43,834 bases of DNA from Deltaproteobacteria bacterium (GTDB lineage Bacteria; Desulfobacterota; GWC2-55-46). Positions 1 to 43,834 of this stretch are shown here, piece by piece. The position numbers and the translations under genes are program-made. Every line of letters begins with the position of its first letter. The first letter of the stretch is position 1. Under the pieces are notes generated by a model. The model worked only from the letters and a program-made list of their open reading frames with translations, was not told the origin of the DNA and ran no database searches. Location of the stretch: the NCBI GenBank assembly GCA_016212705.1, contig JACREU010000078.1, positions 1-43,834 of the forward strand, in the 5' to 3' direction.

Positions 1-93
1 GTCTATCCCCTCCATGACCCTTGATATCGCGACAGGCGGATAATCCGACGGGAACGGCCCGGCGGGTATGTTCATAAGGAGTATCTTCGTCAT
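1..93 (-). CDS. N-terminal fragment of a probable B12-binding radical SAM-type protein (cut by window edge)
   Basis: The first 31 codons of a minus-strand gene are visible, starting at an ATG 6 nt downstream of the stop of the radical SAM gene before it. The start reads MTKILLMNIPAG and continues with a PPVAIS segment. A short beta strand followed by an N-P-P-like turn and a proline-rich stretch is how B12-binding domains of class B radical SAM proteins usually begin. No catalytic motif is inside the window, so the family call rests on this start and on the neighbouring radical SAM gene. There is no clear Shine-Dalgarno; translation is probably coupled to the upstream gene. Confidence 0.45.
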   Translation of the reverse strand, partial: MTKILLMNIPAGPFPSDYPPVAISRVMEGID

Positions 94-99
94 AACCGA

Positions 100-1587
100 T
101 CAGACCGCGGCAAGGTCTCTCCCTTCGAGGAGCCTTCGCCTTAGCCGCACCTTTGTCATCGAGACGATATGCTCCCGGACTTTTTTGCCGAATTTTCCCT
201 CTATCATCGAGAGGTACGCGGGGTTTTCGAAGTACCTGTGGAACGCCTCGTCCCTGAACTTAAGCACCTCAGCCGCGCTTATATATTTAGTCGGGAGCGG
301 GAGCGTCTCATAGGAGTGCTGAGAATAACCGTGCCACTGGTCCGGAAGAGGCCAGCGGTCTTTTACCGCGATATCGTAGAGCCTGGAGCCGGGGTACGCC
401 ATCGCCGAGTAGAAGTTCGCCCACTCCGTATTGAGTTCGAGCGCGAGGGAGAGCGTCTCCCGCATCGTCTCCGTCGTGTCGTCCGGGAGCCCGAAGATGT
501 AGTTTGCGCCTACCCTGATACCCGCGTCCTGTATGCGTCTTACGACCTCGGCTATGTCTTTTCTTCTCATCCGCTTGTCGGCGCCGTCGCGGACGACCGT
601 CGAGGCCGACTCTATCCCGAGCCCGAGCCAGTTGACGCCGGCCCTCTTAAGGGTCTTCAGATTGTCGAAGTTGATGGTATCGACCCGCGCGTAGGCCCAG
701 ATATTGAGGTCAAAGCCGTTTTTTATGATGAGCTCTGAAATGGACATGTAGTGGGCCTCGTTCAGGATGAAGAGCTCGTCCGCGATCTTGAGGTTCTTGA
801 CGGAATAGTCCCTGACGAGCGCGCCTATCTCCTTTACGACCAGCTCCGGGGACCTGTACCGTATGCCGGGTTTCCCGAACGGCGCGTTTATGCAACAGAA
901 GACGCAGGAATACGGGCAACCGAGGGACGTATATATCGCGCCGTACGGTTCCCTGTCCTCGATATCGTCGAAGCAGTGCCAGTTGTGCGCGCGGTACTTG
1001 TCCATTGGAAGGAGGTCCCAAGCCGCAAGCGGGAGGACCTCGTCGAGGTCCTTTATGAGTGGCGCCTTGCGCGTGGAGCGCGCCTCTTTGCCGCCGAAGT
1101 ACCAGAGCCCCGGGGCCTTCCGGAAATCGCCGCCTGATTTTATCTCCGTAAGTAGAGCCCTTAAGGTGAGCGGCCCCTCGCCCTCTATCACGAAATCCAC
1201 GTCTTCCTCCCTTAAAGTCCTTTCCGGGAGCGCGGAGGGGTGGAGGCCGCCTATGGCGACCCTCGCCGCAGTATTCTCCTTGAGCGCCGTGCAGATATTC
1301 CCCGCTATCGTCATGTTCTGCGTCGAGGCCGACGGGTGGGAGCCGTATACGATGACGGCAGCTACGTGCGGGTCGCACTCGCGGACGATCGCGGCGGTCT
1401 CATCAGGCGTTATGTTCTCCGCGTTCGCGTCTATGACCCGGACTCCAAAGCCGCAGTTCCTTAAGTAAGCGGCGATCACCGCTATCCAGAACGGAGGCTC
1501 TATGGCCGCAAGCTCTGTACCGAGGTCCTGGTATACCTGCTTTCTGTCCCCCGGGTTGATGAGTACAACGTCGATCGTCTCTTTCAT
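100..1587 (-). CDS. B12-binding domain radical SAM protein
   Basis: A 495-residue class B radical SAM protein. The N-terminal third is a cobalamin-binding Rossmann-like domain, with a GGLHPSALPE stretch and an EGEG turn typical of these domains. The [4Fe-4S]/SAM motif CxxxCxxC follows at about residues 224, 228 and 231 (LGCPYSCVFC), then a TIM-barrel core. Such enzymes perform methylations or radical rearrangements on unreactive carbons. The ATG at 1587 was chosen over an upstream in-frame start because AGGAGGT lies 4 nt before it. It sits at the distal end of the sugar gene region, 193 nt after the HAD phosphatase, and may act on a polysaccharide, lipid or sugar. The substrate cannot be read from sequence. 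Confidence 0.85.
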   Translation of the reverse strand: MKETIDVVLINPGDRKQVYQDLGTELAAIEPPFWIAVIAAYLRNCGFGVRVIDANAENITPDETAAIVRECDPHVAAVIVYGSHPSASTQNMTIAGNICTALKENTAARVAIGGLHPSALPERTLREEDVDFVIEGEGPLTLRALLTEIKSGGDFRKAPGLWYFGGKEARSTRKAPLIKDLDEVLPLAAWDLLPMDKYRAHNWHCFDDIEDREPYGAIYTSLGCPYSCVFCCINAPFGKPGIRYRSPELVVKEIGALVRDYSVKNLKIADELFILNEAHYMSISELIIKNGFDLNIWAYARVDTINFDNLKTLKRAGVNWLGLGIESASTVVRDGADKRMRRKDIAEVVRRIQDAGIRVGANYIFGLPDDTTETMRETLSLALELNTEWANFYSAMAYPGSRLYDIAVKDRWPLPDQWHGYSQHSYETLPLPTKYISAAEVLKFRDEAFHRYFENPAYLSMIEGKFGKKVREHIVSMTKVRLRRRLLEGRDLAAV

Positions 1588-1780
1588 CGGACCTCCTTGA
1601 TAGATACGCTTCTCAGGGACTGAGTACCTGACGGTCAATCGCATTCCGCGTTAAAAAAAACCGCATGGCGCACGTCCGCAAAAAAAATTTTCAATCAAAT
1701 GACCGCGCTGATGAGTGATCGGGATGGGATGTCAGGGTGTGTTCTCTTGAAGCGGACCAACGGATGGGTTTCAGCGCCTC

Positions 1781-2425
1781 CTATGGGTCGCCGCTAAAAA
1801 ATTTATCAAGCTCCATGATGCTCGTAAAAGTACGGTCGGCGAGCCTGAGCGCCTCCGGCGGCAGTGTGGATGTTATCGCCATGCAGTACATCCCTGCGCC
1901 CTTTGCCGACATTATGCCCATTGGCGCGTTCTCGACAGCCGCGCATTCGGCGGGCGCGCATCCGAGCGCCTTTGCGGCCGTCCGGTAAGGTTCCGGGTGC
2001 GGCTTGCAGTTTTTTACCCTGTCACCAGTGACGACCGCGTCAAAAAATGAGAGAAAGCCGCCCTTGACCGAGGCCTCAAGCCTTTTTGAGCTCGCGCCTG
2101 AGACGAGCGCGAGTTTAAGCCCGCGGGCCTTGAGCCTGCGGATAAGGTCTTCTACACCGTCGTAGAGCGAGAACGTTGCGTTCTCGGCGTAATGCGTCTC
2201 TTTAAGACCGATCAGCTCATCAATAAGCCCGTTATCTACCGCCGAATCACCCAGAAAGTGCTCGGCGACCCTTCTCGAATTGAAACCCTCTATGAGAAAG
2301 TACGGCCCTCTCTCGAAAGGGAGCCCGTGGGCCGAAAAGGCGTGTACCCAGGCCCGGTAGTTGTCCTCCATCGTCCTTCCGAGGACCCCGTCGAAGTCAA
2401 AGAGCACCGCTTTGATATTTTTCAT
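1781..2425 (-). CDS. HAD-family phosphatase, beta-phosphoglucomutase-like
   Basis: A 214-residue haloacid-dehalogenase superfamily protein. Motif I is FDFDGVL near the N-terminus, with the nucleophile and acid/base Asp pair. Motif II lies in VSGASS, motif III is the Lys in KNCKPHPEPY, and motif IV is the acidic VEN segment (Asn in place of the usual second Asp). The cap placement fits subclass I sugar-phosphate phosphatases and mutases such as beta-phosphoglucomutase. The start at 2425 gives an ATGA overlap with the stop of the upstream UxaA-type gene, so the two are probably translationally coupled. It could dephosphorylate an intermediate made by the neighbouring enzymes. It does not resemble GmhB, so it should not be assumed to be the heptose bisphosphatase. 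Confidence 0.85.
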   Translation of the reverse strand: MKNIKAVLFDFDGVLGRTMEDNYRAWVHAFSAHGLPFERGPYFLIEGFNSRRVAEHFLGDSAVDNGLIDELIGLKETHYAENATFSLYDGVEDLIRRLKARGLKLALVSGASSKRLEASVKGGFLSFFDAVVTGDRVKNCKPHPEPYRTAAKALGCAPAECAAVENAPMGIMSAKGAGMYCMAITSTLPPEALRLADRTFTSIMELDKFFSGDP

Positions 2426-3981
2426 AATGAAAGCTTCCCTGCCGACCATATCTGAAATGACCTCTTTTCCCATCGTTCGGCCCAGGTCTTCCTGCCGGAG
2501 GCGACCTCAACCATGAAGTCCGTGAGCCTGCCTGAGAGCTCATCAAGAGATACCGCGTCTTCGATGACCGGCCCGGCGTCAAAGTCCATGTCCTCGTCCA
2601 TTCTTTGGAATAGTCCGGTTGTCGAGGATATCTTTATTACCGGCGCGATGAGGTTGCCTTCGGTCGCGCCCATGCCAGTCGAAAAAAGGATGATATTGGC
2701 CCCTCCGGCGACAATGCCTGTCATTGACTCGAGGTCATTGCCCGGCCCGTTCATTAGCGAGAGCCCCTGCTCCTTAATACGCTCGCCGTAGTCGAGGAAA
2801 GAGGCTATCTCGGAGGCCCCGCCCTTCTGCACCGCGCCGAGGCTTTTAAGCGCCGAGTTCAGTAGCCCGCCCTTCTCGTTACCGTAAACGAAGTTCCCGT
2901 CCATTGAGACGCCGAGGGCTTCGGCAAGGCCCCGGTAATACTCAATGCCTCTTACGAACCTTTCGACCGTCTCGGCGGCGTTCATCCTGGAGAGGAGGAG
3001 CGCTTCGGCGCCGAGCATCTCCGGCACCTCCGAGAGTATCGCCGAGCCGCCGTCGGATACGAGTCTGTCCACGGCCCGTCCTATGAGCGGGTTGGCGGTC
3101 AGGCCCGAAAAAGAGTCCGAGGCTCCGCACTCGAGCCCCGCGGTCAAAAAGCTTAAGGGCAGTGACCGCCTTGTCGAAGACACCTCAGAGAGCCTGGAGA
3201 GAACAATCTTGCGCCCCTTTTCGACGGACCTTCGCGTGCCGCCCGATGCCTGTATGGAAAGAGCGTCTACGGGCTTTCCGAGCGCCTCTATATCCCCAAG
3301 AGCGTCCTTGAGGTCATTGCCGTGGACCTTTTCGCACCCGAGGTCTACTATGAGCGCCCCGCCCACGTTCGGGTGCATGATAGTATTTTTAAGTATTGTT
3401 ATCAACCTCTCTATCAGCTCTCCGTCGTTGCACCCGCACCCTTCCGTGTGCGCGGCGGCTACTACGCCGTCGAGACCAGCAACGCCGTGCGCGATCGCTC
3501 CCGACGTAATGGCTATCTTTCCGGCGACATCGCTCGCGCAAAGAGACGCGGGGCATATGAGGTAATAGTTTCGCGTCCCGGCCAGGCCGCCCTTCCTCAA
3601 GTATCCGTCGAAAGTCCTTCCGGTGTCCGCAAACTCAGGGGGCGCGAACCTGCTTACGCCCTTCAAGGTGTCGAGCCTCCTCTCGGCCAGGTCCCTTATA
3701 TCGGAGTGATGCCTTTTCATGAGACCGGGACTGACGAACTCCCCCATTCCAATCCCCCTTGATACGCCAAAAGGCCAGCCGTACTGGTTGAGGAGTTCTC
3801 CTTCCTTAATGTCCCTGATGGCGAACCTCTGCCCGGCCTGCATCCCCTGCGCGACCTTTATCTCGAAACCGTTAAGACGAACTATCGAGCCGCGCTCAAT
3901 CGGCCTTTTCGCTACTGCGACATTGTCAGAGCGCGCGATTATCGCGGCCTCGTTGTTTGAGTGGAACGGCCAGTTTTCCAT
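2422..3981 (-). CDS. UxaA-family altronate dehydratase-like hydro-lyase
   Basis: A 519-residue protein with the two-part layout of the UxaA/GarD family. It has an N-terminal SAF domain (roughly residues 10-90) and a large catalytic domain with the family blocks HTEGCGC, GLECGASDSFSG, LSEVPEMLGAE and GNDLESMTGIVAGGAN. Family members dehydrate sugar acids such as altronate or galactarate to 2-keto-3-deoxy products using a metal. The length matches full family members. It overlaps the HAD gene by 4 nt and is separated from the epimerase-cupin gene by a 299-nt gap that contains a MITE-like element. It is unusual beside nucleotide-sugar genes and without uronate catabolism partners, so the substrate may be an atypical sugar acid. 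The Shine-Dalgarno before this ATG is weak. Confidence 0.85.
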   Translation of the reverse strand: MENWPFHSNNEAAIIARSDNVAVAKRPIERGSIVRLNGFEIKVAQGMQAGQRFAIRDIKEGELLNQYGWPFGVSRGIGMGEFVSPGLMKRHHSDIRDLAERRLDTLKGVSRFAPPEFADTGRTFDGYLRKGGLAGTRNYYLICPASLCASDVAGKIAITSGAIAHGVAGLDGVVAAAHTEGCGCNDGELIERLITILKNTIMHPNVGGALIVDLGCEKVHGNDLKDALGDIEALGKPVDALSIQASGGTRRSVEKGRKIVLSRLSEVSSTRRSLPLSFLTAGLECGASDSFSGLTANPLIGRAVDRLVSDGGSAILSEVPEMLGAEALLLSRMNAAETVERFVRGIEYYRGLAEALGVSMDGNFVYGNEKGGLLNSALKSLGAVQKGGASEIASFLDYGERIKEQGLSLMNGPGNDLESMTGIVAGGANIILFSTGMGATEGNLIAPVIKISSTTGLFQRMDEDMDFDAGPVIEDAVSLDELSGRLTDFMVEVASGRKTWAERWEKRSFQIWSAGKLSL

Positions 3982-4042
3982 ATTTATCCAATATGACGTA
4001 TTGTCGAACTACCCGCGATTAGCGGAATTTTACAGATAATTA

Positions 4043-4191
4043 TTAAGGAACCTCTGATTTATTCTTTTTTTCTGTCACTTCGAGCGTGGCGAGAAATCTT
4101 GTGTCAAAGGAAATCAAGCGGTTATAAGATTCCTCGGTCGCTGTGCTCTCTCGGAATGACAACAGAACACGATTAATCAGAGTTTCCTTAA
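4043..4191. mobile_element. MITE-like element with about 20-bp terminal inverted repeats
   Basis: The ends are imperfect inverted repeats. The left end begins TTAAGGAACCTCTGATTTAT, and the right end, read on the other strand, begins TTAAGGAAACTCTGATTAAT, matching except at two positions. Nested inside is a second inverted pair (TGTCACTTCGA at 4073 against TGTCATTCCGA read back from 4161). No open reading frame is present. Short size, terminal repeats with TTAA ends and an internal hairpin fit a non-autonomous transposable element. It lies between the cupin-fusion gene and the UxaA gene and may break or modify transcription there. Confidence 0.6.
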
Positions 4192-4280
4192 GTGACCACC
4201 GCGCCCTGTTACTTTAAGCCCTTGCGTCCTCCACGCCCCATATCGCCTTCCTCCCCACTCTCCCCCCGGCCCCACGGCCC

Positions 4281-5996
4281 CTACTCGCGCGTCATGGTCT
4301 TGAGTATTACGGCTTTACCGGGAATGCGTAACCCTCCCGCGCTTGTGAAGGCGTTGGAGTTCTGTGTGTCGCCAATATCGAGTACCGCTGAGCCGTTCCT
4401 GTCGAGGACCATCCCCCTTAACGCGGTATAGAGCTCGTTGTCGTGCGATTTGAAGTGCTTTTTGAACTCGCCGTCATCGGCGAAGACCTCAAAGGAAATT
4501 GAAAACTTTCCCTTTGAGAAGGAGTGCCGCTCGAATCTCTCAGGCTCGTCAAAAGAGAAGTAGTCGTATTTTTCGAGGTTTGTAGTCTGCATCTCAGAGA
4601 TCCCCTCATAGCCTGAGCGTTCCCTCCCGTAGCGGTCCTCGAGCCGGAGGAGGTCGGTCTTGTCCGGCGGCGTCTCAATTTCAAGTATGCAGATACCTTC
4701 GCCTGAGAGGGCTTTTGTCGAATGGAAAACGCCCTTTTCCATTATGAGCGCGTCTCCGCCCTTTATGAACCTCCTGTTCCTGAAGGTGTTCGACATCGCC
4801 CTGCCGTTAAGCAATATGAGAGACGTCTTTTTCCTCGGGTGGCAGTGCATAGAAGTCGAATGGCCGCTCTTTATGTACAGGAACCAGACCGCCGTGCACT
4901 CGTTCTCGAACATAAGGAACTCGTGCCCCCAGGGCTTTATGACGACCGTGTTTTTGTATGTGACGGGCTGGCCAGGTGTGCTAACCGGCTTTTTTCTCTC
5001 CTCGATTACGTCGACGTCCTTGGGAGACGGCTCTATCTTGGAGACCTTAAGCGTCCTCACCTTCGACCTTTCCATCTCTTTAAGGAATGATTCGTAGGTG
5101 ACTCTGACGCCGTCTTCAAGCGCGGTCCTGTGACGCCACCCGAGCGCGTTTATCTTAGCTACGTCGAGGAGCTTTTTGGCTACGCCGTCTGGCCTCGTCT
5201 TGTCGAATATGATGCGGCCGGGGTAATCCGTCGCGCCCTTTATCGCCTCCGCGAGGTTTCGGATCGTCGTGCCTGCTCCGGTGCCGATATTGAAGACCTC
5301 GTTACCCGCGTAATCGTTTACGACGAAGAGGGATGCGTCAGCGACGTCATCAGCGAATAGAAAGTCCCTTACAGGCTCGCCGCTCCCCCAGATTACGACC
5401 TCTTCTGCGCCGGTTACCTTGGCTTCGTGCACCCTCTTTATTAGAGAGGGCAGGACCTGCGAGTTCATGACGTCATAGCGTTGGTTCGGCCCGTATACGT
5501 TCGGCGGGATGACAACGACGAAGTCTGTCCCGTACTGCCTGTTGTACGATTCGCAGAGCTTGATGCCCGCGATCTTGGCTATTGCAAACGGCTCGCATGT
5601 CGATTCGAGTACACCGGACAAGAGACACTCTTCTTTCGCAGGCTGTGGACACGCCCTCGGGTAGACGTCCGCCGAGGCGAAAAAAACGAGCTTTTTGACC
5701 TCGTTTATGAAGGCGTTGTGTATGACATTGGCCTCCATGAGGAGGTTCTCGTATATGAACTCCGCCCTGTATGTGTTGTTGGCGAAGATGCCGCCGATCC
5801 TCGCCGCGGCAAAGAAGACGAAGTCTATCTTCTCCTTTTCGAAGAAGGCAGAAACCTGCGACTGGTCCTTCAGGTCAAGCTCCGCGCGGGTGCGCGTTAT
5901 GACGTTAGGATACCCATCGCGCTCAAGCCTCCTTGCTATCGCAGACCCGATCAGCCCCTGGTGGCCGGCGACGAATATGCGGTCTTGTTTATCCAT
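4281..5996 (-). CDS. GDP-fucose-synthase-like SDR domain fused to a C-terminal cupin; catalytic residues altered
   Basis: A 571-residue two-domain protein. Residues 1-310 are an extended SDR closest in pattern to GDP-L-fucose synthase, with the NAD(P) motif GHQGLIGS and the AAARIGGI block. Residues about 340-480 form a cupin with the metal-type motif MHCHPRKKTSLILLNG. The SDR part differs at key positions. The Tyr of YxxxK is Phe137 (EPFAIAK), and the positions of the epimerisation acid/base pair of E. coli GDP-fucose synthase (Cys109, His179) are Asp110 and Gln180; Ser108 and Lys141 remain. It is therefore unlikely to be an ordinary GDP-fucose synthase. The cupin could isomerise, epimerise or bind the sugar. 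The start overlaps the DJ-1 gene by 8 nt. Confidence 0.8.
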   Translation of the reverse strand: MDKQDRIFVAGHQGLIGSAIARRLERDGYPNVITRTRAELDLKDQSQVSAFFEKEKIDFVFFAAARIGGIFANNTYRAEFIYENLLMEANVIHNAFINEVKKLVFFASADVYPRACPQPAKEECLLSGVLESTCEPFAIAKIAGIKLCESYNRQYGTDFVVVIPPNVYGPNQRYDVMNSQVLPSLIKRVHEAKVTGAEEVVIWGSGEPVRDFLFADDVADASLFVVNDYAGNEVFNIGTGAGTTIRNLAEAIKGATDYPGRIIFDKTRPDGVAKKLLDVAKINALGWRHRTALEDGVRVTYESFLKEMERSKVRTLKVSKIEPSPKDVDVIEERKKPVSTPGQPVTYKNTVVIKPWGHEFLMFENECTAVWFLYIKSGHSTSMHCHPRKKTSLILLNGRAMSNTFRNRRFIKGGDALIMEKGVFHSTKALSGEGICILEIETPPDKTDLLRLEDRYGRERSGYEGISEMQTTNLEKYDYFSFDEPERFERHSFSKGKFSISFEVFADDGEFKKHFKSHDNELYTALRGMVLDRNGSAVLDIGDTQNSNAFTSAGGLRIPGKAVILKTMTRE

Positions 5997-6516
5997 TTAG
6001 CGCGTCAGCCTCTGCGAGCCTTACGGTCTCGCGCATCCAGTCGCCGTTGTACTTGTAGTGGGGCGAGGTGACGAAGTTGCCGTCGACGACGACAGGCGCG
6101 TCCACGTACTCAGCCCCTGCGTTAACTATGTCGTCCTTTATGGCGATATAGCCGGAGACCTTCCTACCGCGGACGATCCTCGCAGAGATCATTATCCACG
6201 GCCCGTGGCAGACGGACGAGACTATCTTCTTTTTATCGTCCATCGCCTTTACGAAACTTAAGACCTCCTTCATCTGCCTCACCCTGTCCGGAGCCTCATG
6301 CCCTCCCGGGAGGACGACGATGTCGTAGTCCTCCTCCCTTAAGTCCTTGACGTCCACAGTCGGCCTTGCCGGGACGCCGTACTTGCCCCTTACCGGCTCC
6401 TTGTCCTTTACAGCGACGTCCACCTTGTAACCCGCCTCCTGGAGCCGGTAGAACGGGTAGATGAACTCCTCATCCTGAAAATTCGGCCCTGTGATTATGA
6501 CAGCTCTCTTCGTCAT
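5989..6516 (-). CDS. DJ-1/PfpI family protein
   Basis: A 175-residue protein of the DJ-1/PfpI superfamily. The nucleophile elbow cysteine is in SVCHGPWIM, after a VLPGGHEAPD loop, with an acidic residue in the N-terminal NFQDEEFIYP segment, as in PfpI-type members. Known relatives include glyoxalase III/deglycase-like enzymes, amidases and chaperone-like proteins, so the reaction is not fixed by sequence. AAGGGG lies 5 nt before the ATG. It follows the thiamine enzyme beta subunit after 56 nt and overlaps the epimerase-cupin gene by 8 nt, which places it in the sugar operon. A role in handling a reactive keto-sugar or aldehyde intermediate is a reasonable but untested idea. Confidence 0.85.
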   Translation of the reverse strand: MTKRAVIITGPNFQDEEFIYPFYRLQEAGYKVDVAVKDKEPVRGKYGVPARPTVDVKDLREEDYDIVVLPGGHEAPDRVRQMKEVLSFVKAMDDKKKIVSSVCHGPWIMISARIVRGRKVSGYIAIKDDIVNAGAEYVDAPVVVDGNFVTSPHYKYNGDWMRETVRLAEADALNG

Positions 6517-6572
6517 ATATACCCCTTCTGTGGTTGTCTTCGGAACGCGGCAGAAATACCATGCCGCATGGC

Positions 6573-7487
6573 TCAGGTGAATACGCGCCCGGTGCCTGCA
6601 AGCAGTTCTTTTGCGGCTTCAGCGATCCTCCCGGCCTCGGGCGCCCTGTTCTGGAGAGGCTGGCAGAGGCACTTGGTGCGGTCCTCAAGCCCCAACGCCT
6701 TTACGGGAAAGCCGGTATTTATCATCAGAGAATATGCTATCGACTCCGACGCCCCGGCTATCTCATGCCCAGGGTCCACGACCAGCCCTATCCTGCTCTC
6801 TTTTAACGGCTCTGTGATTCTCTTTGTGAGTGTGAATGGTTTCAGCCAGACTATGTTGACTACATTACACCGCACACCCTCGTTTTTAAGGAGCCTTGCC
6901 GCCTTTTTCGCCTCGAACCTGGTTGATGATATCGCGTAGATGGTAATATCCGCGCCTGCCGCTATTTCATCGGGTAGATCGTCTTTATTCGAGTATGACG
7001 CCCTGTGCTCGCTACATATAAACGGGTCGTCGTTATCCATATAACCCCGCCATACCTCTTCGTACTCGCCCGGCGTCATCGGGGACGCAACCCTGAAACC
7101 CGGAAAGTGCATGAACAGGCTGTGCAGGACGCCAGAGTGCACCGGCCCGATCCCTTCGGCGGCTATCGCCCTTACGAATATTGGGGCCGATTTTTCGTGG
7201 AGGTCCTTAAGCTTCGCCGCATAGAATATGAGCGGGCTCCCGTTCAGAATCAAGAAGTCCTGGAACCTCACAACGAATATCGGCCTCCTCCCCGCGAGCG
7301 CGGCCCCGACCGCAATGCCGGCGCCGGCGACATCTGTCATTGGGAGCTCCACGATATTCGGCGCGTCAGGGACCGTATTGTTCACCCACCCGACGGCTGA
7401 GATGGATTCGCCCAGGAGCATACCGCCGCCTTCGAGGTGCGCACTCGTTATTTCCCTGATAGTCTCCGCAACTGTCCTTGTTCCCAT
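6573..7487 (-). CDS. Thiamine-diphosphate enzyme, E1 beta / transketolase C-terminal-type subunit
   Basis: A 304-residue protein with the pyrimidine-binding domain and transketolase C-terminal domain of 2-oxoacid dehydrogenase E1 beta. The start MGTRTVAETIREI and the segments NIVELPMTDVAGAGIAVGAA and RRPIFVVRFQDF match that family. It overlaps the E1 alpha gene by 40 nt, and GGAG..AAGG precedes the ATG. No lipoyl E2 or E3 gene is in the window, so ordinary oxidative decarboxylation to acyl-CoA is unlikely for this pair here. Within a nucleotide-sugar operon, a carboligation or transketolase-like transfer onto a keto-sugar is the more interesting reading, and it is inference. Confidence 0.85.
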   Translation of the reverse strand: MGTRTVAETIREITSAHLEGGGMLLGESISAVGWVNNTVPDAPNIVELPMTDVAGAGIAVGAALAGRRPIFVVRFQDFLILNGSPLIFYAAKLKDLHEKSAPIFVRAIAAEGIGPVHSGVLHSLFMHFPGFRVASPMTPGEYEEVWRGYMDNDDPFICSEHRASYSNKDDLPDEIAAGADITIYAISSTRFEAKKAARLLKNEGVRCNVVNIVWLKPFTLTKRITEPLKESRIGLVVDPGHEIAGASESIAYSLMINTGFPVKALGLEDRTKCLCQPLQNRAPEAGRIAEAAKELLAGTGRVFT

Positions 7488-8353
7488 ACCTTCTCCATGG
7501 AGAGCCTTTCGGCCCCTTCTATCGCCTGCGCCTTATCCCAGAGGCCCGCGCCCTTAAGTGCGTTCCTTACATCTGAAAACCTGTCCCACTCGGCAGGGCC
7601 GTCCGTACCGACGCCCACATGCCAGTTGGCCCTGCATGTATGGATGTTCATGAGCGCGGGGGTTTTCTTCACAAGCTCTTTGGCCTTGAGATATATAGTC
7701 CACGGGTCGTCCGAGAGGTCTTCGGCTTCCATCCCGAAGGCGTCTGCCACCTTCGAGACCTTCCACGAGCGGCGCGTCTCGACGGCGGTCAGTATCGAGA
7801 GGTTGTTGTCCTCGCATACAAAAAGGACCGGAAGCCTATGCGTGGCGGCGAAACCGAGGGATGAGAGCACGTAGTCCTCCTCTGCCGCGCCGTCTCCAAA
7901 AATGGCGAGCGTGGACTTTTTGGATGCAAGCGCGTAACCGACGGCTAAGGGGACGTTCTCTCCGATGAGGCCGTGGTGCCCGTGCATGGCAACGCCGTTT
8001 TCATGGCACTGGACGCAGTTTGAGCCCGCCCTGCCGCCGCTCGTCCCTGTCGGGAGCCCCATCAACTCGTCCCGGAGTTTTACAGGGTCCCCGCCGTATG
8101 AAAGATAGACCCCGTGGCACCTGTGCTGGGCGAATATCACCGGACCCGGCACGGCGACCGACAGCGCGGCGGCTATCGACTCCTGCCCTGAGGAGAGATA
8201 GACAGGAGAGGTCACGAACCCGTCTTTAACCGCCTTTATGAGCCCCTCCTCGAAGATTCGGGTCCGGCAGATACGCCTGTATATCTCAAGGGCTATATCC
8301 TCCGGAACGATGGCCGCTCCGTTCTCTATCACCGCGAGATCAGGCGCCCTCAT
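7448..8353 (-). CDS. Thiamine-diphosphate enzyme, E1 alpha-type subunit
   Basis: A 301-residue protein of the dehydrogenase E1 component alpha family. The thiamine-diphosphate motif is present: GDGAAEE at about residues 153-159, ending with the Asn pair near 183 (EDNN). The conserved AQHRCHG and MHGHHGLIGENVPLAVG blocks are also visible. The ATG at 8353 forms an ATGA overlap with the stop of the SDR gene before it, so an upstream in-frame extension was rejected. It pairs with the beta subunit that follows. It is somewhat short for a full E1 alpha, in line with catabolic or transketolase-like two-subunit relatives. Its coupling to sugar SDR genes argues for a role on a sugar substrate rather than central metabolism. 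Confidence 0.88.
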   Translation of the reverse strand: MRAPDLAVIENGAAIVPEDIALEIYRRICRTRIFEEGLIKAVKDGFVTSPVYLSSGQESIAAALSVAVPGPVIFAQHRCHGVYLSYGGDPVKLRDELMGLPTGTSGGRAGSNCVQCHENGVAMHGHHGLIGENVPLAVGYALASKKSTLAIFGDGAAEEDYVLSSLGFAATHRLPVLFVCEDNNLSILTAVETRRSWKVSKVADAFGMEAEDLSDDPWTIYLKAKELVKKTPALMNIHTCRANWHVGVGTDGPAEWDRFSDVRNALKGAGLWDKAQAIEGAERLSMEKVWEQGQLRRLSGK

Positions 8354-9306
8354 ATAAGCGCCCTGGCGTACTCGGAGGCAAGGAACCACTCGTAGGTTGA
8401 TCTTACTCCGTCATGCAATGTCACTACCGGCCTCCATCCCAATGACGAGAACCTGCTGGAGTCAAGGATCTTCCGCATGGCTCCGTCGGGCCTCGCCGTG
8501 TTCCAGACTACCTCGCCTTTGTACCCGACTGTCCCGGCTATCATGTAGGCGAGCTCGGCTATGGAGCTGTCTTCGCCTGTCCCTATGTTGTAATGCGTGT
8601 TCTCAAGTTTGTCGTGATTGAGCATTGCGAATACGGAAGCGGACGCGGCGTCGTCGGCGTGCATGAACTCCCTCCTCGGGTTGCCGGTCCCCCAGAGGTG
8701 AATCCTCGGCGCGCCCTCGGTCTTTGCCTCGTGGAACCTGCGGAGGAGGCCCGCCATCACGTGGGAGCTCTCAAGGCTGAAGTTGTCGTTTGGCCCGTAG
8801 ACCGAGTTCGGCACAAGGGCTATGAACCTCTTCGACCTGTACTGGTTGTTGTATGCCCTGCAGGCGACGACCCCGGCGATCTTGGCCACGGCGTATGGCT
8901 CGCTCGTCTTCTCGATCGGGCCGGTCATAAGGTACTCCTCGGATATCGGTTGCGGCGAGCTTACGGGATACATGCAGGACGACCCGTAGAATACGAGCCG
9001 CGTGACCCCGTGCCTTTCGGCGGCCTCGAAGACATTGTCCTGTATGGAGATGTTTTCGTGGAGGAAGCTCGAAGGGTAGGCGATATTTGCGACTATGCCG
9101 CCGGACCTCCCGGCGGCGAGGAAGACGAACTCCGGCTTTTCGGCCCTGAAGAATTCGTCGACTTTGAATGAATCAATCAGGTCGAGCTCGCCTCTTTTGC
9201 GCGTGACGATGTTCCTATGACCGTCCGCCTGAAGCCTTCTTATTATCGCGGAGCCGATGAGCCCCTCGTGCCCCGCCACGTATATCTTCGATTTTTGGCT
9301 AAACAT
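8350..9306 (-). CDS. GDP-L-fucose-synthase-like NAD(P)-dependent epimerase/reductase
   Basis: A 318-residue extended SDR with the cofactor motif GHEGLIGS at residues 12-19. In contrast to the fused homologue further along the operon, the expected catalytic residues are all present: Ser109 and Cys111 in YGSSCMYP, Tyr138 and Lys142 in EPYAVAK, and His182 in SSHVM. These correspond to Ser107, Cys109, Tyr136, Lys140 and His179 of E. coli GDP-fucose synthase. It could therefore epimerise and reduce an NDP-4-keto-6-deoxy sugar; related enzymes also act on GDP-heptoses (MlghC/WcaG type). It overlaps its upstream neighbour by 8 nt and the E1 alpha gene by ATGA, so it sits in the middle of a tightly coupled block. 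Confidence 0.88.
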   Translation of the reverse strand: MFSQKSKIYVAGHEGLIGSAIIRRLQADGHRNIVTRKRGELDLIDSFKVDEFFRAEKPEFVFLAAGRSGGIVANIAYPSSFLHENISIQDNVFEAAERHGVTRLVFYGSSCMYPVSSPQPISEEYLMTGPIEKTSEPYAVAKIAGVVACRAYNNQYRSKRFIALVPNSVYGPNDNFSLESSHVMAGLLRRFHEAKTEGAPRIHLWGTGNPRREFMHADDAASASVFAMLNHDKLENTHYNIGTGEDSSIAELAYMIAGTVGYKGEVVWNTARPDGAMRKILDSSRFSSLGWRPVVTLHDGVRSTYEWFLASEYARALI

Positions 9307-10237
9307 TCCCGTACCTGCTATTGAGGACTATCTTGTACCCCTTGACGAGCTCCCGTATGCCGCGCTCAAGCGTGAAGGCGGCCTTGTAGCCTGTCTTTTC
9401 TATCTTTTCGTTCGAGACGATATAGTCGCGTTTGTCAGGGTCCTCTCCAACAGACGCCTCGACAAAGTAAAAATCGCCGACGACGTCCTTTATCCTTCCG
9501 CAGAGCTCGATCTTTGAGAGGTTTGCATCTGAGAGTCCGACGTTGTAGGCCTCGTTACGGAGCCTGTCGAAGTTGTCTATCGCGTGAATAAACGCCCCGG
9601 TGACGTCGCGCACGTGGATGTAATTTCTCTTGAAATGGCCTTCAAAGACTACGACGAACTTTTCCCTTACCGCCCTGTACGTGAAGTCGTTGACAAGCAA
9701 GTCTATCCTCATCCTCGGCGACATGCCGAATACTGTCGCGAGCCGGAGGCTTATAGAGTTGCCCCGCCCGAGCGCGAGCGCCTCCGCCTCTACCTTTGTC
9801 CTGCCGTAGAGGGAAATGGGGTTTAAGGGCGTGGCCTCGGTGCAGGCTACGCCGTGGCGCCCTATGCCGTACCCGCTGTTCGTCGTGGGGATTATTATCC
9901 GCTGGTCCCTTGAGAGGAGCTTTATGATAGTCGCGACCGCGTCGCGGTTCGTCGTGACGGTGCCTATCTTATCCCTTGAGCAGAGCGGCACGCCTACGAG
10001 AGCGGCGAGAGGAATGACATAGTCCGCGCCCTTTACGAGCGGCCTTAATACCTCCTCGTCCCTTGAGTCCCCCCTTACGACATTGAACCTCTCGCTGGCG
10101 CAGCACTCAAGGAGCGAGTTCTGAGCGAACATGAAGTTGTCGAGCACCGTGACATGGTGCCCGAGCCGGAGAAGCTCAGGCACGAGCGTGGAGCCGATAT
10201 ACCCGGCGCCGCCTGTGACCAGGATATTGTAGTTCAT
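9299..10237 (-). CDS. NAD-dependent epimerase/dehydratase family protein (extended SDR)
   Basis: A 312-residue extended SDR. The cofactor motif is TGGAGYIGS near the N-terminus, and the active site has YGRTK (Tyr144, Lys148). The segment before it reads TTNSGYG, not the S/T-D-E of classical 4,6-dehydratases such as RmlB or GMD. A 4-epimerase, reductase or unusual dehydratase role is therefore more likely than a standard 4,6-dehydratase, and the substrate is unknown. The ATG at 10237 is preceded by AGGAGA with a 9-nt spacer, better than a TTG six bases upstream. Its stop overlaps the next SDR gene by 8 nt. No 4,6-dehydratase with the classical motif is visible in the window. Confidence 0.85.
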   Translation of the reverse strand: MNYNILVTGGAGYIGSTLVPELLRLGHHVTVLDNFMFAQNSLLECCASERFNVVRGDSRDEEVLRPLVKGADYVIPLAALVGVPLCSRDKIGTVTTNRDAVATIIKLLSRDQRIIIPTTNSGYGIGRHGVACTEATPLNPISLYGRTKVEAEALALGRGNSISLRLATVFGMSPRMRIDLLVNDFTYRAVREKFVVVFEGHFKRNYIHVRDVTGAFIHAIDNFDRLRNEAYNVGLSDANLSKIELCGRIKDVVGDFYFVEASVGEDPDKRDYIVSNEKIEKTGYKAAFTLERGIRELVKGYKIVLNSRYGNV

Positions 10238-10417
10238 CTGCAAGGCTCTCCTGTCCTGAAAGTTTTAAAAAGACCGTCAGCGCCAAATCTCTAAAAAAAA
10301 TCCCTTCACAGCCGCTTTCTATAAATAGAGGCGCCGATCACATTTCCATCAGCAACCGCAAAAAGCGCCTTCACCCGATCACCTCATTGCTTCGCGTCCT
10401 CATGTCTGCATACTCCA

Positions 10418-11455
10418 TCACGCCCACGCGCGCTCCATGCCTTCGGCCTGCGAGCCGTTGTAGTTATAGAAGTCCGGCTTGTAGACCATGATCTCCGAGC
10501 CGTTGAAGTCGAACCTGAACGGCACATGCAAAAAGCCTGCGAGCGCCTCTCTTACCCTTTTCTGGTCCGAGGGCTCCACGTAGAAGACCATGAAGCCGCC
10601 GTTGCCCGCGCCGAGGAGTTTGCCTCCGACGGCGCCGTTCCTGATGGCAGTAGCGTAGAGGTCGTCTATCTCGGGGCTGGTTATCTTTTGCGAGAGCTTT
10701 TTCTTAAGTAGCCATGTCTCGTTAAGCAACCTGCCGAAGTCCGTAAACTCTCCGCCTGAGGTGAGTATCTCTTCGGCCTCGTCCACAAGCCTCCTTATCT
10801 CGTGGAGGTCGCGCTTGTTCTTGGAGGTGTTCTCTATCTGTTCCCTGGCAATTTCAGAGGCGTAGCGCGCCCTTCCGGTGTAAAAGAGCATGAACCTGGC
10901 TTCAAAAGCCCGGAGCCTCTCCTCGTTCATGATAACGGGCTCGACGATTATCCTGCCGTTCCTGAGGAACTCTATGGTGTTCAGACCCCCGTATGCGGCC
11001 CATACCTGGTCCTGGGAGCCCACGTTTTCCTTTATTATCTCCTGCTCGATGTGGATGGCCTTCAAGGACAGCTCCTCTTTGAGTATTAACCTGCCTTCGA
11101 GGGCGTAGAGCGTCTTTATGAGGCCGACGGTGAAGGCCGAGCTCGACCCCATGCCTGAAAGGGCCGGGATGTCGCCGTCGTGGTGTATCTCAAGGCCCTT
11201 TTGAATGCCGAGGTCCTTGAGCGTGCATTTAACCGATGGGTGCTGTATCTCGTCCACATGGTTCACGGTCTCGACCCTGGAGTACGCTATCCTGTGCCTG
11301 TGCTTGAAGAACGGCGGCAGTTCCCTGCATGTTATGTAGCAGTACTTGTTGATGGCGGCGCCTAAGACCTTTCCACCGTGCTCGAGATACCATGATGGAT
11401 AATCAGTGCCGCCGCCGAAAAAGGATATCCTGTGCGGGGTGCGCGAGATTATCAT
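10418..11455 (-). CDS. hddA: HddA-like GHMP sugar kinase (heptose-7-phosphate kinase type)
   Basis: A 345-residue GHMP-family kinase. The N-terminus MIISRTPHRISFFGGGTDYP matches the D-glycero-alpha-D-manno-heptose-7-phosphate 1-kinase / fucokinase-like group. The ATP-binding motif is at about residues 99-107 (LSGMGSSSA), and the C-terminal KLLGAGNGGFMVFY motif is intact. It would make a sugar 1-phosphate for the adjacent nucleotidyltransferase, whose gene it overlaps by 53 nt. GGAGGG stands 4 nt before this ATG, which fixes the start inside the upstream gene. GmhA and GmhB, normally needed to make and finish heptose bisphosphate, are not in the window. The name is by family resemblance. Confidence 0.85.
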   Translation of the reverse strand: MIISRTPHRISFFGGGTDYPSWYLEHGGKVLGAAINKYCYITCRELPPFFKHRHRIAYSRVETVNHVDEIQHPSVKCTLKDLGIQKGLEIHHDGDIPALSGMGSSSAFTVGLIKTLYALEGRLILKEELSLKAIHIEQEIIKENVGSQDQVWAAYGGLNTIEFLRNGRIIVEPVIMNEERLRAFEARFMLFYTGRARYASEIAREQIENTSKNKRDLHEIRRLVDEAEEILTSGGEFTDFGRLLNETWLLKKKLSQKITSPEIDDLYATAIRNGAVGGKLLGAGNGGFMVFYVEPSDQKRVREALAGFLHVPFRFDFNGSEIMVYKPDFYNYNGSQAEGMERAWA

Positions 11456-12167
11456 TCGACCCTCCGTTAATTTGAAAGACGAGCTCGTCCTCGGCCCTCA
11501 GGTAGTCCTCGGGTACGCCTATGTCTATAAAGTATGCGTCGGTCTTGTATGCGAAGACGCCCCTCGGGTTTTTCATAAGAAAGTCCGTTTCAAACGAAAA
11601 ATTATCGAGTTGAACGCCCATGACCTCCGCGCGCCTCCTGTCGATGATATAGACCCCGGTGTTTATGTAGCCCGGCCCGGCTGTGTTTTTCTCGTTGAAG
11701 CGTGCGAGCCTCCCGTTGTTTACAGTGACCGCGCCGTATCTCGCGGTGTCAGGAACGAATTTCACAGCGATAGTTATCGAGGCCATCTCGTCGTGATGGA
11801 ACCAGCTCATGGGGTTGAGGGCGCCCAAAAGGATGGAGTCGCCGTTTACCACGACGACGTCCTTCGAGCGCGCGGACTTAAGGGCCTCCCTGATCGCGCC
11901 GCCGGTCCCGAGCGGGGCGTCCTCTATCACGTAATCTATCTCCATGCCTTTAAACTCGGTGCCTATCGCGTCTATGACGCGGTTATGCATGTACCCTACC
12001 GATAGCAACGCCTTCTCAACGCCTCCATTCCTCAGGTTATCGAGGACATAATGCAGGAAGGGCCTCCCCGAGACCTCAGCGAGCGGCTTGGGCAGGTCCT
12101 TGACGACGCTTTTGAGCCTGGTGCCGAACCCACCGGCGAGGACTATCGCTTCTTTTATTGAGCCCAT
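11403..12167 (-). CDS. hddC: HddC-like sugar-1-phosphate nucleotidyltransferase
   Basis: A 254-residue NTP-transferase. The signature LAGGFGTRL is at residues 10-18, followed by KDLPKPLAEVSGRPFLHYVL, the VVNGDS metal/nucleotide loop and the FIDIGVPEDYLRAE end typical of HddC/RfbA-like short nucleotidyltransferases. It would transfer a nucleotide (GMP in HddC) to the sugar 1-phosphate made by the overlapping HddA-like kinase. The start at 12167 was chosen because the motif begins right after it and GGGGAG precedes it; the open frame extends 45 codons further upstream without family similarity. The preceding 189-nt gap may hold a promoter, but none is convincing. Confidence 0.86.
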   Translation of the reverse strand: MGSIKEAIVLAGGFGTRLKSVVKDLPKPLAEVSGRPFLHYVLDNLRNGGVEKALLSVGYMHNRVIDAIGTEFKGMEIDYVIEDAPLGTGGAIREALKSARSKDVVVVNGDSILLGALNPMSWFHHDEMASITIAVKFVPDTARYGAVTVNNGRLARFNEKNTAGPGYINTGVYIIDRRRAEVMGVQLDNFSFETDFLMKNPRGVFAYKTDAYFIDIGVPEDYLRAEDELVFQINGGSNDNLAHPAQDILFRRRH

Positions 12168-12356
12168 TGCTCCCCATCTGTATGCAGATGCAGATATACA
12201 AACTGAATTGCGGGTAAAATCCGCTTTTTTATATACAGGATAAATCTGCGCCGGGGTGCGAAACGAGATGAGAGCGGGATGAGTATTCCAGGTGGACGCC
12301 ATGCTTCCGGCGTGTGTTGCGTCAAGGATGGAAAATGAAAAACCTTCGTGAAGCGA

Positions 12357-13559
12357 TTACGTATTTACGGTAAGAAAATTCGAGATCGTCTCCATTACGT
12401 ACTCGATCTGTTCTTCGCCTATCTCCTGGTGGACGCCAATATGTATGCCGCTCCTGCCGATGTACTCGGCCCCGGGGTACTCGCCCTCCCTGTGCCCGAG
12501 GAAGTTAAAACCCGGACACTGCGTCGGCATTGACAGAAAGAGGTTACGCGTGTCTATGCCGGACTTTTCCATGTGGTCGACGAGCTGGTTCCTCGTAAAC
12601 GGGGCGTCTTCCCTGAGTATTATCGGAAAACCGTGGGGGCCTATCTCCTCCCCTTCCTCCTCTTCGATCGTGTATAGGAAGGGCTCGAACCCCTGGAACT
12701 TTTCCATCATCGAAAGGAGGTTCCTGCGCTTCTTCGAGAGAATGTCACCGAATATGTCGAGGTTGCCGAGGCCGATAGCCGCCTCAAGCTCGTTCATCTT
12801 TGCGGAAAAACCTATGCGCTCGAACTGGAAGCGGATGTCTTCGCCGCCTCCCTTTGCGAACCTCTTTGTGCAGTAGCCTGAATTGATGTTCAGTACGCAG
12901 CTCTCGCACTTACAGGCCCTGCCGTGCGACCGGAGCGACCTCAAGACCTCGGCGAAGTCAGCCCTGTCGGTTATCACCATGCCGCCCTCGATGGTGGAGA
13001 TTATGTGCGCCACATAGAGGCTGTACGCCCCCATGTCGCCGATGGTCCCGACTTTCCTTCCCTTGTAGACCGCGCCGTGGGCCTCTGCCGCGTCCTCTAT
13101 CACGAAGATGCCGTACTTCTGCGCCAGCTTCATTATCGGGTCCATGTCGGCGGGCTTTCCCATGAGGTGCACCGGCATTATCGCGCGGGTCCTTCCTGTT
13201 ATCCTCTCTTCTATAAGCGCGGGGTCTATGTTGAGGGTGCGCCTGTCGATGTCCACGAAGACCGGGGTGAAGCCGGCCTGGAGGACGGCGTTTCCGGTGG
13301 CGACGAAGGATAGCGCAGGGACGATCACCTCATCCCCCCTTTTTGCCCCGAAGTCGTAGAGGACGGCAAGCGCCAATGTGTCGGCGTCTGTCCCGGTGCT
13401 GACAGCCACCCCCTCTTTCGCGCCCATGATGGAGGCGAACCTTTTTTCAAACTCCCTTACGAGCCTCCCGCTCGATAACCTCTTAGACGCGAGCGCGTCC
13501 ATGACAAGGCCCTTCGCCCGTTCAGTAACCGAAATAGTCCCAAAAGGCACTCTCATCAT
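12357..13559 (-). CDS. E1-type PLP-dependent NDP-sugar dehydratase (DegT family; His replaces PLP Lys; Cys cluster)
   Basis: A 400-residue DegT/DnrJ/EryC1-fold protein. The PLP phosphate and ring contacts look normal (STGTDAD, IEDAAEAHG). At the place of the Schiff-base lysine, LYVAHIISTIEGGMV has His185. A His here is the hallmark of sugar 3-dehydratases such as ColD and the CDP-4-keto-6-deoxyglucose 3-dehydratase E1 (RfbH). Four cysteines follow at 216, 218, 221 and 230 (ACKCESC ... YCTKRF). Three fall where E1 carries [2Fe-2S] ligands; the fourth E1 ligand is Ala158 here. It probably removes the C3 hydroxyl of an NDP-4-keto sugar and needs an electron donor. The start at 13559 gives an ATGA overlap with the LUD/Fe-S gene. 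Confidence 0.82.
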   Translation of the reverse strand: MMRVPFGTISVTERAKGLVMDALASKRLSSGRLVREFEKRFASIMGAKEGVAVSTGTDADTLALAVLYDFGAKRGDEVIVPALSFVATGNAVLQAGFTPVFVDIDRRTLNIDPALIEERITGRTRAIMPVHLMGKPADMDPIMKLAQKYGIFVIEDAAEAHGAVYKGRKVGTIGDMGAYSLYVAHIISTIEGGMVITDRADFAEVLRSLRSHGRACKCESCVLNINSGYCTKRFAKGGGEDIRFQFERIGFSAKMNELEAAIGLGNLDIFGDILSKKRRNLLSMMEKFQGFEPFLYTIEEEEGEEIGPHGFPIILREDAPFTRNQLVDHMEKSGIDTRNLFLSMPTQCPGFNFLGHREGEYPGAEYIGRSGIHIGVHQEIGEEQIEYVMETISNFLTVNT

Positions 13560-15538
13560 AAAATTTCTTTCCTCTTGATTATTTTTTTTGAGAGATAAAC
13601 GCTTATGTCCTCGACCTCTATCCCCGAGGTCCTCTTCATCGCGTAATAACAGCCCGGGCACGCGCTCGTTATGAGCTTTTCGGCGCCTGCGGAGATCGCC
13701 GAGTCCGCGACTTTCTGGGCTATGGGGCCGGCGGAGAGCGGCTCTCTCAATATGAGCGGAAAGCCGCAACAGGGGGCTTTCTCTCTCTCCCTTTCCATCG
13801 GTACTATCCGCGCCCCGGCCTTCTTCAGCGCCTCCCTCGGCTCATCAAAGACGCCGTATCTCCTCCCGAAGACGCACGAATCATGGTAAGCGGCCTTAAG
13901 GCCTTTATCACTTACCGCAAACTCGGCGCCGCCTACGGCCTCGCTAAACCGGAGCACGCGCAAAACCCCGTGCGTTTCAAGCCTCTCGCCCCTCTCCATA
14001 AGTATCTCGTAACAGTGCGGGCATGAGACGATTATCTCCTCCGCGCCGCTCTCTTCGGCCCGTTTGCTGAATTCGTCGAACCCCTTCTCACGCTCTTCGG
14101 CGAACCCGAATGAGTCCCACGCGCCGCCGCAACAGCCCTCTATGACGGAAGGTCTCTGCCCGCGCGCGAATTCAATCACTTTTATCGCCGCGTCCCTTAT
14201 CTCCGGGGTATTTACTGTTGTGACGCACCCGGGAAAATAGGCGGTCTTTTTTCCTTTTGTGGAAAACGCGCCAAGCACGCCCCTGGCGTTTGCCGCGAGC
14301 GTTACTGAGTTGGCTACCAACCTCAAAGGCCTGAGCCTTTTTTTGAGCCTGTCATTATTTGCGGCCTCTTCCTTGAGCCTCCCTATCATCCGGGGAGTAT
14401 CTATCGAGACAGGGCAGTTCTCTTTGCATAGGCCGCATTTGAGGCACGAATAGAGGCCGTTATCGTAAGCGGCCTCCATGCCTTCCTTTATCGCGGAATC
14501 TATGACGCCTATGCCCCCCTGCTTGTGCGCGCTACCGAACAACGGCCCTTTTTCGAGGTACGCCGGGCATTCAAGGAGACAGCCCCCGCAACCTATGCAG
14601 TATTGGCTCTCCTTCAGCCATTCCGCTTGAACGCCCCTCTTTACGATAATGACGACGGCGTCTTTAGGCCCGTGTACGCCGTAGAAGAGCTTCTTTTCAA
14701 TGTCGGCGGTCCTGCTCGGACCTGAGATTATGTTGATGTAGGCGGTGGTGACAGAGCCTGTCGCATAGTATGTCTGGAGCTTTACCATGTTGAGGGCGGA
14801 GGCGAGGTCTTCGTATATCTTGTTCGAATCCGCGATGATGATGTGTTTTTCGAGGCGCGAGACCTCGGCGACGTTGCCTTCGTTGTGTATGATGACGACC
14901 GAGCCTTCGGATGCCGTTATGGCGTTTGCGCCGGTTATGCCTACGCGCGCCTTTCCTATCGCGTCCCTGATCTCTGTCTTGAGAAAACCGACGATCGTCT
15001 CCGGGTCGGCAGGTACGTCGATGCCAGAGGCGTCGCTTATTATCCCGGATATGGCATCCCTCCCGAGGTGACTGACCGGCCCCGTCGGATGCGATGGCCT
15101 CTCACCGGAGAGTTGAAGGACCCTGTCGCCTATGTCGGTCTCGACGGTCTCAATACCCGATTCAGAGAGCCTCTCGACGAGCCGCATCTCCTTGGTGATG
15201 TTCGATTTGGATTTGACGACGAAGTTTTCGGCGCCTATGGCGCAGACGGCCGCATCGAAGGCCTCTTCCAGAGAACCGGCGACGACTACCTTGAACCTGT
15301 TTTTTTCGAGGTTTTCAACGGCCATCTCAAGGAGTCCCTCGTTTCCGACCGAGGATTCCCTATCAGACTTAAGACCGGCCTTCATGCCATCGAGGTCCGG
15401 CAACCTCGATGAGTTCTCCTCCTGCCTCTTGATGACGGATGAGAACGCCGCCTCAAGGGACTTTTTGCAGGACCCATCGAACCTGGTCTCGCCTCCGAAG
15501 AGGAACCTGCTTAAAAGTTTAAGATGGGCAGTGGCCAT
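13556..15538 (-). CDS. LUD domain / [4Fe-4S] / double CCG oxidoreductase (LutB-LutA-like fusion)
   Basis: A protein of about 660 residues. The N-terminal half is a LUD domain (VGITGANAITASEGSVV, INIISGPSRTADIE). Two [4Fe-4S] motifs follow (CIGCGGCLLECPAYL and CLKCGLCKENCPVSI), then two CCG domains (IEGCCGGAWDSFGF and APCCGFPLILREP). This joins in one chain the parts of B. subtilis LutB and LutA, which oxidise L-lactate. LutC is absent. Its stop overlaps the sugar dehydratase start by ATGA, so it heads the sugar operon and may feed electrons to the Fe-S dehydratase; that is inference. A TTG at 15583 extends the frame by 15 codons; neither start has a strong Shine-Dalgarno. Confidence 0.82.
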   Translation of the reverse strand: MATAHLKLLSRFLFGGETRFDGSCKKSLEAAFSSVIKRQEENSSRLPDLDGMKAGLKSDRESSVGNEGLLEMAVENLEKNRFKVVVAGSLEEAFDAAVCAIGAENFVVKSKSNITKEMRLVERLSESGIETVETDIGDRVLQLSGERPSHPTGPVSHLGRDAISGIISDASGIDVPADPETIVGFLKTEIRDAIGKARVGITGANAITASEGSVVIIHNEGNVAEVSRLEKHIIIADSNKIYEDLASALNMVKLQTYYATGSVTTAYINIISGPSRTADIEKKLFYGVHGPKDAVVIIVKRGVQAEWLKESQYCIGCGGCLLECPAYLEKGPLFGSAHKQGGIGVIDSAIKEGMEAAYDNGLYSCLKCGLCKENCPVSIDTPRMIGRLKEEAANNDRLKKRLRPLRLVANSVTLAANARGVLGAFSTKGKKTAYFPGCVTTVNTPEIRDAAIKVIEFARGQRPSVIEGCCGGAWDSFGFAEEREKGFDEFSKRAEESGAEEIIVSCPHCYEILMERGERLETHGVLRVLRFSEAVGGAEFAVSDKGLKAAYHDSCVFGRRYGVFDEPREALKKAGARIVPMEREREKAPCCGFPLILREPLSAGPIAQKVADSAISAGAEKLITSACPGCYYAMKRTSGIEVEDISVYLSKKIIKRKEIL

Positions 15539-15689
15539 ATTGGAGGACCCTTTAAGGGAAAGCTCAATGGCGGACGAAGACAAAAAACCGCCTTGAATCC
15601 ATAATAAGCAAGGGATCGGGACGAGATGTGGTTGTCTGTTGAGTGGTTTCGAGGTGTGTGGTCTGTCGTGTGGTTTAAAACGCTTAATT

Positions 15690-15720
15690 ACAATATTGCA
15701 AACTTTTAAAGAAATGTCAA
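15690..15720 (-). promoter_or_regulatory. Weak sigma-70-like promoter for the LUD/sugar operon
   Basis: On the minus strand a perfect TTGACA (15720-15715) is followed 19 nt later by TATTGT (15695-15690). The spacer is 2 nt longer than ideal, so this is only a candidate. It faces the LUD/sugar operon. Confidence 0.3.
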
Positions 15721-15765
15721 CTCCTATTTTAAATAAAACCTAAATGGATATTTTTTCTTGGATAA

Positions 15766-15781
15766 TCATGTACATACATGA
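15766..15781. promoter_or_regulatory. Perfect palindrome, candidate operator
   Basis: TCATGTA-CA-TACATGA is a perfect 7+7 bp inverted repeat with a 2-bp centre. It lies about 45 bp upstream of the candidate -35 of the sugar operon. The regulator is unknown. Confidence 0.35.
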
Positions 15782-15887
15782 CTGAAAACAACGCCTTGTC
15801 CGTCTTGTCCAGCTTACATGATCACCTTAAAACAATTGCGGGCCGCCGACCGCAGGGTCCACTGCTCCGCGTTCACGCTGGTGCGCG

Positions 15888-17261
15888 CTATCTCCCCTTC
15901 TCTATCTTCAATTCCTTCATCCTCCTCCAGAGCGTCGTCCTGCTCATCTTAAGGAGCAGGGCGCACTCGCTGTACTTCCATCCGGTTTCATCAAGGGCGT
16001 TAAGTATTACCTCCCTCTCAAACGCCTTCAATGGCTCAGGCTCCCGTATCGAGCCGCGTAGCGCCCCCCTGCCCTTGAGCTCCTGTATGTCCTTCGGGAA
16101 GTGCTCAGTGGAGAGCGTCTTACCCTGGCAACGCACGAAGGCGTGCTCGATGACGTGCTCAAGCTCCCTGATGTTCCCGGGGTAGTCGTACTCCATCAGC
16201 AGTTCCATCGCGTTGGGGGAGACGTTCGTTATCCCCATGCCCATCTCCCGGTTGAACTTCTCGATAAAGTGCCTGACAAGCAGAGGTATGTCTTTTTTTC
16301 TCTCACGGAGCGATGGGAGTTGTATGGGGACTATTTTAAGCCTGTAATAGAGGTCTTCCCTGAACTCCCCCCTCCTTACCTCAGCCTTCAAGTCCTTGTT
16401 CGTGGCCGCGATGACGCGGACGTTTACCTTTATCGTCTTCGTGCCGCCTACGCGCTCGAATTCGCCTTCCTGGAGGACGCGGAGAAGCCGGAGCTGGGTG
16501 TGCGGTGTTATGTCGCCTATCTCATCCAAAAATATCGTCCCCTCGTCGGCCATTTCGAACCTGCCGAGCTTGTCGGCGATAGCGCCTGTGAAGGCCCCTT
16601 TTACGTGGCCGAAGAGCTCGCTCTCAAGGAGGCCTTCGGAGAGCGCCGCGCAGTTGACCTTTATGAGAGGCCCGTTAGAGCGCGGTGAGTTGTGGTGTAT
16701 GGCGTTCGCTATGAGCTCCTTGCCTGTCCCGGTCTCGCCCTCTATCAGGACCGTCGCCTTTGTCGGCGCGACTTCTTTCAAGAGCTCGAAGACCTCGTGC
16801 ATCTTGTGGTCCTTGCCGACGACGTTCTCAAAGGAGTACTTTCCCTTGAGCTCGTCCTTCAATTCCTTTATGAGAGAAACGTCCCTGAATATCTCTATGC
16901 CGCCGATGACGTTGTCGTTCTTGTCCTTAAGGAGCGCGGTATTGATGGAGAGCGTGACCTTCCTGTCGCCGTTCTCGAAAACAGCCTCGTAGTTATATAA
17001 GTGCTCTCCGGTCTTGATGGTTGTGTTTATCAGGCAACCGAATGTGCAGGCAGAGTGGCCCATGACGTCGCTGCACTTCGCGCAGTTAAGGAGTTCGTCG
17101 GCCCCGGCCCTCCCCAGTATCTCCTTTGCCGCCCTGTTCACAAAGAGTATCTTGTGGTTCAGCCCTATGACAACTACCCCGTCGGCTATGCTGTTCAGGA
17201 TCGCGTCGCTGTTCAAGCTTATGAGGTTATCTTCGTTGTTGTTTACGTCAGACGCTTCCAT
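15888..17261 (-). CDS. Sigma-54-dependent activator, PAS-AAA+-Fis, with a Cys-rich PAS loop
   Basis: A 457-residue enhancer-binding protein. A PAS domain (about residues 20-130) carries four cysteines at 60, 63, 72 and 76, a possible metal, heme or Fe-S redox site. The AAA+ domain has Walker A GETGTGKE (175-182), the sigma-54-contacting GAFTGA loop (222-227) and DEIGD. The C-terminus is a Fis-type helix-turn-helix (YSECALLLKMSRTTLWRRMKEL region). No receiver domain is present, so it is probably triggered through the PAS domain. GGAGG lies 7-8 nt before the ATG. It has its own sigma-70 promoter and lies directly beyond the terminator of the sigma-54-driven tiny-peptide operon, which is its most obvious target. 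Confidence 0.93.
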   Translation of the reverse strand: MEASDVNNNEDNLISLNSDAILNSIADGVVVIGLNHKILFVNRAAKEILGRAGADELLNCAKCSDVMGHSACTFGCLINTTIKTGEHLYNYEAVFENGDRKVTLSINTALLKDKNDNVIGGIEIFRDVSLIKELKDELKGKYSFENVVGKDHKMHEVFELLKEVAPTKATVLIEGETGTGKELIANAIHHNSPRSNGPLIKVNCAALSEGLLESELFGHVKGAFTGAIADKLGRFEMADEGTIFLDEIGDITPHTQLRLLRVLQEGEFERVGGTKTIKVNVRVIAATNKDLKAEVRRGEFREDLYYRLKIVPIQLPSLRERKKDIPLLVRHFIEKFNREMGMGITNVSPNAMELLMEYDYPGNIRELEHVIEHAFVRCQGKTLSTEHFPKDIQELKGRGALRGSIREPEPLKAFEREVILNALDETGWKYSECALLLKMSRTTLWRRMKELKIEKGR

Positions 17262-17293
17262 TGACGGACCTCCGGAGGATATACTCTTCGTAT

Positions 17294-17322
17294 ATTATAT
17301 GGCTCTCCCCCTGAAAAATCAA
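17294..17322 (-). promoter_or_regulatory. Sigma-70 promoter of the sigma-54 activator gene
   Basis: Minus strand TTGATT (17322-17317), a 17-nt spacer and a perfect TATAAT (17299-17294), about 33 nt before the activator ATG. The same two hexamers with the same spacing precede the DUF1858 gene. Confidence 0.6.
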
Positions 17323-17429
17323 CGGCAAATGTTTCATTTAAGGAACACTTGTTGCATTTTAGAGCAATATAAACAAAAATCAGGTATTTTTGGCAAGGTC
17401 GGGAAAAATAACAATTTTTAAGCAAAGAA

Positions 17430-17463
17430 AAACCCCTGTAAGGCCTGACCCTTACAGGGGTTT
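17430..17463 (-). terminator. Rho-independent terminator of the tiny-peptide operon
   Basis: Perfect 14-bp stem (AAACCCCTGTAAGG at 17430-17443, its complement at 17450-17463) with a 6-nt loop. Read on the minus strand it ends in TTTTTCTTT. It separates the peptide operon from the activator gene. Confidence 0.85.
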
Positions 17464-17468
17464 AGAGG

Positions 17469-17555
17469 AGAGCGTTTTGAGGAGGGTGAGTTGATGGGAT
17501 TGATTGCGGGGTCTTATGCAAACGGGCCCAGCCGTCAGGCCCGCGTAAACGCTCT
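17469..17555 (-). other. Structured 3' region between peptide gene D and the terminator
   Basis: A perfect 9-bp outer pair (AGAGCGTTT at 17469-17477 with AAACGCTCT at 17547-17555) encloses a 6-bp hairpin (17523-17528 with 17538-17543). The outer arm covers the stop codon of the last tiny gene. This could be a stability element, a small RNA processed from the 3' end, or a control structure of a type I toxin-like mRNA. No function is proven. Confidence 0.35.
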
Positions 17556-17637
17556 ATCTCACCACCGCCGCTATTATCGCCGTCACTATCGCCAGGTGGG
17601 CGGCCGCTTCTACAATCTGAAAGAATCTCTGTCTCAT
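17554..17637 (-). CDS. Tiny membrane peptide D (27 aa), last gene of the sigma-54 operon
   Basis: ATG at 17637, TAG at 17554-17556. A near-ideal ribosome-binding site, AAGGAGGT, lies 7 nt before the start, which is strong evidence for translation of so short a frame. The peptide has a basic N-terminus (MRQRFF), then Glu10 at the edge of one helix (AAAHLAIVTAIIAAVV) and a final Arg. Its helix core HLAIVTAIIAAVV aligns with NLAIIVTIVSAVF of the lone peptide at 26.4 kb, with six identical positions in thirteen. It lies 89 nt after gene C and is followed by a structured region and terminator. No family is recognised. It may be an inner-membrane accessory peptide or a toxin-like peptide. Confidence 0.75.
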   Translation of the reverse strand: MRQRFFQIVEAAAHLAIVTAIIAAVVR

Positions 17638-17726
17638 GATATTTACCTCCTTCGTTTGTTACAGTGACCATTATACATGGCCAATATTAAGGCCTCGTTA
17701 AAGGACGAATACTTTTTCGCGGTCCG

Positions 17727-17870
17727 TCAACCTATGACACCGCCTGATTGAAGAAGGGTCATCGAGACAAGGGCGAGTATGCCGAGGCCGAGTGATACCG
17801 CCTCCATCCAAAGTATCCGTCCCTTCATCATCTTCTCCAGCGTCCTCATGTGCCCGGTCAGCGCCCTCAT
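17727..17870 (-). CDS. Tiny membrane peptide C (47 aa) of the sigma-54 operon
   Basis: ATG at 17870 overlaps the TGA of peptide B (ATGA), so translation is probably coupled; stop TGA at 17727-17729. The first 19 residues are basic and probably cytoplasmic (MRALTGHMRTLEKMMKGR). One hydrophobic helix follows, from about residue 19 to 40 (ILWMEAVSLGLGILALVSM), with Glu23 at the same relative place as in the other peptides. The tail is short and Gly-rich. It is the longest of the set and the only one with a clear amphipathic N-terminal extension. No family is recognised. Confidence 0.7.
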   Translation of the reverse strand: MRALTGHMRTLEKMMKGRILWMEAVSLGLGILALVSMTLLQSGGVIG

Positions 17871-17959
17871 GACAACGCAAGCCTCGATATGAGCGTCGCC
17901 GCCAGGATGCTCATGAATATCGCTATTATTTCAATCGTCCCTATCCTGTACTTGTGCAT
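17867..17959 (-). CDS. Tiny membrane peptide B (30 aa) of the sigma-54 operon
   Basis: ATG at 17959, TGA at 17867-17869. AAAGGAG lies 6 nt before the start. The basic N-terminus (MHKYR) is followed by a single hydrophobic helix with Glu10 near its start (IGTIEIIAIFMSILAATLIS). The positive N-terminus predicts an N-in orientation. It begins 21 nt after the stop of peptide A and overlaps peptide C by 4 nt. No family is recognised. Confidence 0.75.
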   Translation of the reverse strand: MHKYRIGTIEIIAIFMSILAATLISRLALS

Positions 17960-17980
17960 ATTTGTCTCCTTTCTCACTGA

Positions 17981-18073
17981 TTAAGCTACAACGACGAGGG
18001 GGCCTACACCCATGATCCCCGCCATTATGATGACCGATACCTCTATCAACAACTCCAGAGCCCCTATCGTCAC
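17981..18073 (-). CDS. Tiny membrane peptide A (30 aa), first gene of the sigma-54 operon, GTG start
   Basis: GTG at 18073, TAA at 17981-17983. GGGGAGGT lies 7 nt before the GTG, a strong ribosome-binding site. The peptide is almost entirely hydrophobic (TIGALELLIEVSVIIMAGIM, then GVGPLVVVA) with Glu7 and Glu11 and no basic residue. Its start is about 40 nt after the predicted sigma-54 transcription start. It could insert as one helix, or be too hydrophobic to act alone and need partners B-D. No family is recognised. Confidence 0.7.
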   Translation of the reverse strand: MTIGALELLIEVSVIIMAGIMGVGPLVVVA

Positions 18074-18126
18074 TTTGTCCACCTCCCCTGATTGCACTCT
18101 ATTAACACCAGCCTGCATTCTTTATT

Positions 18127-18142
18127 TGCATAAATGGTGCCA
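18127..18142 (-). promoter_or_regulatory. Sigma-54 (-24/-12) promoter of the tiny-peptide operon
   Basis: Read on the minus strand the site is TGGCACCATTTATGCA. The GG and GC pairs are exactly 12 nt apart, and the match to TGGCAC-N5-TTGCA fails only at the first T of the -12 box. The transcription start would lie near 18115, about 40 nt before the GTG of peptide A. The activator encoded just downstream has the GAFTGA loop needed to use such a promoter. Confidence 0.8.
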
Positions 18143-18305
18143 AAGAACCCTGCTGACCATAACTATTTGTTTTTATTGCTATATTTAGAGGCAGGCCATT
18201 TCACATACCTTATGCTATATTTCAAAAATGAAAAAAAAAACAGGATTATTTCGATAAAATCAATAAAATCAGCATATTACGTAATATTTTCAAAAAAGAA
18301 ACATT

Positions 18306-18338
18306 TTTCACCCATGAAACAAAGCCTCATGGGTGAAA
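18306..18338. promoter_or_regulatory. Perfect inverted repeat, candidate enhancer site for the sigma-54 activator
   Basis: TTTCACCCATGA (18306-18317), a 9-nt spacer, then the exact complement TCATGGGTGAAA (18327-18338). It sits about 190-225 bp upstream of the predicted sigma-54 start, where Fis-type activators usually bind. It is not needed as a terminator, because the DUF1858 gene already has one at 18375-18401. Confidence 0.55.
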
Positions 18339-18374
18339 CGCTTATATCGAAAAGATGAAGAGAGGTAAAATGAA

Positions 18375-18401
18375 AGGGGCAGGCTTATTAAGCCTGCCCC
18401 T
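18375..18401 (-). terminator. Rho-independent terminator of the DUF1858 gene
   Basis: Perfect 12-bp stem AGGGGCAGGCTT / AAGCCTGCCCCT with a 3-nt loop, 31 nt after the DUF1858 stop. On the minus strand a short T-rich run (TTCATTTTA) follows. Confidence 0.7.
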
Positions 18402-18432
18402 AAGAGGTTATCTGAAAAGACCTGTTAAATAT

Positions 18433-18657
18433 TCAGACTTTTGCCTCGTCCGACTTCGCGGCCTCGATCAACTCGCCCACGAACATGTTGACGTCGGTTG
18501 AGTGCATCGCGCACGCCATTGATATAGGCTCACCGCCGAATGCGGGACATGTGAAGCACCCTGAGCCAAAATGCTTCGAGAATACCGCCTTGGTAGCCGG
18601 CCACCTCGTCGTTACTTCTCCGGTGGTCATGTCGCCAGTTATGCTTTCCGCAGACAT
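18433..18657 (-). CDS. DUF1858 domain protein
   Basis: A 74-residue soluble protein. Cys34 and Cys37 are in GSGCFTCPAF and a third cysteine is at 49 (SMACAMH), the usual pattern of DUF1858 proteins, which resemble the N-terminal part of ScdA/RIC-type proteins and often go with anaerobic redox metabolism. AAGGAGG lies 5 nt before the ATG. It has a sigma-70 promoter (18712-18740) and its own terminator, so it is a single-gene unit. The function of the family is not established; a metal or Fe-S related role is plausible. Confidence 0.85.
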   Translation of the reverse strand: MSAESITGDMTTGEVTTRWPATKAVFSKHFGSGCFTCPAFGGEPISMACAMHSTDVNMFVGELIEAAKSDEAKV

Positions 18658-18711
18658 TATCTTCCTCCTTGGGTCTTAATATATTACTAATATAGCCAAC
18701 TTTCTCATCTA

Positions 18712-18740
18712 ATTATATGATCTTAGTCATGAATAATCAA
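18712..18740 (-). promoter_or_regulatory. Sigma-70 promoter of the DUF1858 gene
   Basis: Minus strand TTGATT (18740-18735), a 17-nt spacer and a perfect TATAAT (18717-18712), 54 nt before the ATG. Confidence 0.6.
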
Positions 18741-18831
18741 GCGCCGTCATATGTGACCTCAAAAAAAACTCATTTGACTTTAAGCGCCCCTCGAACTCGG
18801 CCCACTCGGATGCACGAGGCGTTGATTTTTT

Positions 18832-21800
18832 TTAAAGGGCCTCGGCAGGGGCTTTTCTCTTGAACGGGTACCTTAATCTTCTGAACAACTTGAGTCCGCT
18901 CAGATCGTCGAATACAGAATAGAAGACCGGGACGATGAGGAGCGTAACAAGCAGGCAGAGCGCCTGCCCCCCGACTATGACTATCGCCATCGAGGCCCTC
19001 GATCCGGACCCGTCGCCGCTACCTAAGGTTACTGGCAACATCCCAGCGATGATGGCGAAGGTCGTCATGAGGATCGGGCGGAGCCTTACTTTATTGGCGA
19101 GCATCTGCGCGGCGTATTTGTCCATCCCGCGCGCGCGTAGCGTATTCGTGTAGTCAATTTGCAGTATCGCGTTCTTTTTGACGACGCCGATGAGTATGAA
19201 GAGCCCCATGACGCTGTAGATGTTTATGGAGTTCCCGGCTATTATGAGCGAGAGTATCCCGAAGGGAATGGACAGGAATATCGATATCATGATACTGACC
19301 GGGTGGATGAAGCTTTCGAACTGCGCCGCCAGCACCATGTATATGAATATGAGGCTCAGGACGAACGCGATGAGGAAGTTCTGGAAGGTCTCCTGCATGA
19401 GCTTGCCGCGCCCGAGGAAGTTCGTCGAGTACTCGGAGGGCATGTTGAGCCCGGCAACTACGCGGTTCGCGTCGGTCATCGCCTCGCCGAGCGGTTTCCC
19501 GTGGAGGTTCGATATTACCGTTATCTGCCTCCCCTGCGCGTATCTGTCTATCTGTCCGGGGCTGACGCCCGGGGTGAGGACGGCGAAGTTGTTGAGCTTG
19601 ACGAGCCTCCCCTGGTTGTTCGGGACGGTGAGCTCTTCGATTACCGAGGAGTCCTTCCTGAAGTTATCCTTCAGGCGGAGCCTCACGTTATACTGCTCGT
19701 CGCCTTCCCTGTAGAGCGTTACCTTCTCGCCGCCTACCATCGTCCGGAGGCTCGACGCGATAGCCTCCACCTTGACGCCGAGGTCGGAGGCCTTTTTCCT
19801 GTCGATGTGGACCTGGACCTCCGGATGGCGCAGAGCCTGCCCGGTGTCGGTGTCCACAAAGCCCGGTATGGCGGAGAGCCTCTTTATTACCTCGCCGGAG
19901 TACTCGTCGAGCTTCTTTAATTCCGGCCCCCGGACGATAAGGTTAAAGGGGGTAGACTTGAAGCCGCCGCCTGATATGAGGTTTATGGTCTGGACGCCTG
20001 TGCGCAGGCCCGGGAACCTCTTCATGAGGGCGCGCGCCTCCTGCATTATCTCGCTCTGGGTGCGCTCCCTTTGCGACATGTGTTTCAATCCCACGTAGAT
20101 GGAGGCGTCGGTCACGTTCGTCATGTACTGGCCGCGCACGCCTATGTTAGTGAAGACCTTTTCGACCTCCGGGATCTTCGCTATCTCCGTCTCGATGGAC
20201 CTTAATATCGCGTCGCTCTTTTCAAGCGACGAGCCCGGAGGCGTCTCCACTATCACCTCGAACTCGCTCATGTCGTCGTCGATGACGAACTCGGCCTTCG
20301 ACATTTTGGCGAGCGGGACGACGGAGTAGAGTATGGCCAGCGCAATGATGACCGATACGGCCCTGTGGTTCAGGCACCACTTGAGCATCCGGAGATAGCC
20401 GGATTCCATCCGCGAGTAAAGAAACGACTTCTTCTCAGCCTTCTCCCCGTTATGTTTGAGCTTTAAGAGGCGGGACGCGAGCATCGGCGTAAGCGTGAAC
20501 GAGACGAGGAGCGAGATCATTATGGCGAAGGCGGCGGTCAACCCGAAGCTCTTCCAGAACCTTCCGACGAGGCCGGACATGAACGCCACCGGGAGGAATA
20601 TGACGACGAGGGATAGGGTCGTAGCCATGACGGCCAGCGCTATCTCTTTCGTGCCCTGGATGGCCGCGTCGAACGCGCTCTTCTTCTCCTCCTCCATGTG
20701 CCTGAATATGTTTTCAAGGACGATGATAGCGTCGTCTATGACTATGCCCGTGCAGACGGAGAGCGCGAGCAACGTCATGTTGTTCAGCGTAAAGCCCATG
20801 TACTTCAAGATAGTGAACGTGCCTATGATGGAGGACGGGATCGCTAACGCCGCGATAAACGCGGTCCGGAAGTCCCTTATGAAGAGGAGTATGATGATGG
20901 AGGCGAGTATAGAGCCGAGGACCAGGTGCTCCTCTACCTGCGCGACCGCGCTCTTTATGAACTTCGACTGGTCTATGACGACCTGTATCTCGATATCCGG
21001 CGGTAGCGTCGACCTTATCTCCGATAAGCTGGCCTTAACGCTCTCCACCACCTGGACGGTGTTCGTGCCTGACTGCTTCCTTATGAGGGCGGAGACCGCG
21101 TTCTTGCCGTTAAGCCTTGAAACGGTCCTCGGCTCCTCTTCGCCGTCCGTCGCGTAGCCGATGTCCCTTATACGGACGGGAGAGCCCTTGAAGTCGGCGA
21201 CTATGAGGTCATTGAACTCTTCCGACTTCTCAATCCTGCCCATGGTGCGCAGGCCCTCTTCCCGCGCCTCCCAGGTGATCCTCCCACCGGGGACCTCTAC
21301 GTTCTGGCGCTTCAGCGCGTCCTTCACATTGGCTATGGAAAGCCTGTAGGCAGTGAGCCTGTCCGGGTCTACGACGACCTGTATCTCCCGAGACCTCCCG
21401 CCGACGAGCGTTATCGCCCCTATGTCCTTTATGGCCTCAAGCTGTCTCTTTATCCTCTTGTCGGCTATCTCGGTTATCTCGCGGGGCGACCTCTTGCCCG
21501 AGACGACTATCGACATTATCGGGGCGGCGTCAGGGTCGAATTTTTCGATAATGGGCGAATCCGTCCCCGGAGGGAACTCCCCGAGCACGGCTGAGACGCG
21601 GTCACGGACCTCGTTCGCCGCCACATCGATATTTTTCTCCAGCTTGAAGGTGGCGAATACCTGGGACTGGCCTTCGATGGTCGTCGAGCGGAGCTCATCT
21701 ATCCCGTTTATGGTGTTGACGGCCTCCTCGACCCTCTTGGTTATCTGGTTCTCAATCTCTTCCGGGGAGGCGCCGTCGAGCCTTGTAGTGACCGTAATGG

Positions 21801-21930
21801 TGGGGAGGTCGACCTTGGGGAATATGTCGAGCCCCAGGTCCCTGTATGAGGCGAGCCCCATGACGACGAGGCTCATTATTATCATCGTGGCGAAGACCGG
21901 CCTTCTTATGCATATCTCGTATAGGGACAT
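18832..21930 (-). CDS. RND efflux pump, inner-membrane transporter (HAE1 type)
   Basis: A 1032-residue AcrB/MexB-type proton-driven transporter. The N-terminus MSLYEICIRRPVFATMI matches the first helix of the family. Two periplasmic porter/docking loops and twelve helices are laid out as expected, and helix 4 carries the proton-relay pair in GIVIDDAIIVLEN. It would export hydrophobic or amphiphilic compounds through the adaptor and TolC-like channel encoded directly upstream; the gap to the adaptor gene is 29 nt. AAAGGG precedes the ATG. Expression is probably set by the TetR repressor at the head of the operon. The substrate cannot be predicted. Confidence 0.95.
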   Translation of the reverse strand: MSLYEICIRRPVFATMIIMSLVVMGLASYRDLGLDIFPKVDLPTITVTTRLDGASPEEIENQITKRVEEAVNTINGIDELRSTTIEGQSQVFATFKLEKNIDVAANEVRDRVSAVLGEFPPGTDSPIIEKFDPDAAPIMSIVVSGKRSPREITEIADKRIKRQLEAIKDIGAITLVGGRSREIQVVVDPDRLTAYRLSIANVKDALKRQNVEVPGGRITWEAREEGLRTMGRIEKSEEFNDLIVADFKGSPVRIRDIGYATDGEEEPRTVSRLNGKNAVSALIRKQSGTNTVQVVESVKASLSEIRSTLPPDIEIQVVIDQSKFIKSAVAQVEEHLVLGSILASIIILLFIRDFRTAFIAALAIPSSIIGTFTILKYMGFTLNNMTLLALSVCTGIVIDDAIIVLENIFRHMEEEKKSAFDAAIQGTKEIALAVMATTLSLVVIFLPVAFMSGLVGRFWKSFGLTAAFAIMISLLVSFTLTPMLASRLLKLKHNGEKAEKKSFLYSRMESGYLRMLKWCLNHRAVSVIIALAILYSVVPLAKMSKAEFVIDDDMSEFEVIVETPPGSSLEKSDAILRSIETEIAKIPEVEKVFTNIGVRGQYMTNVTDASIYVGLKHMSQRERTQSEIMQEARALMKRFPGLRTGVQTINLISGGGFKSTPFNLIVRGPELKKLDEYSGEVIKRLSAIPGFVDTDTGQALRHPEVQVHIDRKKASDLGVKVEAIASSLRTMVGGEKVTLYREGDEQYNVRLRLKDNFRKDSSVIEELTVPNNQGRLVKLNNFAVLTPGVSPGQIDRYAQGRQITVISNLHGKPLGEAMTDANRVVAGLNMPSEYSTNFLGRGKLMQETFQNFLIAFVLSLIFIYMVLAAQFESFIHPVSIMISIFLSIPFGILSLIIAGNSINIYSVMGLFILIGVVKKNAILQIDYTNTLRARGMDKYAAQMLANKVRLRPILMTTFAIIAGMLPVTLGSGDGSGSRASMAIVIVGGQALCLLVTLLIVPVFYSVFDDLSGLKLFRRLRYPFKRKAPAEAL

Positions 21931-21959
21931 CTTATACCCTTTAAAATGCGCTGTTTTTT

Positions 21960-23093
21960 CTACTCTGCGACATTGACCTTCGCGCCCTCGAAAAGGTTCG
22001 CGAGGTTCGTGGAGGCTATCTTATCTCCGGGCAAAACGTCCCCGACTATCTCTATAGAAGAGCCTACCCTTCCGCCGGTCTTTATAGTCTTTTCACGGAC
22101 TGCCCCGTCTTTCACTACGAAGACCTTGGTGATGCCGACGAACGAATAGACGGCGGACTCCGGGGCGAACGGGACTCCGGAATCCTTCTTGGTGAATATC
22201 CGGGCCTTGGCGAAGAAACCAGGTTTAAGCTCGCCCTTCGCGTTCGGCACCTCCGCCTCTATGGCGAGCGTCCTCGTCTCGGCGTCGACCGCGGGGCTCA
22301 CCCTTTTCAAGACGCCCTTGAACTCCCTGTCTTTAAACGCCTCGACGGCTATCATTACGGCCTGCCCAGGCTTCATCTGCGGGACAGCGGTTTCAGCTAC
22401 CGTCCCGCGGAACTTAAGGACGCCGGTCGAGACGACGGCAAAGGCCTTCTTGTTCGCCTCGATCGTCTCACCCTTTGATATGAACCGCTCCCGAACCTCC
22501 CCGTCTATCGGGGATTTCACAGTAGCGTCGTCGAGCCGTTCTTTCGCGAGGCCCATCTTCGCGTTCGACTGCTCTACCCTCGCCTCTGCCTCGCTCAACT
22601 GCGCCCTGGCGACGTCGAACTGCGTCCTGGCGGAGTCGAACTGGCTGTTCGATACCATCCCGTTTTTGTAGAGCTCTTCGTACCTCTTGAGCGTCGTATC
22701 CGCGTCCGATAGACGCGCCCTTTCCTTATCGAGCGCCTTAACGTTAGTCTGGTGAGCGGACCTGGCGTCGTCTAAGGCGAGCCTGAAGTCCGTCGGGTCG
22801 AGGACGGCGAGCGCCTGCCCGGCCTTTACCCTGTCGCCGAGGTCTGCCGCAATGCTGCGCACCCTGCCGGTCACTTCCGCGCTTACGACAGCCTCCTCAA
22901 GGGCGAAGAGCGTGCCAACGGAGTCCACCGACCTCTCTACGGTCTTCGCTTCCACGAGCGCGGTCTTTACGGTCAATGCCTGGGGGGCGGCCGCGTTCTC
23001 CGAGTTAACCGCCTTCTGTTTTTCGCCGGAACACCCGGCCCCTAAGAGAAGCGGGAGCGCGAGGAGGGCTGTTGCGAGGGTCCTGGATTTCAT
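21960..23093 (-). CDS. RND periplasmic adaptor (membrane fusion protein), lipoprotein
   Basis: A 377-residue HlyD/AcrA-family adaptor. The signal peptide ends in a lipobox (LLLGAGC), so the mature protein is probably anchored by lipid. Lipoyl-like halves flank a coiled-coil hairpin rich in Ala, Glu, Arg and Lys (about residues 105-185), followed by beta-barrel and membrane-proximal segments (KSPIDGEVRERFISKGE, VVSTGVLKFRGTVAE). The ATG at 23093, with GAAGGAG 8 nt upstream, was preferred to a TTG one codon earlier. It joins the RND pump to the outer-membrane channel. Confidence 0.93.
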   Translation of the reverse strand: MKSRTLATALLALPLLLGAGCSGEKQKAVNSENAAAPQALTVKTALVEAKTVERSVDSVGTLFALEEAVVSAEVTGRVRSIAADLGDRVKAGQALAVLDPTDFRLALDDARSAHQTNVKALDKERARLSDADTTLKRYEELYKNGMVSNSQFDSARTQFDVARAQLSEAEARVEQSNAKMGLAKERLDDATVKSPIDGEVRERFISKGETIEANKKAFAVVSTGVLKFRGTVAETAVPQMKPGQAVMIAVEAFKDREFKGVLKRVSPAVDAETRTLAIEAEVPNAKGELKPGFFAKARIFTKKDSGVPFAPESAVYSFVGITKVFVVKDGAVREKTIKTGGRVGSSIEIVGDVLPGDKIASTNLANLFEGAKVNVAE

Positions 23094-23131
23094 CAAAAAA
23101 GCTCCTTCGATTGTTATACCGGCGTTCCTGG

Positions 23132-24466
23132 CTACGGTTGCACGTTTTGCTTGACGGCCTTGGAAGTCTCCTCAAAGAGCGCGCCAATCGCGTACTTGAG
23201 GTTCAATATGGCCAATTCGGAATCGTACCTCGCGTTCGAAAGCGAGCTCTGGGCCGATATCAGGTTCGCGTCCGCGTCTATCACGTCGACGGTCGTGGCC
23301 AGGCCGTACTTGAACTGTTCGAAGACCATAGCGTAGTCCTCCTCGGCGAAGGAGAGGCGTTTTTCCAGCGACTTTATGACCGCCTTGAAGTATTCGAGGT
23401 TGTTGTAGGCGTCGCGCACCTCTACCTCGATATCACGGCGTAGCGAGAGCTTCTCAAGCTCGGCCTCCCGGAGCTTGCTCGACGCCTCGTCAAGCTCCGC
23501 CTTCCGGAGGAACCCCTCGAAGATCGGGAAGGTGAGCGTGACTGTCGCAGAAGCGCTGTCGGCCTGAAAGAACGTCGTCTCCGGGTCCTGCTCTCTTACG
23601 GCGTAAGAGCCGTCGAGCTTCAAAGACGGGTAGAACGACCCTCTGGCGTATTTAATCCCCTCCGTGGCCGACCGTTCGGAAAGGGCCGCCTGCCGGAGGT
23701 CGCGCCTGCCTTCCACCGCCTTTGCGATGTATTCATCGAGACTCCCCGCGCCGTAGGAACGCGCCGAGGGCTCCACGACCTCAAAATCGCCGTCAACGCC
23801 TATGAGCCTCTTGAGGCTGTCTTTCGAGTCCCTTAAATTTTCCTTGGCCTTTATGAGTTCGGCCTCTGCGCCGGCGGATTCGGCCTCTGCCCTGAGGACC
23901 GCCGATTTCGTGACATCACCGACCGCGAACCTGGCGGAGGCTACCTTTTTCCTCTCATCCGCCCTCTTGAGGGCGGCCTTTTTTATCTCGAAGTCGCGCA
24001 AGGCCTTGAGGATCGAGTAATAGGACTTTGCCGTGGATAGGGCCACTCCGTCCTTCGCGAGCTCGAACCCCTCCCTTGAGGACTCATACCCGTATTTCGC
24101 CTGCCTCCTGTAGGCCCACTCCTTGCCGCCGGAGTACAGAGGCTGTGTTACCTTGAGTTCCAGCTTCGAGGCGTTTTCCGGCTGGGTAACGAAACTCCCG
24201 GAGGACTTTTCCTCGGTGTACATCGTGTAGCTCCCCTCGGCCGTGACCGTTGGGAGTATTTTAGAGGTCGCCTTGGCTATCGAGAAGCCGGATTGCCTCA
24301 TACCCTCGGCGGCGATCCGCACGTCCTCATTCGACCCTATGGCGAGCGCCCAGGCCTCTTCGAGCGTTATGCGCCTCGGCTCAGCGGCAAAGGCGTCGGA
24401 TGAAAGACAAACCGATACTGAGAGCAGGACCAGACAAAGGATTATTGTGCGCGCATGGCGAATCAT
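23132..24466 (-). CDS. TolC-family outer-membrane efflux channel
   Basis: A 444-residue outer-membrane efflux protein. A signal peptide (MIRHARTIILCLVLLSVSVC region, ending DAFAA) precedes the duplicated long-helix and beta-strand layout of TolC, with ITLEEAWALAIGSNEDVRIA as the first repeat start and SERSATEGIKYARGSFYPSL as a second. The ATG at 24466 with GGAGGAGA before it was chosen over an upstream in-frame start inside the TetR gene; it leaves one base after the TetR stop, so the two are coupled. It forms the exit duct of the RND system. Confidence 0.92.
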   Translation of the reverse strand: MIRHARTIILCLVLLSVSVCLSSDAFAAEPRRITLEEAWALAIGSNEDVRIAAEGMRQSGFSIAKATSKILPTVTAEGSYTMYTEEKSSGSFVTQPENASKLELKVTQPLYSGGKEWAYRRQAKYGYESSREGFELAKDGVALSTAKSYYSILKALRDFEIKKAALKRADERKKVASARFAVGDVTKSAVLRAEAESAGAEAELIKAKENLRDSKDSLKRLIGVDGDFEVVEPSARSYGAGSLDEYIAKAVEGRRDLRQAALSERSATEGIKYARGSFYPSLKLDGSYAVREQDPETTFFQADSASATVTLTFPIFEGFLRKAELDEASSKLREAELEKLSLRRDIEVEVRDAYNNLEYFKAVIKSLEKRLSFAEEDYAMVFEQFKYGLATTVDVIDADANLISAQSSLSNARYDSELAILNLKYAIGALFEETSKAVKQNVQP

Positions 24467-24467
24467 C

Positions 24468-25106
24468 TTATCTCCTCCGCATTCCTTCAAAGAAAATATC
24501 GACAAAGACTGCTACTACCGCCTCGACCGGCCTCGTAAAATATTTCTTGAGCCCGTAGAGCTCCTGGGCGATGCTGTATTGGATGACCATGCCCATAAAG
24601 GCCCTTGCCGCGAGCGCCGGGTCGGTCTGTTTAAAGACGCCTTCCTTGATGAGCTCCCTTATGCGGGTCTCAAGGTACTCGATGAGCGCAAGGGCGCGCT
24701 TCCTGATGAACATCTCCGAGAGGCGGTGCTTCTCGATGGCGCTGTAGGTAAAAAGCCGGAGGAACGAAGGGTCTTTCTGGTGCTCTTCTATCAGGACAGA
24801 GGCGAGGGTCGAGAACATCTCTCTGCCCTTTTTTTCCTTGAGTAGCGCGATAAGCACCGGCTCCCCCTGCTCGTCCGAGCAATGGAAGTCTATGATCGCG
24901 TCGTAGAGGGCTTCCTTCTTGGCAAAGTGCCTGAAGATTACGGCCTCGGAAATGCCCGCCTTTCCGGCTATCTCGCGCGTGGTCGTGCCCTTGAAGCCCT
25001 TTTTTGCGAAGAGGTCTGTAGCGACCCTGACTATCTGGGCCTTCCTCTCCTCGCCGGACATCCTTTTGGTGGCCTTGTTAACCGACCTTTTTGTCGCCTG
25101 CGTCAT
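24468..25106 (-). CDS. TetR/AcrR-family repressor of the efflux operon
   Basis: A 212-residue TetR protein. The N-terminal helix-turn-helix is clear (TREIAGKAGISEAVIFRHFAKKEALY), and the C-terminal ligand-binding domain resembles the AcrR/YcdC group. It is the first gene of the efflux operon, one base before the TolC-like gene. A palindrome lies just downstream of the -10 of its own promoter, so it very probably represses itself and the pump genes until a ligand binds. The first 15 residues are basic and may be a flexible tail. Confidence 0.93.
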   Translation of the reverse strand: MTQATKRSVNKATKRMSGEERKAQIVRVATDLFAKKGFKGTTTREIAGKAGISEAVIFRHFAKKEALYDAIIDFHCSDEQGEPVLIALLKEKKGREMFSTLASVLIEEHQKDPSFLRLFTYSAIEKHRLSEMFIRKRALALIEYLETRIRELIKEGVFKQTDPALAARAFMGMVIQYSIAQELYGLKKYFTRPVEAVVAVFVDIFFEGMRRR

Positions 25107-25156
25107 CTTCAGCCTTTATCCAGGAAGGGCACATTATCCCGCACGCCCCTGATTGT

Positions 25157-25172
25157 AAGTAAGTGCTTACTT
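25157..25172. promoter_or_regulatory. TetR operator palindrome
   Basis: AAGTAAG-TG-CTTACTT, a 7+7 bp inverted repeat touching the -10 box and covering the predicted transcription start. The position and half-site style suit TetR/AcrR repressors. Confidence 0.7.
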
Positions 25173-25201
25173 GTTATACCGGCAAAAAAAAGTTTTGTCA
25201 A
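25173..25201 (-). promoter_or_regulatory. Sigma-70 promoter of the tetR-efflux operon
   Basis: Minus strand perfect TTGACA (25201-25196), 17-nt spacer, TATAAC (25178-25173). The palindrome immediately downstream would block it when bound. Confidence 0.75.
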
Positions 25202-25254
25202 TAGGGGTCTTCTTTGGAGGCCTTCGGAGGCGGCGCGGATAGGAAAAGACCTTC

Positions 25255-26283
25255 TCAGGGGCGCTCCGGGGCAACCGTAGCGCCGAGCGAAATACCGGGC
25301 GAGGAATGGATGCGCCCGTTTGAATCGACTATAAGTGCCTCGACGCCCTTAAGGGATTTAATAAGCCCCATCCCGGCCTCCGGCCCAAGGACGAAAACGG
25401 CGGTGGAGAGGGCGTCGGTCGTTTCGGTATCCGGGCCGAGGATGGTCACCGACCTCGTACCGCGGGCCGGGTATCCGGTCTTCGGGTCCATGATGTGGTG
25501 GTAGAGGACTCCGTCTTTTATGAAGGACCTCTCGTAGTCCCCGGAGGTCGATATCGAGACGTTCGATACTTCGAGCGTGGCTATGAGCCTGTCTTTGTCC
25601 CTCGGGTCCCGTATGCCTATCTTCCAGGACCCTCCATCCGGCCCCCTCCCCTGCACCCTCATGTCCCCCCCGGCCTTGACTATCGCGTCTTTTATTCCGC
25701 TCGACGCTATCTGCTTCATCGCGCGATCGACGGCATAGCCTTTCGCTATGGCCCCGAGCCCTATGGCCATGCCGCGCATTTTAAGGTAAACGGTTTTTTT
25801 CGCGGGGTCGAGCACGATATTGCGGTAATCGACGAGCCCTAACCTTCCGTCTACCTCATCCTTTGACGGCAGTCTTTCATTGCCAGGCGTGAACAACCAG
25901 AGCCCCCTCATCGAGGCCCACGTGACGTCGAACGCGCCTCCTGACGCCTCTGATATGAGGACGGCGTCCGTTATAATCTTAAAGACCTCGTCAGGGACGG
26001 CTACGGGCCCTATTCCCGCGCTCCGGTTTACTTCCGAGACCGGGGTCCCATCCATCCACTCGCTCATGAGCGCTTCAATACGCGCCATCTCTTCCTCGAC
26101 GGATGAGAAGGCGGCATCCGCCGAAGAGGCTTCAGAGGCCGATACGGTCATCTCAAGGTCGGTCCCCATTATGGAGGTCTTTTTTGTGAAAAGACCGGCT
26201 TGCGCAAAGGACGCAAAAATGAGCGCTGATAAGAAGATGAGCGCAGTGACGGCGAGCGGTATGCGTCTTATGATTCCTTCCAT
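25255..26283 (-). CDS. apbE: FAD:protein FMN transferase (ApbE)
   Basis: A 342-residue ApbE protein. It attaches FMN covalently to Ser/Thr of extracytoplasmic proteins, using FAD and magnesium. A signal peptide is visible (ending FASFAQA). Family blocks are present: FDVTWASMRGLW, GAIAKGYAVD, VKAGGDMRVQG and the TSGDYERSF ... HHIMDPKTGYP pair, then a TTDALSTA end. It lies downstream of the DUF3570/DUF4266/TlpA genes but is separated from them by a tiny-peptide gene and two terminators, so it probably has its own transcript. The DUF3570 or DUF4266 product is a candidate target. No strong Shine-Dalgarno precedes this ATG. Confidence 0.93.
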   Translation of the reverse strand: MEGIIRRIPLAVTALIFLSALIFASFAQAGLFTKKTSIMGTDLEMTVSASEASSADAAFSSVEEEMARIEALMSEWMDGTPVSEVNRSAGIGPVAVPDEVFKIITDAVLISEASGGAFDVTWASMRGLWLFTPGNERLPSKDEVDGRLGLVDYRNIVLDPAKKTVYLKMRGMAIGLGAIAKGYAVDRAMKQIASSGIKDAIVKAGGDMRVQGRGPDGGSWKIGIRDPRDKDRLIATLEVSNVSISTSGDYERSFIKDGVLYHHIMDPKTGYPARGTRSVTILGPDTETTDALSTAVFVLGPEAGMGLIKSLKGVEALIVDSNGRIHSSPGISLGATVAPERP

Positions 26284-26365
26284 GACTGAAATATATCAGG
26301 TTTGTCCGGCGGTTTTCAATCCTCATGTACTACCTCTGAAAATAGCAACTCTCAGAAAAAAAGGC

Positions 26366-26388
26366 GGGGAGGCCTTTTGGGCCTCCCC
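26366..26388 (-). terminator. Rho-independent terminator after tiny peptide E
   Basis: Perfect 9-bp GC-rich stem GGGGAGGCC / GGCCTCCCC with a 5-nt loop. The minus-strand transcript then reads GCC followed by seven T. It ends the peptide E unit 39 nt after its stop. Confidence 0.8.
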
Positions 26389-26427
26389 GAAAGGGGGGTG
26401 GGGGCGGCGGGCGGATTTGCGGGGGCT

Positions 26428-26541
26428 TTATGGCATGAAAACAGCGGAGACTATCGTTACAATGATCGCAAGGTTCGCGATTATCTCGAAGATGCCGGCG
26501 GTCGTCATGATAGCGTTCCTCCCATCCATTTTTCTGCTCAT
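26428..26541 (-). CDS. Tiny membrane peptide E (37 aa), lone paralogue of the sigma-54 operon peptides
   Basis: ATG at 26541, TAA at 26428-26430. CGGAGG lies 6 nt before the start. The first 13 residues are polar and basic (MSRKMDGRNAIMT). One hydrophobic helix follows (TAGIFEIIANLAIIVTIVSA), with Glu19 at its N-terminal edge, matching peptides A-D. Its core NLAIIVTIVSAVF aligns with HLAIVTAIIAAVV of peptide D. It stands between two terminators, so it is its own transcription unit inserted among the ApbE/DUF3570 genes. No sigma-54 box was found before it, and no convincing promoter. No family is recognised. Confidence 0.72.
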   Translation of the reverse strand: MSRKMDGRNAIMTTAGIFEIIANLAIIVTIVSAVFMP

Positions 26542-26706
26542 CTTACGCCTCCGATTATACGCGTACAGGATTAGAGCATAATTAACGAAGTCGGCCAGCA
26601 TGTTGCCTATGTTACAGGGGGATGAAATTTTTGGCGGTGAGTTTTGTTACGCGGGCGGCAAGTTTATAAAATTCTAAGGAAAAACACCCGTTACGACACA
26701 AAAAAA

Positions 26707-26733
26707 GGCGGGCGTCCCGAAGGGACGCCCGCC
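26707..26733 (-). terminator. Rho-independent terminator after the DUF3570 gene
   Basis: Perfect 12-bp stem GGCGGGCGTCCC / GGGACGCCCGCC with a GAA loop (26719-26721). The minus-strand transcript continues into at least seven T. It lies 15 nt after the DUF3570 stop. Confidence 0.88.
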
Positions 26734-26748
26734 TGAGAGGTCTTGAGC

Positions 26749-27960
26749 TTAGAAGATAAGCCTTATCGCCGCCATTATTATATGTGCGTTTACGCCGATC
26801 GTCTCGGTGTAGTACTCGTACTTCCCTTCTATCGTGCCGAGGCTTACGGTATCGGATATCTTTTCGCCCTCTTTAAAGAGATACGCGAGCTTTGCCCCGT
26901 AGAGGTTCGAGTCCAGCGCCTCAAGCTGAGGGGACGACGACTTGAACTCGTCAACGGACGAGTAGCTGTCCTTTACGAAGAAGGCCGCTGTCTGGGTATA
27001 GTACCTGTAGTTAAGACGGAGCAACCACTCTTCCGACAGGTACTTGTAATACTCCACGTCTCCGGTATAAGAGGTTATGTCCCAGTCGTCGTTGTAGTAA
27101 CGCGCCGTTAGCTTTATGGATGAGCGGTCGAGGAGGCCGCCGGAGAAGTAGTGGTTCACGCCGGCGAGGTACGCGTTCCTCGACCTCGTATCCGGAAATA
27201 CTTCCTCAACGCAAGTGGCGGTCTCATCCGTGCAGGTGTCGGCGGTGACGCCGTCAACCGGCACAAGCCTAATGCCCTCGGACTGGAATCCGGAGGACTC
27301 GTTCCTCGAATACCCTATCTGCGCTATGGTGAACGGCGAGAGTACCTGGGTCACACCCACGAAGAAGTTGTCTGCGGTCTTGTCTTCGGCGTTGTCCATG
27401 AACCTGCCGCTTACGGTGTCCATGTTCCTCGAATAACCGAGCGTAAGGGTCGTGTTCTTCTCGAAAAAATCTTTTTTAAGCGTAACGGTCGGCGTAATGG
27501 ACCTGTAATCGGATTCCGTGCTGTAATCGAGATACGCCTCCGCCCCTATTATGTTATTGAAGTTCCGCGTTGCCCCGAGCGTAAGCGCGTGACGGGTGTC
27601 GGTCGCCGAGGACCCGCCCGCCGAGGAAACGGCGCTCGACGCCCCTGATACAGCGGAAACCGCCCTCGACTTATTGAGCGCGTCGTCTTCGCCTCCCTCA
27701 TCATCGCCGCCTCCGCCCCCCTCGCCCCCCCCGGTGTCGGGGTTTATGAGGTCGATGTTGTATTTGAAATAGACCGAGGTGTCGAGGTCCACGTCCTTGT
27801 TCAGCGCAAAGACGCCGGAGTATACCGATACGTTGTTGTTGAAGCTGTGGATGTAGCCCTCTACCTTCGAGTAGTCCTCGGCAGAGGCCTTCCCCGGGAT
27901 GAACGAGCAGATAATGGCCGCGACAGCCCCGGCCGCGACTATCCTTTTAATTGCAGCCAC
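26749..27960 (-). CDS. DUF3570 outer-membrane beta-barrel protein
   Basis: A protein of about 403 residues with a signal peptide (cut near GKASA), then alternating aromatic/polar strands and a C-terminal phenylalanine (AAIRLIF), the mark of an outer-membrane barrel. A Gly/Asp/Glu-rich loop (about residues 77-93) is followed by a Ser/Ala-rich segment containing SGASS. The latter resembles ApbE flavinylation sites of the S-G-A-[T/S] kind, but assignment as a target is inference. The start is a GTG: the one at 27960 has GGAGG 5 nt upstream, another lies at 27966. It overlaps the DUF4266 gene by 14 nt and ends at a strong terminator. Confidence 0.85.
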   Translation of the reverse strand: MAAIKRIVAAGAVAAIICSFIPGKASAEDYSKVEGYIHSFNNNVSVYSGVFALNKDVDLDTSVYFKYNIDLINPDTGGGEGGGGGDDEGGEDDALNKSRAVSAVSGASSAVSSAGGSSATDTRHALTLGATRNFNNIIGAEAYLDYSTESDYRSITPTVTLKKDFFEKNTTLTLGYSRNMDTVSGRFMDNAEDKTADNFFVGVTQVLSPFTIAQIGYSRNESSGFQSEGIRLVPVDGVTADTCTDETATCVEEVFPDTRSRNAYLAGVNHYFSGGLLDRSSIKLTARYYNDDWDITSYTGDVEYYKYLSEEWLLRLNYRYYTQTAAFFVKDSYSSVDEFKSSSPQLEALDSNLYGAKLAYLFKEGEKISDTVSLGTIEGKYEYYTETIGVNAHIIMAAIRLIF

Positions 27961-28165
27961 AGCCACCTCCGCTCACGCCGAAACTGCCAACGCTCCCCTC
28001 TCTCGTGCCGAGGAAGTGCTCGCGGACTGATTTTTCTTCCTTGTTATAGTCGGACTGCATTATGGGGTCGGCGAGGTACTCCCTCTCCCAGGGCTTCACG
28101 TTAACGCACCCGGCGGCGCCTGCGAGGACTCCGAAGAGGAGCGCGGCATAGACAATCTTTCTCAT
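27947..28165 (-). CDS. DUF4266 lipoprotein
   Basis: A 72-residue lipoprotein. The signal peptide ends in a lipobox (LAGAAGC), followed by VNVKPWEREYLADPIMQ, the conserved DUF4266 block, and a Gly-rich tail ending GGGCGCN with two cysteines. ATG at 28165 has AAGGAG 8 nt upstream; a GTG three codons earlier was rejected. It lies 12 nt after the TlpA-like gene and overlaps DUF3570. From memory, DUF4266 and DUF3570 genes recur together with ApbE and a thioredoxin-like protein in many Gram-negatives. The tail cysteines could be kept reduced by TlpA. Confidence 0.87.
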   Translation of the reverse strand: MRKIVYAALLFGVLAGAAGCVNVKPWEREYLADPIMQSDYNKEEKSVREHFLGTREGSVGSFGVSGGGCGCN

Positions 28166-28177
28166 AAGAGGCACTCC

Positions 28178-28678
28178 TTACTTTAAGAGCGATTCTATCT
28201 CAGCGGCCCATTCCCTTGCGTCATCGTCCCTGTAGCCGTAATGCGCGAAGCGTATGACGCCTTCCTTATCCAGTATGAACGATGTGGGCATGGCCCTTGC
28301 ACCGTAGGCCGGGATTATCTTTGATTCCGCGTCAAGGAGCACGTGAAAATTGCCGGAGAGCCCCGGCATCTTCGAGAGGAAGTCGTCTACATGCGACCTC
28401 TTCCTGTCCACGTTCACCGCGAGGACCACGGCGTTTGGTTCATACCGCTTTATGAAGCTGTTGAGCTCCGGGAACTCCTTTTTGCAGGGCGGGCACCAGC
28501 TCGCCCAGAAGTCTATGAAGACCACCCTGCCCCTGAAATCGGAAAGGGAAACGGGTTTGCCGCTCAAGTCCTGGAGCGTAAACTCCGGGGCCTTCGAGTT
28601 AACTATCCCGGCCAATGCCGGGGATATCATGAAAAGCGCGAGGAGAAGCCCTGATACTATCGTTTTTACAATGCCCAT
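28178..28678 (-). CDS. TlpA-family periplasmic thioredoxin-like protein
   Basis: A 166-residue TlpA/ResA-like protein. A signal peptide (LLLALFMISPALA) precedes an AhpC/Redoxin-type fold with the active site WASWCPPCKKEF. The residue before the cis-Pro is Met/Thr-like (RAMPTSFILD). Such proteins reduce disulfides outside the cytoplasm, often for cytochrome or metal-site maturation. GGAGG lies 5 nt before the ATG. It is the first gene of the TlpA-DUF4266-DUF3570 unit and is divergent from the metallo-beta-lactamase-fold gene. The tail cysteines of the DUF4266 protein are the nearest obvious client. Confidence 0.92.
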   Translation of the reverse strand: MGIVKTIVSGLLLALFMISPALAGIVNSKAPEFTLQDLSGKPVSLSDFRGRVVFIDFWASWCPPCKKEFPELNSFIKRYEPNAVVLAVNVDRKRSHVDDFLSKMPGLSGNFHVLLDAESKIIPAYGARAMPTSFILDKEGVIRFAHYGYRDDDAREWAAEIESLLK

Positions 28679-28896
28679 GCGTGCCTCCTTCTGGTAAAAA
28701 CATCTTACAGGCGATAGATTAAAGGAAGATTAGAAGTTTTGCCTTTTATCACGGGCCTATTGTTCGGGCAAGTATTTTCTTTTAATCTGAAACCATTATA
28801 AGACCCGTAAACCGGCAAAAACGCGCCTCCATAACAAAAGTCATTTATTATGGGAAGAGTTCTGCTAATATTCAGTAAGGTTGAACGGAGACTGGA

Positions 28897-29640
28897 GTGA
28901 TTGTGTTGAGGGATAGTATAGCCCTGAACGGCATAAAATACGAGTGGCTCGGGCAATCTGGGGTGAGGTTGACCTCCGAGGACGGATTCGTCATCTATAT
29001 CGACCCGGTCATGCTCGATGAGGGCGCGCCTCTGGCGGCCCTGATACTTATTTCCCACCACCATGTAGACCACTGCCTCCCTGAATTCATAACGCCCATA
29101 AGAGGGGAGAAGACAAAACTCGCCGCCTTCCACGAGAGCTACGTCAAATACTGCGTGGCGGACATAAAGGGTGTGCGCACCATAAAGGTCGGTGAGACTA
29201 TCACGCTCGCGAGGGTAAAGGTAACCGGCATAGAGGCGTACACATCGCGGGGCTTTCACATGCGGGGCGAGGGCTGTGGTTTTTTGATCGAGTTCAAAGG
29301 GCAGAGGATATACTTCGCAGGGGATACCGGAAGGACCAAAGAGATGGACGAGTTGAAGGGTATAGACTGCGCCATCCTCCCCATAGCCGACAACACATAC
29401 TCGATAAAAATGGAAGAGATGGCCGAAGCCGTGCGGTCGATGGGGCCGAGGCTCTTCATTCCTGTCCATTATACGCCTTTGGGCGAACCGGCCCCAGAGG
29501 TCACAAGCGGGATGTTTTTCTCAAAAGACCCGAGGTTCTTTACCATAAAGGAAGACCCTGAGAGGCTTATACAGCTCCTGGATGGGACGGGGACCGAGGT
29601 CTCAATACTAAAAAAACTGGGGGGGCCGGTCAGGAAATAA
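28897..29640 (+). CDS. Metallo-beta-lactamase-fold metal-dependent hydrolase (UlaG/UPF0173-like)
   Basis: A 247-residue MBL-fold protein. The metal-binding motif is SHHHVDH near residue 54, followed by the later metal ligands in FAGDTG and VHYTP. The WLGQSGVRLTS start is typical of the UlaG/UPF0173 group, whose members cut phosphoesters or lactones. A GTG at 28897 (CGGAG 6 nt upstream) was taken as the start; a second GTG two codons on is equally possible. It stands alone on the plus strand and converges with the cytochrome operon at a long palindrome. No link to a neighbour is evident. Confidence 0.88.
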   Translation: MIVLRDSIALNGIKYEWLGQSGVRLTSEDGFVIYIDPVMLDEGAPLAALILISHHHVDHCLPEFITPIRGEKTKLAAFHESYVKYCVADIKGVRTIKVGETITLARVKVTGIEAYTSRGFHMRGEGCGFLIEFKGQRIYFAGDTGRTKEMDELKGIDCAILPIADNTYSIKMEEMAEAVRSMGPRLFIPVHYTPLGEPAPEVTSGMFFSKDPRFFTIKEDPERLIQLLDGTGTEVSILKKLGGPVRK

Positions 29641-29645
29641 AAGAA

Positions 29646-29686
29646 CGCGGCATATTATTAATACCAGGTATTAATAATATACCGCG
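29646..29686. repeat. 41-nt palindrome between convergent genes
   Basis: 20-nt arms (29646-29665 and 29667-29686) around a single central base, with one mismatch. The outer five pairs are GC and the inside is ATATTATTAATACC. It could act as a bidirectional transcript end, though no T-run follows. Alternatively it is a protein-binding site or repeat. Confidence 0.5.
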
Positions 29687-29708
29687 CCTCATTGATAATA
29701 CTGTCTTT

Positions 29709-30236
29709 TTACTTGGGCACCTTTACTGTATCGAAGTCCCCCTCATGCCCGCGGGTGTGGCAGGCCCCGCAGTTTGACGCGCTTCCGACAGACGGCCTCT
29801 TGAAGGCGTTTTTAACCTCCCTGTGTTCCTTTATGATCCAGGGCACGTCCATTATCCTCTCAGGCGTCGAAGACCCCAAGCTCTTCATAATCTTCTTCGA
29901 CCATTCGGTATTCGTCTTCTCGGCGGAATTGGACTTAAGGAAGCCGAGTATCTCCGCGGAGGTCTTCTCGTCAAGCGCGAGGTTCTCTCCGAAGTGCTTG
30001 TCAGACCCTTTTATCAGCGCCTCCCATGAGCGCGCCGGGAGCAGTCCGGGGAGATAGAGGTAGTGGCAGGCAGAGCACTCCTGCGTGTACGCGTGGTTTT
30101 CAACGGCATTGTAGCTCGCGTGATTGCCGTGGTCGTGGGTGCTGTCGTCGCCGTCGGCGTAAGCGTTTGTCCCTGCCGCGAGGGCTAATCCCAATACAAC
30201 GGCTATCATTGTCTTCCGGATACGGTTCGTCTTCAT
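29709..30236 (-). CDS. Periplasmic diheme cytochrome c (DHC family)
   Basis: A 175-residue exported cytochrome with a signal peptide (GLALAAGTNAYA) and two heme c sites: CSACH near residue 54 and CGACH near 157. The LYLPGLLPARSWEALI and DVPWIIKEHREV segments match the dihaem cytochrome family that accompanies SHP and b561 proteins. The C-terminal half of the b561 fusion in the same operon is a second version of this domain. AGGAGG lies 4 nt before the ATG. It follows the SHP-like gene by 13 nt. It probably passes electrons between the b561 membrane part and a soluble partner. Confidence 0.9.
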   Translation of the reverse strand: MKTNRIRKTMIAVVLGLALAAGTNAYADGDDSTHDHGNHASYNAVENHAYTQECSACHYLYLPGLLPARSWEALIKGSDKHFGENLALDEKTSAEILGFLKSNSAEKTNTEWSKKIMKSLGSSTPERIMDVPWIIKEHREVKNAFKRPSVGSASNCGACHTRGHEGDFDTVKVPK

Positions 30237-30249
30237 TCATCCTCCTTTG

Positions 30250-30660
30250 CTAAATAGTAGTCATGTATAGTATGAAATCGCCCTTTTCCTTCGGCGTGCA
30301 TTCCCTCTCAAGGACCCACGCGCAGTTGCGCTTCAACCACTTTTCCACCTTCTTCGGGTCCGTGAACCGCTCCTTGTTTATTGACTGGGCCATGGGCTCT
30401 ATGACCTTTCCGACTACGGTCTTGCCCTTCTGCCTCGGGTCAGCGGTGTGGCAGGTCGAGCAGGACCGCTCCTCGCCTTTCGAGTGAATCCTTTTTGTAG
30501 CGAAGAACTTCCTTCCATCCTCGGCGCTGAAGCTCTTTACGTCCGCCTCCTTCTGGAACTTCTCGATTAGCCCGTTCATATCCTGGTTCAGCGCCGGATA
30601 AGCGTTAGCGGAGACAAAAAGCGCCGCAGTTGCGATCATGGCCGATAACCCTCGTTTCAT
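30250..30660 (-). CDS. Monoheme cytochrome c, SHP-like (DUF1924)
   Basis: A 136-residue exported protein with a signal peptide and one heme site, CSTCH. The layout FSAEDGRKFFATKRIH...GEERSCSTCHT...KRNCAWVLERECTPKEKGDFILYM fits DUF1924/sphaeroides heme protein relatives, including the two extra C-terminal cysteines. SHP-type cytochromes can bind small ligands such as oxygen or NO. The ATG at 30660 has a strong purine-rich site (GGGAGGGAGAGG) right before it; an upstream in-frame start was rejected. It lies between the b561 fusion and the diheme cytochrome, forming a three-gene electron-transfer unit. Confidence 0.88.
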   Translation of the reverse strand: MKRGLSAMIATAALFVSANAYPALNQDMNGLIEKFQKEADVKSFSAEDGRKFFATKRIHSKGEERSCSTCHTADPRQKGKTVVGKVIEPMAQSINKERFTDPKKVEKWLKRNCAWVLERECTPKEKGDFILYMTTI

Positions 30661-30701
30661 CCTCTCCCTCCCCTGCAGTATCAATTAATATTAGGCTACC
30701 A

Positions 30702-31880
30702 TCATTCAGGTATCATTATATCATGGTCCTCGAAGGACCCCAGTTCCGCGCCGGGATGGCAGGCGATGCAGTTGGACCGGCTTATGACAGACTTCCTCTT
30801 GAAGACCTCAGCGTCTATGTCCTCGTGTTTTGCCTTCCAATACGGCACGTCTGTTATCCTGTCAATGGCCGGAAGGTCCCTTAACGACCTCATGAGCTTT
30901 CTAGACGCCTCGGTCGTCGACCTCTCGGCAGAGGCGGAAAGGAGGAACCGACCTATCTCCTCCGATACAGCCGCGTCCAGCGTGACGGCCTCCCCGAAGT
31001 GGTCGTTAAGCCCCATCATCACCTTCTTCCATGAGCCGGCGGGCAGGAGTGTCGGGTGGAAGGCATTATGGCATCCGGCGCATTCCTCCATCCATGCGGC
31101 GTTGACTTTCATCACACTCGCGAACCCCTTATCATCCACGACATTCGGTTGCGGCATATGGATGAAGTCCGTCCTTCCGGCAGGCCTTAAGTATAAGAGA
31201 GCGAGCCCCCCCATAACTGCCACAACTACCAATACAATAAGCCTCAATACCGAGCGGACCTCGTGCGGCCCCATGTGAGAGACCCTCTCGGCGTATGTAT
31301 CCTCGTCCTCCTTTGTACCTGTGAACATCGAAAGGATTATATTTTCGCGCAGAAGAAAGTCGTGAAAGAGAGCCGCGCATACGTGCACTACCACTACGGC
31401 TATCGCGAGATCTGCGAGGAGCGTATGCGCAACCCTGGCGTTATACCCCGCGTCGAAACTGAAGACCCCTGCCCAGACGCCCCTGTTCTCCTCGCCTCCG
31501 TAGGTAACGATGCCGGAGATGGCGATTGAGGCGACCATGGCGAGCATAAAGAGCACAACCCATCCGACAGCCGGATTGTGGCCGAGAAATCTCGGCGGGT
31601 GGAGCCTTGCGGCTGAGGCGACATAGCCTCTTACCGACTGCCAGCCCTTGAGAAACCCTGAAAACCTCGCGAACCTGTTGCCGGCAAAACCCCATAGTAC
31701 CCTGAAGACCACGAACCCGAGGGCTATATAACCTAATGAGGTATGGAACTCAAGAAACCTGTCCCCATGGGAGCTTAAAAAGGCTCCCGCAAACACCGTT
31801 ACAAGAAGCCAGTGGAAGAGGCGCGTCGGTATGTCCCAGACATGAACTTTCAACGAATCGACCGTTTGCCCATTCGACAC
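30702..31880 (-). CDS. Cytochrome b561 fused to a diheme cytochrome c domain
   Basis: A 392-residue membrane protein. The first 200 residues are a four-helix cytochrome b561 domain (HVWDIPTRLFHW, FHTSLGYIALGFVVFRVLWGF). A further helix near residue 220 precedes a periplasmic DHC domain with CAGCH and CIACH heme motifs and the LLPAGSWKKVM and DVPYWKAKHEDI segments shared with the separate DHC protein. The single chain would carry electrons from the quinone pool to periplasmic hemes. The start is a GTG without a clear Shine-Dalgarno. It heads the operon with the SHP-like and DHC genes. Confidence 0.9.
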   Translation of the reverse strand: MSNGQTVDSLKVHVWDIPTRLFHWLLVTVFAGAFLSSHGDRFLEFHTSLGYIALGFVVFRVLWGFAGNRFARFSGFLKGWQSVRGYVASAARLHPPRFLGHNPAVGWVVLFMLAMVASIAISGIVTYGGEENRGVWAGVFSFDAGYNARVAHTLLADLAIAVVVVHVCAALFHDFLLRENIILSMFTGTKEDEDTYAERVSHMGPHEVRSVLRLIVLVVVAVMGGLALLYLRPAGRTDFIHMPQPNVVDDKGFASVMKVNAAWMEECAGCHNAFHPTLLPAGSWKKVMMGLNDHFGEAVTLDAAVSEEIGRFLLSASAERSTTEASRKLMRSLRDLPAIDRITDVPYWKAKHEDIDAEVFKRKSVISRSNCIACHPGAELGSFEDHDIMIPE

Positions 31881-32001
31881 CCATAATGGTTTGATTTTCC
31901 GACGGAAATCCGGAATTCACCAGCCGGGTGCAGTATAGCAAAGACTATGCCGCCAGTAAAGCATTTGGTATAAACGCCGTATTCTTTCATTTGCCGCTGA
32001 G

Positions 32002-32014
32002 GCGCGCGCGCGCG
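32002..32014. repeat. Alternating GC tract
   Basis: A 13-nt run of alternating G and C followed directly by six T, between the divergent cytochrome operon and the Zur-like gene. It could adopt Z-form or a short hairpin; nothing more can be said. Confidence 0.5.
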
Positions 32015-32126
32015 TTTTTTAACCCCCGCATATCTTATACCCTTGATGGAAATCCTAACCCCTTCATGATTAAAGCAAGATTAGAACATCGAAAAAAATT
32101 CGCGCCAGGCGGATTTAGATTGCTAT

Positions 32127-32141
32127 TGCAACTAAGTTGCA
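32127..32141. promoter_or_regulatory. Zur/Fur-type operator palindrome
   Basis: TGCAACT-A-AGTTGCA, a perfect 7+7 bp inverted repeat with a single central base, ending 14 nt before the ATG used for the Fur-family gene. Its place fits autoregulation of the zinc uptake operon by the encoded regulator. Confidence 0.6.
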
Positions 32142-32155
32142 TTAATATGCCTGCT

Positions 32156-32581
32156 ATGAAGGCGCTCGCGGACATACTCGCCGAGCTCTCGAGAGGGGGC
32201 TTCAGGATAACACGGGCCAGGAGGTCGATGATAGAGGTGCTCATCGGAAGCCGCCTACCCATCTCAGCCGAAGGGCTCCTCGCCTCGCTCATAAAACAGC
32301 GGGTCCCCGCCAACAAGACCACCGTTTACAGGGAGCTCAACTTTTTGAAGGAGCGCAAAATCGTCCAGGAGATACAGTTCCTGCACGAGCGCGTCAAAAG
32401 GTACGAGGTCGTCTTCGGGAGCCACCACCACCACCTCATCTGCATGGGGTGCAAGAGTGTCGAGGACGTCGAGCTCGATGGCGAGCTCGAGAAATATGAG
32501 CGCGATATAATGAAGTCCCGGGGGTTCAAGGTCCTGAACCACGCGCTCGAATTCATGGGACTTTGCGAGGCATGCAGGTAG
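32156..32581 (+). CDS. zur: Fur-family transcriptional regulator, probably Zur
   Basis: A 141-residue Fur-superfamily protein. A winged helix-turn-helix (ITRARRSMIEVLIGS ... TTVYRELNFLKERKI) is followed by the HHHH-containing metal segment and two CxxC pairs (CMGC and CEAC) of the structural zinc site. The open frame extends 76 codons upstream, but that part has no family similarity and overlaps the operator, so the ATG at 32156 was chosen (32147 is the alternative). It is followed after 4 nt by zinc-type ABC transporter genes, so zinc regulation is the best reading; iron or manganese is possible. Confidence 0.85.
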   Translation: MKALADILAELSRGGFRITRARRSMIEVLIGSRLPISAEGLLASLIKQRVPANKTTVYRELNFLKERKIVQEIQFLHERVKRYEVVFGSHHHHLICMGCKSVEDVELDGELEKYERDIMKSRGFKVLNHALEFMGLCEACR

Positions 32582-32585
32582 CCGT

Positions 32586-33278
32586 ATGAAAGTGCTGACA
32601 GTCAAAAACCTGAACGTCGAGTTCGGCGGGACCCGTGTCATCGAGGACCTGAACCTGGAAGTGGAGCAAGGCGAGGTCCTCGCCATAATCGGACCCAACG
32701 GGGCCGGCAAGACCGTCCTGATAAAATCGCTCATCGGCATCATCCCCCACAGGGGAGAGATAACATGGGCCCCTGGGGTTAAGACCGGCTATGTGCCCCA
32801 GAGGATGGACATTGAAACCGACATCCCGCTCACGGTCAAGGAGTTCTTCAGGCTCCGCGGCAGGCAGGCGACGGACGCGAAGATTGCGGAGACGCTCGAA
32901 TTCGTCCAGCTCGCCCCGGATATACTGAAAAAAGGCTTCGGCGAGATTTCCGTAGGGCAGAGACAGCGGGTGCTTGTCGCCTGGGCCGTCCTCGGGGCCC
33001 CTGATGTCCTCATATTCGACGAGCCGACGGCCGACATAGACATAGCCGGACAGGAATCCATCTACAAGATGCTCTACAACCTCCAGAAGAACATCGGGCT
33101 TACCGTTATACTCGTCTCGCACGACCTGAACGTCGTCTACAAGCACGCGCAGACTGTCCTTTGCCTCAACAAAAAAAACCTCTGCTTCGGCGCGCCCAAG
33201 GAAGTATTGAGCTCCGAGCAGATACTTGCCCTCTACGGCGGCGAGGGCGCGTTCTTCCACCACAGGCACGAGACTTAA
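32586..33278 (+). CDS. znuC: Metal (zinc-type) ABC transporter ATPase
   Basis: A 230-residue ABC ATPase of the manganese/zinc uptake family. Walker A is GPNGAGKT, the signature is EISVGQRQRV (slightly off LSGGQ), Walker B is DVLIFDEPTADID, and the switch His lies in VSHDLNVV. It powers the permease encoded 5 nt downstream. It lies 4 nt after the Zur-like gene in the same unit. The gene name follows the context; an Mn or Fe transporter of the same family cannot be ruled out. Confidence 0.9.
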   Translation: MKVLTVKNLNVEFGGTRVIEDLNLEVEQGEVLAIIGPNGAGKTVLIKSLIGIIPHRGEITWAPGVKTGYVPQRMDIETDIPLTVKEFFRLRGRQATDAKIAETLEFVQLAPDILKKGFGEISVGQRQRVLVAWAVLGAPDVLIFDEPTADIDIAGQESIYKMLYNLQKNIGLTVILVSHDLNVVYKHAQTVLCLNKKNLCFGAPKEVLSSEQILALYGGEGAFFHHRHET

Positions 33279-33283
33279 ACACT

Positions 33284-34072
33284 ATGGAAAACATCCTGCT
33301 CCCGATGATAGTAGCGGCATTCGTCGCCGCGAGCGCGTCCCTCCTCGGATCATTCGCCATACTCAAGAGGATGGCCCTCGTGGGCGACGCCCTCTCGCAC
33401 GTGGCCCTGCCGGGCATGGCGCTCGCCCTCCTCTTCCGGTTCAACCCGTTCATCGGCGCGGTAGCGTTTCTCTTTGTAACGGTCGTCGGCATCTGGGTCG
33501 TCGAGTACAGGAGCTCCCTTTCGCTCGACACCATAGTCGGGGTCTTTTTTACGGCGTCGCTCGCGGCAGGCGCCCTTGTGATGCCCGAGCACGACCTCAT
33601 AGAGGCGCTCTTCGGGAACATCACGGAGCTTACTCTTTCCGAATCGGTCTTCTCTATCGCGCTCTCGGTCTTCCTGATCGGCCTCATCCTCTCCATATAC
33701 AAGAAACTCGCGCTCAACATGGTCTCAGAGGAGATAGCTCAATCCATCGGCATAAGGAACAGGATGCTCGAGTTCGTCTATCTCCTCTCCTTCGCCCTTG
33801 CCGTGGCTCTCGGCATAAGGTTCGTTGGGGCGCTCCTCATGGGTTCGCTCGTCATAATACCGGCGGCCTCAGCCAAGAACGTCGCCCGGTCGCTACGCTC
33901 CTTCATGGCCGCCTCCGTCGTATTCGGGGTCCTGGCCGCGTCCGCGGGCATATACGTCTCCCACCTCTACTCCATGACCCCTGGGCCGATATTCATCATG
34001 ATAAGCTCCGCGATATTCCTTGCGACCCTCATCATACGCCAGGTCCGCAGACCCCTCGGCCGCGCCTCATGA
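33284..34072 (+). CDS. znuB: Metal (zinc-type) ABC transporter permease
   Basis: A 262-residue ABC-3 family membrane permease with about eight helices. The start LLPMIVAAFVAASASLLGSFAILKR and the ALVGDALSHVALPG coupling motif are characteristic. The ATG at 33284 is 5 nt after the ATPase stop; a long out-of-context N-terminal extension overlapping the ATPase gene was rejected. No solute-binding protein (ZnuA) gene is in the window, so the receptor must be encoded elsewhere. A hairpin begins at its stop codon. Confidence 0.9.
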   Translation: MENILLPMIVAAFVAASASLLGSFAILKRMALVGDALSHVALPGMALALLFRFNPFIGAVAFLFVTVVGIWVVEYRSSLSLDTIVGVFFTASLAAGALVMPEHDLIEALFGNITELTLSESVFSIALSVFLIGLILSIYKKLALNMVSEEIAQSIGIRNRMLEFVYLLSFALAVALGIRFVGALLMGSLVIIPAASAKNVARSLRSFMAASVVFGVLAASAGIYVSHLYSMTPGPIFIMISSAIFLATLIIRQVRRPLGRAS

Positions 34073-34104
34073 CAATGCCGGGGAGAGACGCCGGGGCCTT
34101 GTCA
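34070..34104 (+). terminator. Possible terminator after the zinc operon
   Basis: TGACAATGCC at 34070 pairs, with one mismatch, with GGCCTTGTCA ending at 34104. The loop is GC-rich and only ACTTTAA follows, so T-run support is poor. Confidence 0.3.
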
Positions 34105-34138
34105 CTTTAAACGGCCGCCTGGCAACGGATGGCGGAAT

Positions 34139-36862
34139 TCAACCGGCTACGCCAGGGTTCATGTAGACCCTGGCGTCGAGGGCGATGACTCCGTTGCCAT
34201 CTTCGAGCACGAGCAGGGGGTTTATCTCTATCTGGTCTATCTCGGGAAAGTCCTCGACAAGGGACGAGAACCGCAGGAGCGCCTCTTTCAACGCCATTAT
34301 GTCCCCAGGAGGCCTTCCGCGGTAGCCCTGGAGGAGCGGCAGGCTCTTTAGCTCCCGGAGCATCCTGTCGGTGTCGGCGTCCCTCAAGGGGTGTATGGAG
34401 AAGGCCACGTCTTTTAAAAGCTCCACGGAGACGCCTCCGAGCCCGATCATGACGAGCGGGCCGAAGAGCGGGTCCTGGGACATGCCTACTATCATCTCCT
34501 GACCTCCCTTTGCCATTCGCTGGAGTATTACGCCGTCGGTCTCCCCCGCGAACCCGGCGGACTCGACCTTTAAAAGCATCATCGAGAAAGCCCTTTTCAC
34601 GTCTTCGGCGTCTCTCAAATCCACGGCTATGCCTCCGACGTCGGTCTTGTGCGCTATGCGCGACGAGCGTATCTTCATGACGACCGGGTAGCCGAGCCTG
34701 TCCGCCGCGAGGGCCGCCTCGTCGGCGGACCTCGCGACAAGCGTTTCGGCCGCCGTTATCCCGTACTCGCGGAGGAGCCCTATCGCCTCCTCCGGCATGA
34801 GCCAGCCCTTCCTTTTCAATATCTCCCGCACCGGGGCCTTTCCGCGTATCTTATCCGCGTCTATCTCAGGGAACCTTACTATTGTCCCCTCATCCATCTC
34901 CCTGTACTGCGAGTAGTTGTATGCGAGAGACAACGCCTGGACCGCGGCCTCCGGAAAGATAAAGGGCCGGAGCGGGCGCTTCGCGCTCTTTCTTATCTCG
35001 CCAAGCGCGGACTCCGACATCATGAAGCACGTGATGACGGGTTTGTCCCCCATGTAGCTTGACAACGCCTCTCCGACGGCCTCGGCGACATCCTCCGGCC
35101 TTGTGACGAGCGGAGGGATATAGATGACGATGATGGAATCTATATCCGGGTCCCCGAGCATTATGGAAAGCGCCTTTTTGAACGACTCCGGCGGCGCCGT
35201 GGCTATCATGTCCACGGGGTTCGTCACAGCCGCGGCCTTAGGAAGGAACTCTCTAAGCTTCCTCTGCGTCCCGTCGGATAACGGCGTGACTTTAAGCCCC
35301 AGCCCCTCGCAGGCGTCCGCCGCGAGCACCCCGGGCCCCCCGGCGTTCGTCAGTATCCCGACCCTCGGCCCGCGGGGAAGGGGCTGGTGCGTAAGTATAT
35401 CGGCGGCGTTGAACATCTCTTCGATAGTCGTGACCCTTATTACGCCTGCGTGCCTGAAGAGCGCGTCGACCGCGACGTCGGATGCCGCGAGCGCCCCTGT
35501 GTGGGATGTAGCCGCCGCGGCCCCGGCCCTGGACCTACCGGCCTTTACGGCGATTATCGGTTTCCTGCGCGAGACCCTCCTCGCTATGCGCCCGAACTTC
35601 TTCGCCTCTCCGAACGACTCCTGGTAAAGGACTATGACGTCGGTATTCGCGTCGTCCTCCCAGTAATCGAGGAGGTCGTTAGTCGAGATGTCGATCCTGT
35701 TTCCAAAACTCACGAAGCTCGAAATGCCGAGGTTTATGGACCTCGCCCGGTCGAGGAGGGCGAGCCCCAAAGCGCCGCTCTGGGAGCCTATGGAGAGGTT
35801 GCCTGAAGGCGGCGTCACGGGGGAGAACGTCGCGTTCAGCCGGACGTCCGGGTTGTTGTTCAGTATCCCGAGGCAGTTGGGGCCTATGACCCTCATGCCG
35901 TAGGAGAGGACCTTCTCCCGGAGTTCCCTCTCCAGCCCCCTCCCCTCGGCGCCCGACTCCCCGAACCCGGCGCTGATAATGACAAGCCCGGCAACGCTTT
36001 TCTTCGCGCACTCGTCCACGACACTCAGCACCTGCTCCGCCGGGACCACGACTATGGCGATATCGACGTCTCCCGGGCAATCAAGCACCGTCGGGTAAGC
36101 GAGCACGCCGGCGATAGACTCCGCCTTGGGGTTTACCGGGAGCGCCACGCCGTTGAAGCCGTCTTTAAGCAGGTTCCTGAAGAGGGCGCCGCCAACGGAC
36201 TCCGGGTTTCGGGACGCGCCTACTACCGCGACCCTCCTCGGGCAGAGGAGCCTTTTAACGCCCGCGCTCCTCGCGATATGGTCCCTCTGCGCCTGTCTCT
36301 TTTCGTACTCCTCCTGGTCCTTCAAATCTATCGTTATGGAATAGACGCCCGAGGAAAACCTTTTCCTGAGCCTGAAACCGCTCTCTTCAAAGACCTCCAG
36401 CATCCGGGTGTTCTCCTGGAGGACCTGCGCCTCGAACGCGGCGATGTTGAATTTAGCCGCCGCTCTGGAGAGCTCCTCGATGAGTATCGTGCCTACGCCC
36501 CTCATCTGGATGTTGTCCTCGACGGTAAAGGCGACCTCGGCGGTCCTCTTGTCCGGGAGCATGTCCCACCTGCCGACCGCGAGTATCCGCTCGGAGTCGG
36601 CCTCGCCGACCGTGGCCACATATGCGTACCTCTGGGGAGGCGTTACCTCGGTAAAGTACTTTAGCTCTTCCTCGGTTATGGATTCTTTAGCGTACTGGAA
36701 CCGCAAGTACCGCGTGTGCGGGCTCAGCCTGTAGAAGAAACCCTCAAGCCTTTTTTTATCATCCGGCCTTATGGGCCTGACCCTGAGGCTCTGGCCGCTC
36801 CTTAAGATCACCTCTATGCTTTCAGACCCCTCTTCCCGGACTATCTTTTTTTCGACGGCCAT
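34139..36862 (-). CDS. GNAT acetyltransferase fused to ADP-forming acyl-CoA synthetase
   Basis: A 907-residue fusion. Residues about 25-180 are a GNAT acyltransferase domain (VRPIRPDD, IQMRGVGTILIEEL). A CoA-binding domain (VAVVGASRNPESVGG), a succinyl-CoA-ligase-like domain and a C-terminal ATP-grasp domain follow. The phosphohistidine site of ADP-forming acyl-CoA synthetases is intact: His454 in TSHTGALA. The related protein acetyltransferases PatZ/Pat have the GNAT domain at the C-terminus and, from memory, lack this histidine. This version may therefore keep synthetase activity besides protein or small-molecule acylation. GGAGGCGG precedes the ATG. It is divergent from the rRNA methyltransferase gene. 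Confidence 0.9.
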   Translation of the reverse strand: MAVEKKIVREEGSESIEVILRSGQSLRVRPIRPDDKKRLEGFFYRLSPHTRYLRFQYAKESITEEELKYFTEVTPPQRYAYVATVGEADSERILAVGRWDMLPDKRTAEVAFTVEDNIQMRGVGTILIEELSRAAAKFNIAAFEAQVLQENTRMLEVFEESGFRLRKRFSSGVYSITIDLKDQEEYEKRQAQRDHIARSAGVKRLLCPRRVAVVGASRNPESVGGALFRNLLKDGFNGVALPVNPKAESIAGVLAYPTVLDCPGDVDIAIVVVPAEQVLSVVDECAKKSVAGLVIISAGFGESGAEGRGLERELREKVLSYGMRVIGPNCLGILNNNPDVRLNATFSPVTPPSGNLSIGSQSGALGLALLDRARSINLGISSFVSFGNRIDISTNDLLDYWEDDANTDVIVLYQESFGEAKKFGRIARRVSRRKPIIAVKAGRSRAGAAAATSHTGALAASDVAVDALFRHAGVIRVTTIEEMFNAADILTHQPLPRGPRVGILTNAGGPGVLAADACEGLGLKVTPLSDGTQRKLREFLPKAAAVTNPVDMIATAPPESFKKALSIMLGDPDIDSIIVIYIPPLVTRPEDVAEAVGEALSSYMGDKPVITCFMMSESALGEIRKSAKRPLRPFIFPEAAVQALSLAYNYSQYREMDEGTIVRFPEIDADKIRGKAPVREILKRKGWLMPEEAIGLLREYGITAAETLVARSADEAALAADRLGYPVVMKIRSSRIAHKTDVGGIAVDLRDAEDVKRAFSMMLLKVESAGFAGETDGVILQRMAKGGQEMIVGMSQDPLFGPLVMIGLGGVSVELLKDVAFSIHPLRDADTDRMLRELKSLPLLQGYRGRPPGDIMALKEALLRFSSLVEDFPEIDQIEINPLLVLEDGNGVIALDARVYMNPGVAG

Positions 36863-36935
36863 CTCCGCCTCCAGTTTGGAATGAATGATATTATATCCGA
36901 TTCGCGCGCCTTATGGGGGTTCCATATAAAAAGGC

Positions 36936-36963
36936 TTGAGTATACGGGTGTCTCGTCTATAAT
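36936..36963 (+). promoter_or_regulatory. Sigma-70 promoter of the rRNA methyltransferase gene
   Basis: TTGAGT (36936-36941), 16-nt spacer, perfect TATAAT (36958-36963), 24 nt before the ATG. Confidence 0.65.
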
Positions 36964-36987
36964 GTACCATCGATTGGAGGTAATCAA

Positions 36988-38151
36988 ATGGAGACAGCCA
37001 TTTTAAGAAGGACATCGAGGATACTCGCGGGGCACCTGTGGGTCTTCTCGAACGAGCTCGTCGGTAGCCCCAAGAGGCTCGCCCCCGGCTCGCTCGTCGA
37101 GTTAAGGGACATGAAGGACGCGTTCCTCGGCATCGGCTACGCTAACCCGCATTCGCTCATCGCGGTGAGGATACTTACAAGGGTAAAAGAGGAGATAGAC
37201 GGCGCCTTTTTCGTAAAAAGGATAAGGGCCGCGCTCGACTTGAGAAAGAGGTTCGTAAAGGATACCGACGCCTTCAGGGCCGTATTCAGCGAGAGCGACG
37301 GACTGCCCGGGCTTATAGTGGACAAGTACGGGGACACTCTCTCCATACAGTTCTCGACCTTGGGCATGGAGGCGCAGGCTGTACTCGTCATCGCGGCGCT
37401 CGAAGAGGTCTTTGAACCCAAGACCATAGTCCTCAGGAACGACGCCTCCATCAGGACGCTCGAAGGGCTGAACATGGAGAAGAAGGTCGTAAAGGGTAGC
37501 CTTGAGACCCTTCCAGTCATAAAAGAGCGCGGGACGGTCTTCGAGGTCGACCCAATGGCGGGCCAGAAGACCGGGTTTTTCCTCGACCAGGCAGAGAACA
37601 GGGAGGCGTTCAAGGCATTGGTAAGCAACGGCAAGGCGCTCGACCTCTTCTGCTACACAGGGGCATGGGCGATAAAGCTCGCCGAGGCGGGCTCTGATGT
37701 AACAGGGGTGGATTCGTCGGAAACGGCGGTCAAACAGGCCGAGAGGAACGCTCTGCTCAACAACCTGTCTAAAAAGTGCTCCTTTATCCGCTCGGACGTA
37801 TTCGAGTTCGTAAAGGCTGAGGTTGCGAAAGGCTCTCGTTACGACGCCATAGTCCTCGACCCCCCGGCGTTCGTAAAATCAAAGGCCAATATAAAGGAAG
37901 GGCTCAAGGCCTACAGGGAATCGAACGCCTCGTGCATGAAGCTCTTAAAAGAGGGCGGCCTATTCGCCACTTCCTCGTGCTCGTTCCACGTGGACAGGCT
38001 CACGTTCCTTGATATGCTCCGGTCTGCCGCGCGGGACGCCGGAAAAACCGGACGCATACTCGAGGTCCGCTCACAGGCAAAGGACCATCCTGTCGCGCTC
38101 GCGGTGCCGGAGACGGAGTACCTGAAATGCGTGATAATGGCTGTAAATTAA
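36988..38151 (+). CDS. rlmI: RlmI-like class I SAM-dependent 23S rRNA methyltransferase
   Basis: A 387-residue protein with an N-terminal PUA-like domain (HLWVFSNELVG), a central RlmI-type domain and a Rossmann methyltransferase. The SAM-binding motif is LDLFCYTGAWAIKLAEAG, the motif IV segment is LDPPAFVKSK, and the catalytic cysteine is in TSSCSFHV. E. coli RlmI makes m5C1962 in 23S rRNA; that specificity is by family. GGAGGT lies 7 nt before the ATG, with a good promoter upstream. A dispersed repeat follows the stop. Confidence 0.9.
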   Translation: METAILRRTSRILAGHLWVFSNELVGSPKRLAPGSLVELRDMKDAFLGIGYANPHSLIAVRILTRVKEEIDGAFFVKRIRAALDLRKRFVKDTDAFRAVFSESDGLPGLIVDKYGDTLSIQFSTLGMEAQAVLVIAALEEVFEPKTIVLRNDASIRTLEGLNMEKKVVKGSLETLPVIKERGTVFEVDPMAGQKTGFFLDQAENREAFKALVSNGKALDLFCYTGAWAIKLAEAGSDVTGVDSSETAVKQAERNALLNNLSKKCSFIRSDVFEFVKAEVAKGSRYDAIVLDPPAFVKSKANIKEGLKAYRESNASCMKLLKEGGLFATSSCSFHVDRLTFLDMLRSAARDAGKTGRILEVRSQAKDHPVALAVPETEYLKCVIMAVN

Positions 38152-38203
38152 AACACGACCTCCCGTAAGCCCCTCCTTGTAAAGGAGACCTTTGCATAAG
38201 ACG

Positions 38204-38291
38204 CTGGATTCCCGCTTTAAGCACGCGGGAATGACAGAATTATAATGTTTTTTTGTTACGTCATTCCCGAGGACTTTTATCGGGAATCCAG
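38204..38291. repeat. Dispersed hairpin repeat
   Basis: Two hairpin units in opposite orientation (CTGGATTCCCG...CGGGAATGAC and GTCATTCCCG...CGGGAATCCAG) around an AT-rich centre, forming an 88-nt near-palindrome. Repeats of this ATTCCCG type are common in scattered copies in bacterial genomes. It lies between convergent genes and may help end both transcripts. Confidence 0.65.
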
Positions 38292-38321
38292 TCCACACCT
38301 GGACAACCTCGTCCTTACCGC

Positions 38322-39575
38322 TTACCTTATCAGTGCAAACCAAACCCAGTAAACAAAGACATTTATCGCCGTAAGCGGCACGCCTGCCTTCGCGAACTCG
38401 AAAAATGTAATCGTATGCCCCCTTTTCTCCGCGTTCTGTATGACGATGACGTTGGACGCGGCCCCGAGTATGAAGAGGTTCCCGGCTATCGTCGAGCCTG
38501 CCGCAAGGGCCATGAGCGCCGCTTCATTTGCCCCGAGGTGGTTAAGCACAGGGAGATAGAGCGCCACGAAAGGGACGTTGGAGAGGACCTGGCTTAAGGT
38601 GACGGACAAGGCGAGTATAAGGCCCGGCGAGGCGAGATCGAGGTTTTGAGACGCTATCAACGGCTGTATAACCCCTGCCCTCCAGACGCTCTCCATCAAG
38701 ATAAAAAGCGCGGCGAAGAAGACAAGCGTCGGCCAGTCTATCGACCTCAATATCTCGCCCCTCCGCCTGCTTAATATAATAACAGGCATGGCCGCGGCCA
38801 CGGCTATATAAGTGAGCCGGAAGTCGAACGCGTTGCCGAGCGCGAAGGAGGCGGCCTTGAGTACGGCCATCGCCAGGATTATCATCAGGGAGAGCCTGGC
38901 GAGACCGGCGAGGGATGAGTCCCCTATCTCTTCCCTGACCGACGATATCTCGTTCTCACTGAAGTGCCTTCGATAGACGGCCTTAAGCACATAAAAGGCG
39001 ATGACAAGGTTTAATGCCGTAGGCAGGGCGAGGTATTTGAAGAACGTCGCGAACGGCGCGGCCACTGGGCCGTTTATCGCCACAAGCAGGTTCTGGGGGT
39101 TCCCTATGGGGCTTGCGACACTTCCGATCGTCGTGGCAAAACAGACGGTCAGGAGGAGCAGTTTACAGTTTATCCTGTATTTTTCGGCGATGAAGACGGC
39201 GAGCGGCGTGCCAATGACCGCAAGGGTGTCGTTCATGAGCAAGGCTGAGAGCCCGCCGATGACGAAGAGCATCGAGAAGACGAGCGCGCCGGGGCTCCTT
39301 GCGTGTCTGAACGCGTCGTGGGAGATGTGATAGAGATACCCGCTCCGTATGAGCGCTTCACCTACGACGAACATCCCGAAAAGGAATACCATCACGTCAA
39401 GGTCTATGGCCTTGACGGCGTCCCCTGGCGCAATAGAGCCCGACGCCACGACGATTACCGCGCCTCCGGCCATTATCTGCCAGATTTTCAGGCGGAGCGT
39501 CCCTATCTGCCTTACGGCTATGAGGAGAAAAACAACGAAGAGGACAAAGACGGGGAAGTAGCCTGAAGGAAGCAT
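38322..39575 (-). CDS. ArsB/NhaD/SLC13-type anion or sodium-proton permease
   Basis: A 417-residue polytopic protein with ten to twelve predicted helices. The block ASPIGNPQNLLVA and the MNDTLAVIGTPL segment are characteristic of the ion-transporter superfamily that includes ArsB, NhaD and CitM. No arsenic genes are nearby, and the motif alone does not give the ion. It lies 31 nt downstream of the metallophosphoesterase gene on the same strand, which may be a shared transcript. Confidence 0.85.
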   Translation of the reverse strand: MLPSGYFPVFVLFVVFLLIAVRQIGTLRLKIWQIMAGGAVIVVASGSIAPGDAVKAIDLDVMVFLFGMFVVGEALIRSGYLYHISHDAFRHARSPGALVFSMLFVIGGLSALLMNDTLAVIGTPLAVFIAEKYRINCKLLLLTVCFATTIGSVASPIGNPQNLLVAINGPVAAPFATFFKYLALPTALNLVIAFYVLKAVYRRHFSENEISSVREEIGDSSLAGLARLSLMIILAMAVLKAASFALGNAFDFRLTYIAVAAAMPVIILSRRRGEILRSIDWPTLVFFAALFILMESVWRAGVIQPLIASQNLDLASPGLILALSVTLSQVLSNVPFVALYLPVLNHLGANEAALMALAAGSTIAGNLFILGAASNVIVIQNAEKRGHTITFFEFAKAGVPLTAINVFVYWVWFALIR

Positions 39576-39606
39576 TGCAAGGGCCTTAAAAGATATCGGG
39601 GGAGCG

Positions 39607-40344
39607 TTACCACCCGAGGCGGAGCCTCTCGGCGAGCCTCTCGGGGAGCCCCGCCGCGAGTATCTTCCCGGCGGTCGTGTGTATGTCGTACTCGAACCTA
39701 TGGAAGGTTATGAGCGTTTTCTTCGTATCAAAGACCGCGAATGACGCCCTCGGGTCGCGGTCCCTGGGCTGACCCAGCGCGCCTGGGTTGATGAGGTAGC
39801 TTGCACCCTTTTCGACCTTGACGGAGACGCCGGTGACGGCGTCTATCACACCTCCCGCCTCGACATATGAAAGCGGCACGTGGGTGTGGCCGAAGAAGCA
39901 TACGCTTGTCTGCTTATCGAGCCCCCGCATGAGCTCGAAGTTCTTCTCGGCGTCATTGACCCCCATTATATAGCGGTCGGTATTATTGACCCACCCGTGG
40001 ATAGCGAGGAACTTCCTGTCTATATGGAGAGACCTCGGAAGCGCCCTCAGGAACGCGGCGTTCTCGGGCGTAAGCGCTTCCATTGTCCAGACTACTGCGT
40101 TGGCCGCGAGGAGGTTGAAGTCGGATGCGCCCTCAAGACCGGCCGCGCGCGAGTCGTGGTTGCCCATGACGCACTGTATACGGTTCTTCCTTATGATCTC
40201 GACGCACTCGTTTGGGTTGGCGTTGTATCCGACGACGTCGCCCAGACAGACCGTCTTGTCGATGTCGAGTGCCTTTATCTCTTCGAGGAAGGACGTGAGC
40301 GCTTCGAGGTTCGAGTGGATGTCAGAGATTACTGCGTAGCGCAT
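39607..40344 (-). CDS. Metallophosphoesterase family protein
   Basis: A 245-residue calcineurin-like phosphoesterase. All metal-binding motifs are visible: DIHSN at residues 8-12, GDVVGY, GNHD, HGW and GHTH. It resembles the YfcE/MJ0936 group and the diadenosine-tetraphosphatase-like PrpE/ApaH relatives, which cleave phosphodiesters or nucleotide polyphosphates. The start MRYAVISDIH needs no extension. The natural substrate is not evident from sequence or context. Confidence 0.9.
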   Translation of the reverse strand: MRYAVISDIHSNLEALTSFLEEIKALDIDKTVCLGDVVGYNANPNECVEIIRKNRIQCVMGNHDSRAAGLEGASDFNLLAANAVVWTMEALTPENAAFLRALPRSLHIDRKFLAIHGWVNNTDRYIMGVNDAEKNFELMRGLDKQTSVCFFGHTHVPLSYVEAGGVIDAVTGVSVKVEKGASYLINPGALGQPRDRDPRASFAVFDTKKTLITFHRFEYDIHTTAGKILAAGLPERLAERLRLGW

Positions 40345-40425
40345 ATGTCTCAGCCGGTTCTGCGGCCTGGCGTCTCCTCGTGCGTTTTTGTATTAAAATG
40401 GGGGCTTAATCGGCGGGCTTGCGGG

Positions 40426-40737
40426 TCAGTGAATGGTGCCTTTTACATCCTCACCTTCGAAGATAACTTTCCCGGTCTGAAATGGGTCGCTTGTGAACTT
40501 GTCCCTGCATGTCTTACAGAGTATGAAGATGAGCTCCTTGGAGACGTCCTCCTCTATCGCCTTCTGGTCAAGCGTCTCCATCGCGTCGAGGAGGTCGTTT
40601 ATCCCCTCCTCCACGTCCCCGTTGTATTCCTCAAGATAGCCGTCGAAGTCGGCGAAACTCCGTATCTCGACGATATATTTAAGGCTGCCCTTCTGGAGTT
40701 CCCTCCCGCAGCTGTTACACCTCAGTTTCTGGACCAT
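40426..40737 (-). CDS. Small zinc-ribbon-like protein of unknown function
   Basis: A 103-residue acidic protein with one CxxC near each end: CNSCG after the N-terminus and CKTCRDKF near residue 76. These are likely to form a single zinc site around an insert rich in Asp and Glu. The ATG at 40737 has AAAGGA 8 nt upstream; a GTG two codons earlier overlaps that spacing. It lies 81 nt before the phosphoesterase gene on the same strand. I do not recognise a named family. Confidence 0.7.
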   Translation of the reverse strand: MVQKLRCNSCGRELQKGSLKYIVEIRSFADFDGYLEEYNGDVEEGINDLLDAMETLDQKAIEEDVSKELIFILCKTCRDKFTSDPFQTGKVIFEGEDVKGTIH

Positions 40738-40959
40738 TCTCACTATCCTTTCGAGCCGAACGCAACAGAAAAAACCGGCTTTCCCGGCTCAATCCGTTCT
40801 TGAGCAAATCTTAACCCTAAAGAAGCACCTTGTCAAACTAAATAGGAATATGCTGATTTTACCGGATGTTAGGCGGCGGTCCTCTCCGGATACACATTTA
40901 TCATTGATGAAAGGCGCATGACAGGGGGCTCAAACGCCGCCTGTCAAAGCAAACGCCGT

Positions 40960-40969
40960 CCCCCCCCCC
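40960..40969 (+). repeat. C10 homopolymer upstream of the helicase promoter
   Basis: Ten consecutive C end four bases before the -35 box of the helicase gene. Such tracts change length by slippage and, so near a promoter, could alter expression. Sequencing error is the alternative. Confidence 0.7.
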
Positions 40970-40973
40970 ACCG

Positions 40974-41002
40974 TTGGCATACGGCGCCATAAGTGTTATC
41001 AT
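40974..41002 (+). promoter_or_regulatory. Sigma-70 promoter of the helicase gene, probably giving a leaderless mRNA
   Basis: TTGGCA (40974-40979), 17-nt spacer, TATCAT (40997-41002), followed after only 6 nt by the ATG. Transcription should start at or next to the ATG, and no Shine-Dalgarno is present. Confidence 0.65.
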
Positions 41003-41008
41003 CTCTCC

Positions 41009-43300
41009 ATGACGCTAAGCGAGATAATTGAGGACATAAAGACGAGGAAGGACCTCCGGGAGGTCGTCCATCACGAGGAGATACCACGGAGACCCGCGTT
41101 CTTTGCCGAGACTGAGAGACCGCTACGCGCGGAATTAAAAGAGGCGCTCTCATCCATCGGGATAGAAAAGCTATTTTCGCACCAGGCGCGCGCAATAGAC
41201 CTCATAAGGGACAACAGGAACGTCGTAGTAATGACTCCGACGTCGAGCGGCAAGTCGCTCATATATAACATCCCGGTTATAGAGGCCCTGCTTGAAGACA
41301 ACGACGCGCGCGCCCTCTATCTCTTTCCCTTGAAGGGACTCGAACAGGACCAGCTCGGCGCGTTCAGGGAATTGACGGACAGGCTATTGCCAGGTCGTGG
41401 AGATACGGCCAAACCTAAAAAAAGGTCCGCCTTTGTCCCGTCGCTCTCGGAGATCTACGACGGCGACACTACCGCGTACCGGAGAAAGAAGATACGCGAG
41501 ACCCCGCCGGCGGTGATACTCACGAACCCGGACATGCTCCACCTCGCGATAAACGCATTTCATCCCAAGTGGGAGAGGTTCTTCCGTAATCTGAAATTCA
41601 TCGTAATAGACGAGGTACACACGTACAAGGGCGTCTTCGGCTCCCATGTCGCGAATGTCCTCAGAAGATTCCGCAGAATCGCCAGGATGTACGGGGCAGA
41701 CCCTGTATTCATAGCCTGCTCCGCGACTATCGCCAACCCCAGGGGGCTCGCGGAGACTCTAACCGGCCTGCCCTTCGATCTCGTCGAAGATAGCGGCGCG
41801 CCCGTCGGCAGGCGGCACTTCCTCTTCATAAACCCGCTACCTGAAGTAAGCCCCTACACGATCGCCACGCGCGTCTTTACCGCATCCGTCCGCGCGGGGC
41901 TCAAGACGATCGCCTTTACCAGGGCCCGGAAGGTAACGGAGCTCATGCACGCGTGGGTGAACGAGACCGCGCCAGATATAGGCGCGAAGATAAGCTCTTA
42001 CAGGGCGGGTTTTCTGCCGGAGGAAAGGCGCGATATAGAGACGCGGCTCTTTAACGGGGAGCTGACCGGCGTAATATCGACGAGCGCGCTCGAGCTCGGA
42101 GTCGACATAGGCGGGCTCGACGTCTGCGTGCTCGTAGGATACCCGGGCTCGATAAGCTCCACGTGGCAGAGGGGCGGACGCGCCGGGAGGTCCGGGAGGG
42201 ACTCTCTCATCGTCATGGTCGCGCTCTCCGACGCGCTCGACCAGTACTTCATGAGGAACCCGGACGACTTTTTCAAGAGGAACGTCGAGGCCGCGGTGCT
42301 CGACTTTGAGAACCCTTCCATTTTGAAAGGCCACCTCCTCTCGGCTGTCGCCGAGGGGTACTTGAAGCCGACGGACGCGGTCTATGATACAAAAAAATAC
42401 GGACCTATATTGAACGAGCTTGAGGCCGAAGGCAAGGTGCGCCATTGGCAGAAGGGCGACATCTGGTATCCGAGAAAACGCACGCCACAGCTCGATATTT
42501 CCATAAGGGAGGCTGGAGAACCTTACAGGATAGTAAAAGAGGACGGCAGGACGCTCGGCGAATCCAGCTCCGCGCGCGTACTCTACGACCTCCACCCAGG
42601 CGCGATCTACCTCCACCGGGGGGTCCAGTACAGGGTCGTAAGGCTCGACATGACCGAAAAGAAGGTCTTTTGCAGGCTCGCGCCGGAAGTCGACTATTAT
42701 ACGCGCGCGATGTCACACGAGGAGACGGAGATAGTGGCTGAAGACGCGGTAAGGGACTTGAATGACTTAAGGCTCCATCTCGGCAGGCTCAAAGTCACAG
42801 AGCGCGTCCTCGGTTACAGAAAAAAACAGATACACACGGACAAGATGCTGGGGGAATTTCAGCTGGAACTCCCGGAGACGATATTCACGACGACCGGCGT
42901 ATGGTTTAAGGTCGACGACGCCTTGATAAGCTCGGTCAGAGAAAAAGGCTTCGGCTCATCCGGCGGCCTCCACGCGGCAGAGCACGCGATGATAGCGGCG
43001 CTCCCCTTGTACGCCCTCTGCGACAGGATGGACCTCGGCGGCGTAAGCTACCCGTTAAACCCCGAGCTCCAGAGCCCCGCGATATTCATATACGACGGAC
43101 ACGAGGGGGGCGTGGGTCTCGCCAAAAGAGGGTTTGAGTGCGCTCCTGAGTGGTTCTCGTCCACCTTGAGGCTCATGGAGGAGTGCGCCTGCGAGGTCGC
43201 CTGCCCTTCCTGCACACAGGACCCGAAGTGCGGCAACAACAACGAGCCGTTGGATAAGCGTGCCGCCATAATGATGATAAGGAAGTGGCTGGGGGGATAG
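41009..43300 (+). CDS. mrfA: MrfA-like DEAD/DEAH-box helicase with DUF1998 domain
   Basis: A 763-residue superfamily 2 helicase. Walker A is TPTSSGKS (76-83), motif II is VIDEVHTYKG, motif III is CSATIANP and motif VI is QRGGRAGRSGR. The C-terminal DUF1998 domain has the four-cysteine cluster CACEVACPSC...DPKCGNNN. Length and layout match B. subtilis YprA/MrfA, a 3'-5' DNA helicase that helps repair mitomycin damage without UvrA. It is a single-gene unit between its promoter and a bidirectional terminator. The start has no Shine-Dalgarno but sits just after a good -10 box. Confidence 0.92.
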   Translation: MTLSEIIEDIKTRKDLREVVHHEEIPRRPAFFAETERPLRAELKEALSSIGIEKLFSHQARAIDLIRDNRNVVVMTPTSSGKSLIYNIPVIEALLEDNDARALYLFPLKGLEQDQLGAFRELTDRLLPGRGDTAKPKKRSAFVPSLSEIYDGDTTAYRRKKIRETPPAVILTNPDMLHLAINAFHPKWERFFRNLKFIVIDEVHTYKGVFGSHVANVLRRFRRIARMYGADPVFIACSATIANPRGLAETLTGLPFDLVEDSGAPVGRRHFLFINPLPEVSPYTIATRVFTASVRAGLKTIAFTRARKVTELMHAWVNETAPDIGAKISSYRAGFLPEERRDIETRLFNGELTGVISTSALELGVDIGGLDVCVLVGYPGSISSTWQRGGRAGRSGRDSLIVMVALSDALDQYFMRNPDDFFKRNVEAAVLDFENPSILKGHLLSAVAEGYLKPTDAVYDTKKYGPILNELEAEGKVRHWQKGDIWYPRKRTPQLDISIREAGEPYRIVKEDGRTLGESSSARVLYDLHPGAIYLHRGVQYRVVRLDMTEKKVFCRLAPEVDYYTRAMSHEETEIVAEDAVRDLNDLRLHLGRLKVTERVLGYRKKQIHTDKMLGEFQLELPETIFTTTGVWFKVDDALISSVREKGFGSSGGLHAAEHAMIAALPLYALCDRMDLGGVSYPLNPELQSPAIFIYDGHEGGVGLAKRGFECAPEWFSSTLRLMEECACEVACPSCTQDPKCGNNNEPLDKRAAIMMIRKWLGG

Positions 43301-43360
43301 TTTTGGATGCGCCCCGTTCTTATAATCACTGGACAATACAAACATAATGTACAAACAAAA

Positions 43361-43387
43361 AGAGGCCCCTGTCTCTCAGGGGCCTCT
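43361..43387. terminator. Bidirectional rho-independent terminator
   Basis: Perfect 11-bp stem AGAGGCCCCTG / CAGGGGCCTCT with a 5-nt loop and runs of five T on both strands. It ends the helicase gene (+) and leuB (-). Confidence 0.9.
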
Positions 43388-43409
43388 TTTTCAGTAGTAT
43401 CGAAAGCCT

Positions 43410-43834
<425 letters not shown>

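Follow-up and report, generated by a model that had tools for sequence, protein, structure and literature searches.

The DNA analyzed here is a 43,834-nucleotide stretch (hereafter, the window) from the 1.98-Mb assembly of a Deltaproteobacteria bacterium. It hosts a DUF1858 gene, an operon of tiny peptides and the gene of a candidate sigma-54 activator, all with the minus strand as coding strand. The AT-rich region between the DUF1858 gene and the peptide operon contains a sigma-54 promoter, short palindromes and IHF-like sites. In the order of minus-strand transcription, the features of the locus are:

18433-18657, minus strand: DUF1858 gene (hybrid-cluster-associated disulfide domain), which stays beside the module described below in much of the window's family
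18375-18401, minus strand: intrinsic terminator of the DUF1858 gene (-22.9 kcal/mol), whose stem has a counterpart in the corresponding position in relatives
18306-18338, no strand assigned: the reported 33-bp dyad, made of site 1 and an outer degenerate site, with a perfect symmetry that is specific to the window
18325-18338, minus strand: fourth, outer site of degenerate sequence, TTTCACCCATGAGG, which supplies the rest of the dyad and has counterparts in same-genus genomes only
18306-18319, minus strand: candidate activator site 1, TTTCATGGGTGAAA, a perfect TTTCAN4TGAAA and one arm of the dyad, conserved in position in relatives
18288-18301, minus strand: candidate activator site 2, TTTCTTTTTTGAAA, one mismatch, 18 bp from site 1, conserved in relatives
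18267-18279, plus strand: IHF-like site AATCAGCATATTA, located between sites 2 and 3 in inverted orientation with respect to the promoter and differing from WATCAANNNNTTR at one position
18220-18233, minus strand: candidate activator site 3, TTTCATTTTTGAAA, a perfect copy at a distance of 68 bp from site 2, conserved in relatives
18160-18172, minus strand: IHF-like site AAACAAATAGTTA, one mismatch, approximately 50 bp upstream of +1
18126-18144, minus strand: -24/-12 sigma-54 promoter TTTGGCACCATTTATGCAA, with GG-N10-GC geometry
17981-18073, minus strand: peptide 1, 30 amino acids, GTG start, GGGGAGG ribosome site, MTIGALELLIEVSVIIMAGIMGVGPLVVVA, no match in Pfam or NCBIfam
17867-17959, minus strand: peptide 2, 30 amino acids, MHKYRIGTIEIIAIFMSILAATLISRLALS, no match in NCBIfam
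17727-17870, minus strand: peptide 3, 47 amino acids or shorter, no family match in Pfam or NCBIfam
17554-17637, minus strand: peptide 4, 27 amino acids, MRQRFFQIVEAAAHLAIVTAIIAAVVR, near-identical in same-genus loci
17330-17347, minus strand: probable autoregulatory operator TGTTCCTTAAATGAAACA, matching at 11 of 12 positions and adjoining the activator's sigma-70-type promoter upstream
17294-17322, minus strand: sigma-70-like promoter of the activator gene, TTGATT-17-TATAAT
15888-17261, minus strand: candidate activator with a Cys-containing PAS domain, a sigma-54 AAA+ domain and a Fis-type HTH (Pfam PF00158, PF25601, PF02954 and PAS)

The peptide operon (17554-18073, minus strand) is composed of four tiny hydrophobic open reading frames of 27 to 47 amino acids, of which three have good ribosome sites. 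None of these reading frames matched a Pfam or NCBIfam family, and similar tiny peptides are found in many relatives. The product of 15888-17261 has the hallmarks of a sigma-54 activator, with matches to PF00158 and PF02954 and a GAFTGA loop recognizable in the alignment. Its HTH recognition region (SRTTLWRRMK) is nearly unchanged among orthologs, and cysteines 63, 72 and 76 of the PAS domain are invariant across 18 of them, which hints that the activator may sense redox or metals. It scored below the curated cut-off of all NCBIfam equivalogs shown (PspF, NorR, NifA, NtrC and others) and, since it belongs to no named equivalog among these, its binding specificity can be deduced only from linkage. 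Equivalents of the operator at 17330-17347 are present at 10 or more of 12 positions in 16 of 22 loci, compared to 0.35% of shuffles. Its conservation beside the activator's promoter suggests autoregulation, and the activator probably regulates its own gene through this operator.

The original prediction singled out a perfect 33-bp inverted repeat with arms 9 nt apart, approximately 190-225 bp from the predicted start of the peptide operon, as the enhancer of its sigma-54 promoter. The repeat is indeed there: TTTCACCCATGA-N9-TCATGGGTGAAA occupies 18306-18338, with arms (18306-18317 and 18327-18338) complementary at 12 out of 12 nt around a 9-nt spacer. Its location also agrees with the prediction, because the -24/-12 promoter at 18126-18144 puts +1 near 18116 and hence the dyad approximately 190-222 bp upstream of this inferred start. 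Inverted repeats with 12-nt arms and a gap of up to 12 nt were seen in 4 out of 3,000 dinucleotide shuffles of the 314-nt intergenic stretch, so that the dyad is not due to chance, although its rarity by itself is not overwhelming. In the whole window, comparable repeats have a mean of 0.05 per shuffle. The window has several further such repeats, some of them terminator-like, and a perfect AT-rich inverted repeat (ATATTATTAATACCAGGTATTAATAATAT) lies at 29652-29680.

The dyad did not stand as a functional unit. No orthologous locus has it in this form, not even within the same genus, and its perfect symmetry is unique to the window's genome among the loci compared. When we searched the 1.98-Mb assembly for further copies of the 33-bp dyad, tolerating up to three mismatches, we recovered a single occurrence, the dyad itself.

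What the original prediction overlooked is that the 14-bp palindrome at 18306-18319 recurs at 18288-18301 and 18220-18233. The three copies, starting at 18306, 18288 and 18220, share the consensus TTTCA-N4-TGAAA (extended, TGTTTC-N6-GAAACA). They are centered near -197, -179 and -111 relative to the inferred promoter start, and thus form an array of repeated dyad sites approximately 80-200 bp upstream of the promoter, as in sigma-54 enhancers. The exact TTTCAN4TGAAA occurs three times in the 1.98-Mb assembly, and two of these copies fall inside the 100-bp stretch considered here. The array scores 29 out of 30, a value equaled by none of 3,000 shuffles (maximum 23). In the genome search for the pattern of sites 1 and 2, only the zero-mismatch rows were informative, together with the profile model; the version with two mismatches was discarded as too permissive, with controls as frequent as matches.

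When two copies of a palindrome lie next to each other, they inevitably form an inverted repeat. The reported dyad corresponds to site 1 plus an outer copy. Judged from its sequence, the dyad is two adjacent palindromic sites, the outer of which is degenerate and retained by close relatives alone. Counterparts of the outer site were found only in the same-genus genomes G001, G003 and G004, as TTTCA-N5-TGAAA or TGGAA located 20 bp out, and other genera lack it.

The -24/-12 element at 18126-18144 is conserved in relatives, where an equivalent TTGGCAC..TTG lies 74-88 bp from site 3. The genome encodes rpoN (TIGR02395, 410 bits) and an IHF-beta protein that scores above the NCBIfam cut-off; a second HU/IHF-like protein scores below the cut-offs, and a third gene of the HU/IHF family is also present. 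Allowing one mismatch at most, we found WATCAANNNNTTR in the interval from site 3 to the promoter in 16 of 23 modules, for the most part at one position; the opposite strand gave 2 of 23, and shuffles 9%. In inverted orientation and with the same tolerance, it lies in the interval from site 2 to site 3 in 14 of 23 modules (opposite strand, 2 of 23; shuffles, 9%). The presence of WATCAANNNNTTR sites between enhancer and promoter, as at IHF-assisted promoters, is thus supported by conservation, with one mismatch in each of the window's copies. DNA bending had been ascribed to A-tracts; the conserved IHF-like sites would explain it better.

Activator orthologs were found in 22 relatives (61-98% identity, some fragmentary). 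Array, IHF-like sites and promoter (together, the module) adjoin nearly every ortholog, ahead of genes for tiny membrane peptides. Conservation of site 1 (18306-18319), along with sites 2 and 3, extends over several families. The spacing between sites 1 and 2 and between sites 2 and 3 is 18/68 with small variation in the window's family (f1), 17/51 in locus L047 and 16/67 in loci L048-L050; by family, sites 1 and 2 are spaced by 18 in f1, 17 in f2 and 16 in f8. The best array scores upstream of orthologs range from 25 to 29 out of 30 in 21 of 22 loci (22 in L051), compared to a shuffle maximum of 23 and to 18-20 upstream of paralogous activators. The peptide gene is divergent in L048-L050, and it is precisely in these loci that array and promoter are directed away from the activator, which indicates that the array belongs to the peptide promoter.

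Since the arrays used for the alignment were chosen by motif search, finding the sites themselves conserved is in part a circular result. The positions of promoter and IHF-like sites were not used in this choice, yet they aligned, and both they and the held-out tests are free of the circularity. A model built on 12 modules (R2) recovered held-out modules of other genera and families as well as unlinked loci, with E-values from 1e-25 to 5e-5; at 14 loci of paralogs or distant homologs, it returned no match below E 0.1. With a model derived from all 23 modules (E <= 1e-11), the module was detected in 22 of the 23 genomes that have the ortholog and in 1 of the 36 that lack it (P-value ~6e-14, Fisher test), a comparison whose weight lies in the absence from other genomes, since most positives were in the training set. 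Some assemblies are incomplete: G022, where the module is present and the activator was not detected, is 74% complete. This co-occurrence agrees with the proposal that the neighboring Fis-type activator is the likely binder, and we predict it to be so. The sequences of the sites, their spacing, conservation and linkage to the activator, and the presence of the rpoN and IHF-beta genes are established.

A profile search returned a single strong module in the window's own genome, namely the one described here. Elsewhere, modules also precede other genes. In L207, an unlinked module lies ahead of a second peptide operon with its own copy of the activator. In L087 (genome G001) and L088 (genome G004), the full enhancer-promoter module precedes a DedA-type gene (VTT domain), after which comes an MscS-type gene that includes a cNMP-binding domain. 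Modules in L208, L209, L211 and L212 are upstream of small exported proteins, and the three exported-protein sequences scanned, from L209 and L212, matched no Pfam family. One protein of L212 (1474-1962) has internal repeats of the form YRNxHTQESFxAALQD, and a related short open reading frame is found in L209 (185-800). Four weaker matches outside the class, obtained in a phylum-wide model search (E 1e-7 to 1e-9), were not counted because they lack TTTCAN4TGAAA arrays; some have TGTTGC-type palindromes. In two loci from other classes of the phylum (L218 and L219), TGTTGC/GCAACA-type palindromes with a similar layout lie upstream of TGTGGCACGG..TTGC promoters, and L219 has an activator region of 42% identity nearby.

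On the minus strand, the dyad would also form an RNA hairpin of -20.6 kcal/mol, flagged as terminator-like, and could act as a second terminator or an attenuator downstream of the DUF1858 gene. We consider this very improbable. The DUF1858 gene has its own terminator, as originally proposed, and does not need the repeat to end its transcript, because the conserved -22.9 kcal/mol structure at 18375-18401 recurs in relatives and precedes the dyad. The tail after the dyad stem (AATGTTTC) is poor in T, the hairpin of same-genus genomes falls to -9 to -11 kcal/mol, and elsewhere the hairpin is absent while the DNA palindromes are kept. The dyad was thus rejected as an intrinsic terminator, since the stem is present, but the T tail is weak and the RNA structure is not conserved.

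The palindromes might instead be operators of another regulator, either a repressor or a different Fis-type activator, since related genomes have several to many homologous sigma-54 activators and distant activators of the phylum may use similar TGTTGC-type palindromes. This, too, is improbable: the module tracks this ortholog and not the paralogs, the same operator is found ahead of the activator gene itself, and a different regulator would leave both the co-occurrence and the autoregulatory site unexplained. A further possibility would add to the three-site array rather than replace it, namely that the 33-bp dyad is a species-specific unit of high affinity, with the outer site cooperative with site 1. 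All four closest genomes have a TTTCA-containing site 19-20 bp out and the 12-nt arms are perfect in the window; nevertheless, the window's outer site departs from the palindrome at two positions, its counterparts in relatives have N5 spacing, and it is not conserved beyond the genus. We regard such a unit as conceivable but rather unlikely.

Taken together, the region 18160-18338 is very probably the enhancer of the promoter at 18126-18144, to be bound by the product of 15888-17261 at sites 1-3 with IHF-type bending. The enhancer claim of the original prediction hence survives, with the 33-bp dyad no longer its unit; the missing dyad upstream of orthologous operons, named in advance as evidence against the proposal, counts against the dyad only. 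From the sequences we infer protein binding, bending, activation and a signal as follows. The activator would bind as dimers at the three TGTTTC-N6-GAAACA copies, and an IHF-type protein would bend the DNA at the two conserved sites, bringing the assembled activator to the sigma-54 RNA polymerase. ATP hydrolysis by the activator would then cause opening of the promoter from which the tiny membrane peptides are transcribed. The activator probably also controls its own gene, acting via the operator at 17330-17347.

The module belongs to a known class, the sigma-54/bEBP/IHF enhancers, and the example itself is new. In the Psp system of enterobacteria, expression of small membrane proteins depends on the sigma-54 activator PspF, which acts from upstream sites, and on IHF. 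The locus in the window would resemble it in this arrangement. The two differ in that the activator described here scores below the PspF cut-off and has a PAS domain absent from PspF; moreover, its targets have no family in common with Psp proteins in the searches made.

A closer layout is that of the Desulfovibrio vulgaris orp1/orp2 promoters, which were studied experimentally and are controlled by DVU2106, sigma-54 and IHF (PMC3897727). In the parts of that study considered here, the shared features are an adjacent sigma-54 activator with palindromic sites, IHF sites between the palindromes and the -24/-12 promoter, and a sigma-70 promoter of the activator gene; the divergent layout resembles that of L048-L050. 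The targets there are the orp operons instead of tiny membrane peptides, and the same parts describe no counterpart of the fixed 18/68 three-site array. A comparative reconstruction in Desulfovibrionales reported short palindromes of Fis-type activators upstream of sigma-54 promoters, including three motif groups of the form TGT-N9/11/12-ACA (PMC4641369). TGTTTC-N6-GAAACA formally falls into this broad class as TGT-N12-ACA, whereas the survey concerns another lineage and other regulators, and we found neither this array nor the peptide operons in it. In the open-access literature, we found no description of the operator motif or of these peptide operons.

The modules at DedA and MscS-type genes suggest a membrane-related signal. 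Tentatively, and with less than even confidence, the activator and its three-site array may define a previously undescribed regulon for envelope stress or redox. Such a regulon would be an analog of Psp without being related to it, and it would yield tiny membrane peptides as well as, in certain species, DedA, cNMP-binding MscS and small exported proteins. The locus also illustrates that a striking dyad can arise as a by-product of adjoining palindromic sites. A lone repeat is here turned into a searchable regulatory module, with an operator motif, a fixed geometry and a probable regulator, and this makes a regulon of uncharacterized tiny membrane peptides findable and testable in uncultured lineages.
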